From positions 124,001-188,000 of the forward strand of contig NZ_JAAMOW010000003.1 in assembly GCF_011067135.1 (NCBI RefSeq): a stretch of 64,000 nucleotides of DNA, written 5' to 3'. The stretch comes from Solimonas terrae. Lineage in GTDB: Bacteria; Pseudomonadota; Gammaproteobacteria; Nevskiales; Nevskiaceae. Numbering within the stretch: the stretch's first letter is position 1; each line of letters starts with the position of its first letter. A program made the position numbers and the translations under genes. The notes beneath the pieces are model-generated. The model saw only the letters and a program-made list of their open reading frames with translations, did no database searches and had not been told where the DNA came from. Positions 1 to 64,000 of this stretch are shown piece after piece.

Positions 1-13
1 AGGCGAAGTACGG

Positions 14-49
14 AAACGCCTGACCGGCGCCACCGCCGCCGGTCAGGCG
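14..49 (-). terminator. Hairpin terminator downstream of the peroxidase gene
   Basis: A perfect 13-bp stem (17-29 pairs with 37-49) has a 7-nt loop and lies just past the stop of the minus-strand peroxidase gene. Read on the minus strand, the stem is followed by TTTCC, a short and imperfect T tract. A rho-independent terminator is likely but weak. Confidence 0.6.
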
Positions 50-72
50 AAACGCTACCGCTGGTGCGCGCC

Positions 73-618
73 TCAGTCCTGCAGTGCGCGCTCGACCGCA
101 TCGAGCAGACGCGGATCGTCGCCGGCGACATCGGGCGCAAAGCGGGCGACGACCTTGCCGTCACGGCCGATCAGGAATTTCTCGAAGTTCCACAGCACGT
201 CCGGCGGATTGCCGGTGTCGATGCCGTAACCCTTGAGCCGTTCGCGGAACGGACCGTCGCCGATCGCCGTCGGCTGGGCCTTCGTCAACTCGCCGTACAG
301 CGGATGTCGATCCTCGCCGCGCACGGAGATCTTCGAGAACATCGGAAAGTGCACGTCGTACTTGGTCGTGCAGAAGTCGCTGATCTCGGTATCGCTGCCC
401 GGCTCCTGTTCCTTGAAGTTGTTGGCCGGGAAGCCGAGCACTTCGAGACCCTTTTCCCGCTGCGCCTGGTAAAGCTTTTCCAGCCCTTCGTATTGCGGTG
501 TCAGGCCGCACTTGGACGCGACGTTGACGACCAGCAGCACCTTGCCGCGAAAAGCCGAAAGGTCGCCGGCACTGCCGTCGATGCGTTTGAGGGGGATGTC
601 GTAAAGAGCCTGCGTCAT
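73..618 (-). CDS. Glutathione-peroxidase family thiol peroxidase
   Basis: This 181-residue protein has the GPx fold and should reduce hydrogen and lipid peroxides in the cytoplasm; no signal peptide is visible. The peroxidatic Cys is residue 37 (VASKCGLTPQY). A second Cys near residue 83 (SDFCTTKYDV) sits where thioredoxin-dependent members keep the resolving Cys. The Trp-Asn pair of the active site is present (LWNFEKF). The loop usually reading FPCNQF reads FPANNF here, so the tetrad Gln is replaced by Asn. I chose the ATG at 618 because the protein then starts MTQALYDIPL; an upstream in-frame ATG adds 21 unconserved residues. It is monocistronic and followed by a hairpin. Thioredoxin rather than glutathione as the reductant is inferred from the two Cys residues. 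Confidence 0.9.
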   Translation of the reverse strand: MTQALYDIPLKRIDGSAGDLSAFRGKVLLVVNVASKCGLTPQYEGLEKLYQAQREKGLEVLGFPANNFKEQEPGSDTEISDFCTTKYDVHFPMFSKISVRGEDRHPLYGELTKAQPTAIGDGPFRERLKGYGIDTGNPPDVLWNFEKFLIGRDGKVVARFAPDVAGDDPRLLDAVERALQD

Positions 619-773
619 GGTCTGGTCCTTGTGTCTTGCTGTCGTCGGGGGCCGCGCACGCTGCATCGGTGCGGCGGACATCTTATCGCCGCGCGCCTTT
701 CCCGGCTGACAAGGGCAGATGCGACCGTTCGTGCGCTTCCGCTATGCCGTTCATCCCATGTAAGCCGATTCGC

Positions 774-800
774 TCAAGTTTGTACGGCGGCATCCGATAA
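774..800 (+). promoter_or_regulatory. Sigma-28 (FliA) promoter of fliC
   Basis: TCAAGTTT (774-781), an 11-nt spacer and TCCGATAA (793-800) match the class 3 flagellar consensus TAAAGTTT-N11-GCCGATAA with only a few changes. It lies about 100 nt before the fliC start, leaving a leader of roughly 95 nt. This places fliC under FliA control. Confidence 0.85.
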
Positions 801-902
801 AGGACTCAGCAACGGCAATCCGCTCTCGGGCTGCTGAGGCAGGACCGAAAGCCGCAGTGGCGTCGGCCCGGACCCAAACCTTCCTCATCCAGGAGTGCAT
901 CC

Positions 903-2045
903 ATGCAAGGTATCAACACCAACGTGATGTCACTGAACGCGCAGCGCAATCTGCAGTCGTCGCAGTCGTCACTCGCAACCTCGATCCAGCGTCTTTCGTC
1001 CGGCCTGCGCATCAACAGCGCCAAGGACGATGCCGCCGGCCTCGCCATCGCCAGCCGCTTCTCGAGCCAGATCAACGGCCTCAACCAGGCACAGCGCAAC
1101 GCCAACGACGGCATCTCGCTGGCGCAGACCGCCGACGGTGCACTGAGCTCGGTTTCCGACTCGCTGCAGCGCATCCGCGAACTGGCCGTGCAGTCGCGCA
1201 ACGCCACCAACTCCGACACCGACCGTGCCGCGCTGAACACCGAAGCGCAGGCCCTGAAGGCGGAAATCGATCGCGTCGCTTCGACGACATCGTTCAACGG
1301 CGTCAAGCTGCTCGACGGCAGCTTCAGCAACGCCGCGTTCCAGGTCGGTGCCAATGTCGGCGAGACGATCACGGTCAGCAGCATCGGCAACACCGGCAGC
1401 GCCACGCTCGGCTCGTACAGCCTCGCGCAGGTGACCGGCGCCGCGGCATCGACCTTCGGCGCGATCACCGCCGGCGATCTGACGATCAACGGTGTCTCGG
1501 TCGGCGCGATCGGTGCGGACACCAATTCGGCGAACCGTGCCAGCAGCGTCGCCGCCGCGATCAACGCGTACTCCTCGCAGACCGGCGTGTCCGCGACGAT
1601 CCTCGATTCGGCGCCGACGCAGGTCGTGCTGTCGAGCTCGACCGGCAATATCGTGGTCGGCGCTTCCGGCACCGCCACCGCCGCGTCGACCGGCCTGACA
1701 GCCGGAACGACCACCGCCACGACCAGCACCGGTTTCGCCGCGCTCGACCTCTCGTCGGTTGCCGGCGCTGACGATGCGATCAACGCGATGGATGCAGCCC
1801 TGGCCTCGGTCAACACGACCCGCGCCCAGCTCGGTGCGGTGCAGAACCGCTTCGAGTCGGTGGTCTCCAACCTCGCGACCACGACCGAGAATCTCTCGGC
1901 CGCCCGCTCGCGGATTCAGGACACCGACTACGCGGCTGAAACGGCGAACATGACCCGCGCGCAGATCCTGCAGCAGGCCGGTACCGCGATGTTGGCGCAG
2001 GCCAACTCCGCGCCGCAGAACGTGCTCAGCCTGCTGAAGGGCTAA
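903..2045 (+). CDS. fliC: Flagellin
   Basis: Filament subunit exported by the flagellar type III system. The 380-residue protein has the conserved N-terminal D0/D1 helices (MQGINTNVMSLNAQRNL, RLSSGLRINSAKDDAAG) and a conserved C-terminal D1/D0 segment ending NVLSLLKG. The middle, about residues 170-280, is a Ser/Thr/Ala/Gly-rich variable domain that is small compared with enteric flagellins. An AGGAG ribosome site precedes the ATG. A strong sigma-28 promoter lies upstream and a strong terminator follows, so it is probably transcribed alone at high level, with flaG and fliD fed by read-through or another promoter. Confidence 0.97.
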   Translation: MQGINTNVMSLNAQRNLQSSQSSLATSIQRLSSGLRINSAKDDAAGLAIASRFSSQINGLNQAQRNANDGISLAQTADGALSSVSDSLQRIRELAVQSRNATNSDTDRAALNTEAQALKAEIDRVASTTSFNGVKLLDGSFSNAAFQVGANVGETITVSSIGNTGSATLGSYSLAQVTGAAASTFGAITAGDLTINGVSVGAIGADTNSANRASSVAAAINAYSSQTGVSATILDSAPTQVVLSSSTGNIVVGASGTATAASTGLTAGTTTATTSTGFAALDLSSVAGADDAINAMDAALASVNTTRAQLGAVQNRFESVVSNLATTTENLSAARSRIQDTDYAAETANMTRAQILQQAGTAMLAQANSAPQNVLSLLKG

Positions 2046-2053
2046 GCGCTGCA

Positions 2054-2091
2054 GACGGGCGCCGGATGGCATCGCCGGCGCCCGTCCTTTT
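2054..2091 (+). terminator. Rho-independent terminator after fliC
   Basis: A perfect 12-bp GC-rich stem (2054-2065 with 2075-2086) with a 9-nt loop is followed by CTTTT. It begins 8 nt past the fliC stop, typical for a highly expressed flagellin gene. Confidence 0.9.
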
Positions 2092-2176
2092 GATGTAGCA
2101 AGCGGCAAGCATGCACGCCGCCAGGCACCGAAACGCAGGACCTGACAGCAGCATGGCGCCGCCGGAGGACCCGGCG

Positions 2177-2533
2177 ATGGCAGATCTGATCAATGCGGTG
2201 GAAGCGACGGCTGCGTCCTCGGGACGTGGCCTTGATGTCGTTCGGCAAACGGTGACCGACACGACGGTGCCCGCCGCGAGCGGCGCGGGCGATCAGAAGC
2301 CCGTCGCCGACGACAGCGAATTGCGTGCGGCACTGCAGGCGCTGGCCGGGCCTGCGCAGAACCGCGATGTCGGACTGGACTACCGCGTCGATCCGGATCT
2401 CGGTCGCGTGATCGTCGAGCTGGTCGATCGCAAGGACGGTACCGTGTTGCGGCAGATTCCGAGTGAAGAAGCGCTGCGGCTTGCGCGTCTGATGAAAGAC
2501 GGCCGCGGCATCCTCGTCCAGGCACAGGCTTGA
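2177..2533 (+). CDS. flaG: FlaG family flagellar protein
   Basis: The 118-residue protein is FlaG-like: a variable acidic N-terminus followed by the conserved C-terminal half with DPDLGRVIVELVDRKDG and RQIPSEEALRLARLM. FlaG proteins affect filament length, but their mechanism is not settled. The ATG at 2177 was chosen over the ATG at 2111 because GGAGGA (2164-2169) is placed 7 nt before it. It lies between fliC and fliD, 7 nt before the fliD start, the usual position in polar-flagellated bacteria. Confidence 0.9.
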   Translation: MADLINAVEATAASSGRGLDVVRQTVTDTTVPAASGAGDQKPVADDSELRAALQALAGPAQNRDVGLDYRVDPDLGRVIVELVDRKDGTVLRQIPSEEALRLARLMKDGRGILVQAQA

Positions 2534-2540
2534 GAGCGAC

Positions 2541-3905
2541 ATGACCACGACCAGCAGTGCCACATTCACCAACGCCGGCGTCGGCTCCGGTCTCGATCTC
2601 GAGACGCTGATCACCAACCTGGTCGCGGCCGAAAAGACGCCAACCGAGACGCGACTGACGCAGAAGCAGTCGACGCTCAGTGCGCAGCTGTCCGCCGTCG
2701 GCACCTTCAAATCGGTGCTGTCGAACCTGCAGTCCAAGCTCGACGCACTCAAGTCCGACGGCTCGGTGGCGACGCTTTCCGCGACCTCGTCCGACACGTC
2801 GACCTTCACCGCCACGGCGAGCAGCGCCGCGACACGCGGCAGCTACTCGGTCGAAGTGGTCGGGCTTGCGACGCCGGAGAAGCTGGCGTCGACCGGCTAT
2901 TCCAGCGCTTCGACCGCGCTCGGCGCCGGTGACGTGACGCTGACGGTCGGCAGCAAGTCCTTCACGGTGACGCTCGGCGACACCGGCAATTCGCTGACCG
3001 ATCTCAAGAACGCGATCAACAACGCCAGCGACAACAGCGGTGTGACGGCGACGCTGATCACCGAAAACGGCGGCACGCATCTGCTGCTGACGTCGAACGA
3101 CACCGGTGCCGCCAACGCGGTGTCGGTCAGCTCGTCGCTGGTTTCGTTCAGCGAAGCACAGGCAGCACAGGACGCGCACGTGCGCATCGATGGCTACGAC
3201 GTCTACTCGGCCTCGAACACGGTCAGCGATGCGATCGACGGCGTCGCCCTGAATCTCGTCGCCGCCAGTCCCGGCAGCAGCAAGACGCTGACGCTGGCGT
3301 TCAACAACACGGCTGCGACTTCGGCGATCCAGTCCTTCGTCAGCGCCTACAACAGCGCCGTGACGACGATGAGCGCACTGACAAAGTACGATGCCTCGAC
3401 GCAGACCGCGGCAACGCTCAATGGCGATTCGATGGTGCGTGGTGCACAGTCCAGCCTGCGCAACATCATCGGCGGCAGTGTCGGCGACGCCGGCACGTTC
3501 CAGTACCTCTCGCAGATCGGCATCACGACGGCTGCCGACGGCACGCTGAGTGTCGACAGCGACAAGCTCGGCAGCGCCCTGAATACCGACAGTGCGTCCG
3601 TGCAGAAGCTGTTCGGCAACAGCGACGGTCTGGCCGCGCAACTCGACGGTGCGATCAATCGCCTGATCGGCACCGACGGCCTGGTCGACGCGCGCGACGA
3701 TGCGATCAACAGCCAGCTCGACGGCCTGAGCAAGCAGTTCGACGATCTCAATGCGCGCATGGATCAGGTCGAGGCGCGCTACCGCGCGCAGTTCACTGCA
3801 CTCGACACGCTGGTGGCATCGATGCAGAGCACGAGCACCTTTCTGACCGGCCAGCTCCAGCAGATTGCCAACATCGGCTCGTGGTCGTCTTCGAAGAACA
3901 ACTGA
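2541..3905 (+). CDS. fliD: Flagellar filament cap protein
   Basis: A 454-residue FliD (HAP2) protein, which caps the filament tip and helps flagellin fold into place. The N-terminal domain shows GVGSGLDLETLITNLVAAEK; the C-terminal domain ends in a long coiled-coil-forming helix (about residues 385-450) including QFDDLNARMDQVEARY. The middle is Ser/Thr-rich. It begins 7 nt after flaG, so the two are probably co-transcribed. No fliS follows on the same strand, although fliS is the usual next gene. Confidence 0.95.
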   Translation: MTTTSSATFTNAGVGSGLDLETLITNLVAAEKTPTETRLTQKQSTLSAQLSAVGTFKSVLSNLQSKLDALKSDGSVATLSATSSDTSTFTATASSAATRGSYSVEVVGLATPEKLASTGYSSASTALGAGDVTLTVGSKSFTVTLGDTGNSLTDLKNAINNASDNSGVTATLITENGGTHLLLTSNDTGAANAVSVSSSLVSFSEAQAAQDAHVRIDGYDVYSASNTVSDAIDGVALNLVAASPGSSKTLTLAFNNTAATSAIQSFVSAYNSAVTTMSALTKYDASTQTAATLNGDSMVRGAQSSLRNIIGGSVGDAGTFQYLSQIGITTAADGTLSVDSDKLGSALNTDSASVQKLFGNSDGLAAQLDGAINRLIGTDGLVDARDDAINSQLDGLSKQFDDLNARMDQVEARYRAQFTALDTLVASMQSTSTFLTGQLQQIANIGSWSSSKNN

Positions 3906-3981
3906 TCCGATTGTTCCCGGCGAAGGCGAGAACGGCCAGCCGGATGCGCGCCGTCAGCCTGCCGTTTTCCGCAGCGCCGAT

Positions 3982-4425
3982 CTAGGCCTTGAGCAGGCTC
4001 AGCGCTGCGTAGACGGCGCTTGCCCCGGCCACGATGATCAGGCCGGCGATGTCGGCGACACCGAGTCGGCCGGCCGGGCTCGAAGGTTCGCGTTCCAGCA
4101 ACGCCAGCTCGCGGTTGATCAGGAATACCGGCACGGTGACGCTGATGGCGATCAGCATGCCGAGGATCAGGTACAGCCAGACGCCGCGCATGCTCAGGCG
4201 CCGTGCTTCGAGCAGCATCCAGACGAACACCGCGAACGCGAGGAAGAACAGATCGACGGTGATCGAGCGGCTGGCCGGATTGGCGAGTGTGTCGCGCCAG
4301 AACGCCAGATTCGCCGCGACCGGGCCTTGATGCAGATAGGCGAGGTTGTTGCCCCAGGTGCCGAGCAGTGCGAGCACCGCGATGAGGCCATAGAGGATGC
4401 AGAGGATCTTGCGCGAAACGGGCAT
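3982..4425 (-). CDS. DUF2834 family membrane protein
   Basis: A 147-residue integral membrane protein with about four hydrophobic segments. The block RSITVDLFFLAFAVFVWM followed by EARRLSMRGVWLYLILG matches DUF2834; no biochemical role is known. I placed the start at 4425 (MPVSRKILC), which has CGGAG just upstream, rather than at the ATG 78 nt earlier, which would add a basic extension. It points toward fliD and convergent transcription is likely. Its position next to filament genes may be accidental. Confidence 0.85.
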   Translation of the reverse strand: MPVSRKILCILYGLIAVLALLGTWGNNLAYLHQGPVAANLAFWRDTLANPASRSITVDLFFLAFAVFVWMLLEARRLSMRGVWLYLILGMLIAISVTVPVFLINRELALLEREPSSPAGRLGVADIAGLIIVAGASAVYAALSLLKA

Positions 4426-4596
4426 GCGGCGCTCCGGAAAAATGGTGCGGAACAGCCTAACGGGCTTGGCGCCGGATTTCCGATGCCGGCCCATGAGATG
4501 CATGAGGGCGCGCCGTTCATGCCGACGGCGCTCGCCACTACCGCTGCGATTGCAGACGTCGCCGGATTCCCGGGCCCGGATGCAGCGTGCCTCGGC

Positions 4597-5076
4597 TCAT
4601 GAATTCAGCAACGACAGGGACGCGCCGAGCGATGCCGGTGCGGGCCGTTCGACGAGTGCGTCGGTTGGCGTTGCGCTGCAGACCGGCGGTGTCATCGCGG
4701 TGGACCGATCGGGAGTGGCACGCGGCGGCGGCGATTGGTCGCCGGTCGTCGCCGCCTTGCTGCGCGCGCAGGCCTGGCTCAGCGCGGGCAGATGCCAGGG
4801 CAGATAGCCGGCGTGATCGCGAATCGAACGTCGCTCCGGTGCAGACGGTCGTCCCGCAAATTCGAAACTGGAAGCCGCTCGCGATGGCGTCTGCGGCGTC
4901 TCGTCGTCGAGATCGAGGCGTTCTCCTTCGATGCAGAGAATCAGGTCGAGCAGATTGTGCGCGTCGTCGTCGTTGAGTCCTTGTTGCGGTCTGCCGTTCG
5001 CAATCACGACCGCGCCGCTCGACGCATGAATGACGGCGTAGCCTTCATCCTGCATGCGCACGCTGTAACGCGCCAT
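4597..5076 (-). CDS. Hypothetical protein
   Basis: A 159-residue protein that I do not recognise. The N-terminal 55 residues look folded (MARYSVRMQDEGYAVIHASS, then NDDDAHNLLDLILCIEGERL). The remainder is Ser/Pro/Ala-rich and probably disordered. The start at 5076 has a GGGGGA ribosome site 6 nt upstream, the main support for it being a gene. No signal peptide or membrane segment is visible. The C-terminal half has poor codon-position structure, so the true end could differ if there is a sequence error. Confidence 0.6.
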   Translation of the reverse strand: MARYSVRMQDEGYAVIHASSGAVVIANGRPQQGLNDDDAHNLLDLILCIEGERLDLDDETPQTPSRAASSFEFAGRPSAPERRSIRDHAGYLPWHLPALSQACARSKAATTGDQSPPPRATPDRSTAMTPPVCSATPTDALVERPAPASLGASLSLLNS

Positions 5077-5406
5077 GGCGATCCCCCGACCTGTGGAAGG
5101 CACTGATCTTCCGTCCCGTCACCGGCGGGCGCAACTGCTTTTCGGAATGACTCGAATAGAGCGATCCGGCTCAAGGACTTGCTCGTGATTTGCGGTGTGA
5201 AATCACCGAAGTCGCGTGCAAGCCTCCTTAATCGTGCGGAATCCTGCACCCGGCGCGGCAAATGGCAACGAATGCCGGCGCCGGTCCGCCGACACGCCAC
5301 GATGAACGGCCTGTTGCCGGGCGGGCTTCGGCAACACCGTGGAGCATGTGCCGCAGGCCGGTCGGACTCATCGGTGCGCGGTCCGGATTCCGGCGGCCGC
5401 GTGCGC
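5077..5406. other. Intergenic gap between a hypothetical gene and folD
   Basis: 330 nt with no supportable gene. It holds the upstream region of the minus-strand gene at 4597-5076 and the downstream region of folD. One inverted repeat, TGTTGCCG (5312-5319) with CGGCAACA (5329-5336), is visible but has no T tract on either side. No clear promoter was found. Confidence 0.6.
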
Positions 5407-6288
5407 TCACCGATTTCGCGTCGCCTCAGCCGCCGCTCCCTCGCGCGCGACGCAGGCGGTCAGCGTGTTCTGCATCAGCATCGCGACCGTCATCGGACCG
5501 ACACCGCCCGGTACCGGCGTGATGAACGCGGCGCGCTCGCGGGCAGCATCGAAGTCGACATCGCCGCAGAGCTTGCCGTCGGGCAGGCGGTTGATGCCGA
5601 TGTCGATGACCGTCGCGCCTGGCTTGATCCAGTCGCCTTGCACCATGCGTGGCTTGCCGACAGCGGCGACGACGATGTCGGCGCGCGCGACTTCGCCGGC
5701 CACGTCCGCCGTGAAGCGATGACAGCAGGTCGCGGTGGCGCCGGCCAGCATCAGTTCCAGCATCATCGGCCGGCCGACATGATTGCTCGCGCCGACGACC
5801 ACGGCGCGTTTGCCCTTGAAGGTTTCGCCGGCGCTCTTCAGCAGTTCGATCACGCCGTACGGTGTGCACGGTCGCAGCACCGGCAGGCGCTGGGCGAGGC
5901 GACCGATGTTGTACGGATGAAAGCCGTCGACGTCCTTGTCCGCGCGAATCCGTTCGGTGACGCGAATCGCGTCGATGTGCGCCGGCAGCGGCAACTGCAC
6001 GAGGATGCCGTCGATGTCCTCGTCGGCATTGAGCGCGTCGACGGCCGCCAGCAATTCGGTTTCGCCGATGTCGGCGGCGAAGTGCATGGGCACCGAACGC
6101 ACGCCGACCTTCTCGCAGGTCAGGCGCTTGTTGCGCACGTAGATTTCCGACGCCGGGTCGGCGCCGACCAGCACGGTCGCCAGCGCCGGTGCGCGCCGGC
6201 CGGCAGCTGTCCGCGCGGCGACGGCGGTACGAACACGTTCATGGACAGCGGCGGCGACGGCTTTGCCGTCGATCAGTTGGGCGCTCAA
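5407..6288 (-). CDS. folD: Methylenetetrahydrofolate dehydrogenase / methenyl-THF cyclohydrolase
   Basis: Bifunctional cytoplasmic enzyme that interconverts 5,10-methylene-THF and 10-formyl-THF, using NADP and then a cyclohydrolase step. The 293-residue length is normal for FolD. Motifs seen are [14 protein letters not shown] with the catalytic Lys, [18 protein letters not shown] of the Rossmann site and [10 protein letters not shown]. No ATG exists at the expected N-terminus. The only suitable start is TTG at 6288 ([11 protein letters not shown]), because a TACAAT -10 box lies just upstream at 6320-6325. Read-through further upstream gives a low-complexity Arg/Ser-rich sequence and is rejected. 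It appears monocistronic. Confidence 0.95.
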
Positions 6289-6319
6289 GGCGGGACAGTC
6301 CGTGGGGGCGAAGCCGCAT

Positions 6320-6325
6320 ATTGTA
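6320..6325 (-). promoter_or_regulatory. Likely -10 box of folD
   Basis: TACAAT on the minus strand would set transcription to begin near 6313 and leave a leader of about 25 nt before the TTG start of folD. No convincing -35 hexamer is visible, so the assignment rests on the -10 and its spacing. Confidence 0.45.
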
Positions 6326-6427
6326 GGCAAGTTCAGCGGCAGCCCCGCGTCGGCGTCGACGCTCCCGTCGGTCGCCACCGGAGGCCCCGCGCGGCGCCGC
6401 CGGGCAGGGCTGATCGAACGACGGCTC

Positions 6428-8137
6428 TCAATGCGCGAGTGACTGCTCGCGGATCGCCTTGAATTCCGAGCCGTCCTTCCAGGTCGGCCAGGTATCGCCG
6501 TTGGCGATGACGTCGCCGGTTTCGAACAGGAGTTGTGTATCGGCCACCGCACCGCTCAGGTCCCAGTCCGCACTGACCTCGTCGGCGGGCTTGTGATAGC
6601 GATTGGCGGTGTAGTCGTCGAGCTGTGACTGGCCGTAGCCGGCCGGCTTGCCGATCACGTCGATGCCGCGCTTGATGTACAGCGAGGGCAGGCCTTCCTT
6701 GGCGAATTCGAACTGATCGGAGCGGTAGTAGAAACCCTTGTCCGCTTCGTTGTCGGGCACGACGACACGGTCGTGGCGGGCGGCAGCTCGTGCATAGAGA
6801 TCCTCGATGCTGTTCTGTCCGGCGCCGATGATCTGCGTATCGCGCGTCGCGCCGTAGGTGTTGAGCACATCCATGTTGAAGTCCGCGAGCGTCCGGGTCA
6901 GCGGATACAGCGGATGCGTGGCGTAGTAGCGCGAGCCGAGCAGGCCCTGTTCTTCTGCCGTCACCGACATGAACAGCACCGAGCGCTTCGGCGGCGCCGG
7001 CAAGGTGGTATAGGCCTTGGCGATCGCCAGCAGGCCGGCGACGCCGGACGCGTTGTCGGCCGCGCCGTTGAAGATCTGATCGCCGGGCAGACTGCGGTCG
7101 CGTCCGAGATGATCCCAGTGCGCGCTGTAGATGAGGTACTGATCCTTGAGCGCCGGGTCCGAGCCTTCGAGCTTCGCGATCACATTGTGCGACTGCACTT
7201 CGCGCAGCTTGTTGTCGATCGTGAAGCTCGCCTTGGCTTTCAGCGGCACGGGTTTGAAGTCACGTGACAGCGCGGCCTTCTTGAGCGCATCGAAGTCGAG
7301 ACCGGCGTCCTTGAACAGTTCATGCGCCTTGTCCAGCGTGATCCACGCCTTGACCGGCACCGTGCCCAGGTTGCGGTCGGCGGCGGCCAGGCTGAACTGC
7401 TCGCCGCTCCAGCTGTTTTCGACCACCGCCCATGGATACGCGGCCGGTCTGGTTTCGTGGACGATGATGGCTGCAGCCGCGCCGAGCCTGGATGCGATTT
7501 CATACTTGTAGGTCCAGCGGCCGTAGTAGGTCATCGCGTCGCCCTTGAACATCGCCGGGTCGAGCCTGGACGGGTCGTTCGGATCAGGGACCGCCGGATC
7601 GTTGATCAGCATGACGATCGTCTTGCCTTTGACGTCCAGCCCCTTGTAGTCGTCCCAGGCGTATTCCGGCGCCTGCACGCCGTAGCCGACGAACACCATC
7701 GGGGCGTTTTTCACCTTCACCTCCGGCACCACGTGCGCCGTGGTGGCGACGAAGTCGTGTCCGGCGGACAGCTTGATGGTCTTGCCGCCGGCGACCATCT
7801 TCATGGTCGCGCTGCCGGTGATGCCGACCAGCGGCACTCGCTGCACATAGCTGCCGTCCGGATTGCCGGGTGCCAGATGCAGGGCTTCGAACTGCTGGCT
7901 GATGTAGGCCACCGACTTGTCCTCGCCCGGGGTGCCGGGCAGGCGGCCTTCGAACTCGTCCGACGCCAGCACCTTGATGTGGCCGAGTATCAGGTCGGGC
8001 GTGATCGCCGCTTCGGCAGGCGCCAGAGGATCGGCCGCCGCTGCCGCGGGCGTCGGGCTCGGTGCCGGTGCTGTGCAGGCGGCCGATACGGCCAGGGTCG
8101 CCGCACAAAATCCATTCCGCAGGTGCGTCTTCGTCAT
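6428..8137 (-). CDS. Secreted M28 family zinc peptidase, predicted lipoprotein
   Basis: A 569-residue metallopeptidase likely to act outside the cytoplasm as an aminopeptidase. The start at 8137 gives a signal peptide ending in a lipobox (AVSAACTAP), then an Ala/Pro linker. A protease-associated insertion domain occupies about residues 120-270. The M28 catalytic domain shows the metal ligand motifs [31 protein letters not shown] and YHKPADE. It lies 90 nt downstream of the S9 peptidase on the same strand, so the two may form a peptide-scavenging pair. A second, unrelated-looking M28 protein is encoded at 51860. Confidence 0.92.
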
Positions 8138-8227
8138 CGCTGTGCTTCTTGCCCCGATCTGTTGCGGAGACGCCAGTGCGGGCATCGCGCGCGAGCATCC
8201 GCCGCGCGCGATGCCAAACGCAGCGGC

Positions 8228-10318
8228 TTACCTGGCGTTCCCGCCGATCCAGCGCTGCAACCAGGCCTGCACGGTCTCGTGCCACTGCACGCTGTTCTGC
8301 GGCTTCAGCACCCAGTGGTTTTCGTCCGGAAACACCAGCAGTTCGGACGGAATGCCGCGGCGCTGCAGCGCCGTGAACGCGGCGATGCCCTGTTCGACCG
8401 GGATGCGGTAGTCCTTCTCGCTGTGGACGATCAGCATCGGCGTCTTCCAGTTCTTGACGTAATTGACCGGATTGAATTCCTCGAACTTGGCCGGATCGTC
8501 GTACTGCGTGCCGCCGTTCTCCCACTCGTCGAACCAGAGCTCTTCGGTCGAGTAATACATCATGCGGTTGTCGAACACGCCGTCGTGGTTGACGATGCAC
8601 TTGAACGCGTCCGGCCAGTTGCCGGCGATCCAGTTCATCATGTAGCCGCCGTAGCTGGCGCCGAGTGCCGCTGCCTTGTCGCCGTCGAGAAAATCGTACT
8701 GCTTCAGCGCGTACGCCCAGCCCTTCTTGAGATCTTCAAGGGGCTTGCCGCCCCAGTCACCGGAGATCGAATCGGTGAATGCCTGGCCGTAGCCGGTCGA
8801 GCCGTGGAAGTCGATGAACACGACCGCGTAGCCCATGCCCGCGTAGATCGCCGGGTTCCAGCGGTAGTGGAAGTCATTGCCCATGCTGCCCTGCGGGCCA
8901 CCGTGGACAATGAACGCGACCGGGTACTTCCTGCCCTTGTGATAATTCCACGGCTTCATCACGTAGCCGTGCACGGTTTCGTCATGCCAGCCGCGAAAGC
9001 TGAACTGCTCGTAGGCGCCGAACTGCACGTCGGCGAGGCGCTCGGCGTTGACGTTCGTCAGCTGTCGCGCCTTGGCCGGCGCATCGAGGTCGGCGACGTA
9101 CAGATCGGCCGGCGCATTGAGGCTGTCGAGCGCGTAGACCAGGGTTCTGCCGTTGACATCGAAACCGCCGACATGGCCGTCGCCGCTGAGCGCACTGGCC
9201 TTGCCGCTGGCGACGTCGATCGCGAACACGCGATGCTGGCCGAGATCGTCGGCCTGCGTGTAGATCGTCTTGCCGTCGGCCGAGAACTGCAGCGGGCCGG
9301 CCGAGCGATCCCAGTCCGGCGCCACTTCGCGCGTTGCACCGGTCTTGAGATCGCGCAGCATGATCGCGAGCCGATCGGCCTCGAATTTCGGACGCTTCAT
9401 CGCCGCCCAGGCCAGATAGCGGCCGTCGGGCGAGAATTTCGGCGTGGTGTCGGTCGCCTCGTTGGCCTGGGTCAGGTTGACCGGCTTGCTGCTGCCGTCG
9501 CTCGCCACCTGCCAGAGATCGAGATTCGTGCTCCAGGCTTCCGTCCTGCCGGCGATGCGGGCAGTGAACACGACGCTCTTGCCGTCCGGCGAGAATGTGT
9601 ACTCGGTCTCGTCGCCGAACGGCTTGCTCGGCACGTCGCCGTCGATGTCCTTCGACAGCAGGGCCGGCTCGCCGAGCTTGCCGTCATCGCCGATCGTGGC
9701 GGCGAAAAGTTGCGAGCGCGTGCCCTGCGACCACGTGTCCCAGTGGCGAATGAACAGTTTGTCGAACACCATGCCGGTGGTTTTCTTCGCGGCGAGCTCG
9801 TCGAACTTCTTCTTGCTGCAGGCGATGTCGCCCTTGCACGCCGGAAACACTTCGAGCGAGAACGCGACGCGCGTGCCGTCCGGCGAGAGCACGAAGTTGT
9901 TGACATCGAGCGGCAGATCGCTGACCGGCTGCGCCTCGCCACCACGCAGATCGAGCTTCCACAGCTGGTTCGAGCCGCTGCGCACCGACAGAAAATACAG
10001 GGCCTGACCGTCGGCCGACCAGCGCGCGCTGCTGCTCGATTTCTCGCCGCTGGTCATCGGCCGCGAAGCATGCGTCGCCAGATCGAGCAGCCAGATCTGG
10101 GTGACGCCCTTGTTGGCGTCGTAGTCGGTCGTGCGCAGCGTGTAGGCCACGGACTTGCCGTCCGGCGACAGCTGCGGATCGGAGATGCGCTTGAGATTGA
10201 CCAGATCGATCGCGGTCAGGGCGCGCGGGGCTTTCGTTTTCTGGTTCATCGATGCGGTAGCGCCGAATGGATAAAGCGACATCGTGGCGAGCAGGGCGCC
10301 GGCAAGCAAACGGATCAT
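8228..10318 (-). CDS. S9 family (prolyl oligopeptidase type) peptidase
   Basis: A 696-residue secreted peptidase with an N-terminal signal peptide (MIRLLAGALLATMSLYP), a beta-propeller built of repeats such as SPDGKSVAYT and SPDGRYLAWA, and a C-terminal alpha/beta hydrolase domain. The nucleophile lies in GASYGGYMMNW, the Asp in VHSEKDYRIP and the His in FPDENHWV. Such enzymes usually cleave dipeptides or acyl-aminoacyl groups from oligopeptides in the periplasm. The start at 10318 has GGGAGA just upstream. It is immediately upstream of the M28 gene. Confidence 0.93.
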   Translation of the reverse strand: MIRLLAGALLATMSLYPFGATASMNQKTKAPRALTAIDLVNLKRISDPQLSPDGKSVAYTLRTTDYDANKGVTQIWLLDLATHASRPMTSGEKSSSSARWSADGQALYFLSVRSGSNQLWKLDLRGGEAQPVSDLPLDVNNFVLSPDGTRVAFSLEVFPACKGDIACSKKKFDELAAKKTTGMVFDKLFIRHWDTWSQGTRSQLFAATIGDDGKLGEPALLSKDIDGDVPSKPFGDETEYTFSPDGKSVVFTARIAGRTEAWSTNLDLWQVASDGSSKPVNLTQANEATDTTPKFSPDGRYLAWAAMKRPKFEADRLAIMLRDLKTGATREVAPDWDRSAGPLQFSADGKTIYTQADDLGQHRVFAIDVASGKASALSGDGHVGGFDVNGRTLVYALDSLNAPADLYVADLDAPAKARQLTNVNAERLADVQFGAYEQFSFRGWHDETVHGYVMKPWNYHKGRKYPVAFIVHGGPQGSMGNDFHYRWNPAIYAGMGYAVVFIDFHGSTGYGQAFTDSISGDWGGKPLEDLKKGWAYALKQYDFLDGDKAAALGASYGGYMMNWIAGNWPDAFKCIVNHDGVFDNRMMYYSTEELWFDEWENGGTQYDDPAKFEEFNPVNYVKNWKTPMLIVHSEKDYRIPVEQGIAAFTALQRRGIPSELLVFPDENHWVLKPQNSVQWHETVQAWLQRWIGGNAR

Positions 10319-10634
10319 GGGATCTCCCGGTTGCGGCCGCATCGGCAGCCGCTGAATTTCAGACGGCGATGGTAAACGTCTGCATCGGGATTGGACTGAG
10401 GGAACCTCCTCAGCGTCGCGATGACATCAGGGCCCGGCGCATCGGTGCAGCCCCGACAGCGCATGGCCGTTGACGCCGTCGTGTCTCGTTCGTTTCGCGA
10501 CCATGATCGCGGGCGCTCCGGCACGAAGGGCTTACGCCGCAGCGACTCCGCCGCGGCGTTCGTTTTCGCTCTCGTCGCGAGATCGACGGCCTGCCGGGCC
10601 TGTCGGCGCGCAGCATCGCGCACCTCATGGCATT
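10319..10634. other. Intergenic gap upstream of the S9 peptidase
   Basis: 316 nt with no supportable gene. It separates the S9 peptidase start from the stop of the double protease, both on the minus strand. A small palindrome, CTGAGG-N6-CCTCAG (10396-10413), lies about 80 nt upstream of the S9 start and could be an operator. I saw no good promoter or terminator. Confidence 0.5.
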
Positions 10635-13541
10635 TCAGTCGCGGATCCTGCGTTGTCTGCGCAGGGCGGCGAGCGTCAGCGGCAACAGGCCGAGCCAGCC
10701 AAAGCTGCCGCCACCACCACCGGAAGAGCCGGAACCATCGCCGGAGTTGGAGCCGCCGGAACTGCCGCTGCCCAGCCCGGAGGCGTCCCGGCCGTCGAGC
10801 ACGGTGTTGCCGGTATTGCCGGGATCGAGCACGGCCTTGAGTGTGACGCCGGTGACGCTGCTCGCGGTCCAGGCCTGATCGAGCCGCGCGAAGTAATCGG
10901 TCGCGCCATTGTTCGATGTGCCGGAGCAACCACCATTGCCGCCGGACAGCGTTCCGACGATGTGCCGATTCCGGTCGAGCAGGCCGGACCCGGATGAGCC
11001 TTCTTCGGTCGTTCCGTTGGCCCAGCTCACACCCCAGGCGTTGACGCTGAAGCCGCTCAGGCCGAGCAGGCCGCCACCGGTGATGCGCACGTTGTCCGTT
11101 TTTTGCGCGGTCTGCGTATAGGTGCTGATCTTCTTGTCGTCGCCCGACGGGTGATGAATGACCGCGCCCGATGTCGGCGAGTTGCCGCGGCTGTCCCAGC
11201 CGTCGTAGTAGGCGTCGAAGCTGCTCGGCGGCTTGCTGGCGAGCTCGAACAGCGTGTAGTCGGTGACGGTCTTGCCCGAGGTTCCGGCGCGCACGCTCAG
11301 GCCGGCGATGTTCTGCGTGACCGTGCCGACGGTGCCGCTGCCGCAGGCGGACCGCTGCACGTTGAAGTAGGCGGTGGTCTGGTCGATCGTGCTGCTGTCG
11401 ACGCCGCAATGATTGGCGGTCAGCACCAGCGGTGTGCCGTCTTCGGACGTGTTGTTGACCAGCGAACCACTGCACAGATATTCCGACAGACCCTTGACGA
11501 TGGTGATCAGCACGGTCGAGCGGATCTGGTCGGAGTAGCCGTCACCGATCGGGCAGGCGACATCGAACTCGCAGGCCCCGGATGTGCCGCTGGTATTCGA
11601 GAAGCTCTTGCTGTCGAGATCGCGGAACGCATGAAACGCGCTGGCGGAGGCGAACGAGAAGTCCGCCTTTTCCTCATACGGCATGCGCACTTCGATTACC
11701 GCGTCTTCGCTGCGTACCAGCGGCGTGACGAAGCGGCCGTTGCGCGCGGCCGTGTACGGACCCTGCACGTCGGCGCCATTGTTCGTGTAGAGGTAGAGCT
11801 GCGCGTGCTCCGGCAATTGCAGATCGTCGAAGCGGAAGTTCAGCGCGTGTGCGCCGCTCGAGTTGATGCGCAGACGCCAGCGTGCGAGCCCCGCTTCCGG
11901 TTCATCCCAGGTGCCGTCGGCGACGCCGGCCTCGATCGCCATGCCGACGGCAAACTGCAGCGGCTGGCCTTTCGCCGATTCAAGCGCGTTCTTGACGGTG
12001 ACGGGGTTCAGACGGACTTGCGCGACCGTGGGCAGGCTTGCCAGCTCGGGACTGTAAGCCGAGCTGACGAACGGGAATGCCAGACCGAGCACGGCCACGG
12101 TGCGCAACACCATGCGCCGCTGCGCCCGCCCGCGGCGACAAACTGCACCAAAGGCGAGCATCAGCAGACTGAGCCAGCCGAAACTGCCGCCACCGCTGTC
12201 GCTGCGGTTCTTGCCGTCGAGTGTCATTTTGTTCTCCCCGTCTGGTGTCAATGCGGCTTTCAAAGTGGTGCCGGTGCTGCTGGTCGCCGTCCAGGCGCGA
12301 TCGAGGCGCGCGAAGTAATCCGTGCCGCCGTTGTTCGCGGTTCCCGCGCAGTCGCCGTCGCCGCCGGAAAGCGTGCCGACGATGCGGCCGTTCTGATCGA
12401 ACAATGCCGAGCCCGAAGAACCCGCTTCCGTGGTGCCCTGCGCCCACTGCACGGCCCAGGCATCGACCCTGAAGGCGCCGCGGCACGCAGGATCGCTGCC
12501 GATGCAGACGTTGTCGACGCTTTGCGCGCTTTGCGTGTAGACGCTGATCTTCTTGTCGTCTCCGCCCGGATGGTGAATCGCCGCGCCGGATTGCGGCGTG
12601 CCGGTGCTGGCATCCCATCCCGCGTAGTAGACGTCGTAGGCGCTCGGCGGCAGGTTCGCGAGCTCGAACAGCGTGTAGTCGGTGACGGCAGTGCCGCTGG
12701 TCTTTGCCAGCACGGTCTTGCCGGCAATCACCTGGTTGATCGGGCCGTCTGCGTTGCCGCCGCAGCTCGATTTCTGGACGTTGAAATAGACATTGGTTTC
12801 GCTGACGTTGCCGCTGTCCACGTCGCAGTGGTTGGCGGTCAGGATCAGCGGGCGATCATCCTGCGCACTGTTGTTGACGAGAGTGCCGCTGCACAGATAC
12901 ATGCCGGCGATCTGCAGCAACACCGCTGCACGGATCTGCTTCTGCCAGCTGTTGCCGGCCGGGCACGCGACGTCGATTTCGCAGGCGCCGGAATCACCGA
13001 GCGCACCCTTCGCGACGATGGCGCTGCGTGCGCGGAATGCGCGATAGCCGTGGAAAGCACGGCCGAGCGTCAGCGAGAACCGTGACTTCTCGGCGTACGG
13101 CATGCGGGCTTCGATGATCGCGTCGTCGGCTCGCACCAGCGGCGTCCACAGCGTGCCGTTGCTGGCGGATGTGAACGGTCCCTGCAGGTCCTTGCCGTCG
13201 GCGCCGTACACGTAGAGCGCGGCATCGGCGGGCAGCGACAGCGCGTCGATGCGGAAGCTCAGCGATTCGGCGCCGTCGGAGCCAAGCCGCAGGCGCCAGC
13301 GTGCGACGCCGGCCTGCGGTTCGTCCCAGCTGCCGTCTGCAACGTGTGCGCCGAGATCACGACCGACCGCGAATTGCCGCGGTTGCGCACGAACGGCTGC
13401 GATCGCGCTTGCGACTGCATCGGCATCCAGATGCAGCCGCGCGACGTTCGACAGGCTGTCGAGGTCCGGCTTGTAGGCCTGTGCCGCGAAGGGCAGGGCG
13501 ATGAGCAACAGCGCGGCAAGCGTGGCACGCATGGCACGCAT
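10635..13541 (-). CDS. Tandem fusion of two secreted trypsin-like proteases with GlyGly-CTERM signals
   Basis: A 968-residue protein made of two homologous halves. Half 1 has a signal peptide (1-22), a propeptide domain (about 60-170), a trypsin-like domain with His238 (LTANHC), Asp288 (TDYTLFE) and Ser376 (EAGSSGSAL), then a GlyGly-CTERM segment at 447-476 (SGGGSFGWLSLL, a hydrophobic stretch, then Arg-rich). Half 2 starts at Met477 with another typical signal peptide (MVLRTVAVLGLAFPFVSSA). It repeats the propeptide, the triad (His711, Asp761, Ser850) and a terminal GlyGly-CTERM (940-968). The catalytic domains resemble lysyl endopeptidase of family S1. The start at 13541 has an AGGGAGA site. 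No stop codon separates the halves and no ribosome site is seen before Met477. GlyGly-CTERM proteins are normally processed by rhombosortase and leave by type II secretion; neither is encoded here. Confidence 0.92.
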   Translation of the reverse strand: MRAMRATLAALLLIALPFAAQAYKPDLDSLSNVARLHLDADAVASAIAAVRAQPRQFAVGRDLGAHVADGSWDEPQAGVARWRLRLGSDGAESLSFRIDALSLPADAALYVYGADGKDLQGPFTSASNGTLWTPLVRADDAIIEARMPYAEKSRFSLTLGRAFHGYRAFRARSAIVAKGALGDSGACEIDVACPAGNSWQKQIRAAVLLQIAGMYLCSGTLVNNSAQDDRPLILTANHCDVDSGNVSETNVYFNVQKSSCGGNADGPINQVIAGKTVLAKTSGTAVTDYTLFELANLPPSAYDVYYAGWDASTGTPQSGAAIHHPGGDDKKISVYTQSAQSVDNVCIGSDPACRGAFRVDAWAVQWAQGTTEAGSSGSALFDQNGRIVGTLSGGDGDCAGTANNGGTDYFARLDRAWTATSSTGTTLKAALTPDGENKMTLDGKNRSDSGGGSFGWLSLLMLAFGAVCRRGRAQRRMVLRTVAVLGLAFPFVSSAYSPELASLPTVAQVRLNPVTVKNALESAKGQPLQFAVGMAIEAGVADGTWDEPEAGLARWRLRINSSGAHALNFRFDDLQLPEHAQLYLYTNNGADVQGPYTAARNGRFVTPLVRSEDAVIEVRMPYEEKADFSFASASAFHAFRDLDSKSFSNTSGTSGACEFDVACPIGDGYSDQIRSTVLITIVKGLSEYLCSGSLVNNTSEDGTPLVLTANHCGVDSSTIDQTTAYFNVQRSACGSGTVGTVTQNIAGLSVRAGTSGKTVTDYTLFELASKPPSSFDAYYDGWDSRGNSPTSGAVIHHPSGDDKKISTYTQTAQKTDNVRITGGGLLGLSGFSVNAWGVSWANGTTEEGSSGSGLLDRNRHIVGTLSGGNGGCSGTSNNGATDYFARLDQAWTASSVTGVTLKAVLDPGNTGNTVLDGRDASGLGSGSSGGSNSGDGSGSSGGGGGSFGWLGLLPLTLAALRRQRRIRD

Positions 13542-13613
13542 GGCGGGTCTCCCTTTTGTTTCGTGCACTCTAACCCGCCGGCGCGACGCGATTGTTTCCA
13601 TTTGTCGCCGGTT

Positions 13614-14528
13614 TCAGTCCGGTGGACCGCTGACGATGCCGACTCGCGCCGAGCTGCCTTCGATGGACAAGGCAGCGTCGCGTGCGCCGAGCTGCAGAAC
13701 CAGCGTGGCCAGCGAGCCGCCTGCAGCATCTCCGACCGCATCGACGATCTCCCCCGCGGCCTGCGTTTCGCCGTGCTGAAGGATTGCGGTGCCCGGTGCC
13801 GGCGGCGGCCCATCGATACGGGCGACGAACATGCGCCGCTTGAGCTGGCCGAGGTAGTGCAGGCGCGCGACGATTTCCTGTCCGGTGTAGCAGCCCTTGT
13901 CGAAACTGATGCCGCCGAGCAGGTCGAGGTTCGCCATCTGCGCGACGAAATGCTCGCGGGTTTCCGGCAGCACGACCGGTATGCCGTTTTCGATGTCGGT
14001 GCGTCGCCACAATTCCGGGTCATCGCAGTACGAGGCCGTGGGAAGCCGCGCGCGCAGCGCCGCAATCCGCTCCTGCGTGCCGATGACGCTATAGCGCGCG
14101 GTCGCGCCGAGACGGCGCACGACGGTCAGGCGCTGCGTGTCGCCGAGGCATTGCAGAGCGGTGTCGGGCACCGGCAGCCCGTATTCCGTCATGAAGGCGG
14201 TGGCGCCTTCGCCGATGATGCCCAGTGCGGCAATGTCGTCGGCTTTCTCGACCACCACTTTTGCCCGCAGCACGAACATTTTCAGACGTGCCAGCGTCGC
14301 GTCGGCGATCGAGCGCGGCAGCTCGACGAGAATCTCGTCGCCGACACGGACCAGCAGCAGCACCGCGAGCATGCGACCCTTGGCATTGCTGTAGCTCGTC
14401 AGCTGCGCGGTTTCCGCCGTCAGCTTGCGCAGGTCGTTGCTGAGCTGGCCCTGCAGGAATGTCACGGCATCGTCGCCGCGAACGCGCAGCCAGCGCTGCT
14501 CCGGGGTGTCGGCAAACAAGGTATTCAT
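13614..14528 (-). CDS. ygfZ: YgfZ/GcvT-like folate-binding protein
   Basis: A 304-residue cytoplasmic protein of the COG0354 family that uses folate in assembly or repair of iron-sulfur enzymes. The family signature KGCYTGQE is present with its conserved Cys (GISFDKGCYTGQEIVARLHY). In E. coli ygfZ sits next to sdhE and ygfX; here the succinate dehydrogenase operon lies between them, which supports a shared role in Fe-S and flavin enzyme maturation. It is divergent from the sdh operon. Confidence 0.95.
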   Translation of the reverse strand: MNTLFADTPEQRWLRVRGDDAVTFLQGQLSNDLRKLTAETAQLTSYSNAKGRMLAVLLLVRVGDEILVELPRSIADATLARLKMFVLRAKVVVEKADDIAALGIIGEGATAFMTEYGLPVPDTALQCLGDTQRLTVVRRLGATARYSVIGTQERIAALRARLPTASYCDDPELWRRTDIENGIPVVLPETREHFVAQMANLDLLGGISFDKGCYTGQEIVARLHYLGQLKRRMFVARIDGPPPAPGTAILQHGETQAAGEIVDAVGDAAGGSLATLVLQLGARDAALSIEGSSARVGIVSGPPD

Positions 14529-14556
14529 TGCGGGAAGCAGTGGAAATTTGTCACAC

Positions 14557-14562
14557 TATTAT
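14557..14562 (+). promoter_or_regulatory. Possible -10 box of the sdh operon
   Basis: TATTAT lies in the gap between ygfZ and the first gene of the sdh cluster and is the only AT-rich hexamer there. No -35 at proper spacing was found, so this is a weak call. Confidence 0.3.
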
Positions 14563-14604
14563 GGATGCATCGCCCGCATTTTCTTCGCCAGCCGTACGCC
14601 CCCA

Positions 14605-14820
14605 GTGACTTTGTCCAAGCCTGAAGCAGTACCGGCCCAAGCCGTGGTGCCCGCGGCGACGATTGCATTGGCCGATTTGCTGCGGCAGAACGCTACACCC
14701 GAACCCGGGCCGGCAACGCCGCCGGCCGAGCCGCAGCGCGAGATCGGCGGCCGTCGCGACGGTCCCGAACCGACGCGCTACGGCGACTGGGAAAAGAACG
14801 GCCGCTGCATCGATTTCTGA
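14605..14820 (+). CDS. SdhAF4-like succinate dehydrogenase assembly factor (DUF1674)
   Basis: A small protein of about 71 residues whose C-terminus carries the DUF1674 signature (GPEPTRYGDWEKNGR, ending CIDF). In eukaryotes and some bacteria this family binds the flavinylated SdhA subunit and protects it before it joins SdhB. The position directly before sdhC fits this role. The start is uncertain: GTG at 14605 or TTG at 14611 are possible, and neither has a clear ribosome site. The N-terminal half is Ala/Pro-rich and poorly conserved. Confidence 0.82.
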   Translation: MTLSKPEAVPAQAVVPAATIALADLLRQNATPEPGPATPPAEPQREIGGRRDGPEPTRYGDWEKNGRCIDF

Positions 14821-14863
14821 AATCCTGGGCTGCACCCCAAATCACGTCCCGATGGGAGCCGGA

Positions 14864-15265
14864 ATGAGTACCAAAACACCCGCGCAAAGTCGCCCCTTGT
14901 CGCCGTTCATGCTGGGGCAGTACTACCGCTTCCAGTGGTCCTCGCTGCTCAGCTTCGGTCATCGCATCACCGGCATCGGCCTGTCGCTCGGGACCTTGCT
15001 GCTGGCGATCTGGCTGATCGCGATCGCCGGCGGACCGCAGTGGTACGGTGCGCTGGCGCCGCATCTGCACGCCTGGTATGGCCAGCTGCTGCTGATCTGC
15101 TGGACCTGGGCGTTGATGTATCACCTCTGCAACGGTATCCGTCATCTGTTCTGGGACATCGGTCGCGGCTTCGATCTGAAGACCGCCGAGCGTTCCGGCT
15201 ACGTGATGGTCGTTTCGTCCCTGATTCTGACCGCCGCTGTCTGGGTGGTCGCCCATCTCGCCTGA
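14864..15265 (+). CDS. sdhC: Succinate dehydrogenase cytochrome b556 subunit
   Basis: A 133-residue membrane anchor of complex II with three hydrophobic helices. The quinone-site motif SFGHRITGIGLSLG is present, and His residues in YHLCNGIRHLFWD are in position to bind heme b. The ATG at 14864 is preceded by GGGAG with 5-nt spacing. An ATG 12 nt earlier is less well placed. sdhD follows after 10 nt. Confidence 0.95.
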   Translation: MSTKTPAQSRPLSPFMLGQYYRFQWSSLLSFGHRITGIGLSLGTLLLAIWLIAIAGGPQWYGALAPHLHAWYGQLLLICWTWALMYHLCNGIRHLFWDIGRGFDLKTAERSGYVMVVSSLILTAAVWVVAHLA

Positions 15266-15275
15266 GGCGCGCGCC

Positions 15276-15671
15276 ATGGCCAAGACGTCCGAAGATCTGC
15301 GTTCCCCGTTGTCGCGTGCCCGTGGTCTGGGTTCGGCCAAGGATGGTGTTCATCACTTCTGGGTGCAGCGCGTTTCCGCGCTTGCGCTCGTGCCGCTGGC
15401 GCTGTGGTTTGCGTTCTCGGTCGCGATGCTGGCGACCGGACCGGCCGACTACTACGCCGTGCACTATTGGGTGTCGGCGCCGTCGGTGGCCGTCGTCCTC
15501 GTCCTGTTTCTCGCCACCGCGCTCTATCACTCGGTGCTCGGCGTCCAGGAAGTGATCGTCGACTACGCGGTCGGCTCGCTGCGGCTGACGCTGCTGCTGA
15601 TCTCCAAGCTGCTGCACGCCGTGATCGCCGCCGCGGCGATCTTCGCCGTTCTGAAAATCGCATTGGCGTAA
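15276..15671 (+). CDS. sdhD: Succinate dehydrogenase membrane anchor subunit
   Basis: A 131-residue hydrophobic anchor with three membrane segments and the family N-terminal pattern [18 protein letters not shown]. His in [18 protein letters not shown] probably ligates heme. It lies between sdhC and sdhA in the normal order. The 55-nt gap to sdhA holds a palindromic repeat. Confidence 0.93.
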
Positions 15672-15681
15672 GCCGGCGCCG

Positions 15682-15699
15682 TCCCCGCGCAGGCGGGGA
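15682..15699. repeat. Palindrome TCCCCGC-GCAG-GCGGGGA between sdhD and sdhA
   Basis: A perfect 7-bp stem with a GCAG loop. Its 13-nt core (15684-15696) occurs again in inverse orientation at 38585-38597, so it looks like a dispersed intergenic palindrome. It may affect mRNA stability between sdhD and sdhA. Confidence 0.6.
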
Positions 15700-15726
15700 T
15701 TCCGACCCATCAAGGATTCCGTTCCA

Positions 15727-17520
15727 ATGTCCTCATACGAAATCGTCCATCACGAATACGACGCGATCGTCGTCGGCGCCGGCGGCGCCGGTCTTCGCGC
15801 CACGCTCGGCCTGGCCGAAGCCGGCCTCAAGACGGCCAACATCACCAAGCTGTTCCCGACGCGCTCGCACACGGTGGCGGCGCAGGGCGGCATTTCCGCG
15901 GCGCTGTCGAACATGGGCCGCGACGACTGGCGCTGGCATTTCTATGACACCGTCAAGGGCAGCGACTGGCTCGGCGATCAGGACGCCATCCAGTACATGA
16001 CGCGCGAGGCGATTCCCGCGATCATCGAACTCGAACACTACGGCGTGCCGTTCTCGCGCACGCCGGAAGGCAAGATCTACCAGCGCCCGTTCGGCGGCAT
16101 GACCACCGAGTTCGGCAAGGGTCCGCCGGCGCAGCGCACCTGCGCGGCGGCCGACCGCACCGGCCACGCGATGCTGCACACGCTCTACCAGCAGTCGCTG
16201 AAGGCGCAGGCGCAGTTCTACATCGAATACTTCGCGCTTGATCTGCTGACCGACGACGACGGGTCGATCAAGGGCGTTCTCGCCTGGGACATGGCGACCG
16301 GCCAGCTGCATCGCTTCCGCGCGCACCTGGTGATTCTCGCGACCGGCGGCTACGGCCGTGCGTTCTTCTCGGCGACCTCGGCGCATACCTGCACCGGCGA
16401 CGGTGGCGGCATGGTGCTGCGCGCCGGCCTGCCGCTGCAGGATCTCGAATTCGTGCAGTTCCACCCGACCGGCATCTACGGCTCGGGCTGCCTGATCACC
16501 GAGGGTGCACGCGGCGAGGGCGGCTATCTCACCAACAAGGATGGCGAGCGCTTCATGGAGCGCTACGCGCCGAGCGTCAAGGATCTCGCGCCGCGCGACA
16601 TGGTCAGCCGCGCGATGGCGACGGAAATCCGCGAAGGCCGCGGCGTCGGCGAGGAAGGCGATCACATCCACCTGCATCTCGAACATCTCGGCCCCGAAGT
16701 GCTGCATCAGCGCCTGCCGGGCATCTCCGAGTCGGCAAAGATCTTCGCCGGCGTCGATGTCACCAAGGAGCCGATTCCGGTCGTGCCGACCGTGCACTAC
16801 AACATGGGCGGCATCCCGACGCTGTGGACCGGCGAAGTGGTGACGCTCAAGGACGGCAACCCGGATTCGGTCGTCGAGGGCTTGATGGCGGTCGGCGAAG
16901 CGGCCTGCGTGTCGGTGCACGGCGCCAACCGCCTCGGCTCGAACTCGCTGCTCGATCTGGTCGTGTTCGGTCGCGCCGCCGCGATCCGTGCCGCCGAACT
17001 GGTCAAGCCGAACACCCCGCACAAGAAGATTTCCGCGGCGTCCGAAGAAAAGGCGCTGGCGCGCCTCGACGGCTTCCGCAACGCCAAGGGCAGCACGCCG
17101 ACCGCGAAGATCCGCCTCGACATGCAGAAGACGATGCAGAAGCACTGCGCCGTGTTCCGCGACGGTCCGACGATGTCGGAAGGCGTCGACAAGCTCAAGG
17201 CCGTGATCGAGACCTTCACCAACGACGTCGCGGTTTCCGATCGCGGCATGGTCTGGAATTCCGATCTCGTCGAGACGCTGGAACTGGACAATCTGCTGGG
17301 TCAGGCGCTGCTGACCATCGTCGGCGCCGAGAACCGCAAGGAGTCGCGTGGTGCGCATGCCCGCGACGACCTCAAGGAGCGCGATGACAAGGACTGGATG
17401 AAGCACACCCTGGCCTGGCGTGCCGGCGACCGGGACGTGAAGATCGACTTCCGGCCGGTCCACATGCAGCCGCTCGACAACGAGGTCGAACACATTCCGC
17501 CGGTTGCGCGCAAATACTGA
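15727..17520 (+). CDS. sdhA: Succinate dehydrogenase flavoprotein subunit
   Basis: A 597-residue flavoprotein that oxidises succinate to fumarate on the cytoplasmic side of the membrane. Seen are the FAD-binding [18 protein letters not shown], the His for covalent FAD attachment in [10 protein letters not shown], and the substrate-site motifs [11 protein letters not shown] and [14 protein letters not shown]. The length is normal for the family. Its stop overlaps the ATG of the next gene by one base (TGATG), which suggests translational coupling with the DUF2939 gene rather than directly with sdhB. Confidence 0.98.
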
Positions 17521-18071
17521 TGCTCCAGCCGCGCGTCCGCCTGCTGCTGTCGCTGGGTCTGATCGGGCTCGGCGTGGCAGTGGCTGTCGGAGCGTCGATC
17601 TGGGCGCGTCCGCTGTTCGCGCTGCAGGACCTGAAAGTTGCGCTGGAGGCTCGCGATGAGCAGCGTGTCGCCGCCGACGTCGATTTCGCCGCGCTGAAGG
17701 CCAATGTCACGGCTTATGTCGATCAGCGCATTGCGGAAGGCAACGAGGGCAAGTTTCTCGGCGGCGTACGCACTGCGCTGAGTCAGCCGCTTGCCGACTA
17801 CAAGATCGACAAGCTGGCGACGCCATCCGGCCTCATTCATCTGGCCTGCGATACGCAGGCAGACGGCAGCGTCGACGATGCGCCGAAGCCGCAGGGGACC
17901 CCATGCCATTTCGATGCGGATCTGCATGGCATGCACTACCGCGCCGATGGCAGTTTCGAGGTGATGGCGTCGCGGCCGCAGCGTGACGACATGGGCATGA
18001 TTCTGGGTCGCCGCGACGATGGTCGCTGGCGGCTGATCGGACTGACCGGCAGTGGGCCGGTCGCCAAATGA
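17520..18071 (+). CDS. DUF2939 family protein inside the sdh operon
   Basis: A 183-residue protein with one N-terminal hydrophobic segment (about residues 8-30: LLLSLGLIGLGVAVAVGAS), probably a membrane anchor or uncleaved signal, and a periplasmic domain. The stretch LKVALEARDEQRVAADVDF followed by YVDQRI matches DUF2939, a family of unknown function. It starts on the last base of the sdhA stop and ends 37 nt before sdhB, so it must be co-transcribed with them. A function linked to complex II is only inferred from position. Confidence 0.8.
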   Translation: MLQPRVRLLLSLGLIGLGVAVAVGASIWARPLFALQDLKVALEARDEQRVAADVDFAALKANVTAYVDQRIAEGNEGKFLGGVRTALSQPLADYKIDKLATPSGLIHLACDTQADGSVDDAPKPQGTPCHFDADLHGMHYRADGSFEVMASRPQRDDMGMILGRRDDGRWRLIGLTGSGPVAK

Positions 18072-18108
18072 ACTGTAAGCAACACCGTATCCATTCCAGG
18101 AGCGAGCC

Positions 18109-18894
18109 ATGGCTCAGTTGACCCTTCCGCAGAATTCGAAAATCGACAAGAAGGCCGGCAAGACCTTCAAGGCGCCGGCCGGCGCGAAGGACGTCAAGAC
18201 CTTCAAGATCTATCGCTACGATCCGGAAGCGGGCGGCAATCCGCGCATGGATACGTACGAGATCGACATGGCCGCGTGCGGGCCGATGGTTCTCGACGCG
18301 CTGATCAAGATCAAGAACGAAGTCGATTCGACGCTGACCTTCCGCCGCTCCTGCCGCGAAGGCATCTGCGGCTCGTGTGCGATGAACATCGACGGCACCA
18401 ATACCCTGGCCTGCACCAAGCCCTGCGACGAAGTGAAGGGCGATGCCAAGATCTATCCGCTGCCGCACATGCCGGTGGTCAAGGATCTGGTGCCGGATCT
18501 CACGCACTTCTACGCGCAGCTGGCGTCGATCGAACCCTGGCTGAAGACCGACACGCCGGCACCGACCCGCGAGCGTCTGCAGTCCGAGGAAGATCGCGCC
18601 AAGCTCGACGGCCTCTACGAGTGCATTCTCTGCGCCTGCTGCACGACCAGCTGCCCGAGCTACTGGTGGAACGGCGATCGTTATCTCGGCCCGGCCGTGC
18701 TGCTGCAGGCCTACCGCTGGCTGGTCGACTCGCGCGACGAAGCGACCGGCGAGCGTCTCGACGCGCTGGAAGATCCGTTCAAGCTGTATCGCTGCCACAC
18801 GATCATGAACTGCGCCAAGACCTGCCCGAAGGGCTTGAATCCGGCCAAGGCGATCGCCGAAACCAAGAAGATGCTGGTGGAGCGTCGCATTTGA
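18109..18894 (+). CDS. sdhB: Succinate dehydrogenase iron-sulfur subunit
   Basis: A 261-residue subunit that carries electrons from FAD to quinone. The 2Fe-2S Cys set is [16 protein letters not shown] plus a following LACTKPC. The 4Fe-4S and 3Fe-4S ligands are in [17 protein letters not shown] and [17 protein letters not shown]. It has a Lys-rich N-terminal extension of about 25 residues. A CAGGAG ribosome site precedes the ATG. Confidence 0.98.
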
Positions 18895-18958
18895 TCGTGG
18901 ATCTGTTCTGCATCGAGGGCGGCCCGGCGGCCGCCCTCGTCGTTTGTGGAGGTGCACC

Positions 18959-19198
18959 ATGAGCGCCGCCGAAGGTCGCCTGCGCTGGCTGTTGCGGCGG
19001 GGAATGAAGGAGCTCGACGTGCTGATGGAGCGCTACCACGCGCACCGTTTCCACGACGCGCCGGCCGACGAGAAAGCCGAGTTCCTGCGCCTGGTGACGC
19101 TCGCGGAAGACCCCGATATCTGGGCCTGGGTGATGGGCTACGACACGGTGCCCGCGGAATATGCAGCCATCATCGAACAGCTTCGCATCTACCGTTGA
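18959..19198 (+). CDS. sdhE: FAD assembly factor SdhE
   Basis: A 79-residue SdhE (YgfY) protein that promotes covalent flavinylation of SdhA. The diagnostic RRGMKELD motif is present as LRRGMKELDVLMERY. A strong GGAGGTG site lies just upstream of the ATG at 18959. It follows sdhB by 64 nt and overlaps the next gene, ygfX, by 38 nt, as in the enteric sdhE-ygfX pair. Confidence 0.95.
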   Translation: MSAAEGRLRWLLRRGMKELDVLMERYHAHRFHDAPADEKAEFLRLVTLAEDPDIWAWVMGYDTVPAEYAAIIEQLRIYR

Positions 19199-19595
19199 TC
19201 TGAGTTTGCGGCCGTCGCTGCGCGCCTTGCGCGTGGTGTTCGTGCTGCACGTGATCTGTCTGGTGCTGCTGCCACTGTCGATGGAGCCCGGCTGGCCGAT
19301 GATCGTGCTGGTCGCGCTGTTCGGCGTTTCGTGGTTCGCGCTGCGGCACAGCGCCGTGCTGGGCTTCAATGCCAAGGCGCTGACGCGCGTGATCTGGCAC
19401 GCCGACGGCCAGTGGTCGGTGTTTCGCGGTGCGCGCGAATACAAGGCCGAGCTGCTGGACAACAGTCTCGCGCATCCGGCCCTGACCGTGCTCAATTTCC
19501 GGTTGATCGAAGGTGGCCGTGCGGCGCGCGTGATTGCCGGCGACGAGGCGACGCCCGAACTGCTGCGACGTCTGCGGGCGAGATTGTCGCTGTAG
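19161..19595 (+). CDS. ygfX: YgfX/CptA family membrane protein
   Basis: A 144-residue protein with two adjacent membrane segments (about residues 22-62) and a soluble C-terminal domain (IWHADGQWSVFRG onward). This pattern and the overlap with sdhE match YgfX, described in E. coli both as a toxin affecting cell shape and as an SdhE-associated membrane protein. The start is uncertain because the ATG at 19161 lies inside sdhE. Confidence 0.8.
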   Translation: MQPSSNSFASTVDLSLRPSLRALRVVFVLHVICLVLLPLSMEPGWPMIVLVALFGVSWFALRHSAVLGFNAKALTRVIWHADGQWSVFRGAREYKAELLDNSLAHPALTVLNFRLIEGGRAARVIAGDEATPELLRRLRARLSL

Positions 19596-19622
19596 GCCTG
19601 GCGCTGGCGCCGACTGACGTCG

Positions 19623-21230
19623 TCAGCTGCGTCCGGGCAATACCGTTGGCGCCGCTTCCGCCAGCGTTTCCGGATAATCGAGCGTGTAATGCAGGCCCCG
19701 CGATTCGCGGCGCTCCAGTGCCGAGCGGATGATCAGATCGGCGCAGCGCACCAGATTGCGCAACTCGAGCAGATTGGCGTTGATGCGGTAGTTGCCGTAG
19801 TACTCGTCGATCTCGGCCTTCAGCAGCTGGACGCGGTGCAGGGCGCGCTGCAGGCGCTTGGTGGTGCGCACGATGCCGACGTAGTCCCACATGAAAGTGC
19901 GCAGTTCCAGCCAGTTGTGGCTGACCACGACGTCCTCGTCGGAGTCCGTGACGCGGCTTTCGTCCCACGGGCGCAGTTCGGTCGGCATCTCGCGATCCGG
20001 CAATTTGGCGATCAGGTCTTCCGCCGCCGCCTTGCCGAACACCAGGCATTCCAGCAGCGAATTCGACGCCAGGCGATTGGCGCCGTGCAGACCGGTGCAG
20101 GCCACTTCGCCGATCGCGTAAAGGCCGTCGACATCGGTCTGCGCCGACAGGTCCGTGAGCACGCCGCCACAGGTGAAATGCGCCGACGGCACGACCGGGA
20201 TCGGCTGCTTGCAGATGTCGAGCCCCAGCGACAGGCAGTGCGCATGGATGCTGGGAAAGTGATGCTGGATGAAGCTGGCCGGTTTGTGCGTGATGTCGAG
20301 GTAGACATGACGTAGGCCGAGACGCTTCATCTCGAAGTCGATCGCACGGGCGACGATGTCGCGCGGTGCGAGTTCGGCGCGCGGATCGAAGCGCGGCATG
20401 AAGCGTTCACCGGCCGAGCCGTCCGGGTTGACCAGACGCAGCACCGCGCCTTCGCCACGCAGCGCTTCCGAAATCAGGAAATTGCGGGTTTCGCGGTGAA
20501 ACAGCGTGGTTGGATGGAATTGCATGAATTCCATGTTGGCGACCCGGCAACCGGCGCGCCAGGCCATCGCGATGCCGTCCCCCGACGCACCGTGCGGATT
20601 GCTCGAGTACAGATAGACCTGATTGGCGCCGCCACTGGCCAGGACCACCGCCTTTGCGGCGCAGGCGCTGACGCGGCCGCTGGGGATGTCGTACAGATAG
20701 GCGCCGAGCACGCGATTCGAACCCGGCGGTGCGCGACGATCGACGATCAGGTCGACGGCGCTGCAGAACTCGCGGATGCGGATGGCGGGATGCGCCGCGG
20801 CCAGCGCAGCAAGCGTGGTTTCGACGGCGCGACCGGTGGCATCGGCGGCGTGCACGACGCGGCGGTGGCTGTGGCCACCTTCGCGGGTCAGATGCAGGCG
20901 TGTGCCGCGCTGTTCGCCGTCTTCCTCGGTGAACGCCACGCCCTGTTCAAGCAGCCACTCGATGCCGTCCGGCCCGCCCTCGACGGTGAAACGCACGGCA
21001 GCTTCGCTGCACAGGCCGGCACCGGCAATCAAGGTGTCCTGCACATGATTTTCGGTTGAATCCTCGGCGTCGAGCACCGCAGAGATGCCGCCTTGCGCCC
21101 ACAAGGTACTGCCTGACTGCAGGCTGGTCTTGGAGACCACGGTGACATGGTGACCCGCCTTGGCCAGGCGCAGGGCGCAGGACAGACCGGCGGCGCCGCT
21201 GCCGATGACCAGGACTTCCGCTTCGTTCAT
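19623..21230 (-). CDS. nadB: L-aspartate oxidase
   Basis: A 535-residue FAD enzyme that oxidises L-aspartate to iminoaspartate in the first step of de novo NAD synthesis. It is related to SdhA and shows the Rossmann motif [18 protein letters not shown], the loop [11 protein letters not shown] and [19 protein letters not shown]. It ends 27 nt from ygfX on the opposite strand, so transcription is convergent there. It is divergent from rpoE, the same arrangement as in E. coli and Pseudomonas. Confidence 0.97.
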
Positions 21231-21403
21231 GGAGCGTTCGGGACGCGAGGTGGGTACAATGGAGGACTTTGCGCGAATCGATTCGCCGCTGCCGGCATCA
21301 GCATGCTGTGTCGGCGTCGCGGCCGTGGTTTCGATCGGGGTTCAACCGCTTTTTCGAGGTGGGAGTGTAGCGTTTTTCGCGCCCGCGAAATCCGCATCAA
21401 GGC

Positions 21404-21976
21404 ATGAGCGATACCGTTACCGACGAGCAGCTCGTGGTCCGTGCCCAGACGGGCGATCAACGCGCGTTCGAGTTGCTGGTGCGCAAGTACCAGCACAAGA
21501 TCGTCCAGCTCGTCAGCCGCCTGGTCGGTGACGGCGACGCGCCTGATGTCGCCCAGGAAACCTTCATCCGTGCCTACCGGGCGCTGAACGGCTTTCGCGG
21601 CCAGTCGGCGTTCTATACCTGGCTGTACCGGATCGGCATCAATACCGCCAAGAACTATCTGGTTTCGCGCTCCCGCCGGCCGGCCGATCAGGACATCGAT
21701 GTCGCCGATGCGGAACTGTATGGCCATACCGAACATCTAAGCGACATGGAGACGCCCGAGGCGTCGCTGCTGACGGAAGAAATCCGCAATGCCGTGGCCG
21801 ACACGATCGCCAAGCTGCCGCCGGATCTGCGCAAGGCCATCACCCTGCGCGAGTTGGAAGGCCTGTCGTACGAGGAGATCGCCGAGGTCATGGACTGCCC
21901 GATCGGGACGGTCCGCTCACGGATCTTCCGGGCGCGGGAAGCCATTGATGTCGTTCTCAAGCCCTTGCTCGACTGA
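21404..21976 (+). CDS. rpoE: Sigma factor RpoE (AlgU)
   Basis: A 190-residue ECF sigma factor for extracytoplasmic stress. Region 2 shows YQHKIVQLVSRLVGD and DVAQETFIRAYRAL; region 4 shows LPPDLRKAITLRELEGLSY and CPIGTVRSRIFRAREAID. The next genes are its own anti-sigma factor and regulators, which identifies it within the ECF class. The ATG is preceded by AAGG at short spacing. Confidence 0.97.
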   Translation: MSDTVTDEQLVVRAQTGDQRAFELLVRKYQHKIVQLVSRLVGDGDAPDVAQETFIRAYRALNGFRGQSAFYTWLYRIGINTAKNYLVSRSRRPADQDIDVADAELYGHTEHLSDMETPEASLLTEEIRNAVADTIAKLPPDLRKAITLRELEGLSYEEIAEVMDCPIGTVRSRIFRAREAIDVVLKPLLD

Positions 21977-22010
21977 TGTGGCGGCCCAGGCACCGTCGGT
22001 CGTCGTTTCG

Positions 22011-22038
22011 GGAACTTTCTCCCGAATTCGAGGTTAAG
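22011..22038 (+). promoter_or_regulatory. Possible sigma-E promoter between rpoE and rseA
   Basis: GGAACTT (22011-22017), a 15-nt spacer and GTTAAG (22033-22038) resemble the RpoE consensus GGAACTT-N15/16-TCTGA-type. The -35 is perfect and the -10 is imperfect. It lies about 30 nt before rseA and could boost the anti-sigma factor when sigma-E is active. Confidence 0.4.
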
Positions 22039-22067
22039 GGTATATTCAGATTTTCCAGGTGGCCGGC

Positions 22068-22682
22068 ATGATGCACGAAACCTTGTCCGCTTTGCTCGAC
22101 GGCGAATGTACCGATCAGGAACTCGACGCCCTGCTCGACGCGCTTGATCGCGAACCCGAAATGAAGGCGATGTGGGGCCGCATGCAGCTGGCACGCGATG
22201 CGCGCAGCGGCATGCCGGTCCGCCAGCTCGATCTGTGCGCGGCCGTGATGGCCGGCCTTGATCGGGCACCCGACGGCGTGCGACCCAAGGTCGTCGAGCT
22301 CGCGTCGCGGCGCCGGCCGGTGTCGTGGCGGACCGCCGCCGGCTTCGCCGCGGCGGCCTCGGTTGCCGCGGTGGCGATCACGCTCGGCATCAATTTCGGT
22401 TCGGTGCGCAGCGGCAACCCGGCGCTGACCGCCGCCAATGATGCCGGCCCCCGGCAGTTGTCGGCCGGCATCCACGATGTGGCCATGAGCAATGCGCCGA
22501 CGACGGACGCGCAGGGCAACGAGCAGATGGACGAAGACCTGCGCTATTACATGATCGAGCACAGCAACACGCTGGCCGATCGCGGCGTCGGCGGGGCCTT
22601 GTCCTACGCCCGCTTTGCCGCGAACACGGCGGACGAGGCCTTCGTCCAGCCGGCCAACCTGGCGTCCGGCGGGACACCGTAA
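22068..22682 (+). CDS. rseA: Anti-sigma-E factor RseA (MucA)
   Basis: A 204-residue inner-membrane protein with a cytoplasmic sigma-binding domain at the N-terminus (ETLSALLDGECTDQELDALL), one membrane segment near residues 90-112 (TAAGFAAAASVAAVAITLGI) and a periplasmic tail. Regulated proteolysis of RseA releases RpoE. Adjacent start choices are GTG 22059, ATG 22068 and ATG 22071; I chose 22068. It ends on the first base of rseB. Confidence 0.93.
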   Translation: MMHETLSALLDGECTDQELDALLDALDREPEMKAMWGRMQLARDARSGMPVRQLDLCAAVMAGLDRAPDGVRPKVVELASRRRPVSWRTAAGFAAAASVAAVAITLGINFGSVRSGNPALTAANDAGPRQLSAGIHDVAMSNAPTTDAQGNEQMDEDLRYYMIEHSNTLADRGVGGALSYARFAANTADEAFVQPANLASGGTP

Positions 22683-23692
22683 TGCGTCATCGCGTCGCAC
22701 TCGGGCTCCTCGCCGCCGGCTGGAGTCTGGCGGCAACTGCGGCCGATCCTGCGGACTGGCTGGCGCAGATGAGCGAGGCGGCGCGCGCAGCGAATTACCA
22801 GGGCGTGATCGTTTACCAGACGCATGACCGGCTGGAAACGATGCGGGTCGTGCATCGCTACCGCAAGGGCCAGGAGGTCGAGCGCGTGCAGACGCTGACC
22901 GGCGCGCCGCGCGAAATCATCCGTACCGGCAATGAAGTGGTCTGTCTGTTGCCGAAGGACCGCAAGGTCACGCTCGAGCTGCCGACGCCGAAAGCGCTGT
23001 TCCCGGGCCTGACGCCGGAACGTGTTGCGCAAATCTCCCGTTACTACGAATTCCGCGATGTCGGCGAAGCCCGCATCGCCGGGCGCAAGTGCCGCGGCAT
23101 CACAATCGCACCGCGCGACCAGTACCGCTATGGCTACGAAATCTGGGCCGACGCCGATACCGCCGTGCCGGTCAAGGTCAATCTGATCGGTCGCGGCAAC
23201 GCCGTGATGGAGCAGTTGATGTTCACCGAGATCGAGTTCCCGAAATCGATCCCGGACAGCGCACTGCAGCCGGAACTTGATCCGGCGAAGTTCCAGAAAG
23301 TGACGCGCTTCGTACCCGAACCCAAACCGTTCAATGTCGACACCGAGGCCGACGCGCAGTTCGCCAATCTGCCGCCCGGCTATCACGTCGCCATGCGCGA
23401 CGTGCGGCCGACGCTGGATGGGCAGGGCGTGGTCGAGCACATGCTGCTGTCGGACGGACTGTCGGCGATCTCGGTGTTCACCGCGCATCGGCGACCGACC
23501 GCCCAGGCTTTCCAGGGCTTTTCGCAGATCGGCGCGCTGAGCGCCTATGGTCGGGTCGTGGGTTCGATCCACATCACCGTGGTCGGCGAGGCGCCGTCCG
23601 ATACCGTGCGTCTGATCGGGGAAAACGTGCAGCCGCCGCCGGGCGTGACGGCACCGGCCTCCGACGCGTCGGACCCGACACCATCACCGTGA
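22682..23692 (+). CDS. rseB: Sigma-E regulatory protein RseB (MucB)
   Basis: A 336-residue periplasmic protein with a signal peptide (MRHRVALGLLAAGWSLAATA). The N-terminal LolA-like domain begins ADWLAQMSEAARAANYQGVI. The C-terminal MucB domain includes GYHVAMRDVRPTLDGQGVV. It binds RseA and protects it from cleavage until envelope damage occurs. The ATG overlaps the last base of the rseA stop. Confidence 0.95.
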   Translation: MRHRVALGLLAAGWSLAATAADPADWLAQMSEAARAANYQGVIVYQTHDRLETMRVVHRYRKGQEVERVQTLTGAPREIIRTGNEVVCLLPKDRKVTLELPTPKALFPGLTPERVAQISRYYEFRDVGEARIAGRKCRGITIAPRDQYRYGYEIWADADTAVPVKVNLIGRGNAVMEQLMFTEIEFPKSIPDSALQPELDPAKFQKVTRFVPEPKPFNVDTEADAQFANLPPGYHVAMRDVRPTLDGQGVVEHMLLSDGLSAISVFTAHRRPTAQAFQGFSQIGALSAYGRVVGSIHITVVGEAPSDTVRLIGENVQPPPGVTAPASDASDPTPSP

Positions 23693-23794
23693 ACGATACG
23701 GCTGCCGTTTTTTTGTGGCTGTTTGAATTTCTACGCGAAATCCATTGAAATCCGCCATGTTGCGCGCGGATCAACCGTGGCGCCGGAGTTTTCA

Positions 23795-25312
23795 ATGAAG
23801 CTTGCCGCCGTTCTGCGGCTGTTCCTCTTGTGCGCCTTGCTGAGCGTCGCTGCCTGCCAGCGCGGTCATGGCGCGTCCGCGGCTGCTGTCCTTCCGGATT
23901 TCGCCGATCTCGTCGAGCAGGTCTCGCCGTCGGTGGTCAACATCAGCACGGTACCGGCGGACGTGCCGGTCGATCCGCAGCAGGCTGCCGCCGGCAGCGG
24001 CGGTGATGCCGATGGTGACAGCGATGCCGATACGCTGAAGAACGCGCCGGAGTGGTTCAAGCGCTTCCTGCAGCAGCACCCGGACGAATCCTCCGGTGAC
24101 GGCAACGACGACGACGGTACCGACAGCGACGGTCCGGCGACGCTGCCGCCGGGACCGCAGTCGCTCGGCTCGGGCTTCGTGCTGTGGAGCGACGGCTACG
24201 TGCTGACCAACTTCCATGTCGTGCGTGACGCCAAGGAAGTGATCGTGCGCCTGCTCGACCGCCGTCAGTTCACCGCGCAGGTGGTGGGCAGTGACGAGGC
24301 AACCGATGTCGCGTTGCTGAAGATCGATGCCAAGGACCTGCCGGCCGTGAAGATCGGCGATGCGACCAAGCTGCGCCCCGGGCAGTGGGCGCTGGCGATC
24401 GGCTCGCCATTCGGGTTCGATTATTCGGTGACCGCCGGCATCATCTCGGCCAAGGGCCGTGCCCTGATCACCGAGCAGTATGTGCCGTTCATCCAGACCG
24501 ACGTGGCGATCAATCCCGGCAATTCCGGCGGCCCCCTGTTCAATCTGGCAGGCGAGGTGATCGGCATGAACTCGCAGATCTACTCGCAGTCCGGTGGCTA
24601 TCAGGGCCTGTCGTTCTCGATCCCGATCGACGTCGCCGCCAAGGTTGCGCGCCAGCTCAAGGATCAGGGCAAGGTCACGCGCGGCTGGCTCGGCGTGGTC
24701 GTGCAGGAAGTCGATCGCGACATGGCGCAGCAGGCGCGCATGGACAAGCCGGAAGGCGCGCTGGTGGCGCGGGTGATCGCGGACAGTCCGGCGGCCAAGT
24801 CCGGCGTGCGCGAGGGCGACATCATCCTCAGCTACAACGGCGAGGTGTTGCCGAATTCCGCGGCGCTGCCGCCGATGGTCGGCATCACCGATCCCGGCGA
24901 GATGGCGACGCTGAAGCTGCTCCGCGACGGCAAGAAGCTGAGCGTGAAGGTTGACGTCGGTACCCTGGCGCCGGGCGTCGCCCAGGACGACCTCGAAGCG
25001 CCGAAACCGGTGCCGGCCGGGCCGCTGGGGCTGGTGGTGCGCAGCATGAGCGCCGACGAACGCAGCAAGGCGCAGGTGCTCAGCGGCGGCGTGACGATCA
25101 CCAGTGTCGGCAACGGTCCGGCGGCGCGCGCCGGTATCCGCAGCGGGGATGTGCTGCTGCAGATTTCCGGCCAGGAAATCGACAGCCCGGACCGGCTCGC
25201 GGTGGTGGTTTCGCGCCTGACGCCGGGCGCGACCGTGCAGGTCCTGGTGCAGCGCCGCGGCTCGCCGCTGTTCCTGATGCTCGATGTGCCCGGCGACACC
25301 TCACCGAGTTGA
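23795..25312 (+). CDS. mucD: DegP/MucD-type periplasmic serine protease, predicted lipoprotein
   Basis: A 505-residue Do-family protease and chaperone. The catalytic His is in TNFHVV, the Asp in ATDVALLKI and the Ser in NPGNSGGPLFN; two PDZ domains follow. The signal sequence ends LLSVAACQRG, which resembles a lipobox, so the protein may be lipid-anchored; most MucD proteins are soluble. An unusually acidic Gly/Asp-rich loop lies between about residues 68 and 120 (DGNDDDGTDSDG), before the catalytic His. The ATG at 23795 has GGAG 6 nt upstream; the earlier ATG is rejected. It follows rseB directly, with no rseC/mucC between. Confidence 0.94.
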   Translation: MKLAAVLRLFLLCALLSVAACQRGHGASAAAVLPDFADLVEQVSPSVVNISTVPADVPVDPQQAAAGSGGDADGDSDADTLKNAPEWFKRFLQQHPDESSGDGNDDDGTDSDGPATLPPGPQSLGSGFVLWSDGYVLTNFHVVRDAKEVIVRLLDRRQFTAQVVGSDEATDVALLKIDAKDLPAVKIGDATKLRPGQWALAIGSPFGFDYSVTAGIISAKGRALITEQYVPFIQTDVAINPGNSGGPLFNLAGEVIGMNSQIYSQSGGYQGLSFSIPIDVAAKVARQLKDQGKVTRGWLGVVVQEVDRDMAQQARMDKPEGALVARVIADSPAAKSGVREGDIILSYNGEVLPNSAALPPMVGITDPGEMATLKLLRDGKKLSVKVDVGTLAPGVAQDDLEAPKPVPAGPLGLVVRSMSADERSKAQVLSGGVTITSVGNGPAARAGIRSGDVLLQISGQEIDSPDRLAVVVSRLTPGATVQVLVQRRGSPLFLMLDVPGDTSPS

Positions 25313-25319
25313 AACCGGC

Positions 25320-25577
25320 GTGAATCCGTCCGTCACGGTACCGCGCTGGCTGTTGCTGTCACGCCCGGACTGCCATCTCTGCGAGGCTTTCGAAGCCGAG
25401 CTGCGGGAGCATCTGGGCGTCCAGCCGTTCCTGCTCGACGCGGCCGATGTCGACGAGCGCGGCGAGTGGCGCATGCGTTACGGCACGCGGATTCCGGTGC
25501 TGCTGGACGAACAGGGGCGGGTGCTGGCCGAAGGAATCTTCGACAGCGCGGCCTTTGAACGCAATTTGCGCAGGTAG
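25320..25577 (+). CDS. Glutaredoxin-like protein (DUF836)
   Basis: An 85-residue thioredoxin-fold protein with a CxxC site (SRPDCHLCEAFEAEL) and the cis-Pro region GTRIPVLLDEQG. DUF836 proteins are commonly found between mucD and lepA in gammaproteobacteria. It begins with GTG at 25320, 7 nt past the mucD stop, and has no strong ribosome site, so translational coupling is likely. Substrate unknown. Confidence 0.85.
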   Translation: MNPSVTVPRWLLLSRPDCHLCEAFEAELREHLGVQPFLLDAADVDERGEWRMRYGTRIPVLLDEQGRVLAEGIFDSAAFERNLRR

Positions 25578-25592
25578 GCCCGGGCAAGACGC

Positions 25593-25598
25593 TATACT
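25593..25598 (+). promoter_or_regulatory. Possible -10 box before lepA
   Basis: TATACT is a good -10 match in the 148-nt gap before lepA. The nearest TTG-type -35 (25566-25571) is 21 nt away, which is too far. Weak call. Confidence 0.3.
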
Positions 25599-25725
25599 GC
25601 GCGACTTGATTCATCTCCTTGCAAGCGCCGGCGCCGAACGGCAGGCGGACAGCCCATCGGACTGTTCGCTACCGGGCTGGCGCCTACTTTCAGAACACGC
25701 TCCCATTTAAAGTCAACGGTTTCCC

Positions 25726-27531
25726 GTGCGTCAGGATCACATCCGCAATTTCTGCATCATCGCGCACATCGACCACGGCAAGTCGACGCTTGCCGATCGC
25801 TTCATCCAGCTGACCGGCGGCCTGCAGCAGCGCGAGATGCAGGCGCAGGTGCTCGACAACAATCCCATCGAGCGCGAGCGCGGCATCACCATCAAGGCGC
25901 AGGCCGTACAGCTGCACTACGAAGCGAAGAACGGCGAGATCTACCAGTTCAACCTGATCGACACGCCGGGGCACGTCGATTTCTCCTACGAGGTCAGCCG
26001 TTCGCTGGAAGCCTGCGAGGGTGCGCTGCTGGTGGTCGATGCCTCGCAGGGTGTCGAGGCGCAGTCGGTGGCCAACTGCTACACCGCGCTCGAGCAGAAT
26101 CTCGAAGTGCTGCCGGTGCTGAACAAGGTCGATCTGCAGAACGCCGAGCCCGAGCGCGTCTGCGACGAAATCGAGCAGGTGATCGGCATTCCGGCGATGG
26201 ACGCGCTGCGCGTTTCGGCCAAGACCGGCCTCAACGTGCCGGACGTGCTGGAAGCAGTGGTCGAACGGCTGCCGCCGCCGAAAGGCGATCCGGACGCCAG
26301 GCTGCAGGCGTTGATCGTCGACTCCTGGTTCGACAACTATCTCGGCGTGGTCTCGCTGGTGCGCATCTTCAACGGCTCGGTCAGGAAGGGCCAGAAGATC
26401 CGCGTGCTGTCGACCGGCAAGGACTACGAAATCACGATGATGGGCGTCAACGCGCCCAAACGCGTGTTCAAGGACGAACTGCAGTGCGGTGAAGTCGGGT
26501 TCATCGTCGCCGGCATCAAGGACATCTTCGGCGCGCCGGTCGGCGATACCCTGACCTTTGCCGGCAACGCCAGCGTCGAAGCCCTGCCGGGCTTTCGCAA
26601 GGTGCAACCGCGCGTGTTTGCCGGCATGTTTCCGATCGACGCCGAGGATTTCGAGGACTTCCGCGAATCGCTGCAGAAACTGCGCCTCAACGATTCGGCG
26701 CTGCAGTTCGAGCCGGAGAACTCGACGGCGCTGGGGTTCGGCTTCCGCATCGGCTTCCTCGGCATGCTGCACATGGAAATCGTGCAGGAGCGCCTCGAAC
26801 GCGAGTACAACCTCAATCTGATCACGACCGCGCCGTCGGTGATCTACGAAGTGCTGAAGAACGACGGCGACGTGATCAAGGTCGACAATCCGGCGGAACT
26901 GCCGGAGCCCGGCTTCATCAGTGAGCTGCGCGAGCCGATCATCAATGCCCGCATCCTGATGCCGCCGGACTATGTCGGCTCGGTCATGCAGTTGTGCATG
27001 GAAAAGCGCGGTGTGCAGAAGAACCTGCGTTATCTCGGCAGTCAGGTGCAGATGGAAGTCGAGATGCCGATGGCGGAGGTCGTGCTCGATTTCTTCGATC
27101 GCCTGAAGAGTGTGTCGCGCGGCTATGCCTCGTTCGAATACGAGTTCGTGCGCTTCGAGGCGGCCGATCTGGTGCGCCTGGATGTGCTCGTCAACGGCGA
27201 CAAGGTCGATGCGCTGGCGTCGATCGTTCACCGTGACAGCGCCTATCCGCGCGGCCGCGACCTGTGCGAGCGCATGCAGGACGTGATTCACCGCCAGATG
27301 TTCGACATCGCGATCCAGGCTGCCATCGGTGCCAAGATCATCGCGCGCTCGACGGTCAAGGCACTGCGCAAGGATGTCACCGCCAAGTGCTACGGCGGCG
27401 ACACTTCGCGCAAGAAAAAGCTGCTCGAGAAACAGAAAGAAGGCAAGAAGCGCATGAAGCAGGTCGGCTCCGTCGAGATTCCGCAGGAAGCGTTCCTGGC
27501 GGTGCTCGGTGTCGAGAAAAAGAAGAAGTAA
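25726..27531 (+). CDS. lepA: Elongation factor 4 (LepA)
   Basis: A 601-residue translational GTPase that can back-translocate ribosomes. G1 is [14 protein letters not shown], the switch II region [11 protein letters not shown] and G4 NKVD. The LepA-specific C-terminal domain includes the CYGGD segment and a Lys-rich tail. The start is GTG at 25726, matching the family N-terminus [16 protein letters not shown]; no clear ribosome site is seen. lepB follows 30 nt downstream. Confidence 0.97.
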
Positions 27532-27561
27532 TCGTTTCAACCAACGTTTTTGGAATCGGAC

Positions 27562-28356
27562 ATGCAAGACATCCAGTGGGACTTCGCCACCATCCTGTCA
27601 CTGCTGACGCTGGTCACCGGCATCGTCTGGCTGCTCGACAAGCTCTGGCTCGGACCGAAGCGGCGCGCCCGCCTGGGCATCGACGTGGCGGACAAGCCCA
27701 ATGGCTTCGTCGACTTCTGCCGCTCGTTCTTCCCGGTGATCTTCGTCGTGCTGATGCTGCGTTCGTTCGTTGCCGAGCCGTTCCGCATCCCGTCCGGCTC
27801 GATGATCCCGACCTTGCTGGTCGGCGACTTCATCCTCGTCAACAAGTTCGCCTACGGCTTCCGCGATCCGGTGTTCCACGACAAGTTCATCAAGATGGGC
27901 GAGCCGTCGCGCGGCGACGTCGTGGTATTCCGCTGGCCGGTCGACCCGAGCAAGGATTTCATCAAGCGCATCATCGGCATCCCGGGCGATCACATCGTCT
28001 ACCGCAACAAGCAGCTGTTCATCAACGGCGAGCCGGCGACGCTCGATGCCGACGGCGCCTATACCGCGCCCGGCCTGCCGCCGCCGGGCGTGGTCTACCG
28101 GATGAAGGAGCACCTCGGCCCGGTCGATCACCGCATTCTGGTCAATCCGGAACGGCCAGCCGACGATTTCGAATTCATCGTGCCGCCCGGCGAATACTTC
28201 GCGATGGGCGACAACCGCGATGGTTCGGACGACAGCCGTCGCTGGGGCACGGTTCCCGAGAAGAACCTGGTCGGCAAGGCCTTCCTGATCTGGATGTCCT
28301 GGGACGCCGAGAACACGCGCATCGAATTCTCGCGCATCGGCAAGTCCATCCGCTAA
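27562..28356 (+). CDS. lepB: Signal peptidase I
   Basis: A 264-residue inner-membrane protease that removes signal peptides from exported proteins. Two N-terminal membrane segments (about 10-30 and 55-75) precede the catalytic domain. The catalytic Ser is in PSGSMIPTLLVGD, the Lys in KDFIKRIIGIPGD, and the box GDNRDGSDDSR is intact. I chose ATG 27562 because GGAA lies 7 nt upstream; a TTG at 27550 is possible. Confidence 0.96.
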   Translation: MQDIQWDFATILSLLTLVTGIVWLLDKLWLGPKRRARLGIDVADKPNGFVDFCRSFFPVIFVVLMLRSFVAEPFRIPSGSMIPTLLVGDFILVNKFAYGFRDPVFHDKFIKMGEPSRGDVVVFRWPVDPSKDFIKRIIGIPGDHIVYRNKQLFINGEPATLDADGAYTAPGLPPPGVVYRMKEHLGPVDHRILVNPERPADDFEFIVPPGEYFAMGDNRDGSDDSRRWGTVPEKNLVGKAFLIWMSWDAENTRIEFSRIGKSIR

Positions 28357-28389
28357 GCTAGTCCGCACTTCACGGGGAAGGGGAACAAC

Positions 28390-28770
28390 ATGCGCTCACT
28401 GCATCGCCAACGTGGTCTGGGCTGGTTCGGCCTGCTGTTCGTGCTCGCCGTGATCGGCTTCGTCGCCATCGTCGTCGTCAAGACGCTGCCGATGTATCTG
28501 AACCAGATGAAGGTCGCGTCCGGCGTCCACGCCACGGCGGCCGACCCGGAGAACGCCAAGGCCGATGTCCACGACATCCGCAAGGAGCTGCAGAAATACT
28601 GGGACATCAACGACGTCGACTATCTGGCGGTGTCGGACATCGACGTCAAGCGCACCAACACGGGTCGCTTCCTCAGTTACGACTACGAGGCGCGCGAGCA
28701 TTTGTTCTTCAATATCTACATCGTCATCGAGTTCGCCGACGACGTGCCGCTGGCCAACGTGCAGTCTTGA
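28390..28770 (+). CDS. DUF4845 domain membrane protein
   Basis: A 126-residue protein with one N-terminal membrane helix (GLGWFGLLFVLAVIGFVAIV) and a small periplasmic domain. It matches the DUF4845 proteins regularly found between lepB and rnc in gammaproteobacteria; function unknown. A GGGGAAGGGGAA ribosome site precedes the ATG. It overlaps the rnc start by four bases (TTGA). Confidence 0.88.
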   Translation: MRSLHRQRGLGWFGLLFVLAVIGFVAIVVVKTLPMYLNQMKVASGVHATAADPENAKADVHDIRKELQKYWDINDVDYLAVSDIDVKRTNTGRFLSYDYEAREHLFFNIYIVIEFADDVPLANVQS

Positions 28771-29450
28771 CGCGCGTCGCGAAAAAACTGGAATGCCGCC
28801 TCGGTTACGTCTTCCACGATGCGGGGCTGCTTGAACAGGCGCTGACACATCGCAGCAGCGGGCACGTCAACAACGAGCGCCTCGAATTTCTCGGCGACGC
28901 ACTCGTCAATTTCGTCATCGCCGACGCGCTGTACCGTTTGCGCGCAAAGGCCGAGGAAGGACCCTTGTCGCGCCTGCGTGCCAGCCTGGTTCGCGAGGAA
29001 ACGCTCGCCGGACTGGCGCGCGAACTGGAACTGAGCGATGCCTTGACGCTCGGCGAGAGCGAGCTGAAATCCGGTGGCTATCGCCGTGATTCCATACTTG
29101 CCGATGCGTTCGAAGCGGTGCTTGGCGCCGTCTACCTCGACGGCGGCTTCGAACCGGCGCGCACCGTGTGCGAACGGCTGTTCGTGACCCTGCTTGCCGA
29201 TCTTCCCGACGCCGACAGCCTGAAGGATGCCAAGACGCGGCTGCAGGAATGGCTGCAGGCGCAGGGTCGGCCGTTGCCGCGTTACGAGGTGATCGAGGAA
29301 AGCGGTCCGCCGCACAAGCGCCAGTTCCGCGTTCGTGCGTCGCTGGCGGACGCCGACGCCACGACCGAAGCTCAGGGCTCAAGCCGTCGCGGTGCCGAGC
29401 AGGACGCCGCCAGCCAGCTTCTGATGAGCCTACAATCGCGCCATGCATAG
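28767..29450 (+). CDS. rnc: Ribonuclease III
   Basis: A 227-residue double-strand RNA endonuclease that processes rRNA and many mRNAs. The catalytic signature NERLEFLGDALVNFVIAD is intact, and a second acidic site lies in DAFEAVLGAVYLDGG. A dsRNA-binding domain covers about residues 155-225. The start is TTG at 28767, coupled to the end of the DUF4845 gene. The stop TAG lies inside ATGCATAG, which also contains the start of the decoy ORF described below. Confidence 0.96.
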   Translation: MTRVAKKLECRLGYVFHDAGLLEQALTHRSSGHVNNERLEFLGDALVNFVIADALYRLRAKAEEGPLSRLRASLVREETLAGLARELELSDALTLGESELKSGGYRRDSILADAFEAVLGAVYLDGGFEPARTVCERLFVTLLADLPDADSLKDAKTRLQEWLQAQGRPLPRYEVIEESGPPHKRQFRVRASLADADATTEAQGSSRRGAEQDAASQLLMSLQSRHA

Positions 29451-29478
29451 CGGTCTCGTTTCCATCGTCGGGCGGCCC
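29444..29478 (+). repeat. 35-nt direct repeat, copy 1 (stranded era start)
   Basis: Identical to 29568-29602 except for one G/A change; the offset is 124 nt. It covers the era start codon region through codon 12. Confidence 0.95.
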
Positions 29479-29483
29479 TCCGT

Positions 29484-29502
29484 GCAAGCGCATGGCGCTT
29501 GC
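29484..29502. repeat. Small hairpin between the two era start copies
   Basis: GCAAGCGC (29484-29491), a 3-nt loop ATG and GCGCTTGC (29495-29502) form a perfect 8-bp stem. Confidence 0.8.
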
Positions 29503-29524
29503 GCGACACGAGATGCGGCGGCTG

Positions 29525-29613
29525 TTGCCGACGTTGGGCCGTGGCGGTCGGTGCCGAGGATGTTTCGTGCATAGCGGTCTCATTTCCATCGTCGGGCGGC
29601 CCAACGTCGGCAA
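29525..29613. repeat. 17-bp inverted repeat flanking the true era start
   Basis: The arm at 29525-29541 is the exact reverse complement of 29597-29613, which is era codons 11-16 (the P-loop region). The GAGGA ribosome site and GTG start lie in the 55-nt loop between the arms, so the mRNA could fold around its own start. Confidence 0.9.
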
Positions 29614-30451
29614 AAGTTCGCTGATGAATGCGCTGGTCGGGCGCAAGGTCAGCATCGTCTCGCACAAACCGCAGACCACCCGGCATCGCATCCAGGGTGT
29701 CGTCAATCGCCCGGAAGGCCAGATCGTGTTCGTCGACACGCCGGGCCTGCATCAGCGCGAGACGCGTCGCCTGAACCGGGCAATGAACGAACAGGCGATG
29801 GCGAGCTTCTACGATGTCGACCTGATCGTGTTCGTCATCGAAGCCAGACGCTGGACCGACGAGGACGCCGCGGTGCTGCGTCGGCTCGAGGGCATGCAGA
29901 CGCCGATCGGTCTGGTCGTCAACAAGATCGACCGCATCACCGACAAGGCGGCCTTGCTGCCGGAGCTGCAGAAGCTCGGCGCATTGCGCGATTTCGCGTT
30001 TGTCGTGCCGCTGTCGGCGCTCAAGCGCAACAATACCGACGCCCTGCTGGGCGAGATCTTCAGGCGCCTGCCGGAAGGTCCGCCGCTGTACCCGGAAGAC
30101 CAGATCGTCGGCTACGACGACGCCTTCCTCGTTTCCGAAATCGTCCGCGAGAAGCTGACGCGCAATCTGCATCAGGAACTGCCGTATTCGCTCACCGTCG
30201 GCGTCGAGCAGTACGAACGCGACGGCAATCTCGATCGTGTCGACGCCGTGATCTGGGTCGAGCGTGAAGGGCAGAAGAAGATCGTCATCGGCGAAGACGG
30301 CATCACGCTCAAGCAGGTCGGCACCAGCGCGCGACGCGAGCTTGAGCGCCTGCTCGATCGCAAGGTGTTCCTCAAGCTCTGGGTGCGCGTGCGCGAGAAC
30401 TGGAGCGACGATCTGAAGGCACTCAAGCAGTTCGGCCTGAGCGGCGACTAG
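29567..30451 (+). CDS. era: GTPase Era
   Basis: A 294-residue essential GTPase that binds 16S rRNA and assists 30S assembly. G1 is GRPNVGKSSLMNALVG, switch II DTPGLHQRE and G4 NKID; a KH domain at the C-terminus includes IVIGEDGITLKQVGTSAR. The start is GTG at 29567, with GAGGA (29556-29560) 6 nt upstream. A longer in-frame extension upstream crosses rnc and the duplicated start region and is not Era-like. Normally era begins where rnc ends; here a duplication of about 124 nt separates them. Confidence 0.95.
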   Translation: MHSGLISIVGRPNVGKSSLMNALVGRKVSIVSHKPQTTRHRIQGVVNRPEGQIVFVDTPGLHQRETRRLNRAMNEQAMASFYDVDLIVFVIEARRWTDEDAAVLRRLEGMQTPIGLVVNKIDRITDKAALLPELQKLGALRDFAFVVPLSALKRNNTDALLGEIFRRLPEGPPLYPEDQIVGYDDAFLVSEIVREKLTRNLHQELPYSLTVGVEQYERDGNLDRVDAVIWVEREGQKKIVIGEDGITLKQVGTSARRELERLLDRKVFLKLWVRVRENWSDDLKALKQFGLSGD

Positions 30452-30571
30452 GCCGGCCCGTCTTGAGCCCTTGCGGCGTCATTCGTCGTGTGCGTACTGA
30501 TCCGTACTCGGCACGCCTCATTCCCTGCACCGGGCCAAAACGGACCCGGCCTGCCAAGCGCCGGAGGCGCC

Positions 30572-31264
30572 ATGCGTGAGCGCATCGCGCTCGAACCGGC
30601 GTATCTGCTCAACAGCCGGCCCTATCAGGACAGCAGCCTGCTGCTCGAGGCATACACCCGCAGTCATGGCCGGCTTGGTCTGGTGGCGCGCGGCGCCCGC
30701 GGTCCGAAATCGAAACTGCGGGGTCTGCTGCAGCCGTTCGCGCCGCTGTTGCTGAGCTGGAGCATGGCCGGCGAACTCGGCACGCTGAGTGGTGCCGAAG
30801 CGGCCGGTCCGCCGCTGCCGCTGCAAGGCGAGCGGGTGTTCTACGGCTGGTACCTCAATGAACTGATGGTGCGTCTGCTGCAGCGTCAGGACGCGCACCC
30901 CGTCTTGTTCGAAGCCTACGCGCTGGCGATCCAGCAATTGCCGGGCGAGATGGAGGCGGCGCAAGACGCCCTGCGTATCTTCGAGCGCGACCTGCTCGCT
31001 GAAATCGGTTACGGCCTGCTGTTGCCCGACGAACTGCAAGCCGAGCTGCACTACCGCTACCACGCCGAGCACGGACCGATGCCGGTGGCGGCCGGTGTGG
31101 CGGGCAGCTACCGCGGCATCAGCCTGATCGAATTGCGCGACGGCCTTTTTTCTTCGGCGCTGGCGCGCAGCGAATGCCGGCGTCTGCTGCGCGAATCGAT
31201 CGCCGCACAGCTCGGCGGCCGGCCGCTGGAGACGCCGCGCCTGCTGCGCGAAATGCGCAAATAG
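30572..31264 (+). CDS. recO: DNA repair protein RecO
   Basis: A 230-residue protein of the RecFOR pathway that loads RecA and anneals single strands. The N-terminal OB fold is visible ([19 protein letters not shown], then SRSHGRL-type residues [15 protein letters not shown]), followed by a helical domain. The ATG at 30572 has GGAGG 4 nt upstream; earlier in-frame starts have none. It lies in the conserved order rnc-era-recO-pdxJ. Confidence 0.93.
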
Positions 31265-31479
31265 CGATCAGGCGCGCCATCCGTGGGCGCCCGGGATGGC
31301 GACGGGCAGTGTGCGGGTGCGGACGATCAGCGTTCCGAGCGGGTCGATCGGAGCATCCTGCGGACCACGCGGCCGATGGCGATTCGGGCCTGAGTGCCTT
31401 GCCGGGACCACGAAAGTTTTCGTCCTTCTGTGTAATCTGTGAAATCCGCGGTTCTGCGCGTTCCCTCAAGACTTTCACC
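31265..31479. other. recO-pdxJ spacer with hairpin and AT-richer phrase
   Basis: 215 nt, unusually long for this operon junction. It begins with a hairpin (CGCCATCC, 11-nt loop, GGATGGCG) after the recO stop. Near the end, at about 31417-31452, is an AT-richer phrase (TTCGTCCTTCTGTGTAATC, then TGTGAAATCCGCGGTTC) unlike the surrounding GC-rich sequence. Confidence 0.5.
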
Positions 31480-32217
31480 ATGCCCAGCACTTCCATCCGC
31501 CTCGGCGTCAATGTCGATCATGTCGCGACGATCCGGCAGGCGCGCGGCACGGTCTATCCCGATCCGGTCGAGGCCGGTTGCGTCGCGCTCGCGGCCGGCG
31601 CCGCCAGCATCACCGTCCATCTGCGCGAGGATCGTCGCCATATCCAGGACCGTGATGTCGCCGAGCTGGTGCGCATGCATCGCGCGCGCATCAATCTGGA
31701 AATGGCGGTGACGCCGGCGATGCTGGCGCTGGCCTGCCGGCTCAAGCCGGCGTTCGTCTGCCTGGTGCCGGAAAAGCGCGAAGAGCTGACGACCGAAGGC
31801 GGTCTCGATGTTGCCGCCCAGCTCGACCCGGTCCGCCTGGCCTGCCAGCGGCTGGCAAAGGCCGGCATCGCCGTGGCCCTGTTCATCGACGCCGATGTGC
31901 GCCAGCTCAAGGCCGCGCGCGCCAGCGGTGCGCCGCATCTGGAAATCCACACCGGACGATACGCCGACACGCGCGGCGCGGCGCAGGCCGATGAGTTGCG
32001 CCGGATCGCCGCGTTTGCGAAGTCCGCGCACAAGGCCGGCTTCGAGGTCCATGCCGGCCACGGTCTGACCACGGCCAATGTCGCGCCGATCGCCCGCATA
32101 CGCGAGGTCATCGAACTGAACATCGGCCACAGCATCGTCGCGCGCTCACTGTTCGTCGGCCTGCCGGCGGCGGTGGCCGAGATGCGCCGGGCAATCGACG
32201 ATGGCCGCTCGCGCTGA
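31480..32217 (+). CDS. pdxJ: Pyridoxine 5'-phosphate synthase
   Basis: A 245-residue TIM-barrel enzyme that condenses 1-deoxyxylulose 5-phosphate with 3-amino-2-oxopropyl phosphate in vitamin B6 synthesis. Family motifs are [29 protein letters not shown] and [13 protein letters not shown]. The ATG at 31480 gives the normal N-terminus; its ribosome site is weak. It overlaps the acpS frame. Confidence 0.96.
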
Positions 32218-32647
32218 ACGGCCCGGGTCACTCGCTCGTGCGAGCGCGGGCACGGTGCCAGGCGCCATTCACGGCATCGGCGTCGACATCCTGCGCGTCG
32301 AGCGCATGGAGAAGCTGCTCGACAAGCACGGCGACAAACTGTTGACGCGTTTGCTGTGTGCACGGGAACAGCGCGAAGTGCGCAGCCGCAAGAACGTCGC
32401 GCGCGCCCTGGCGATGTGCTGGGCCGCCAAGGAGGCTTTCGTCAAGGCGCTGGGCACCGGCTTCGACGGGATCGGCTGGAAGGAGGTCGGCGTCGTGCGC
32501 GAAGCCAATGGCCGGCCGGTGCTGCTGTTCGATCGCAAGATGCGGGCACGAATGAAGCGCGAGAACATCGGCGCGACGCATGTTTCGCTCAGTGACGACG
32601 GTGGCTTCGTCAGCGCCTACGTGATCCTCGAACGCGGCACCGTCTGA
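32201..32647 (+). CDS. acpS: Holo-[acyl-carrier-protein] synthase
   Basis: Transfers phosphopantetheine from CoA to acyl carrier protein. Motifs [14 protein letters not shown] and [15 protein letters not shown] with the metal-binding Asp and Glu are present. The ATG at 32201 overlaps pdxJ by 17 nt and gives 148 residues. A GTG at 32255 would give 130 residues and a more typical N-terminus ([12 protein letters not shown]), so the true start may be there. Confidence 0.93.
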
Positions 32648-32674
32648 GCCCGCGGCCGCGGCTGCCGGACGTCG

Positions 32675-34942
32675 TCAGTCATCGATCCGCATCGCCGCCA
32701 GCGTGTCCTTGAGTGCGCTGCGGATGCCGGCCAGCGCACGCCGCGACGTCGGACCCTGCTGCAGGCTCTCGGCACCGCGCAGCCATTCCTCGACCGCCGC
32801 CGTGGTCTGCCGCAGCTGCGCAAGGTGATAGAACGCCGCCGTACCGCGCAGGGTGTGCGCGGCGTCGCGTGCAGCGTCGAGCTTGCCGCTGGCCATCGCC
32901 GTTTCCAGCTCGGTGAACTGCAGCGGCAATTCTTCCTTGAGCAGCGCCAGCAGCTCCGGGTCCTGCGCGAGTCTGGCGGCGGCATGCGCACCGCGCTGCG
33001 TGTTCGGGCTGAGCGCGGCGAGCAACTGGTTGTCGTCGAACGGCTTGATCAGCACCGCGTCGGCGCCGGCTTCGATGAAGGCCTGGCGTTCGTCGGGTTC
33101 CAGGTGCGCGCTCACCGCCAGGATCCGGCAGTGCTGGCCGGGCTTCTCGGCGGCGCGTATCCGCAGCGCGCAGCCCGGACCGTCGAGCACCGGCATGTGC
33201 GCATCGAGCAGGACGATGTCCGGGCGTGTCGTCAGCCACTGCTCGAAAGCCTCGCGGCCATCGACGGTTTCGGTTGTCGTCAGTCCCAGTTCGGCGCAGA
33301 GCTTGGCGAGATAGCGTCGGTTGGCGGTGTTGTTGTCGGCGATCAGCGCACGCTTGCCGGTCAGCGTCGAGTCGAGGTCGCGGCTCTGGCGCAGCAGCCG
33401 GGAGAGGTCCTGATAGAAGCGGCGGCGGGTCACGGACTTGGGATGGCACAGCGTCGCCCCACTGCTGCGAATGCGTTCGAGCAGGGGCGGTGACACCGAA
33501 TTGATCAGGACCACGAGCGCCGTGCTGCCGCGATCGCGACGCAGCAGATCATTGATCACCGGCGTATCGAGATCGGCCGGCATCAGACCCAGCATGACCA
33601 GCGCCGGACGCCGTTCCGGCGCGGTGTTGAACAAGGCCTCTGCGAGGGCTTCGGCCGATTCGAAACCGTCGACGCTCAGGCCCCAGAACTCCAGCCAGTG
33701 CAGCCACGCGAGGCGTGCAGCCGGGTGCGATTCGTACAGCCACACACGATGCGTGCCCAGCGGTTCGTCCTCCTGCGGCGCCGATTCGGCCGCGGCGATC
33801 AGCTTGAACGGCAGCATGACGCTGAACGTCGATCCCTTGCCGGGCTCGCTTTCGAGGCTGATCTCGCCGCCCATCAGCTCGGCGAGCTTGCGCGAGATCG
33901 ACAGGCCGAGTCCGCTGCTGCCGACCTGACTGCCGCCGATCTGGCGGAACGGCTGGAACAGGCGTTCGCGCTGGTCGGCCGCGATGCCGATGCCGGTGTC
34001 CGAGACCGCGAAGCGCAGCCAGTGGCGGCCGGCTTCCTCGCGTTCGCCCATCACGCGCAGCACGACCGCGCCGTGCTCGGTGTACTTGATGGCGTTCGAC
34101 AGCAGGTTGGTGAGGATCTGCCGCAGGCGCTGGCTGTCGCCGCGCAGCTCGCGCGGTACGTCGTGATAGATGATGCGAACCAGCTCCAGATTCTTCTCGT
34201 AGGCCAGCGGCGCGAGCAGGGCGACCGTGCTCTCGACGGTGTCGTAGAGGTCGAAGCGCAGTTCGTCGAGCTTGAGGCGGCCGGCTTCGATCCGGCTCCA
34301 GTCGAGCAGATCGTTGATCATCGACAGCAGCGCGCGTGCCGACTTGTCGAGGGTATCGAGGTGCTCGAGCTGTTCGTCGTCGAGTTGCGTGCGACGCAGC
34401 AGATCGGCGTAGCCGAGAATGCCGGACAGCGGCGTGCGCAGTTCGTGCGACATGCTCGACAGGCGTTCGCTCTGCGCGCGGACTTCTTCCTGTTCACGTG
34501 CGGCGATGCTGCGCAGCTCCTGGCTTTGCGCGGCGAACTGATCACGCTCGCGCTTCAGGCGCTGGGTCTGCTCGGCGACGCGGCCGTCCAGCTCGCTGCG
34601 CAGTTCGGCGTATTGCTGCGCCAGACGATTGAGATCGCGACCCAGATCGCCGCTGATGCCGGGCAGGCTGTCCGGGGCGCGCACTTCCAGTCGCCCGCCG
34701 CCGAGATCGCGCAACACCAGGCCCAGGGTGCGCAGCGCGCCGCGGGCGGTATGCACGAAGGCATAGGCCAGCGCGGCGATCGCCACCAGCATGCTCAGCG
34801 ACAGCATGATGCGCAGGGTTCGCGGCAGGATCAGCGGCGGCAACCACAGCGAGGCGGCCAGCGCCAGCGCCAGCGCCGCCAGACCGATGAAGGCCCAGCT
34901 GCCCGGCAACAGACGGCGGCTGTACTGGCGCTGCGGTTCCAA
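32675..34942 (-). CDS. barA: Hybrid sensor histidine kinase of BarA/GacS type
   Basis: A 755-residue membrane kinase that usually phosphorylates the UvrY/GacA regulator controlling CsrA-binding small RNAs. Two membrane segments (about 15-36 and 43-65) are followed by a HAMP-like linker and a coiled coil. Next come HisKA with His166 (SSMSHELRTPLSG), HATPase_c (SNAIKYTEH, DTGIGI, SSGLGLSI), a degenerate receiver-like domain (about 397-520), a true receiver with Asp580 (VLLDAHMPVLDG) and an Hpt domain with His696 (AAHTLRGTAAFY). The sensor region between the membrane segments is almost absent. The start is TTG at 34942, divergent from cysM by only 28 nt. Confidence 0.94.
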   Translation of the reverse strand: MEPQRQYSRRLLPGSWAFIGLAALALALAASLWLPPLILPRTLRIMLSLSMLVAIAALAYAFVHTARGALRTLGLVLRDLGGGRLEVRAPDSLPGISGDLGRDLNRLAQQYAELRSELDGRVAEQTQRLKRERDQFAAQSQELRSIAAREQEEVRAQSERLSSMSHELRTPLSGILGYADLLRRTQLDDEQLEHLDTLDKSARALLSMINDLLDWSRIEAGRLKLDELRFDLYDTVESTVALLAPLAYEKNLELVRIIYHDVPRELRGDSQRLRQILTNLLSNAIKYTEHGAVVLRVMGEREEAGRHWLRFAVSDTGIGIAADQRERLFQPFRQIGGSQVGSSGLGLSISRKLAELMGGEISLESEPGKGSTFSVMLPFKLIAAAESAPQEDEPLGTHRVWLYESHPAARLAWLHWLEFWGLSVDGFESAEALAEALFNTAPERRPALVMLGLMPADLDTPVINDLLRRDRGSTALVVLINSVSPPLLERIRSSGATLCHPKSVTRRRFYQDLSRLLRQSRDLDSTLTGKRALIADNNTANRRYLAKLCAELGLTTTETVDGREAFEQWLTTRPDIVLLDAHMPVLDGPGCALRIRAAEKPGQHCRILAVSAHLEPDERQAFIEAGADAVLIKPFDDNQLLAALSPNTQRGAHAAARLAQDPELLALLKEELPLQFTELETAMASGKLDAARDAAHTLRGTAAFYHLAQLRQTTAAVEEWLRGAESLQQGPTSRRALAGIRSALKDTLAAMRIDD

Positions 34943-34958
34943 AGCCCGTCCCCTCGCG

Positions 34959-34964
34959 TAAAAT
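34959..34964 (+). promoter_or_regulatory. Likely -10 box of cysM, possibly giving a leaderless mRNA
   Basis: TAAAAT ends 6 nt before the cysM ATG at 34971. Standard spacing would put the first transcribed base at or very near the A of the start codon. The -35 region would overlap the first codons of barA. No ribosome site fits in the space. Confidence 0.45.
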
Positions 34965-34970
34965 TCGACT

Positions 34971-35861
34971 ATGACCTATCCAACGCTCGCCGATTTTATC
35001 GGCAACACGCCGCTTGCCCAGCTCAAGCGCTTGCCCGGGCTCGGCAGCAATACCCTGCTGGTCAAGCTCGAGGGCAACAATCCCGCCGGTTCGGTCAAGG
35101 ACCGGCCCGCGTATTCGATGATCCGTCGCGCCGAAGAGCGCGGCGAGATCAAGCCCGGCGACACCCTGATCGAAGCCACCAGTGGCAATACCGGAATCGC
35201 TCTGGCGATGGCAGCGACGGTCAAGGGCTACAAGATGCTGCTGATCATGCCCGAACATCTGTCCGTGGAGCGACGCGCGGCGATGAAGGCTTTCGGCGCC
35301 GAGCTGATCCTCGTCAGCCAGAAAGAGGGCATGGAAGGCGCGCGCGACCTCGCGCTGAAGATGCAGACCGAAGGCAAGGGCAAGGTTCTCGACCAGTTCG
35401 CGAATCCCGACAATCCGCGCGCGCACTACGAGGGCACGGCGCCGGAAATCTGGAAGGCGACGCAGGGCCGCATCACGCATTTCGTGTCGTCGATGGGCAC
35501 TACCGGCACGATCATGGGCTGCTCGCGCTACCTCAAGGAACAGAATCCGGATGTGCAGATCGTCGGCGTGCAGCCCGACGGCGAGTCGTCGATTCCCGGC
35601 ATCCGCAAATGGCCGGAAGCCTATCTGCCGGGCATCTTCGAGGCGCCGCGCGTCGATCGCGTGATCGAGGTGTCGGCACGGAACGCCGAAGACACCATGC
35701 GTCTGGCCGGGACCCGGGAAGGTCTGTTCTGCGGGCCGTCGTCCGGCGGCGCGCTGTGGGTCGCGCTGCAACTCTGCCGCGAGCTCGAGAACGCCACCAT
35801 CGTCAGCATCGTCTGCGATCGCGGTGATCGCTACATCTCGACCGGCGTGTTCCCGGCGTGA
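34971..35861 (+). CDS. cysM: Cysteine synthase B
   Basis: A 296-residue PLP enzyme that makes cysteine (or S-sulfocysteine from thiosulfate) from O-acetylserine. The PLP Lys is in NNPAGSVKDRPAYSM, the substrate loop is EATSGNTGIALAMAA, and the phosphate-binding loop is MGTTGTIMG. Sequence details such as the short length and RRAEERGEIKPGD fit the CysM branch. It is divergent from barA, a conserved arrangement in gammaproteobacteria. Confidence 0.95.
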   Translation: MTYPTLADFIGNTPLAQLKRLPGLGSNTLLVKLEGNNPAGSVKDRPAYSMIRRAEERGEIKPGDTLIEATSGNTGIALAMAATVKGYKMLLIMPEHLSVERRAAMKAFGAELILVSQKEGMEGARDLALKMQTEGKGKVLDQFANPDNPRAHYEGTAPEIWKATQGRITHFVSSMGTTGTIMGCSRYLKEQNPDVQIVGVQPDGESSIPGIRKWPEAYLPGIFEAPRVDRVIEVSARNAEDTMRLAGTREGLFCGPSSGGALWVALQLCRELENATIVSIVCDRGDRYISTGVFPA

Positions 35862-36655
35862 GTCAGGCCGGCATGAGCTTTCGCGAACCGGTGCTGGTAT
35901 TCGACATCGAGACGATTCCCGATCTCGACGGCGGTCGTCGCATCATGGGTCTGGACGCGATGAACGACACCGAAGTCTGGTCGGCGATGAAGACCCTGCG
36001 CCTCGCGCAGAAGGGCAACGACTTCATGCCCGGCCATCTGCAACGTGTCGTCGCAATCTCGGTTGCCTTGCGTCAGGGCGACAGCTTCAAGTGCTGGTCG
36101 ATCGGCGACGAGGATGCCGGCGAAGGCGAGCTGATCCAGCGCTTCTTCGATGGCATCGAGAAGTACCGGCCGGTGCTGGTGTCGTGGAACGGCGGCGGCT
36201 TCGACCTGCCGGTGCTGCATTACCGCGCCCTCATTCACGGGTGCGTGGCGCCGCGCTACTGGGATACCGGGCAGCTCGACCGCGAAGCCAAGTGGGACAA
36301 CTATCTGGGCCGCTACCAGTTCCGGCACACCGACCTGATGGACGTGCTGGCGCTTTATACCGGCCGCCAGAATGCGCCGCTCAACGAGATTGCGATGCTG
36401 CTCGGCTTTCCCGGCAAGCTCGGCATGGACGGCTCCAGGGTGTTCGATGCCTACCGGGCCGGTGATCTGGCCGGCATTCGCGCGTATTGCGAGACGGATG
36501 TGCTCAATACCTGGCTGGTCTATCTGCGCTTCGAATTGATGCGCGGCCGTATCACGCACGAACAGCATCGACAGGAAGAGGTGCGCGCCCGCGAGTTCAT
36601 CGACGCCAGCGGCGCAGCGCACTGGACCGAATTTTCGCAAAGCTGGGTGGCCTGA
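35858..36655 (+). CDS. Predicted 3'-5' exonuclease of PolB-like DnaQ fold
   Basis: A 265-residue protein with the three DEDD exonuclease motifs: FDIETIPD (Exo I), SWNGGGFDLPVL (Exo II) and YCETDVLNTW (Exo III). This family is widely found between cysM and rlmD. GTG at 35858 overlaps the cysM stop (GTGA); ATG 35873 is an alternative start giving 260 residues. The end abuts the rlmD start. Substrate is not established. Confidence 0.9.
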   Translation: MSQAGMSFREPVLVFDIETIPDLDGGRRIMGLDAMNDTEVWSAMKTLRLAQKGNDFMPGHLQRVVAISVALRQGDSFKCWSIGDEDAGEGELIQRFFDGIEKYRPVLVSWNGGGFDLPVLHYRALIHGCVAPRYWDTGQLDREAKWDNYLGRYQFRHTDLMDVLALYTGRQNAPLNEIAMLLGFPGKLGMDGSRVFDAYRAGDLAGIRAYCETDVLNTWLVYLRFELMRGRITHEQHRQEEVRAREFIDASGAAHWTEFSQSWVA

Positions 36656-37975
36656 TTGCATCGCAAGAGAAAGCTGCCTCCAGCCGGTGAATTCACGGCG
36701 GACATCATCGACCTCGACCATGAAGGCCGCGGCTTCGCGCGCGTCGACGGCAAGGCGACTTTCATCGCCGACGCCCTGCCGGGCGAGCGCGTGCGTTTCA
36801 GATACCTGCGCACGTCGCGCGATCTCGATGAAGGCCAGTGCATCGCCGTCGAAACACCGTCGCCGCATCGTGTCACCCCGGGCTGCGAGCACTTCGGACT
36901 GTGCGGTGGCTGCTCGATGCAGCATCTCGCGTCCGAGCAGCAGATCGCGTTCAAGCAGAAGCAGATGCTCGATCAGCTCGAACGCAGCGGCAAGGTCAGA
37001 CCCGAGCAGATCGCGGCGCCGATCACCGGCGCGGTCTGGGGCTACCGTCGCCGCGCGCGGCTTGGCGCCAAGCACGTCCCCAAGAAGGGCGGCGTGCTGG
37101 TCGGGTTCCGCGAGCGCGAATCGAGTTTCCTGGCGACGCTGGATCGTTGTCAGGTCATCGACCCGCGTGTCGGTCTCAAGTTGCGCGAGCTTGGCGCGCT
37201 GATCGCCGAATTGTCGATTCATCGGCAATTGCCGCAGATCGAAGTGGCCTGTTCGGACCAGACGGTGGCGCTGGTGTTTCGCGTGCTGGCGGCGCCGAGC
37301 GGCGACGATCGCGAGAAGCTGCGCGCGTTCGGCGTGCGCGAAGGCTTCGACATCTATCTGCAGACCGGTGGGCCGGACAGCATCCGGCCGTTGGATGAGG
37401 CGCGCCTGCTCGAATATTCGCCGGACGGGTCTGATCTGAAACTGCGCTTCGAGCCGACTGATTTCATCCAGGTCAACGGCAGCATCAGCCAGCAGACAGT
37501 CAATCAGGCGATCGACTGGCTGGATCTGCAGCCGAACGAACGTGTGTTGGAGCTGTTCTGCGGTCTTGGCAATTTCTCCTTGCCGCTGGCACGGCGCGGC
37601 GCGCAGGTACTGGCGGTGGAAGGCGAGAAAGGGCTGGTGCAGCGAGCGCGAGAGAACGCCGAGCGCAATGGCCTGACGATCCGCTTCGAGAAGGCGGATC
37701 TGTTCACGACCGCCGGGGATGAGAACTGGTTGCAGCCGGCGTTCGACAAGCTCCTGCTTGATCCACCGCGCGCGGGTGCCAAGGAAATCCTGCCGATCGT
37801 CGCGAAACGCAGGCCGCAACGGATTGTCTATGTCTCCTGTCATCCGGGCACGCTGGCGCGTGATGCGGGCACGCTGGTGCATGAGCATGGATACACGCTG
37901 GCGCGTGCGGGGGTGATGGATATGTTTCCGCATACGAGTCATGTCGAGAGCATGGCGTTGTTCGAGTTGGGATGA
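36656..37975 (+). CDS. rlmD: 23S rRNA (uracil-1939-C5)-methyltransferase
   Basis: A 439-residue SAM-dependent rRNA methyltransferase with an Fe-S cluster. The TRAM domain is at the N-terminus, followed by the cluster Cys residues in CEHFGLCGGCSMQHL and a later Cys in DRCQVI. The SAM site is LFCGLGNFSLPLA and the nucleophilic Cys is in VYVSCHPGTLARD. The start is TTG at 36656, directly after the exonuclease stop. In many relatives relA follows; here a non-coding element does. Confidence 0.95.
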   Translation: MHRKRKLPPAGEFTADIIDLDHEGRGFARVDGKATFIADALPGERVRFRYLRTSRDLDEGQCIAVETPSPHRVTPGCEHFGLCGGCSMQHLASEQQIAFKQKQMLDQLERSGKVRPEQIAAPITGAVWGYRRRARLGAKHVPKKGGVLVGFRERESSFLATLDRCQVIDPRVGLKLRELGALIAELSIHRQLPQIEVACSDQTVALVFRVLAAPSGDDREKLRAFGVREGFDIYLQTGGPDSIRPLDEARLLEYSPDGSDLKLRFEPTDFIQVNGSISQQTVNQAIDWLDLQPNERVLELFCGLGNFSLPLARRGAQVLAVEGEKGLVQRARENAERNGLTIRFEKADLFTTAGDENWLQPAFDKLLLDPPRAGAKEILPIVAKRRPQRIVYVSCHPGTLARDAGTLVHEHGYTLARAGVMDMFPHTSHVESMALFELG

Positions 37976-38036
37976 ATGCCGTGCGATCCGTCGAGCTGCC
38001 GAGCCTGATCTCATCTTTCGTTTCGCCTGACGGCGA

Positions 38037-38070
38037 GTTCCTTCTCTTTGCTTGTCCAAAGAGAAGGAAC
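38037..38070. repeat. Left hairpin of the intergenic element
   Basis: GTTCCTTCTCTTTG, a 6-nt loop and its exact reverse complement CAAAGAGAAGGAAC. One strand of the stem is pyrimidine-rich. Neither flank has the T tract of a standard terminator. Confidence 0.85.
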
Positions 38071-38462
38071 CAAGAGAAAAGACACCCTGGCTTTCGCGTC
38101 GGTGCTGCGCACCGATGCCCTGCGATGCTCGAACGGCAGGCCGCGCCTGAAACTCGCGGCTGCGCCGCTCAAACAGTCAGGCCCGGACAACCCCTGCCGC
38201 TCTGCGCTTCTCGGCGCTTCGCAAAGGGGCCCGGACGTCAAAAGCAACAACAGCACGGCGCGATGAGCGCGCTTTGGCTTTTGACGTTCGGGTCCCCATG
38301 GGCCGCACCGAGCAGCGCAGCGCGCGCAGGGAATGGCCGGCCAGGACGGCCGGCCAAGTCGTCGTCGCGGCAGGACGCCGCGTCGGCGACGGTCCCGAGC
38401 ACGTGAGCAGCGCAGGGAACTCCGCGATAGCGGAGTGCGGCCCTTGGGGTGTGCTTTCTTTT

Positions 38463-38498
38463 GCTTACTTTGCTTTGCACAAGCAAAGAAAAGTAAGC
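38463..38498. repeat. Right hairpin of the intergenic element
   Basis: GCTTACTTTGCTTTGC and GCAAAGAAAAGTAAGC pair over 16 bp with one mismatch around a 4-nt loop. It is AT-richer than its surroundings and resembles the left hairpin in composition. Confidence 0.8.
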
Positions 38499-38584
38499 CG
38501 CGCCGCAGCGCGGAACGAAAGGCTGGATCAAGATCCAACACGTGCAGAACGAATAGCCAGCGTTTGCTGTGCGGCTTTGGGTTT

Positions 38585-38597
38585 CCGCCTGCGCGGG
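38585..38597. repeat. Second copy of the CCGCCTGCGCGGG core
   Basis: This 13-nt sequence is the reverse complement of 15684-15696 and again lies in non-coding DNA just before a gene. It supports a dispersed palindrome family. Confidence 0.6.
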
Positions 38598-38626
38598 CAT
38601 GACTGCCGTGGATGGGGCGGCCACTG

Positions 38627-39121
38627 ATGCCGCTCGAAATCGAACGCAAATTCCTCGTCATTGGCGACGCTTGGCGCCAGGACGTGACGCGCTCAATCGA
38701 GATGCGTCAGGGCTATCTTGCTCGCGAAGGGCAGGCGTCGGTGCGCGTGCGGCTCGAAGGCGCGGTAGCCAGGCTCAACATCAAGGCGGCGGTTGTCGGC
38801 AGCGCGCGCGCCGAATACGAATACAACATGCCGGCCGACGAGTGCCGCGAGATTCTGGCCACCTTGTGCGTCGGCAAGGTCGAGAAGACGCGGCACTACG
38901 TACCGGCTTCCGGCGCGCATGCGTCAGCAGTCTGGGAGATCGACGAATTTGCCGGCGACAACGCCGGGCTGCTCGTCGCCGAGATCGAACTTGCGTCGAT
39001 CGACGCCCGCTTCGACCGCCCCTCCTGGCTGGGTCGCGAACTGACCGACGACAAGCGCTACTACAACCACGCCCTCGCGCTCCATCCCTACCGCGACTGG
39101 CCGGCGCAGGATCGCGCATGA
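38627..39121 (+). CDS. CYTH domain protein, probable triphosphatase
   Basis: A 164-residue CYTH protein starting MPLEIERKFLV, with the ExExK metal-binding signature. Strand-borne Arg, Lys and Glu residues of the tunnel are visible (SVRVRLEG, LNIKAA, EYEYNMP, EIELAS). Bacterial members usually hydrolyse inorganic triphosphate; adenylate cyclase activity is known in a few. It overlaps the next gene by four bases (ATGA). Confidence 0.88.
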   Translation: MPLEIERKFLVIGDAWRQDVTRSIEMRQGYLAREGQASVRVRLEGAVARLNIKAAVVGSARAEYEYNMPADECREILATLCVGKVEKTRHYVPASGAHASAVWEIDEFAGDNAGLLVAEIELASIDARFDRPSWLGRELTDDKRYYNHALALHPYRDWPAQDRA

Positions 39122-39594
39122 GGATCGACATCGATCTGGCGCGCCAACGCCTGCTGCTGAGCGACAGTGCGACGCTCGTGCGCGAGTACCGCGTCTCGAC
39201 CGCGGTGAACGGTCCCGGCGAGATTCTCGGCTCAGGCTGCACGCCGCGCGGCCGGCATCGCATTCGCGCCCGTATCGGCGCCGGCCTTCCGGCGGGTGCG
39301 GTGCTGTGCGGCCGGCGCTGGACGCGGGAGGTCTGGTCCCCCGAACTGGGGGCGCGTTTCCCGGGCCGCGACTGGATACTCTCGCGTATCCTCTGGCTGT
39401 CCGGCGTCGAGCCCGGGCGCAATCGCCTCGGCTGCGTCGACACGTTCCGCCGCTATATCTACCTTCACGGCACCCCGGACGTGGAAGCGCTCGGTCGGCC
39501 GGCGTCGCATGGCTGCATCCGCCTGCGCAATGAAGACGTCATCGAATTGTTTGATCTTGTTCCTGCAGGTACCGCCGTTGAGCTCCACGACTAA
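39118..39594 (+). CDS. YkuD family L,D-transpeptidase without signal peptide
   Basis: A 158-residue protein with the YkuD catalytic signature: His in YLHGTPDVEALGRPASHG and Cys in SHGCIRLRNEDVIELF. YkuD enzymes cross-link or trim peptidoglycan through the active-site Cys. It starts MRIDIDLARQRLLL, with no signal peptide or membrane segment, so its location is unclear. It is translationally coupled to the CYTH gene and overlaps nagZ by 17 nt. Confidence 0.88.
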   Translation: MRIDIDLARQRLLLSDSATLVREYRVSTAVNGPGEILGSGCTPRGRHRIRARIGAGLPAGAVLCGRRWTREVWSPELGARFPGRDWILSRILWLSGVEPGRNRLGCVDTFRRYIYLHGTPDVEALGRPASHGCIRLRNEDVIELFDLVPAGTAVELHD

Positions 39595-40585
39595 CCCCGT
39601 TGCCAAGACCCGCAGCAAGCTGCTCGGGCCGCTGATGATCGACATTCCCGGACAGGAACTGACCGCCGAGGATCGTGAGCTGCTCTGCCATCCGCTGGTC
39701 GGCGGCTTCATCCTGTTCACGCGCAACTATCGCGATCCCGACCAGCTGAAGAAGCTGTGCGACGAGGTGCTGTCGCTGCCGCGCCAGCGCCTGCTGATGG
39801 CGGTCGATCATGAAGGCGGGCGCGTGCAGCGCTTCCGCGTCGGCTTCTCGCGCATTCCGGCCATGCGCAGCTTCGGGCATCTGCATGGCGAAGACCCGGC
39901 CAGGGCACTGGCCGACGCGCGTGCGCAGGGCGAGACCATCGGCCGCGAGCTGTCGGCGTACGGCATCGACCTTTGTTTCGCGCCCGTGCTCGACATCGAT
40001 CACGGCCTGAGCAGGATCATCGGCGACCGCGCGTTTTCCGATCGCGGCGAGGTGATTGTCGAACTGGCGCGGGCATTTCGTGCCGGCCTCAACGCACAGG
40101 GTATGGCGGCCACCGGCAAGCACTTTCCCGGGCACGGCGCCGTGACCGCCGACTCGCATCTGGAACTGCCGGTCGACCGCCGCAAGGAGGCCGACATCCG
40201 CGCGACCGAGCTGGCGCCGTTCAAGACCCTGATCGACGATGGCATCGAATCGCTGATGATGGCGCACGTGCGCTACACGACGGTCGACACGCAACCGGCG
40301 TCGCTGTCGAAGCGCTGGATCGGCGAGATCCTGCGTGACGAGCTCGGCTTCAGGGGCGCGATCTTCTGCGACGATCTGTCGATGGGCGGTGCGGCCGTGG
40401 TCGGCGACATGGAAGCGCGCGCGCGGCTTGCGCTGGACGCCGGGTGCGACATGCTGCCGGTCTGCAATGACCGCGACGCGACGATCAAGCTGATCGATGC
40501 GCTGGCCCGGGATCTGACGCCGGATCGCGCCGCGTCGCTGCGACTCAAGAAGCTCTACGGACGGCACGCCGGAGCCCAGGCATGA
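39578..40585 (+). CDS. nagZ: Beta-N-acetylhexosaminidase NagZ
   Basis: A 335-residue cytoplasmic GH3 enzyme that removes GlcNAc from anhydro-muropeptides in cell-wall recycling. Motifs are LVGGFILFTRNY, VDHEGGRVQRFR, ATGKHFPGHGAV (with the general acid His region) and the nucleophile in CDDLSMGGA. No ATG fits the N-terminus, so I placed the start at TTG 39578, giving MSSTTNPVAKTRSKLLGPLM; its ribosome site is weak. hpt begins inside its stop. Confidence 0.94.
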   Translation: MSSTTNPVAKTRSKLLGPLMIDIPGQELTAEDRELLCHPLVGGFILFTRNYRDPDQLKKLCDEVLSLPRQRLLMAVDHEGGRVQRFRVGFSRIPAMRSFGHLHGEDPARALADARAQGETIGRELSAYGIDLCFAPVLDIDHGLSRIIGDRAFSDRGEVIVELARAFRAGLNAQGMAATGKHFPGHGAVTADSHLELPVDRRKEADIRATELAPFKTLIDDGIESLMMAHVRYTTVDTQPASLSKRWIGEILRDELGFRGAIFCDDLSMGGAAVVGDMEARARLALDAGCDMLPVCNDRDATIKLIDALARDLTPDRAASLRLKKLYGRHAGAQA

Positions 40586-41136
40586 GCGACATTGCACACA
40601 TGCAGCAGGTGCTCGACGAAGCCGATTGCCTGCACGATGCCGACGCGGTGCGCGCCGCTTACGAACGACTCGCGGAAGCGATCGCCGTCGAGTACGCAGC
40701 GCTTGATCCGCTGGTGGTCTGCGTCATGAACGGCGGGCTGCACGCGACCGCGGCGATCAGCGAGCAGCTGCGTTTTCCGTTCGAACTCGACTATCTGCAT
40801 GCGACGCGCTATCGCGGCGCCACCAGTGGCGGCGGGCTCGTCTGGAAGGTACAGCCCAGGCCCGAGCGTATCGCCGGCCGCCACGTGCTGGTCATCGACG
40901 ACATCCTCGACGAGGGCCATACGCTGGTGGCGATACGGGACGCGCTGGAGCAATTCAAGCCGGCCTCGCTGAAGGTCGCGGTGCTGGTCGAGAAGCTGCA
41001 TGATCGCCGCGCGCCGCGAGCGCATGCCGAGTTCATCGGTCTGCAGGTTGCCGATCGCTACGTGTTCGGTTGCGGCATGGACTACAAGGAATACTGGCGG
41101 CAAGTGCCGGCCATCTACGCCGTGAAAGACCTATGA
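40582..41136 (+). CDS. hpt: Hypoxanthine-guanine phosphoribosyltransferase
   Basis: A 184-residue purine salvage enzyme. The PRPP-binding loop VLVIDDILDEGHTLVA is intact, and the N-terminal loop LVVCVMNGGLHATAAI fits type I PRTases. It overlaps nagZ by four bases (ATGA) and precedes a methylthio-purine phosphorylase. The two together would feed hypoxanthine released by the phosphorylase into IMP. Confidence 0.93.
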   Translation: MSDIAHMQQVLDEADCLHDADAVRAAYERLAEAIAVEYAALDPLVVCVMNGGLHATAAISEQLRFPFELDYLHATRYRGATSGGGLVWKVQPRPERIAGRHVLVIDDILDEGHTLVAIRDALEQFKPASLKVAVLVEKLHDRRAPRAHAEFIGLQVADRYVFGCGMDYKEYWRQVPAIYAVKDL

Positions 41137-41159
41137 GTACGCCCGAAACCCTCGCCTTG

Positions 41160-41190
41160 CCGCCTGCGCCGCAGGCGGTCCGTTCCTTTT
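41160..41190 (+). terminator. Weak hairpin between hpt and the phosphorylase gene
   Basis: CCGCCTG, 5-nt loop, CAGGCGG (41160-41178), followed by TTCCTTTT a few bases later. The T tract is interrupted and distant, so termination would be partial at best. Confidence 0.35.
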
Positions 41191-41227
41191 CCGCCCTTGA
41201 CGGGAGCGCGACATTGGACACGCGCTC

Positions 41228-41980
41228 ATGAGCGCGGTCGGCGTTATCGGCGGCACTGGCATGAACCAGTGGCCGGGTCTGGAAATCGAACGACGGATCG
41301 TCGTCGACACGCCTTACGGCGCGGCCAGTGCGCCGTTGCTGGAGGGGCGCGTCTACGGCACGCGCGCGATCTTTCTCGCCCGGCACGGCGAGGGTCACAG
41401 GATTCCGCCGCATTGCATCAACTACCGCGCCAATCTCTGGGCCCTGCATCATGCCGGCGTGCGCTCGGTGATCGCGATCGCCGCAGTCGGCGCAATGGCG
41501 CCGTGGTTTGCGCCGGGCGAGATCGCCGTGCCATCCGATCTGATCGATTACAGCTACGGCCGCGAGCACACGTATTCGGATGGCACGCCGGCATCCGAAC
41601 TGCACCACGTCGAATTCACCGAGCCGTACGCGCCGGCGCTGCGGCGCGTGTTGATCGACGCGGCCGGCAGGGGCGGCACATCGCTGTCCGGTGAAGGCGT
41701 GCTGGCCGTGACGCAGGGTCCGCGTCTGGAGTCGGTGGCCGAGATCCGTCGCCTCGTGCGCGACGGCTGCGACATGGTCGGCATGACCGGCATGCCGGAA
41801 GCGGCGCTCGCGCGCGAACTCGGGCTCGACTACGCCTGCCTCGCGGTGTCGGTGAACTGGGCTGCCGGCGTGCAGGGCCTCGGCGACATCCATGCCGAGA
41901 TCGCGCAGTCGATCGAGTCGGGCATGAGCAAGGTGCGCGCGGTGCTGGGCGCGGCCTTGCCGGCGCTCAGCGGCCGCTGA
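41228..41980 (+). CDS. S-methyl-5'-thioinosine phosphorylase (MTAP family)
   Basis: A 250-residue purine nucleoside phosphorylase. GVIGGTGMNQW binds phosphate, ARHGEGHRIPPHCINYRAN is a family core, and GMTGMPEAALARELGL surrounds the purine site. The family splits into methylthioadenosine and methylthioinosine enzymes. The context nagZ-hpt-phosphorylase matches the Pseudomonas methylthioinosine enzyme, and its product hypoxanthine would be used by Hpt. Specificity is therefore inferred from context. Confidence 0.85.
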   Translation: MSAVGVIGGTGMNQWPGLEIERRIVVDTPYGAASAPLLEGRVYGTRAIFLARHGEGHRIPPHCINYRANLWALHHAGVRSVIAIAAVGAMAPWFAPGEIAVPSDLIDYSYGREHTYSDGTPASELHHVEFTEPYAPALRRVLIDAAGRGGTSLSGEGVLAVTQGPRLESVAEIRRLVRDGCDMVGMTGMPEAALARELGLDYACLAVSVNWAAGVQGLGDIHAEIAQSIESGMSKVRAVLGAALPALSGR

Positions 41981-41992
41981 GCACGCCTCGGT

Positions 41993-42562
41993 TCAGGGTT
42001 GATAGCCGCCGTAGACGTCGGTCAGTTCGGCACTGAATGCGTCGCGTGACGGCGTCGGCAGCCAGACTTCGACGCGTGCCTGCGAGCTGGCGATCGAGGC
42101 CGACCAGAGCTCGCCGTTCGGCGCTTCGGTGTACGGGCCCTGGCGCAGCTTGCCGTCCGGCGAGCACAGCCACAGCGCCGATTGCTTCGGCAGCTTGACG
42201 TCACGCATGCGCACGGCGATCGATCGCGCCCGCCTGGAGCCCAGGGTCAGTGCCAGCACCGACCAGCCGTCGCCCTGATCGTTCCAGACTCCGATCTGCT
42301 GCAGCGGCTGATTGACGGTGTGGATCTGCGCGATGTCGACATCGTTGTCATTGCTGGCATGACGCGGTGCGTCCGTGCCGGGCAGCTTGAGGATCGGCGC
42401 CGGCATTTTCAGCGTGGCGTGACAGGCCTCGTCGGCGGCCGGTGGGGCTGTTTCCGCCACCGCCTGCGCCGGCGACTTTTGTGTCCATGACTGGCAGGCG
42501 CCGAGCAGCAGCGCGGCGCTGGCGGTGGTCGTCAATGCGATCGCACTTGCTGTCCTGTTCAC
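41993..42562 (-). CDS. Lipoprotein resembling a stand-alone trypsin-like protease propeptide
   Basis: A 189-residue predicted lipoprotein with lipobox LLLGACQSW. Residues 97-189 line up by eye with the propeptide domains of the double protease at 10635-13541. Shared positions include LxLGS, a KLP/SLP turn, SALW against AALY, DGK, QGPYT against QGPFT, NGELW against NGTLW, and a final GGY/HGY. It lacks any protease domain. It ends 13 nt from the convergent phosphorylase gene. A role as protease inhibitor or folding helper is a hypothesis only. Confidence 0.8.
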   Translation of the reverse strand: MNRTASAIALTTTASAALLLGACQSWTQKSPAQAVAETAPPAADEACHATLKMPAPILKLPGTDAPRHASNDNDVDIAQIHTVNQPLQQIGVWNDQGDGWSVLALTLGSRRARSIAVRMRDVKLPKQSALWLCSPDGKLRQGPYTEAPNGELWSASIASSQARVEVWLPTPSRDAFSAELTDVYGGYQP

Positions 42563-42564
42563 GA

Positions 42565-43143
42565 TCAGTTCGCCTTGGTCACGCGTGCGAGGATGCCGAG
42601 TTTTGCGCTGTCCAGATGATGCAGTTCGTCGCGACGCATGCGGCGTCTTTCGTCAAGGCGCCAACTGCTGTTGCCGGCCGTGTACAGCAGATCGGCATCG
42701 AGCGTCAGGTAGCGATTGACGATCAGCAGCATGACGCGTCCGTCGACCGGCGTCATGCCGGTCGGCGAGGGCGTTCCCCAGCGCACGCGCAGCGCCGGCC
42801 CGCGCGCCGACGGCGGATCGGGCTGCGTCCACGCGAGCCGGGCGATCGGTTCGAACTGCCTGGAATTGCGCAGGCGCTGCCATTCGCTCTGCATGCCGAA
42901 GGCCGAGTCCGGCAGCAGCGTGATGCCGGCCGCCTGCAGCGCTGCCGGATTGTCCGGCAGGATTGCACCGGACAGATCGGGCAACTGGGCCGGCGCGCCG
43001 GCTTCGGCCGCTGCGTAACGGTTGACGAACACGATCAGGTCCATGCGATAGGTCTCGGCATGGGCGGGCAGGGCGAGCGCCAGCAGCAGCACGACAATCG
43101 GTGTCTGCCGGCGACGGCGGATGAAGACGGCCATCAAACTCAT
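42565..43143 (-). CDS. CsiV-family peptidoglycan-binding protein
   Basis: A 192-residue exported protein with a signal peptide after a basic N-terminus (RRRRQTPIVVLLLALALPAHA). The mature part shows the CsiV pattern: YRMDLIVFVNRY near the start, RYLTLDADLLY, and RRMRRDELHHLDSAKLGILA at the end. CsiV of Vibrio is a periplasmic protein needed for growth with D-amino acids. The start at 43143 has GGGA upstream. The lipoprotein gene follows after 2 nt, so the two share a transcript. Confidence 0.8.
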   Translation of the reverse strand: MSLMAVFIRRRRQTPIVVLLLALALPAHAETYRMDLIVFVNRYAAAEAGAPAQLPDLSGAILPDNPAALQAAGITLLPDSAFGMQSEWQRLRNSRQFEPIARLAWTQPDPPSARGPALRVRWGTPSPTGMTPVDGRVMLLIVNRYLTLDADLLYTAGNSSWRLDERRRMRRDELHHLDSAKLGILARVTKAN

Positions 43144-43296
43144 GAAATCCCGTGTCGGAAAAGGGTTTTGCGTGCGCCGCGGCACGGGCATGCTGCCCGG
43201 CTCGCTCGCGATGTCCGTGCTGCGACGCAGCGACTCCGGACTACCTAGTTTAAGCCAATGATCGGCGCATCGTTCCGGCGCCGTCGGTGCCGGCTC

Positions 43297-43309
43297 ACCC
43301 TTTCAGGGT
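43297..43309. promoter_or_regulatory. Possible operator ACCCT-TTC-AGGGT
   Basis: A short perfect inverted repeat lies 57 nt upstream of the TetR gene and between it and the divergent CsiV-family gene. TetR regulators often bind such sites near their own promoter. No direct evidence. Confidence 0.35.
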
Positions 43310-43366
43310 AGGAGTTATGAAAATCGATATGCAAAATTGATTTCACTGAGCATTCGACGGACTCTC

Positions 43367-44191
43367 ATGGGCTCGATGTCGGACTACTCGCTGCCGCTGC
43401 CCGAAGGCCTGCGTCACTTCCCGGCGCCGCGGCGCGCGGGTCGGCCGTCGCAGTTCGATCGCCAGGCGATGATCGACGCGGCGCTGCAGATCGGCCTCGA
43501 TCGGGTCACGCTCAAGGCGGTCGCGGAAATCGTCGGCGTGTCGGTCTCGACGCTCTACCGGCAGGTCGGCAGCTGTGACGAGCTGATCCGGCTGGCCGCC
43601 GCCCAGCGCGCCGTGCGCCGGCCGCGTGCCGTGCCGCGCGGCACGCACTGGTCGGAACTGGCGATCCAGCTCGGCCTGAACTTCTACGAATCGTTTGTCA
43701 GCGAGCCGCGCATCATCGCCGAGCTGCTGCGCGGGCGCCTCGGTCCCGATGTCGAAATGGACTTCCTCGAACAGTTTCTGGCCGAGCTGTGCCGCTGCGG
43801 CTTCACGGCCGAGGAAGGGGTGCAGATCTATCGTGCGGTGGCGATGGTGGCGATCGGCGCGGCGGTCGCCAGCACGGCGATGTCGGCCAGCGCCGGGCAC
43901 GGCGAGCCACACGATATCGCCGTCAAACGCGCGCTGGCCGGCCGGCGTGACCATGAACTGCCGCTGCTGCGCTCGGCCCTCGGTCGCTATCTCAATCTTG
44001 AAACGCAGCAGTGGCTGCTGGTCCTGCGCGATCAACTCGAAGGCATTGCCGCGGCGCGCAACGAGCGCCTGCCGGCGTCGATCGGCTTGCCGAAATCCCT
44101 GATTCGACCGCAGCCGGCAGCCAGGCATGCGCGGCACGGCAAGTCGGCACGCGGCGCCTCGCGGCGCCCGGCATCGGCGAGGTCTGCATGA
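43367..44191 (+). CDS. TetR family transcriptional regulator
   Basis: A 274-residue regulator, long for TetR. The N-terminal HTH is clear: MIDAALQIGLDRVTLKAVAE then VGVSVSTLYRQVGSCDELI. The C-terminal region (about 90-230) is the ligand domain and the last 30 residues are basic and disordered. It precedes the DUF1329 and DUF1302 genes and probably controls them. The start could be ATG 43367, ATG 43376 or TTG 43337. Confidence 0.88.
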   Translation: MGSMSDYSLPLPEGLRHFPAPRRAGRPSQFDRQAMIDAALQIGLDRVTLKAVAEIVGVSVSTLYRQVGSCDELIRLAAAQRAVRRPRAVPRGTHWSELAIQLGLNFYESFVSEPRIIAELLRGRLGPDVEMDFLEQFLAELCRCGFTAEEGVQIYRAVAMVAIGAAVASTAMSASAGHGEPHDIAVKRALAGRRDHELPLLRSALGRYLNLETQQWLLVLRDQLEGIAAARNERLPASIGLPKSLIRPQPAARHARHGKSARGASRRPASARSA

Positions 44192-44377
44192 ACGTCGCGA
44201 TGCCGGGGTTTTTCCTTGCCGATGACGTGCCGCGGCACGCCAGCGTGGATTTCCGCGTTCCGATCGACGCAACGGGGCGTGGCATGAGTTGACGCGTCAT
44301 GACCGAGACGCTGTCGGCAATGGATCGCCAGCGCTCATACACAGGCCGATCTCGCGAGTCGGTTCGGAGGAGAAGCG

Positions 44378-45745
44378 ATGAAATTGCAATGGTTGGCCGC
44401 GTTGTCGGCCTTGGCATTGTCGGTTGCCGTGCCGGCGGCGCAGGCCAAGGTTTCGGCCGAAAAGGCGGCCGAGCTGGATGGCCCGAAGTTCACCTGCATC
44501 GGCGCCGAACGCGCCGGCACACCGAGCGGCGTCGCCGCGTATACCGGCAAGTACTTCAAGACCTGGCCGGGCCAGACCAAACCCTACGGCTACGAGCCGG
44601 GGCCATACGCGAGCGAAAAGCCGCTGTTCACGATTACCTCGGCCAACGCCGCCCAGTACGCCGATCACCTGACCGCGGGTGAACAGGCGCTGCTGGCGAA
44701 GTATCCGACGAACTACCGGATGATCGTCTACCCGAGTCATCGCGACTTCCGCTTCGTCGACTGGGCCTGCGACACCGTCAAGAAGAATGCCGTGACGGCG
44801 GAGCTGGTTCACAACGGCATGGGCACCACCGGGTACGGCGGCGCGATTCCGTTTCCGTTTCCGGCGAGCGGCCTGGAGGCGATCTGGAACACGATCAATC
44901 CGCATCGCGCGGAAACCGAGCAGGCGGTCTGCGATATCGCCGATGTCTACGGCAACGGCACGATCGGTTGGGGCCGCAATCGCTTCCGCACGCTGAACCT
45001 GATGAACGGCCCCGGCGACAAGCGCCCTTCGTTCACCGACAAGTTCAACGCGTATTTCTACACCGGTTATCTGTTGCCAGAACGCGACAAGGGCTTCGTC
45101 GCGGTCGGCCGGCAGCCGAACGATTTTTCGACTGGCCAGCTGACCTCCTGGCAGTACCAGCCGGGCATCCGTCGCGTACGGCAAGCACCGGAGGTCTGCT
45201 GCGACTACCCGGTGCCGCCCGCCGGCCTGCGCACGGTCGACGACGACTACGGGTTCAACGGTTCGCCCGAGCGCTATACCTGGAAGCTGATCGGCAAGAA
45301 GGAGATCTATGTTCCGTACGACAACTTCCGGATCAACGATCCATCGCTGAAATACACGGACCTGATCAAGCCCGGCAGCATCAATCCGCAATACGAGCGC
45401 TACGAACTGCACCGCGTCTGGGTCGTCGAAGGCGATCTCAAGGAAGGCGTCCGCCACATCTACAAGAAGCGCACGCTGTATCTCGACGAGGACACCTGGC
45501 TGGCACTGTCGGCCGACAACTACGACGGCCAGGACAAGCTCTGGCGCGTGACGCTGATCAACTACTTCTACTCGCAGGAGTCCGGTACCTGGCATCGCGG
45601 GACCTCGGTCTATCACGACCTCAACGCGGATGCCTACGAGGCCGGATACATGGTCAACGAGGCCGGCGACGACTGGTGGCGTCTCAACCAGCATCTGTCG
45701 CCGTCGATTTTCAGCGCCGAATCGATCGCCCGCGGCGGCCATTGA
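44378..45745 (+). CDS. DUF1329 family exported protein
   Basis: A 455-residue protein with a signal peptide (MKLQWLAALSALALSVAVPA). Family features include PSHRDFRFVDW, GAIPFPFPASGLEAIWN and YTWKLIGKKEIYVPYDN. DUF1329 proteins have an LolA/LolB-like fold and nearly always sit next to a DUF1302 gene, as here. A GGAGGAG ribosome site precedes the ATG. The pair is thought to move hydrophobic compounds across the envelope, but this is not proven. Confidence 0.92.
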   Translation: MKLQWLAALSALALSVAVPAAQAKVSAEKAAELDGPKFTCIGAERAGTPSGVAAYTGKYFKTWPGQTKPYGYEPGPYASEKPLFTITSANAAQYADHLTAGEQALLAKYPTNYRMIVYPSHRDFRFVDWACDTVKKNAVTAELVHNGMGTTGYGGAIPFPFPASGLEAIWNTINPHRAETEQAVCDIADVYGNGTIGWGRNRFRTLNLMNGPGDKRPSFTDKFNAYFYTGYLLPERDKGFVAVGRQPNDFSTGQLTSWQYQPGIRRVRQAPEVCCDYPVPPAGLRTVDDDYGFNGSPERYTWKLIGKKEIYVPYDNFRINDPSLKYTDLIKPGSINPQYERYELHRVWVVEGDLKEGVRHIYKKRTLYLDEDTWLALSADNYDGQDKLWRVTLINYFYSQESGTWHRGTSVYHDLNADAYEAGYMVNEAGDDWWRLNQHLSPSIFSAESIARGGH

Positions 45746-45870
45746 TCGACCGTGATTGTTGGGGGCGGAGCGGTCGCGCACATCGCCATGGTGTGCGCGG
45801 CCGTGATCCGCAGACCGCGCCGCCATCGACAACGAAGCCTGGCGACGCAGCTGAGCGGGGGAGAAGGACA

Positions 45871-47790
45871 ATGCACAATCAAAATGCAGGGTGGCGTGCG
45901 CCGATCCGGCGCGCGGGTGCGGCGACGGCGCTGCTGTTTGCCGTCGGACTGTCGGCGAGCGCGAACGCCAGCTCGTTCGATGTATTCGGTGTCGATGGCA
46001 GCTTCAAGCTGACCACCAGTTACGGTGTCGGCATTCGCACCGAGAAGCAGGCCAAGGCGCTGATCGACGGGCCGATCGATCCGTTCGTGATCGATCTGTC
46101 CGGTGCCGCGGACGGCGCCGCGTTCCTGCACACCGGCTTGCCGACGACCATCAATTCCGACGACGGCAATCGCAATTTCGATCGCGGCAGCCTCGTCAAC
46201 AACCGCATCAGCGCGCTCGGCGAACTGCAGCTCAACTACGACAATTACGGCGCGGTGTTCAGCGGCGATGCGTTCTACGACTGGGTCTATCACGAAAGCA
46301 ACGACAACGATTCGCCGGATACCATCAACAAGACCGGCTCGGTCAATCACTTCACCCGCCAGGCGCGGCATTTCGACGGACAGCGCGTGCGTCTGCTCGA
46401 AGCCTATGCCTTCGGCGACTGGGATCTCGCCGATACCATGCATCTCAACCTGCGTGCCGGCCGCCAGTTGGTGGCCTGGGGAGAGAGTCTGTTCTTCTCC
46501 GGCATCGCGCTCGCGCAAGGTCGTGCCGATGCGACCAAGGCGATCGTGCCGGGCGCCGAGGTCAAGGAAATCCTGCTGCCGACCAATCAGATCTCGCTGA
46601 ATTTCGGCCTCACGTCCAATCTGAGTCTGCTCGGCTACTACAAGCTGGAATTCGCCGAGACCGAAATCTTTCCGGTCGGCGACTTCTTCTCGCCGACCGA
46701 CGCGATCGGCCCCGGCGGCAGCTTTGTCTACGGCTCGGTCAACCCGCTGGCGCTGAACAGCTGCACCGGCGTGCTGACTTCGCTGATCGCCGGTATCCCG
46801 GCGCTCGGGCCGACGCTCGGCAATCTGCTGGGTGCCGCCAACGTCAATCCGGACAACCTGTGCATGCTCAACGGCCTCGGCGAAACCCTGGTCGACGCGC
46901 CGCCCTATGTCATCCCGACACGCGGCAAGGACATCCGGCCCAGCGATTACGGTCAGTACGGCGTCGGCATGCGCTATCAGCTCGACGAAGGCGTGGTCGG
47001 CGCGTACTACCTGCGCTATGCCGACAGCAATCCGACCGTGCAGCTCAACTTCGGCTACTCGTCGTTCTCCGACAATCCGCTGCTGAAGGGCGTGCTGACG
47101 ACGCAACTGTTCGGGCAACAGACGCCGACCAGTTACCAGGTCAAGTACTACGGCGGCATCGACATGTACGCGCTGAGCTATTCGACCCTGCTCGGCCCGG
47201 TCAATGTCGCCGGCGAGGCATCGTTCCGGCACGGCATCGATACCGCTGCGCAAGCGATCGTCTCCGGTGTGCTGACGCCGATCTTCACGCGCGCCGACAT
47301 CGGCCAGGCGCAGGTGTCCGCCATTTACGCGACCAATCCGGGCTTGCTGTTCGACGACATTGCGCTGGTCGGCGAGGCCGGCATTGTCCATGTGTTCAAT
47401 GTCGACAAGCTCGAAGCGCGGCCCGGTCTGTTTCCGGTCGGCGACGGTGACAAGCCGTTCTACAGCCGCACGTCCTACGCATTCCAGACGCTGATGATTC
47501 CGACCCGGCGCAACGCGTTTCCGGGCTGGAATCTGTCGGTGCCGATTTCGTTCGGCATGCTCGTGAAAGGCACGCCTGCGATGGCGGGCGCCTTCGGCGC
47601 GCTGTACGGCGACGGCGACACGCGCCTCAGCGTCGGCGTAACGGCGGACAGCATCAACAGCCTGACCGTCGGCGTCGCGTACAACATGTTCTTCGGTGAC
47701 GCCAGCAAGACGATCGGCCACAGCACGCTGCCGGCCAATCCGTTCGTCGATCACGACTATGCGACCTTCAACGTCAAGTACAGCTTCTGA
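45871..47790 (+). CDS. DUF1302 family outer-membrane protein
   Basis: A 639-residue protein with a signal peptide (MHNQNAGWRAPIRRAGAATA onward) and a beta-barrel-like body of alternating strands ending in the aromatic C-terminus FNVKYSF, typical of outer-membrane barrels. The segments GRQLVAWGESLFFSG and GMRYQLDEGVVGAYYLRYAD are family-like. The ATG at 45871 has AAGGA just upstream. It is co-directional with DUF1329 across a 125-nt gap. Confidence 0.9.
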   Translation: MHNQNAGWRAPIRRAGAATALLFAVGLSASANASSFDVFGVDGSFKLTTSYGVGIRTEKQAKALIDGPIDPFVIDLSGAADGAAFLHTGLPTTINSDDGNRNFDRGSLVNNRISALGELQLNYDNYGAVFSGDAFYDWVYHESNDNDSPDTINKTGSVNHFTRQARHFDGQRVRLLEAYAFGDWDLADTMHLNLRAGRQLVAWGESLFFSGIALAQGRADATKAIVPGAEVKEILLPTNQISLNFGLTSNLSLLGYYKLEFAETEIFPVGDFFSPTDAIGPGGSFVYGSVNPLALNSCTGVLTSLIAGIPALGPTLGNLLGAANVNPDNLCMLNGLGETLVDAPPYVIPTRGKDIRPSDYGQYGVGMRYQLDEGVVGAYYLRYADSNPTVQLNFGYSSFSDNPLLKGVLTTQLFGQQTPTSYQVKYYGGIDMYALSYSTLLGPVNVAGEASFRHGIDTAAQAIVSGVLTPIFTRADIGQAQVSAIYATNPGLLFDDIALVGEAGIVHVFNVDKLEARPGLFPVGDGDKPFYSRTSYAFQTLMIPTRRNAFPGWNLSVPISFGMLVKGTPAMAGAFGALYGDGDTRLSVGVTADSINSLTVGVAYNMFFGDASKTIGHSTLPANPFVDHDYATFNVKYSF

Positions 47791-48280
47791 GGCGGCGCGG
47801 CACGACGCGCCGGGTGGCGGTGCATCCGCTCGGCGTACTCGGCATGATCGATCGCGCGCGAGGTATTCGCCGGTTCGGGCGGCGACGGCAGCGGAATTCG
47901 ACGGCGTCGGCTGCCGCTATCTCGAGGATTGCGCCGAAGCTTTGCCTTGGTCGGCGGGCGTGAAATTCAGTGGCGCGAAGCCGTACGCGTTGGATTGCGA
48001 ACATGCCGACCGCGTCTGGGCGCTGAGCGAACACTCGATCGAGGCGCGGCTCTGAACGGGCGGCATGCAGCGAGCGTCATCGCCGCGACCCGCACGGCGC
48101 AAACGCGGCGTTCAGGTGTTTGCACCTTGCCTGCAAGGGGCCGCTCAGGGAGCTTCTCAACAAGTCCGTTATCGCCGGGCGGAAAAGCGGCGGCGGCGAT
48201 CCCGATGCACAGTTTGCGCAGGGAACCGCCGGATGGCGTCGCCGCCTTCGGTGCCTCGCGATGACGAAGCGGGTTGTTCT
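47791..48280. other. Gap with SDR remnant and repeat-like sequence
   Basis: 490 nt without an intact gene. The first half holds a fragment of a short-chain dehydrogenase (separate entry). The second half, about 48056-48280, contains repeat-like sequence with stem-forming GGCGGCG blocks (for example near 48180 and 48235) and no domain-bearing frame. Confidence 0.6.
47903..48055 (+). pseudogene. C-terminal remnant of a short-chain dehydrogenase/reductase
   Basis: About 50 codons read GCRYLEDCAEALPW, then GAKPYALDCEHADRVWALSE, ending in a stop. This pattern (G-R/K-Y-F/L-E-D-C near the end, then YALD-x3-A-x-R-x-W-x-L-S-E) is the usual tail of SDR enzymes. Upstream in the same frame there is no Rossmann core, only low-complexity sequence, so the rest of the gene is lost. 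SDR genes are common beside DUF1302/DUF1329 pairs. Confidence 0.6.
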
Positions 48281-51700
<3,420 letters not shown>

Positions 51701-51859
51701 GTCGCGTTGCCGGGATGCGAACAGCAAAACCACCCGCGACGCCGACGCGTCCCGGGGATATAGTGAATGGCGCTGCGCAGTTCGCCGCAGCGCGCTCATT
51801 ATCTCACGGGATGCGCGGCCGCCGGTGTCGCACTCGTGGCCACGCTCGCGGAGTCGGAA

Positions 51860-53239
51860 ATGAAGTGCTTGCACTTGCTGTTGCTGGCGGTCCTGCTGCC
51901 GGTCTGCGGACAGGGGCAGGCCGCTGATGCGACGCTGCAGAAACTGCAGGCGAAGATCGCCGACGATCCGTACTCCGAATATCTGGTGACGACGCTGGTC
52001 AACGAGGTCGGACCGCGTTTCGCCGGCTCCGACGGTTACGAGCACGCCGTGATCTGGGCGCTGCAGAAACTGCAGGCTGCCGGCCTCAAGAACGTGCATG
52101 CCGAGCCGGTGATCCTGCCGCGCTGGGTGCGGGGTCGCAGCGAAGTCAGCCTGGAAGTCTCCAGCGTCGACAACGTGCCGCTGGCGGCGGCGGCGATCGG
52201 CGGCAGCGTCGGGACGGATGCGCAAGGCATCGAGGCGGAGGTCGTGCGCGTCGAGTCGCTGGACCAGCTTCGTCAGCTGACGACGGCGCAGGTGCGCGGT
52301 CGTATCGTGTTCATCGACCAGCGCATCCAGCCGAGCAGGGACGCCTCGACCTACGTGGCGGCCTATCCGGTGCGCAAGTACGCGCCGGCCGAGGCCGGGC
52401 GCAAGGGCGCCGCAGCGATCCTGATCCGTTCCTTGAGCACCGCGCAGGACGACGTTCCGCATACCGGCGATCTGGACTACGGCGACGCACCGAAGATTCC
52501 GGCGCTGGCGCTGTCCAATGTCGCGGCCGACCGGTTGTCCGCCGTCGTGCGTGCCGGCGGCGCGACGGTGACGATCAAGCTCGACACGCGCGAACTGGGT
52601 GCCGTCTACAGCGCCTATGTGGTCGCCGACGTGCCCGGCCAGACCGACGAGATCGTCCTGCTCGGCGCGCACCTCGATTCCTGGGACATCACGCCGGGGG
52701 CCGAAGACGACGGTGCCGGTGTCGCCATCGTCACGGGCGCGGCACGCGCGATACTCCGCCATGCGAAGAAGCCGAAACGGACGATACGTGTCGTGCTGTA
52801 TGCCGACGAGGAATTCGGCGAGATCGGTGCCCGCGCCTATGCCGATGCGCACGCCGCCGAGCTGGGCCGACATGTGCTGGCGATGGAAGCCGACGGCGGC
52901 TCCGGGCCGGTGTGGCGTCTCGACAGCAAACTGCCGGATGTGGGCGCGCCATTCCGTCTCGCCCTGCTCGATGCGCTGAAGCCGTTCGGGATCGCCGACG
53001 GTTCACACGACGGCGGCGGCGGCAGTGACATCAAGCCGCTGATGATGCAGGGCGTGCCCGTGCTGGGACCGCGGCAGGACATGTCGCGCTACTTCGACGT
53101 GCATCATTCGGCGGCCGACACGCTCGACCATCTCGATCGCGCCGGCCTGCGTCAGAATGTCGCGGTCTATGCGAGCGCAGCATGGCTGGCGGCGAACTGG
53201 CCGGGATCGTTGGGGCGTCTGCCACCGACGATGCCCTGA
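51860..53239 (+). CDS. Secreted M28 peptidase of carboxypeptidase Q type
   Basis: A 459-residue peptidase with a signal peptide (MKCLHLLLLAVLLPVCGQGQ). A PA-domain insertion is followed by the M28 core. Zinc motifs are GAHLDSWDITPGAEDDGAG, ADEEFGEIGARAY, AMEADGG and VHHSAADTLDHLD. The ATG at 51860 follows CGGAGTCGGA. It is divergent from mfd and differs from the M28 protein at 6428. Confidence 0.92.
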   Translation: MKCLHLLLLAVLLPVCGQGQAADATLQKLQAKIADDPYSEYLVTTLVNEVGPRFAGSDGYEHAVIWALQKLQAAGLKNVHAEPVILPRWVRGRSEVSLEVSSVDNVPLAAAAIGGSVGTDAQGIEAEVVRVESLDQLRQLTTAQVRGRIVFIDQRIQPSRDASTYVAAYPVRKYAPAEAGRKGAAAILIRSLSTAQDDVPHTGDLDYGDAPKIPALALSNVAADRLSAVVRAGGATVTIKLDTRELGAVYSAYVVADVPGQTDEIVLLGAHLDSWDITPGAEDDGAGVAIVTGAARAILRHAKKPKRTIRVVLYADEEFGEIGARAYADAHAAELGRHVLAMEADGGSGPVWRLDSKLPDVGAPFRLALLDALKPFGIADGSHDGGGGSDIKPLMMQGVPVLGPRQDMSRYFDVHHSAADTLDHLDRAGLRQNVAVYASAAWLAANWPGSLGRLPPTMP

Positions 53240-53287
53240 AGCGAGCAGCGGCGACCGTGCGCGGACCGTGGCGCCGCGGCGCGGCGA

Positions 53288-53491
53288 TCAGCGGTGGAAA
53301 TGCAGCGGCTGTTCGGTTCTGCCTGTCGGCGACGGCGGCGTGCTGCAGCTTCCGCAGGCATCGCAGCTTGAACATCCGCCGCTCTTCGTCGCCGTGCCGC
53401 GTTGCGGCAGGAAGCGGCGCGCCAGATTCCAGCCGCTGAAGCCGACGGCGCCGGCGACGATCAGGAACTCGACGATGTGATAGGCGATCAC
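53288..53491 (-). CDS. FeoB-associated Cys-rich membrane protein
   Basis: A 67-residue protein with one membrane helix (IVEFLIVAGAVGFSGWNLA) and a Cys-rich tail (GGCSSCDACGSC). GTG at 53491 overlaps the feoB stop (GTGA), so the two are coupled. It occupies the position where FeoC lies in enteric bacteria; similar Cys-rich FeoB partners exist in other phyla. It could handle iron or sense the redox state, but this is unproven. Confidence 0.8.
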   Translation of the reverse strand: MIAYHIVEFLIVAGAVGFSGWNLARRFLPQRGTATKSGGCSSCDACGSCSTPPSPTGRTEQPLHFHR

Positions 53492-55323
53492 GACCACAGA
53501 CTCGCGATGCGGAAAGTGACGAACGCACCGGCGTAGGCGAGCGCGAACAGGTAGCCGGCAGCGATCGCGACGATCTTCCACGAGCCGGTCTCGCGGCGGA
53601 TGATCGCCAGCGTCGACAGGCACTGCGGCGCGAACACGTACCAGGCCAGCAGCGACAGGGCGGTGGCCAGCGACCACTGATGCGCGATCATCGGCCCGAG
53701 CTGGGTGGCAACCGCATCGTCGCTGCCGGACATCGCGTAGACGGTGCCGAGTGCGGAGACCGCGACCTCGCGTGCGGCCAGGCCGGGAATCAGGGCGACG
53801 CAGATCTGCCAGCCGAAGCCGATCGGTGCGAACAGCGGCTGCATGAAGTGGCCGATGCGGCCGGCGAGGCTGTAGTTGATCGCCGGCAGTGCGGCGTCGA
53901 CCGGTGCCGCCGGAAAACTCGACAGGAACCACAGCAGAATGATCAGCGTCAGGATGATGCCGCCGACGCGCTTGAGGAAGATTTCCGCACGCTCCTTGAG
54001 GCCGATCGCGATGTCGCGTGGATTCGGAATGCGATACGACGGCAGTTCCATCAGCAGCGCGTGTTCGCTCTTGTCCTTGCGCAGGCGCTTGATCACCGAT
54101 GCGACGGTCAGTGCCGACGTGACGCCGGCGAAATAAAGCCCGAACAGAACGATGCCCTGCAGATTGAACAGGCCCCAGACCGTGCGCTGCGGAATGAACG
54201 CGGCGATCAGCAGCGTATAGACCGGCAGCCGTGCCGAGCAGGTCATCAGCGGCGCGACGAGGATCGTCGTCAGACGGTCGCGCGGGTCCTGGATGCTGCG
54301 TGTCGCCATGATGCCGGGGATCGCGCAGGCGAAGCTCGACAGCAGCGGGATGAACGCGCGCCCGGTCAGGCCGGCCTTGAACATCAGGCGGTCGAGCAGG
54401 AACGCGGCGCGCGGCAGATAGCCCGACTCTTCGAGCACGAGGATGAACAGGAACAGGATCAGGATCTGCGGCAGGAACACCAGAACGCTGCCGAGGCCCG
54501 AAAACACGCCGTTGACCAGCAGGCTCTTCAATGCGCCGTCCGGCAGCGATTGCGTGGCCAGCGCGCCGAGCGCGGCGATGCCGGCGCCGATCCCGTCCAT
54601 CAGCGGCTGTGCCCACGAGAACACCGCCTGGAAGATCAGGAACATCAGCACCGCGAGGATCGCCAGGCCGAAGACCGGATGCAGGGTGATGCGATCCAGC
54701 GCGTCGTCGACGCTGCCGGTGCGGCTCGGCATCGTCACGGTGGCCGCCAGCAGCGCACGCACTGCGATGTGCAGGTCGTGATCGGTGGTGACGGTCGGCG
54801 CCGGCGGCAGATCCTGCCGGTCGAGCCGGGCGATCAGGGCGGCGGCACCGTCGCGCCGCACGGCGACGGTCTCGATGACCGGAATGCCGAGCTGGCGCTG
54901 CAGTTCGGCGACGTCGATGCGCACGCCGCGCCTGGCGGCCGCGTCCATCATGTTCAGGGCCAGCACCATCGGCCGGCCGAGCCGCTGCACTTCAAGCACG
55001 AAGCGCAGATGCAGTCGCAGGTTGGTGGCGTCGGCCACGCAGACGATCAGGTCCGGAGCCGCTTCACCCGGGTACCGGCCGTGGCAGACGTCGCGCGTGA
55101 TCACCTCGTCGGGGCTCGCCGCATCGAAGCTGTAGGCACCCGGCAGATCGAGCAGCTGCAGCACGCGACCGGACGGCGTCAGCACCCGACCTTCCTTGCG
55201 CTCGACGGTGACGCCGGCGTAGTTGGCGACCTTCTGACGGCTGCCGGTCAGCTGATTGAACAGCGCGGTCTTGCCGCAGTTCGGATTGCCGACCAGCGCG
55301 ATGCGCAGCGCCGCCGTGCTCAT
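53488..55323 (-). CDS. feoB: Ferrous iron transporter FeoB
   Basis: A 611-residue inner-membrane Fe(II) transporter with an N-terminal G domain: G1 GNPNCGKTALFNQLTG, switch region YAGVTVERKEG and G4 ALNMMD. This is followed by a helical membrane domain including PLLSSFACAIPGIMATR and GLAAREVAVSALGTVY. It is shorter than E. coli FeoB (773 residues) but fits the compact bacterial forms. The start overlaps the feoA stop (ATGA). Confidence 0.96.
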   Translation of the reverse strand: MSTAALRIALVGNPNCGKTALFNQLTGSRQKVANYAGVTVERKEGRVLTPSGRVLQLLDLPGAYSFDAASPDEVITRDVCHGRYPGEAAPDLIVCVADATNLRLHLRFVLEVQRLGRPMVLALNMMDAAARRGVRIDVAELQRQLGIPVIETVAVRRDGAAALIARLDRQDLPPAPTVTTDHDLHIAVRALLAATVTMPSRTGSVDDALDRITLHPVFGLAILAVLMFLIFQAVFSWAQPLMDGIGAGIAALGALATQSLPDGALKSLLVNGVFSGLGSVLVFLPQILILFLFILVLEESGYLPRAAFLLDRLMFKAGLTGRAFIPLLSSFACAIPGIMATRSIQDPRDRLTTILVAPLMTCSARLPVYTLLIAAFIPQRTVWGLFNLQGIVLFGLYFAGVTSALTVASVIKRLRKDKSEHALLMELPSYRIPNPRDIAIGLKERAEIFLKRVGGIILTLIILLWFLSSFPAAPVDAALPAINYSLAGRIGHFMQPLFAPIGFGWQICVALIPGLAAREVAVSALGTVYAMSGSDDAVATQLGPMIAHQWSLATALSLLAWYVFAPQCLSTLAIIRRETGSWKIVAIAAGYLFALAYAGAFVTFRIASLWS

Positions 55324-55562
55324 GCGGCCTCCGGCGTGACCTGCACGCGTGCCGCTTCGGCGCGACGCAGCGCGAAGCGTGTATAGCCGATCTGCACCAG
55401 CATCGGATCGCGCTGCACCGGTCCGTGCGCGACGATCTTCACCAGCTCGCCCGCGACGAAGCCGAGATCACGCAGGCGGCGCGCGATCGGATCGGCAGCG
55501 CCGGCGTCTTCCACCGCGGTGACGGTGGCGACGATGTGATGGCCCAGTTCGGAAAGACGCAT
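55320..55562 (-). CDS. feoA: FeoA domain protein
   Basis: An 80-residue cytoplasmic SH3-like protein with IARRLRDLGFVAGELVKIV and a final FALRRAEAARVQV strand. FeoA supports FeoB function. It is the first gene of feoAB plus the Cys-rich gene, with a Fur-like site just upstream. Confidence 0.93.
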   Translation of the reverse strand: MRLSELGHHIVATVTAVEDAGAADPIARRLRDLGFVAGELVKIVAHGPVQRDPMLVQIGYTRFALRRAEAARVQVTPEAA

Positions 55563-55583
55563 GCCGGTGACGAGAACAGGAGT

Positions 55584-55602
55584 GAAGATGAGAATCGTTA
55601 TC
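55584..55602. promoter_or_regulatory. Fur-box-like site upstream of feoA
   Basis: On the minus strand it reads GATAACGATTCTCATCTTC, matching 14 of 19 positions of the consensus GATAATGATAATCATTATC. It lies 22 nt before the feoA start, a suitable place for iron repression. Confidence 0.65.
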
Positions 55603-55643
55603 CTATCACGCGTCTTGGTTCCGCTGGGGCCGCCCGTCTGCCG

Positions 55644-58082
55644 CTAGATGTCGAAGATCAGGTTTGCCGACAGCACACGACCGCGGTCGCTGCGTGCGGC
55701 CGCGTAATTGCCCGGCGCCAGCGGTTCGTCGAGCACCTGATCGACGATGACCTCTTTGGTCAGATTGCGCGCAGCCAGACTCAGCAGCCAGTTGCCGCGC
55801 CGGGAGCCGAGCACGATGCGCGCGTTGACCTCGGTGGTCTCCCGCTGCAATTTTTCCGGGGCCAGATCGACATCGACGTAGCGATCGCCGCGGTACAGCA
55901 CATCGACCGCGAACGTCGCCAGCGCACCGCCCGGCAGCAGCGTCGTGAACGAGGGCACTGCCGCGGCGGTCCAGCGCGGCGCATTGGCCAACGGCCGGCC
56001 GCTGAGATCCTGCGTGGTGCCGTCGGCATTGGTGTTCGGGCATTCGCTGGGGACTGCGCAGGCCGGTGCGTCCGGGTAATGCGTGTAATAGGCATCGGCG
56101 TAACCGGCCGAACCGTAGAACGCCACGCCGGGCAGCGGCGTCAGCCAGTTCAGCTCGAGTTCGCCGCCGCGCGAGCGGGCGCTGGCGGCATTGAGAAACA
56201 CCGGCGCCGCCGCACCGCCGCTGCCGGTCGCGAACGTCGACACCTGCAGATTCTTGAAGTTGGTATCGAACAGCGCAGCGCTGACGCGCATCGAACCGTG
56301 CAGCAAGCGCGCCTTGGCGCCGAGTTCGATGCTGGTCGCGCGTTCCGGATCGAACTCGAGGTTCTTGTCGTTCAGCGGCAGGGCGTTGAAACCGCCGCTC
56401 TTGTAGCCGCGTGTCCAGGTCAGATAGACATTGGTTTCCGGCAGCGGCTGCCACTTGAAGCCCGCCTTCGGGGAGAATTCGTTCTCGCTGCGATTGCGAT
56501 AGCTGTCGTGATCCTGCTGATCGGCGATCAGCGGAATGAACAGGCCTTCAGCCTGGCTCGTGAAGTGGCCCTTCTTGTGTTCATGGCCGACGCGGGCGCC
56601 GAGGATCACTGCCCAGTCGTCGACGAAGAAATACTCCATCTGGCCGAACAGGGCCGCGGTGCTGGTTTCCTGATCGAGCGTCACGGTCGCGGCCTGGCGC
56701 TGGCCGATCACCGGCGTCAGCAAGGGCGCGGCGATGTCGACCAGGCGGCCGACCGGATAGGCGGCTTCGGCCAGCGGCACCCCGCCGATCCGGAACAGCG
56801 CATTGCCGTCCGGATTGCCGGCCTGCGCGGCCGTCAGGTAGGCGAGCGCGGCACCGAGGTCTTCGAGCTGGAACAGATCGTTGGAGTTGAATGTGGAGTC
56901 GTAGTAGTAGACACCGACGATGAAGTTCAGGCCGCTGCCGAAGCCCATGATGCTGTCGTCGTGGCCGCCGATGCGCAGTTCCTGGCTGTACTGCGAGAAC
57001 GGTGCCGGGCGCGCGAGCGTGTCGCGAATCACCGGCACCGGGCTGAAATCGCCGTCGATGTCGCGAGATTCCATGACCTGCTTCGCCCAGGCGGTCACCG
57101 AGGTCAGGGCCCACTGGTCGATGTTGCCGATGCCGTCCAGTGCGTAGTTGACGGTCGCATTGGCGCCCTTGAAATGCGTTTCGCCGTGCGACGGCACGTT
57201 GGCCGACAGATTGAAGTCGAGATTGGCTTCGACATCCGGATCGTACTGGCGCATCAGGGCCAGCATCGGTGCCGAGGACTTGATCAGCTGGAAATCGTTG
57301 GCGTTGAGCTGTTGTTCTGAATAGAACGCGCCGATATCGGCGCGCAGGCGGTCGTTGTCGTAGCGCAGGCGCCCGCGCAGGGTGTTCTGGTCGACATTGA
57401 TCTCGGGACGGTCGAGATCGGTGTTGTGCAGCACGCCGTCGTCGCGCGAGAAATTGCCGGCCAGGCGTGCCGACCAATGCTCGCCGAACGCGACGTTGAG
57501 CACCGGCCGCGCCGCGCGCTGGCCGTTCTCGCCGAGCACGAATTCGCCGCCGATGCCGTTGATGTTCTTCGGCGAGCGCGTGACCAGGTTGAAGACGCCG
57601 GCCGTGCTGTTCTTGCCGAACAAGGTGCCTTGCGGACCGCGCAGCACTTCCATGCGCTCGTCGTCGCTGAAGAACACCGACAGGAAATTCGACCGGCCGT
57701 AGAAGACGCCGTCGATGACGGTGCCGACCGAAGGCTCGAAGCCGGCATTGGTCGACAGCGTGCCGAAGCCGCGGATGAAGAAGTCGCCGCCGGTCGGCGA
57801 CAGGTTGAGCGTGACGTTGCCGAGGTAGCCCTGCAGGTCGGGAAAGCCGGTCGCGCCGCTCTGGTCCATCAGAGCACCGTCGAGCGTGCCGACCGATACC
57901 GGCACCTGTTCCAGTGTCTGGGTCAGTTTCTGCGCGGTGACGATGACTTCGGGCAGTACCGACGGCAACTTGTCGTCGCTGTCGTCGGCATGGGCGCTGG
58001 TCGCCGTGACGGCGAGGCTCGCGATGGCGGCACGAATGATGATCTTTGCTGCTCGTTCCAGTCCCGCGCGGTCGACCGTCAT
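55644..58082 (-). CDS. TonB-dependent outer-membrane receptor
   Basis: An 812-residue receptor with a signal peptide, a TonB-box-like PEVIVTAQKLTQT near residue 45 and a plug domain (SPTGGDFFIRGFG and RGPQGTLFGKNSTAG). The barrel has the usual late motif TWTRGYKSGGFNA and ends in SANLIFDI. ATG 58082 has GGAGGGG upstream. It resembles the large receptor groups of Xanthomonadales and sphingomonads rather than a defined siderophore receptor, so the substrate is unknown. It is transcribed toward feoA on the same strand. Confidence 0.93.
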   Translation of the reverse strand: MTVDRAGLERAAKIIIRAAIASLAVTATSAHADDSDDKLPSVLPEVIVTAQKLTQTLEQVPVSVGTLDGALMDQSGATGFPDLQGYLGNVTLNLSPTGGDFFIRGFGTLSTNAGFEPSVGTVIDGVFYGRSNFLSVFFSDDERMEVLRGPQGTLFGKNSTAGVFNLVTRSPKNINGIGGEFVLGENGQRAARPVLNVAFGEHWSARLAGNFSRDDGVLHNTDLDRPEINVDQNTLRGRLRYDNDRLRADIGAFYSEQQLNANDFQLIKSSAPMLALMRQYDPDVEANLDFNLSANVPSHGETHFKGANATVNYALDGIGNIDQWALTSVTAWAKQVMESRDIDGDFSPVPVIRDTLARPAPFSQYSQELRIGGHDDSIMGFGSGLNFIVGVYYYDSTFNSNDLFQLEDLGAALAYLTAAQAGNPDGNALFRIGGVPLAEAAYPVGRLVDIAAPLLTPVIGQRQAATVTLDQETSTAALFGQMEYFFVDDWAVILGARVGHEHKKGHFTSQAEGLFIPLIADQQDHDSYRNRSENEFSPKAGFKWQPLPETNVYLTWTRGYKSGGFNALPLNDKNLEFDPERATSIELGAKARLLHGSMRVSAALFDTNFKNLQVSTFATGSGGAAAPVFLNAASARSRGGELELNWLTPLPGVAFYGSAGYADAYYTHYPDAPACAVPSECPNTNADGTTQDLSGRPLANAPRWTAAAVPSFTTLLPGGALATFAVDVLYRGDRYVDVDLAPEKLQRETTEVNARIVLGSRRGNWLLSLAARNLTKEVIVDQVLDEPLAPGNYAAARSDRGRVLSANLIFDI

Positions 58083-58170
58083 TTCCCCTCCGGATCGGTT
58101 TTCAGCGCGGCATTGTGCACGCCGCGCGGCCGCGAGGAAATGGGCGATGGTCTGCGAGGCCCCGCGGATG

Positions 58171-58203
58171 CGCCCTGCCGGCGAGGCGCCATCCGGCAGG
58201 GCG
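58171..58203. repeat. 11-bp inverted repeat after clpB
   Basis: CGCCCTGCCGG (58171-58181) and CCGGCAGGGCG (58193-58203) are perfect reverse complements around an 11-nt loop. It sits 8 nt past the clpB stop but has no T tract on either strand. It may stabilise the clpB mRNA end. Confidence 0.6.
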
Positions 58204-58210
58204 GCGGTGC

Positions 58211-60808
<2,598 letters not shown>

Positions 60809-60851
60809 GGGTGTGGATCCTCGGATGCTTCCAAAATTGAGATGCTCACAA

Positions 60852-60878
60852 ACTGCGGGCGCCGGCCTCGCTTTCAAG
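60852..60878 (-). promoter_or_regulatory. Possible sigma-32 promoter of clpB
   Basis: On the minus strand a perfect -35 CTTGAAA (60872-60878), a 12-nt spacer and CCCGCAGT (60852-60859) resemble CTTGAAA-N11-16-CCCCATNT. The -10 matches only partly. Start of transcription would be about 37 nt before the clpB ATG. Confidence 0.55.
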
Positions 60879-61054
60879 CGGCCGGAAGCGTCGCCGCGCT
60901 GCCGGCGCCAGGCTGCCGCGGACTGCAGCAATCGGCGCTAAGTCACTGAGGCGAAAGCCTTGCCGTCCAGGCGCCGGCAGGCTATCGTCTTCAGATCGTC
61001 ATCTTTTCACGGTGTAGTCGCCGCAGCATTGCTGCAGGTCAATACGCGCGAGCG

Positions 61055-61615
61055 ATGGACAATATTCCAGCCATCCTGAAAGTGGATTCCGGCGGTCTGC
61101 CGGTTTCCTGGATTCACTGGCATACGGCGGTGACGCTCTATGCACGGGAACTTGTGCGCTGGGAAGCGGGTGACGAGCGCTTTCTGATCCGCGGTGGCAT
61201 CAATGCCCGCACCGGACTGCAGTCGAGCTGCCGGATCGGCTCGATCATCGCGGTCGCCGACCGTTCCCGGCGCCACGCGCGCGGTGTGCCCTTGCTGACC
61301 AATCGCACCCTGTTTCAGCGTGACCGCAATCTCTGCCTGTATTGCGGCCAGCAATTTGCGGCGCATTTGCTGACCCGCGACCACGTCATGCCGGCATCGC
61401 GCGGCGGCGCGTCGGTCTGGGAAAACTGCGTGACGGCATGCCGGCACTGCAACCAGCGCAAGGATGATCGCACGCCTGAAGAAGCCAATATGCGGCTGCT
61501 GGCGGTGCCGTACATCCCGAATCTGGCCGAGTACCTGATCCTGTCGAACCGGCGGATCCTGGCCGACCAGATGGAATTCCTGCTGGCGCACGCCAATCGG
61601 CGTCGGCGCGCCTGA
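61055..61615 (+). CDS. HNH endonuclease family protein
   Basis: A 186-residue protein with an HNH core: CLYCGQQF, RDHVMPASRGG, then CRHCNQRKDDRTPEEA. Two CxxC pairs form a structural zinc site, and His in RDHV with Asn and His nearby form the nuclease site. An N-terminal domain of about 90 residues (SWIHWHTAVTLYARELVRWE) is shared by many chromosomal HNH proteins of unknown role. No toxin partner or mobile context is seen next to it. Confidence 0.88.
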   Translation: MDNIPAILKVDSGGLPVSWIHWHTAVTLYARELVRWEAGDERFLIRGGINARTGLQSSCRIGSIIAVADRSRRHARGVPLLTNRTLFQRDRNLCLYCGQQFAAHLLTRDHVMPASRGGASVWENCVTACRHCNQRKDDRTPEEANMRLLAVPYIPNLAEYLILSNRRILADQMEFLLAHANRRRRA

Positions 61616-61852
61616 CGCCCCCGAGAAATGTTTTCGCGGACGGCGATTTGCGTACTGAATTTCCTGATATTCTGCAGCTGCGCGGGCGGCGGACACAGCA
61701 TGAAGCGCAGGTGGTAACGGACGTGCCGGCGGGGGCCGGTGTAAAGGGGCGGGAAGCGGCGCCTGGCGCCGCATATTGGATGCCAAGGATCTTGACTGCA
61801 CCGCGATACGGAGCTGTTTCCGCGTGTTGGCGGTTGTGGGCGGCGTACGGGT

Positions 61853-64000
61853 ATGAGCATGGCTAAAACTGCCAATGACATTGCGGCGCCTCTGCCGGCC
61901 GGAGCGAAGGTCGACGCGCGCAATCCCATCGTGCAGGCCCTGCATGAAATGGCCGTCACCGTGCTTGGCGACCAGTTGCGCACGATGTTCGAGAAAGCCG
62001 ACGACATCCTGTTCGACTCGGCCGAGAAAGCGCAGTCCAGCGACGAGCAGCGCCTGTATCTCGACACCATGCGCATCGTCCGCGTGCAGCGCGCGCAGAT
62101 CATCAAGGCGTTTCAGAATTCGCTGGAAGGCGCCCTGTCCCAGATCGGCGAACAGGCAGCTGTCGCGAGCAATCCGTATGGCGATCTGAGCGACATGTCG
62201 CAGTGGTCGTTGCAGGACGGCGACCAGCTGGAGGAGCGGATCGCGGTCGCCAACATGGAGACCAAGGCGACCTCCCTGCATTCGCATGAGCTGGTCGAGC
62301 TGCAGCGGCGCCTCGCGCGGCTGGCCGACATGAGCGGCGGCGGGTTTTCGCCGGAGGCGATGTCGCCGGCTCGGATCATTCGCGCGTTCCAGGATTCGGT
62401 GCACGATCTGCAGGTCGATTTTCCGATCAAGCTGGTGATCTACAAGCTGTTCGACCGCGTCGTCGTCGGTCGCATGTCCGAAGTGTTCATGGGCGCCAAC
62501 CACCTGCTTGCCGGGCACGGCGTCGAACCCAAGGAAACCGCCGCGACTGCTCCGCGGCGCAACCCGGCGGCGGCCGCGTTTGCCGGCGCCGATGGCGCGT
62601 CCGGCGCAGGTGCATCGGGTGCGCCGGCCTGGGCAAATGGCGTCGATGCCGGGCGATTCTCGCAATTCATGGGCGGCGCAGCCGCATCATCGTCCGCGCC
62701 CCGCTGGAGTGGTCCAGCCGGCTATGGCGCACCGGCGTCTGCCGGTGCCGGTTATCCGGCATCGTGGCCGGCATACGGGCCGGCCTATGGCAGCCAGAAC
62801 GCCGGCGGTCCGCCGCCGAACTACGACGATTCCTGGCTCGCACACGACATCTCGCACATCCTGCAGTCGTATGCGCAGGGACAGCAGCCGCAGGCGCCGG
62901 CCTGGCTGCCGCCGCAGAATGTCGGGCTGGTCGCCCGGATGTTCGATGGTTACTACAACGATCCGCGACTGCCGGAAGCGATGAAGCCGCTGCTCGCGCG
63001 CCTGCAGATGCCGGTGATGAAGGCTGCGCTGTCCGATCCGCAGTTCTTCGCCGATGCCGGCCACCCGGCGCGGCGTGCCAGCAACAGTCTGTATGAACTG
63101 GCGCTGCAACTCGGTGCCGGCGGCGCCAAGGTGCCGGACCAGGCCTTCGAGGAACTGCAAAGCCTGGTCGAAGAGGTCGCGCGCACTTTCCAGCTCGATC
63201 CGGCGCGCCTGAAGCGGGCGGCGAGCGAGCCGCTCAATGAGGACGTCGCGGACGAGTTCCTGCGCGAGCAGGAGCGGACGCAGAAGAACCGCAATCGCCA
63301 GCAGATCGAGCGAGTGCGGCGCATCGTTGCGCACGAACTGAAGATGCGCGTCGGCGAGCGCCGTCTGGCGCCGGGCGCGATGCGCCTGATGCTGTCGGGC
63401 TTCGGGCCGCGCCTGTGCGTCGACTACATTCGCGACGGCATCGAGGGCCACGCCTGGAATGCGACGATGGCGCTGGTCGAACGGGTGCTGCAGAGCTTCG
63501 ACCACGTGCCGCTGATGGCGGCCGACGAACGCGTGCATGAAGAGGCGGAGATCGCGGCGGCCGTGACCAATCGCCTCTCCGAAGTCGGCTTTTCGCAAGA
63601 AAAGCTCGAAGAAGTCGTTGCGGGCCTGCTTGAGGCTTATCTCGAACCTTCACCGGTTCCGGCGGCGTCAGTCGCGTCGGTCCATGCAGCCGCTGCCGAG
63701 GATGGTGTGCAGGACGAGGCTGGCGCGACCGAGGTGCTGGTCGAGGCTGCAGTGCCGGCTGCGCCGCGGATCACGCCTGAAGAGGAGCTGCTCGGTCTGC
63801 TGTCGATCGTGTTGCTGCCCGACGGCTGGTTCACGGTGCTCGATGCGAGCACGCAGACCAAGCACTGGGTGCGGGTCAAGGCCTACTATCCGGCGCAGCA
63901 TTCGGTGCTGCTGGGTCACTACATGGAACCGCGCTTTCTCAAGTTGCGGACCGCAGTGTTCGCCACCGAGCTGTGCGCCGGGCGGATCGTCGCGATCGAC
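61853..64000 (+). CDS. DUF1631 family protein, 3' end beyond the window
   Basis: An open frame of 716 codons from ATG 61853 to the window end without a stop. Sequence such as VQALHEMAVTVLGDQLRTMF near the start, KPLLARLQMPVMKAALSDPQ and ERTQKNRNRQQIERVRRIVA match DUF1631, a family of unknown function sometimes misnamed thymidine phosphorylase. A Gly/Ala/Pro-rich linker at about residues 225-320 separates two helical parts. A second ATG at 61859 is possible. The last residues before the cut belong to a domain following an acidic Ala-rich linker. Confidence 0.85.
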   Translation, partial: MSMAKTANDIAAPLPAGAKVDARNPIVQALHEMAVTVLGDQLRTMFEKADDILFDSAEKAQSSDEQRLYLDTMRIVRVQRAQIIKAFQNSLEGALSQIGEQAAVASNPYGDLSDMSQWSLQDGDQLEERIAVANMETKATSLHSHELVELQRRLARLADMSGGGFSPEAMSPARIIRAFQDSVHDLQVDFPIKLVIYKLFDRVVVGRMSEVFMGANHLLAGHGVEPKETAATAPRRNPAAAAFAGADGASGAGASGAPAWANGVDAGRFSQFMGGAAASSSAPRWSGPAGYGAPASAGAGYPASWPAYGPAYGSQNAGGPPPNYDDSWLAHDISHILQSYAQGQQPQAPAWLPPQNVGLVARMFDGYYNDPRLPEAMKPLLARLQMPVMKAALSDPQFFADAGHPARRASNSLYELALQLGAGGAKVPDQAFEELQSLVEEVARTFQLDPARLKRAASEPLNEDVADEFLREQERTQKNRNRQQIERVRRIVAHELKMRVGERRLAPGAMRLMLSGFGPRLCVDYIRDGIEGHAWNATMALVERVLQSFDHVPLMAADERVHEEAEIAAAVTNRLSEVGFSQEKLEEVVAGLLEAYLEPSPVPAASVASVHAAAAEDGVQDEAGATEVLVEAAVPAAPRITPEEELLGLLSIVLLPDGWFTVLDASTQTKHWVRVKAYYPAQHSVLLGHYMEPRFLKLRTAVFATELCAGRIVAID

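Follow-up and report, generated by a model that had tools for sequence, protein, structure and literature searches.

In Solimonas terrae, one reading frame carries two complete exported proteases, each with its own signal peptide and its own sorting tag. This raises the question of how two such proteins came to share a chain and what becomes of that chain after export begins. The frame lies in a 64,000-nucleotide stretch of DNA, which we refer to as the window.

One continuous frame encodes two complete proteases

The minus-strand frame 13541-10635 is open from the ATG at 13541 to a TGA and comprises 968 codons. This ATG is preceded by AAAAGGGAGA and opens a signal peptide; an alternative upstream ATG at 13601 would give a protein of 988 aa. 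Each half of the 968-aa protein has a signal peptide, a propeptide, a catalytic triad, and a GlyGly-CTERM tag. The halves abut at codon 477 (ATG 12113) with no stop codon and no spacer between them. Here and in the parallel junctions described below, we judged signals by eye and by hydropathy. The features are as follows.

10635..13541, minus strand: fused gene for two GlyGly-CTERM lysyl-endopeptidase-like proteases, 968 aa (frame, profile and structure matches)
13476..13541, minus strand: signal peptide 1, residues 1-22 (hydrophobic stretch, AQA end, by eye)
12204..13001, minus strand: protease domain 1, residues 181-446, with His238, Asp288, and Ser376 (lysyl endopeptidase match, triad)
12114..12194, minus strand: internal GlyGly-CTERM, residues 450-468, followed by the basic loop RRGRAQRR, residues 469-476 (TIGR03501)
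12057..12113, minus strand: signal peptide 2 (internal), residues 477-495, with its probable cut after SSA (hydropathy; alignment with the N termini of separate copies)
10776..11588, minus strand: protease domain 2, residues 652-922, with His711, Asp761, and Ser850 (lysyl endopeptidase match, triad)
10638..10715, minus strand: C-terminal GlyGly-CTERM, residues 943-968 (TIGR03501, 20.3 bits)
13614..14528, minus strand: upstream gene, presumably ygfZ-like, a conserved neighbour (blastp; next to the protease in each of the 10 other genus members)
8228..10342, minus strand: downstream gene, which we take to encode an S9-type peptidase, a conserved neighbour (8 of 10 fetched stretches)

The solved lysyl endopeptidases 4nsv, 4nsy, and 1arb matched both halves with E values of about 1e-36 to 3e-35, except for the weakest of the three in half 1 (5e-35); the match to half 1 spans residues 182-452. 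Both halves retain the triad and an invariant Cys. Half 1 passes Pfam Trypsin_2, and half 2 alone scores 24.6 bits, below the cut-off of 27.6. For half 1, AF2 gave a confident model (mean pLDDT, 86.9). The protease domains are thus like those of known lysyl endopeptidases, such as Achromobacter protease I (1arb) and 4nsv. The fused gene differs from these in having two copies per chain, each with a GlyGly-CTERM tag, and lysine specificity is putative here.

Against the TIGR03501 (GlyGly_CTERM) cut-off of 15.5 bits, half 1 alone scored 15.9 bits at residues 450-470 and half 2 alone scored 20.3 bits at residues 943-964. The junction segment by itself, with the internal GlyGly-CTERM, reached 20.6 bits, and the internal hairpin has six basic residues and no acidic ones. 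The gene is a real fusion, with one continuous coding frame for two complete proteins, as in a polyprotein. The preliminary description, which had reported two complete proteases head to tail, an uninterrupted junction at codon 477, and a triad in each half, is borne out on all of these points.

The window also holds a lone homologue of the proteases' propeptide, at 41993-42562 on the minus strand, with 35% identity to half 1 over 98 residues (E, 9e-16). It has a GTG start and a lipoprotein-type signal, LLLGAC, recognised by eye. Separate propeptide homologues outside proteases were found in 14 of 58 family genomes, including 11 of 11 of the genus; two of these 11 genus matches contain an in-frame TGA. 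The lone homologue may inhibit the proteases or help them to fold.

The fusion joins two old tandem paralogues

The protease is present in every one of the 10 other genomes of the genus, in one to three copies beside ygfZ and sdh genes, and the S9-type peptidase gene lies on the opposite side in 8 of the 10 fetched stretches. There is one copy in G002, G004, G005, G009, and G010, two in G003, G006, G007, and G008, and three in G001. We read 11 tandem junctions from ten other genomes, five of the genus and five of others. All 11 have a stop codon followed by 32-150 nt before the likely next start. In three of them (one each of G001, G008, and G048), the following copy keeps the frame of the one before it.

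The halves of the fused protein are 56.5% identical, and their DNA is 69.2% identical. In a tree of the copies, half 2 clusters with the single copies of G002, G004, G005, and G010 (96/96), and half 1 falls inside the same larger clade, at a position that the tree does not resolve. The tree rows were stop-to-stop frames, some with upstream residues that were mostly removed by a 30% column filter. The identity of the halves and the placement of half 2 led us to reject a recent duplication. Because of the tree placement, and because a stop and spacer stand at every tandem junction read elsewhere, we conclude that the pair is old and the loss of its stop and spacer newer. On this evidence, the gene arose from two long-standing tandem paralogues, which became fused when the stop and a short spacer were lost.

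It had been suggested that a stop codon was lost recently. The stop is indeed gone; however, the spacer is gone too, so that the point loss of a stop alone is insufficient. A stop codon between the halves in relatives had likewise been named as the sign of two ordinary adjacent genes. Such a stop does stand at all 11 tandem junctions elsewhere, yet the pair in S. terrae is still one gene.

The same 11 junctions could mean that an assembly or base-calling error masks two ordinary tandem genes, and the source genome is a single draft assembly (4.42 Mb, 20 contigs). However, one wrong base cannot delete a spacer of 32-150 nt, and the join is in frame and falls exactly where the intact tag ends and the intact signal peptide begins. 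The longest exact repeat between the halves is 31 bp and lies within the protease domain, away from the junction. We consider an error the least probable of the explanations weighed here. The 31-bp repeat, common to 12114-13541 and 10635-12113, surrounds the catalytic Asp and perhaps reflects gene conversion.

We found no second protease-protease fusion in 58 genomes of the family, 85 of the order (the 58 included), or 369 of the class, nor among the best 80 named loci; a scan of named genomes with the single protein as query gave no match. A conserved protease-protease fusion was therefore rejected, the fusion being seen in one genome only across these samples and loci. Long frames in G250 and G159 are not fusions and hold one protease apiece.

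Its restriction to one genome would suit a recent accidental fusion that goes unprocessed, either a double protease held in the inner membrane or a gene heading for loss. Against this, both halves keep the triad, the invariant Cys, and both sorting signals. Among the other rows of the tree, end branches run from 0.056 to 2.03, and those of the halves (0.39 and 0.62) fall between these values; both cut signals are also ordered as in the recurring layout described below. An accident of this kind is unlikely, only slightly less so than an assembly error. The protease pair is best described as a young single case whose junction resembles a recurrent layout.

The junction layout recurs before other exported proteins

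In the genus, TIGR03501 gave 31 matches at an E value of ≤0.05 in 10 of 11 genomes, 27 of them terminal and four internal. The internal ones are the fused protease gene, a Calx-beta protein in G002, another in G010, and one protein of G003. In both G002 and G010, the internal tag is followed by a signal peptide and then by an OmpA-like barrel. The AF2 model of the G002 tail has two helices and a barrel (mean pLDDT, 81.6, with the hairpin part low), and its best PDB matches are OmpA. In G003, the first protein has a weak fibronectin-III match, under the Pfam cut-off. Behind its tag stands a signal with the end LSAC|G, which by eye is of the lipoprotein type, and then a CehA/McbA metallohydrolase (E, 1e-48). 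A homologue of this first half in G013 (75% identity over 839 columns) has a stop codon right behind the basic cluster. Thus, joined and unjoined states both exist. A homologue of the second G003 protein was absent from the 5.5 kb of G013 that we read. In that locus (L243), the unjoined first protein is followed directly past the stop by a frame that looks by eye like a PhoD-type phosphatase.

We built a profile (A2) from the four genus junctions and ran it over 85 genomes of the order. We read the 30 returned loci and 20 stretches picked by eye, leaving out, for example, G025 and G001:C8, which have in-frame stops. This gave further cases in G005, G018, G023, G034, G038, and G054. The layout, a CTERM-like helix, a basic loop, a signal peptide, and a second exported protein in one frame, was therefore found in 10 of the 85 genomes, G000, G002, G003, and G010 included. 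Eight of these 10 genomes have barrels of a single family (A3) behind the junction, and six of the eight pass Pfam OmpA_membrane. The first proteins before the barrels differ and include Calx-beta, Ig-like/PKD, FG-GAP, and delta-60 repeats.

A profile of the A3 family matched in 96 of 369 genomes of the class. Among 30 A3 loci, eight had tag, signal, and barrel in one frame, and 15 looked like ordinary barrels with their own start. Four others ran on upstream with no GlyGly hairpin in view, and three (L270, L284, and L291) were left out. The four (L275, L277, L282, and L287) are OmpA-like barrels that extend an upstream frame. The layout was also present in 13 of 14 further A3 rows picked for starting near the tag end of the profile, the other (L305) having no Gly motif in view. 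The second protein was a full OmpA with a peptidoglycan-binding domain in all three of the further rows tested, and additional matches to the OmpA family were obtained. Overall, at least 16 of 369 class genomes have the layout, mostly before OmpA-like barrels, and this is a lower bound because only part of the A3 rows was read. The order and class samples overlap by three to four genomes. The signal peptides of the first proteins were checked for part of the parallel cases.

Across L292-L303, surface proteins are joined through a CTERM-like hairpin to a full OmpA with a peptidoglycan-binding domain. The first proteins of L292 and L297 are of the choice-of-anchor D type.

The internal tag is wider than the GlyGly model

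We tested 30 junction segments alone with TIGR03501, the fused protease gene included and L294 left out. Ten scored over the cut-off: the window gene, L206, L207, L208, L246, L262, L265, L267, L295, and L296. L299 stood exactly at the line with 15.5 bits, five (L242, L244, L292, L293, and L298) were below it, and the remaining 14 had no match. The MYXO-CTERM-type model TIGR03382 was passed instead by L244 and L300. In hmmscan searches of seven whole parallel proteins at an E value of ≤0.05, TIGR03501 was absent. Since about two-thirds of the parallel junctions miss TIGR03501, the layout extends beyond the strict GlyGly tag. Rhombosortase as the cutter is a fair guess from sequence for only part of its cases.

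A single chain or an internal start

If protease 2 were mostly made separately, by internal initiation at the ATG at 12113 or at the adjoining GTG or TTG, the fused chain would be minor or useless. The fused gene does have a consecutive ATG-GTG-TTG run where signal peptide 2 begins. The anti-SD duplex at the internal ATG is -6.3 kcal/mol, which places it among the lowest 3.8% when 929 in-gene positions are ranked. At their starts, 16 separate copies have values from -0.5 to -9.5 kcal/mol, a range that includes this one. The preliminary description had seen no ribosome site here and had argued from this against re-initiation; the site is weak, not absent, and that argument is weaker than it was put. 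However, with no stop codon in the first frame, protease 1 is always made fused.

The parallel junctions also bear on this explanation. In 18 that we tabulated, the hairpin is 38-57 residues long with two to seven basic and zero to one acidic residues. From residue 19 to 14 residues ahead of the cut, six of the 18 (L206, L207, L242, L246, L248, and L262) lack all three of ATG, GTG, and TTG. Of the 14 further A3 rows, L299 alone lacks them across residues 19-45. With no usual start codon in these six junctions, the second signal peptide there needs one chain. For the protease fusion, the one-chain argument holds only by analogy, because the ATG-GTG-TTG run and the weak ribosome-site-like stretch are present. 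Internal initiation is improbable in our judgement, if less so than an error or an accident.

The genome encodes candidate machinery for export and cutting

We searched the genome of the fused gene, together with 14 control genomes, for rhombosortase. The own genome encodes one at 144.8 bits (cut-off, 84) with the motifs GxSG and AHxxG; none of the 14 control genomes was above the cut-off. It also encodes the type II secretin GspD (566 bits; cut-off, 351). The gene therefore shares with the GlyGly-CTERM/rhombosortase system (VesB of Vibrio cholerae; TIGR03501, TIGR03902) the tripartite tag, secreted trypsin-fold proteases, and the rhombosortase and type II secretin genes. It differs in that its tag is also internal and is then followed by a signal peptide. 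The paper that defined the tag places it at the extreme C terminus (PMC3237569), which is true of copy 2 and false of copy 1, with 498 residues after it. V. cholerae rhombosortase cuts VesB at the second Gly, a glycerophosphoethanolamine moiety is attached to the new end, and the protein reaches the surface through the type II system (PMC6219818). A further study describes the tag as transferable (PMC13393428).

We propose, with a probability of roughly 0.6, that the precursor works as a polyprotein cut by rhombosortase and signal peptidase, which frees both proteases. Signal peptide 1 would export protease 1. The internal GlyGly-CTERM helix would halt in the inner membrane with the basic loop staying in the cytoplasm, and internal signal peptide 2 would restart export, now of protease 2. 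A rhombosortase cut at the internal GlyGly and a signal peptidase I cut after SSA would take both proteases off a short membrane hairpin, and protease 2 would next be cut at its own C-terminal GlyGly-CTERM. This topology, the two cuts, and the separate release of the proteases are what the arrangement most likely entails. An outer-membrane barrel can hardly remain tethered to inner-membrane helices, which makes some cut in the OmpA-type fusions nearly unavoidable.

Several observations count against reading the protease gene as a polyprotein. The protease fusion is present in a single assembly and in no relative. About two-thirds of the parallel junctions are under the TIGR03501 cut-off, and two pass TIGR03382. 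In addition, the internal ATG with its weak ribosome-site-like stretch may allow internal initiation. A polyprotein had already been raised in the preliminary description, and that reading has gained from the recurrence of similar junctions in unrelated genes, some with no usable internal start; the cleavage itself is predicted.

What the layout would mean

A single chain with an internal signal sequence has a precedent in FbcH (cytochrome b/c1) of Bradyrhizobium, which is cut by signal peptidase. To our knowledge, FbcH-type precursors have no rhombosortase-type tag before the internal signal. We found no description of an internal GlyGly-CTERM or of a rhombosortase polyprotein in the literature searched, which mostly excluded subscription journals.

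The OmpA-type fusions, rather than the protease pair, resemble myxobacterial TraA (MYXO-CTERM) and TraB (OmpA domain), whose genes overlap by four bases and whose proteins act together (PMC3325183). There, too, a CTERM-tagged surface protein is made together with an OmpA-domain partner. In contrast to the fusions, TraA and TraB are two proteins, the tag is MYXO-CTERM, and the OmpA domain is peptidoglycan binding. By analogy, TraA and TraB may indicate a reason for producing a tagged surface protein jointly with an OmpA partner.

The recurrent layout suggests natural bacterial polyproteins that are cut during export. We give even odds, lowered by the finding that only about a third of the junctions pass the strict model, to a wider reading, in which an internal CTERM tag that leads directly into a further signal peptide serves bacteria as a general type of polyprotein junction, across gammaproteobacteria. 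An intramembrane sorting protease and signal peptidase would cut the hairpin and yield two exported proteins one-to-one, mostly a large surface protein and an OmpA-like partner. Rhombosortase would be the sorting protease at least where the GlyGly model is matched, and the protease pair would be a young instance. If GlyGly-CTERM is also an internal cut site, a class of bacterial polyproteins escapes gene annotation and sorting predictors. The precursor of a surface protein would then also reveal that protein's helper, which is often an OmpA-like barrel.
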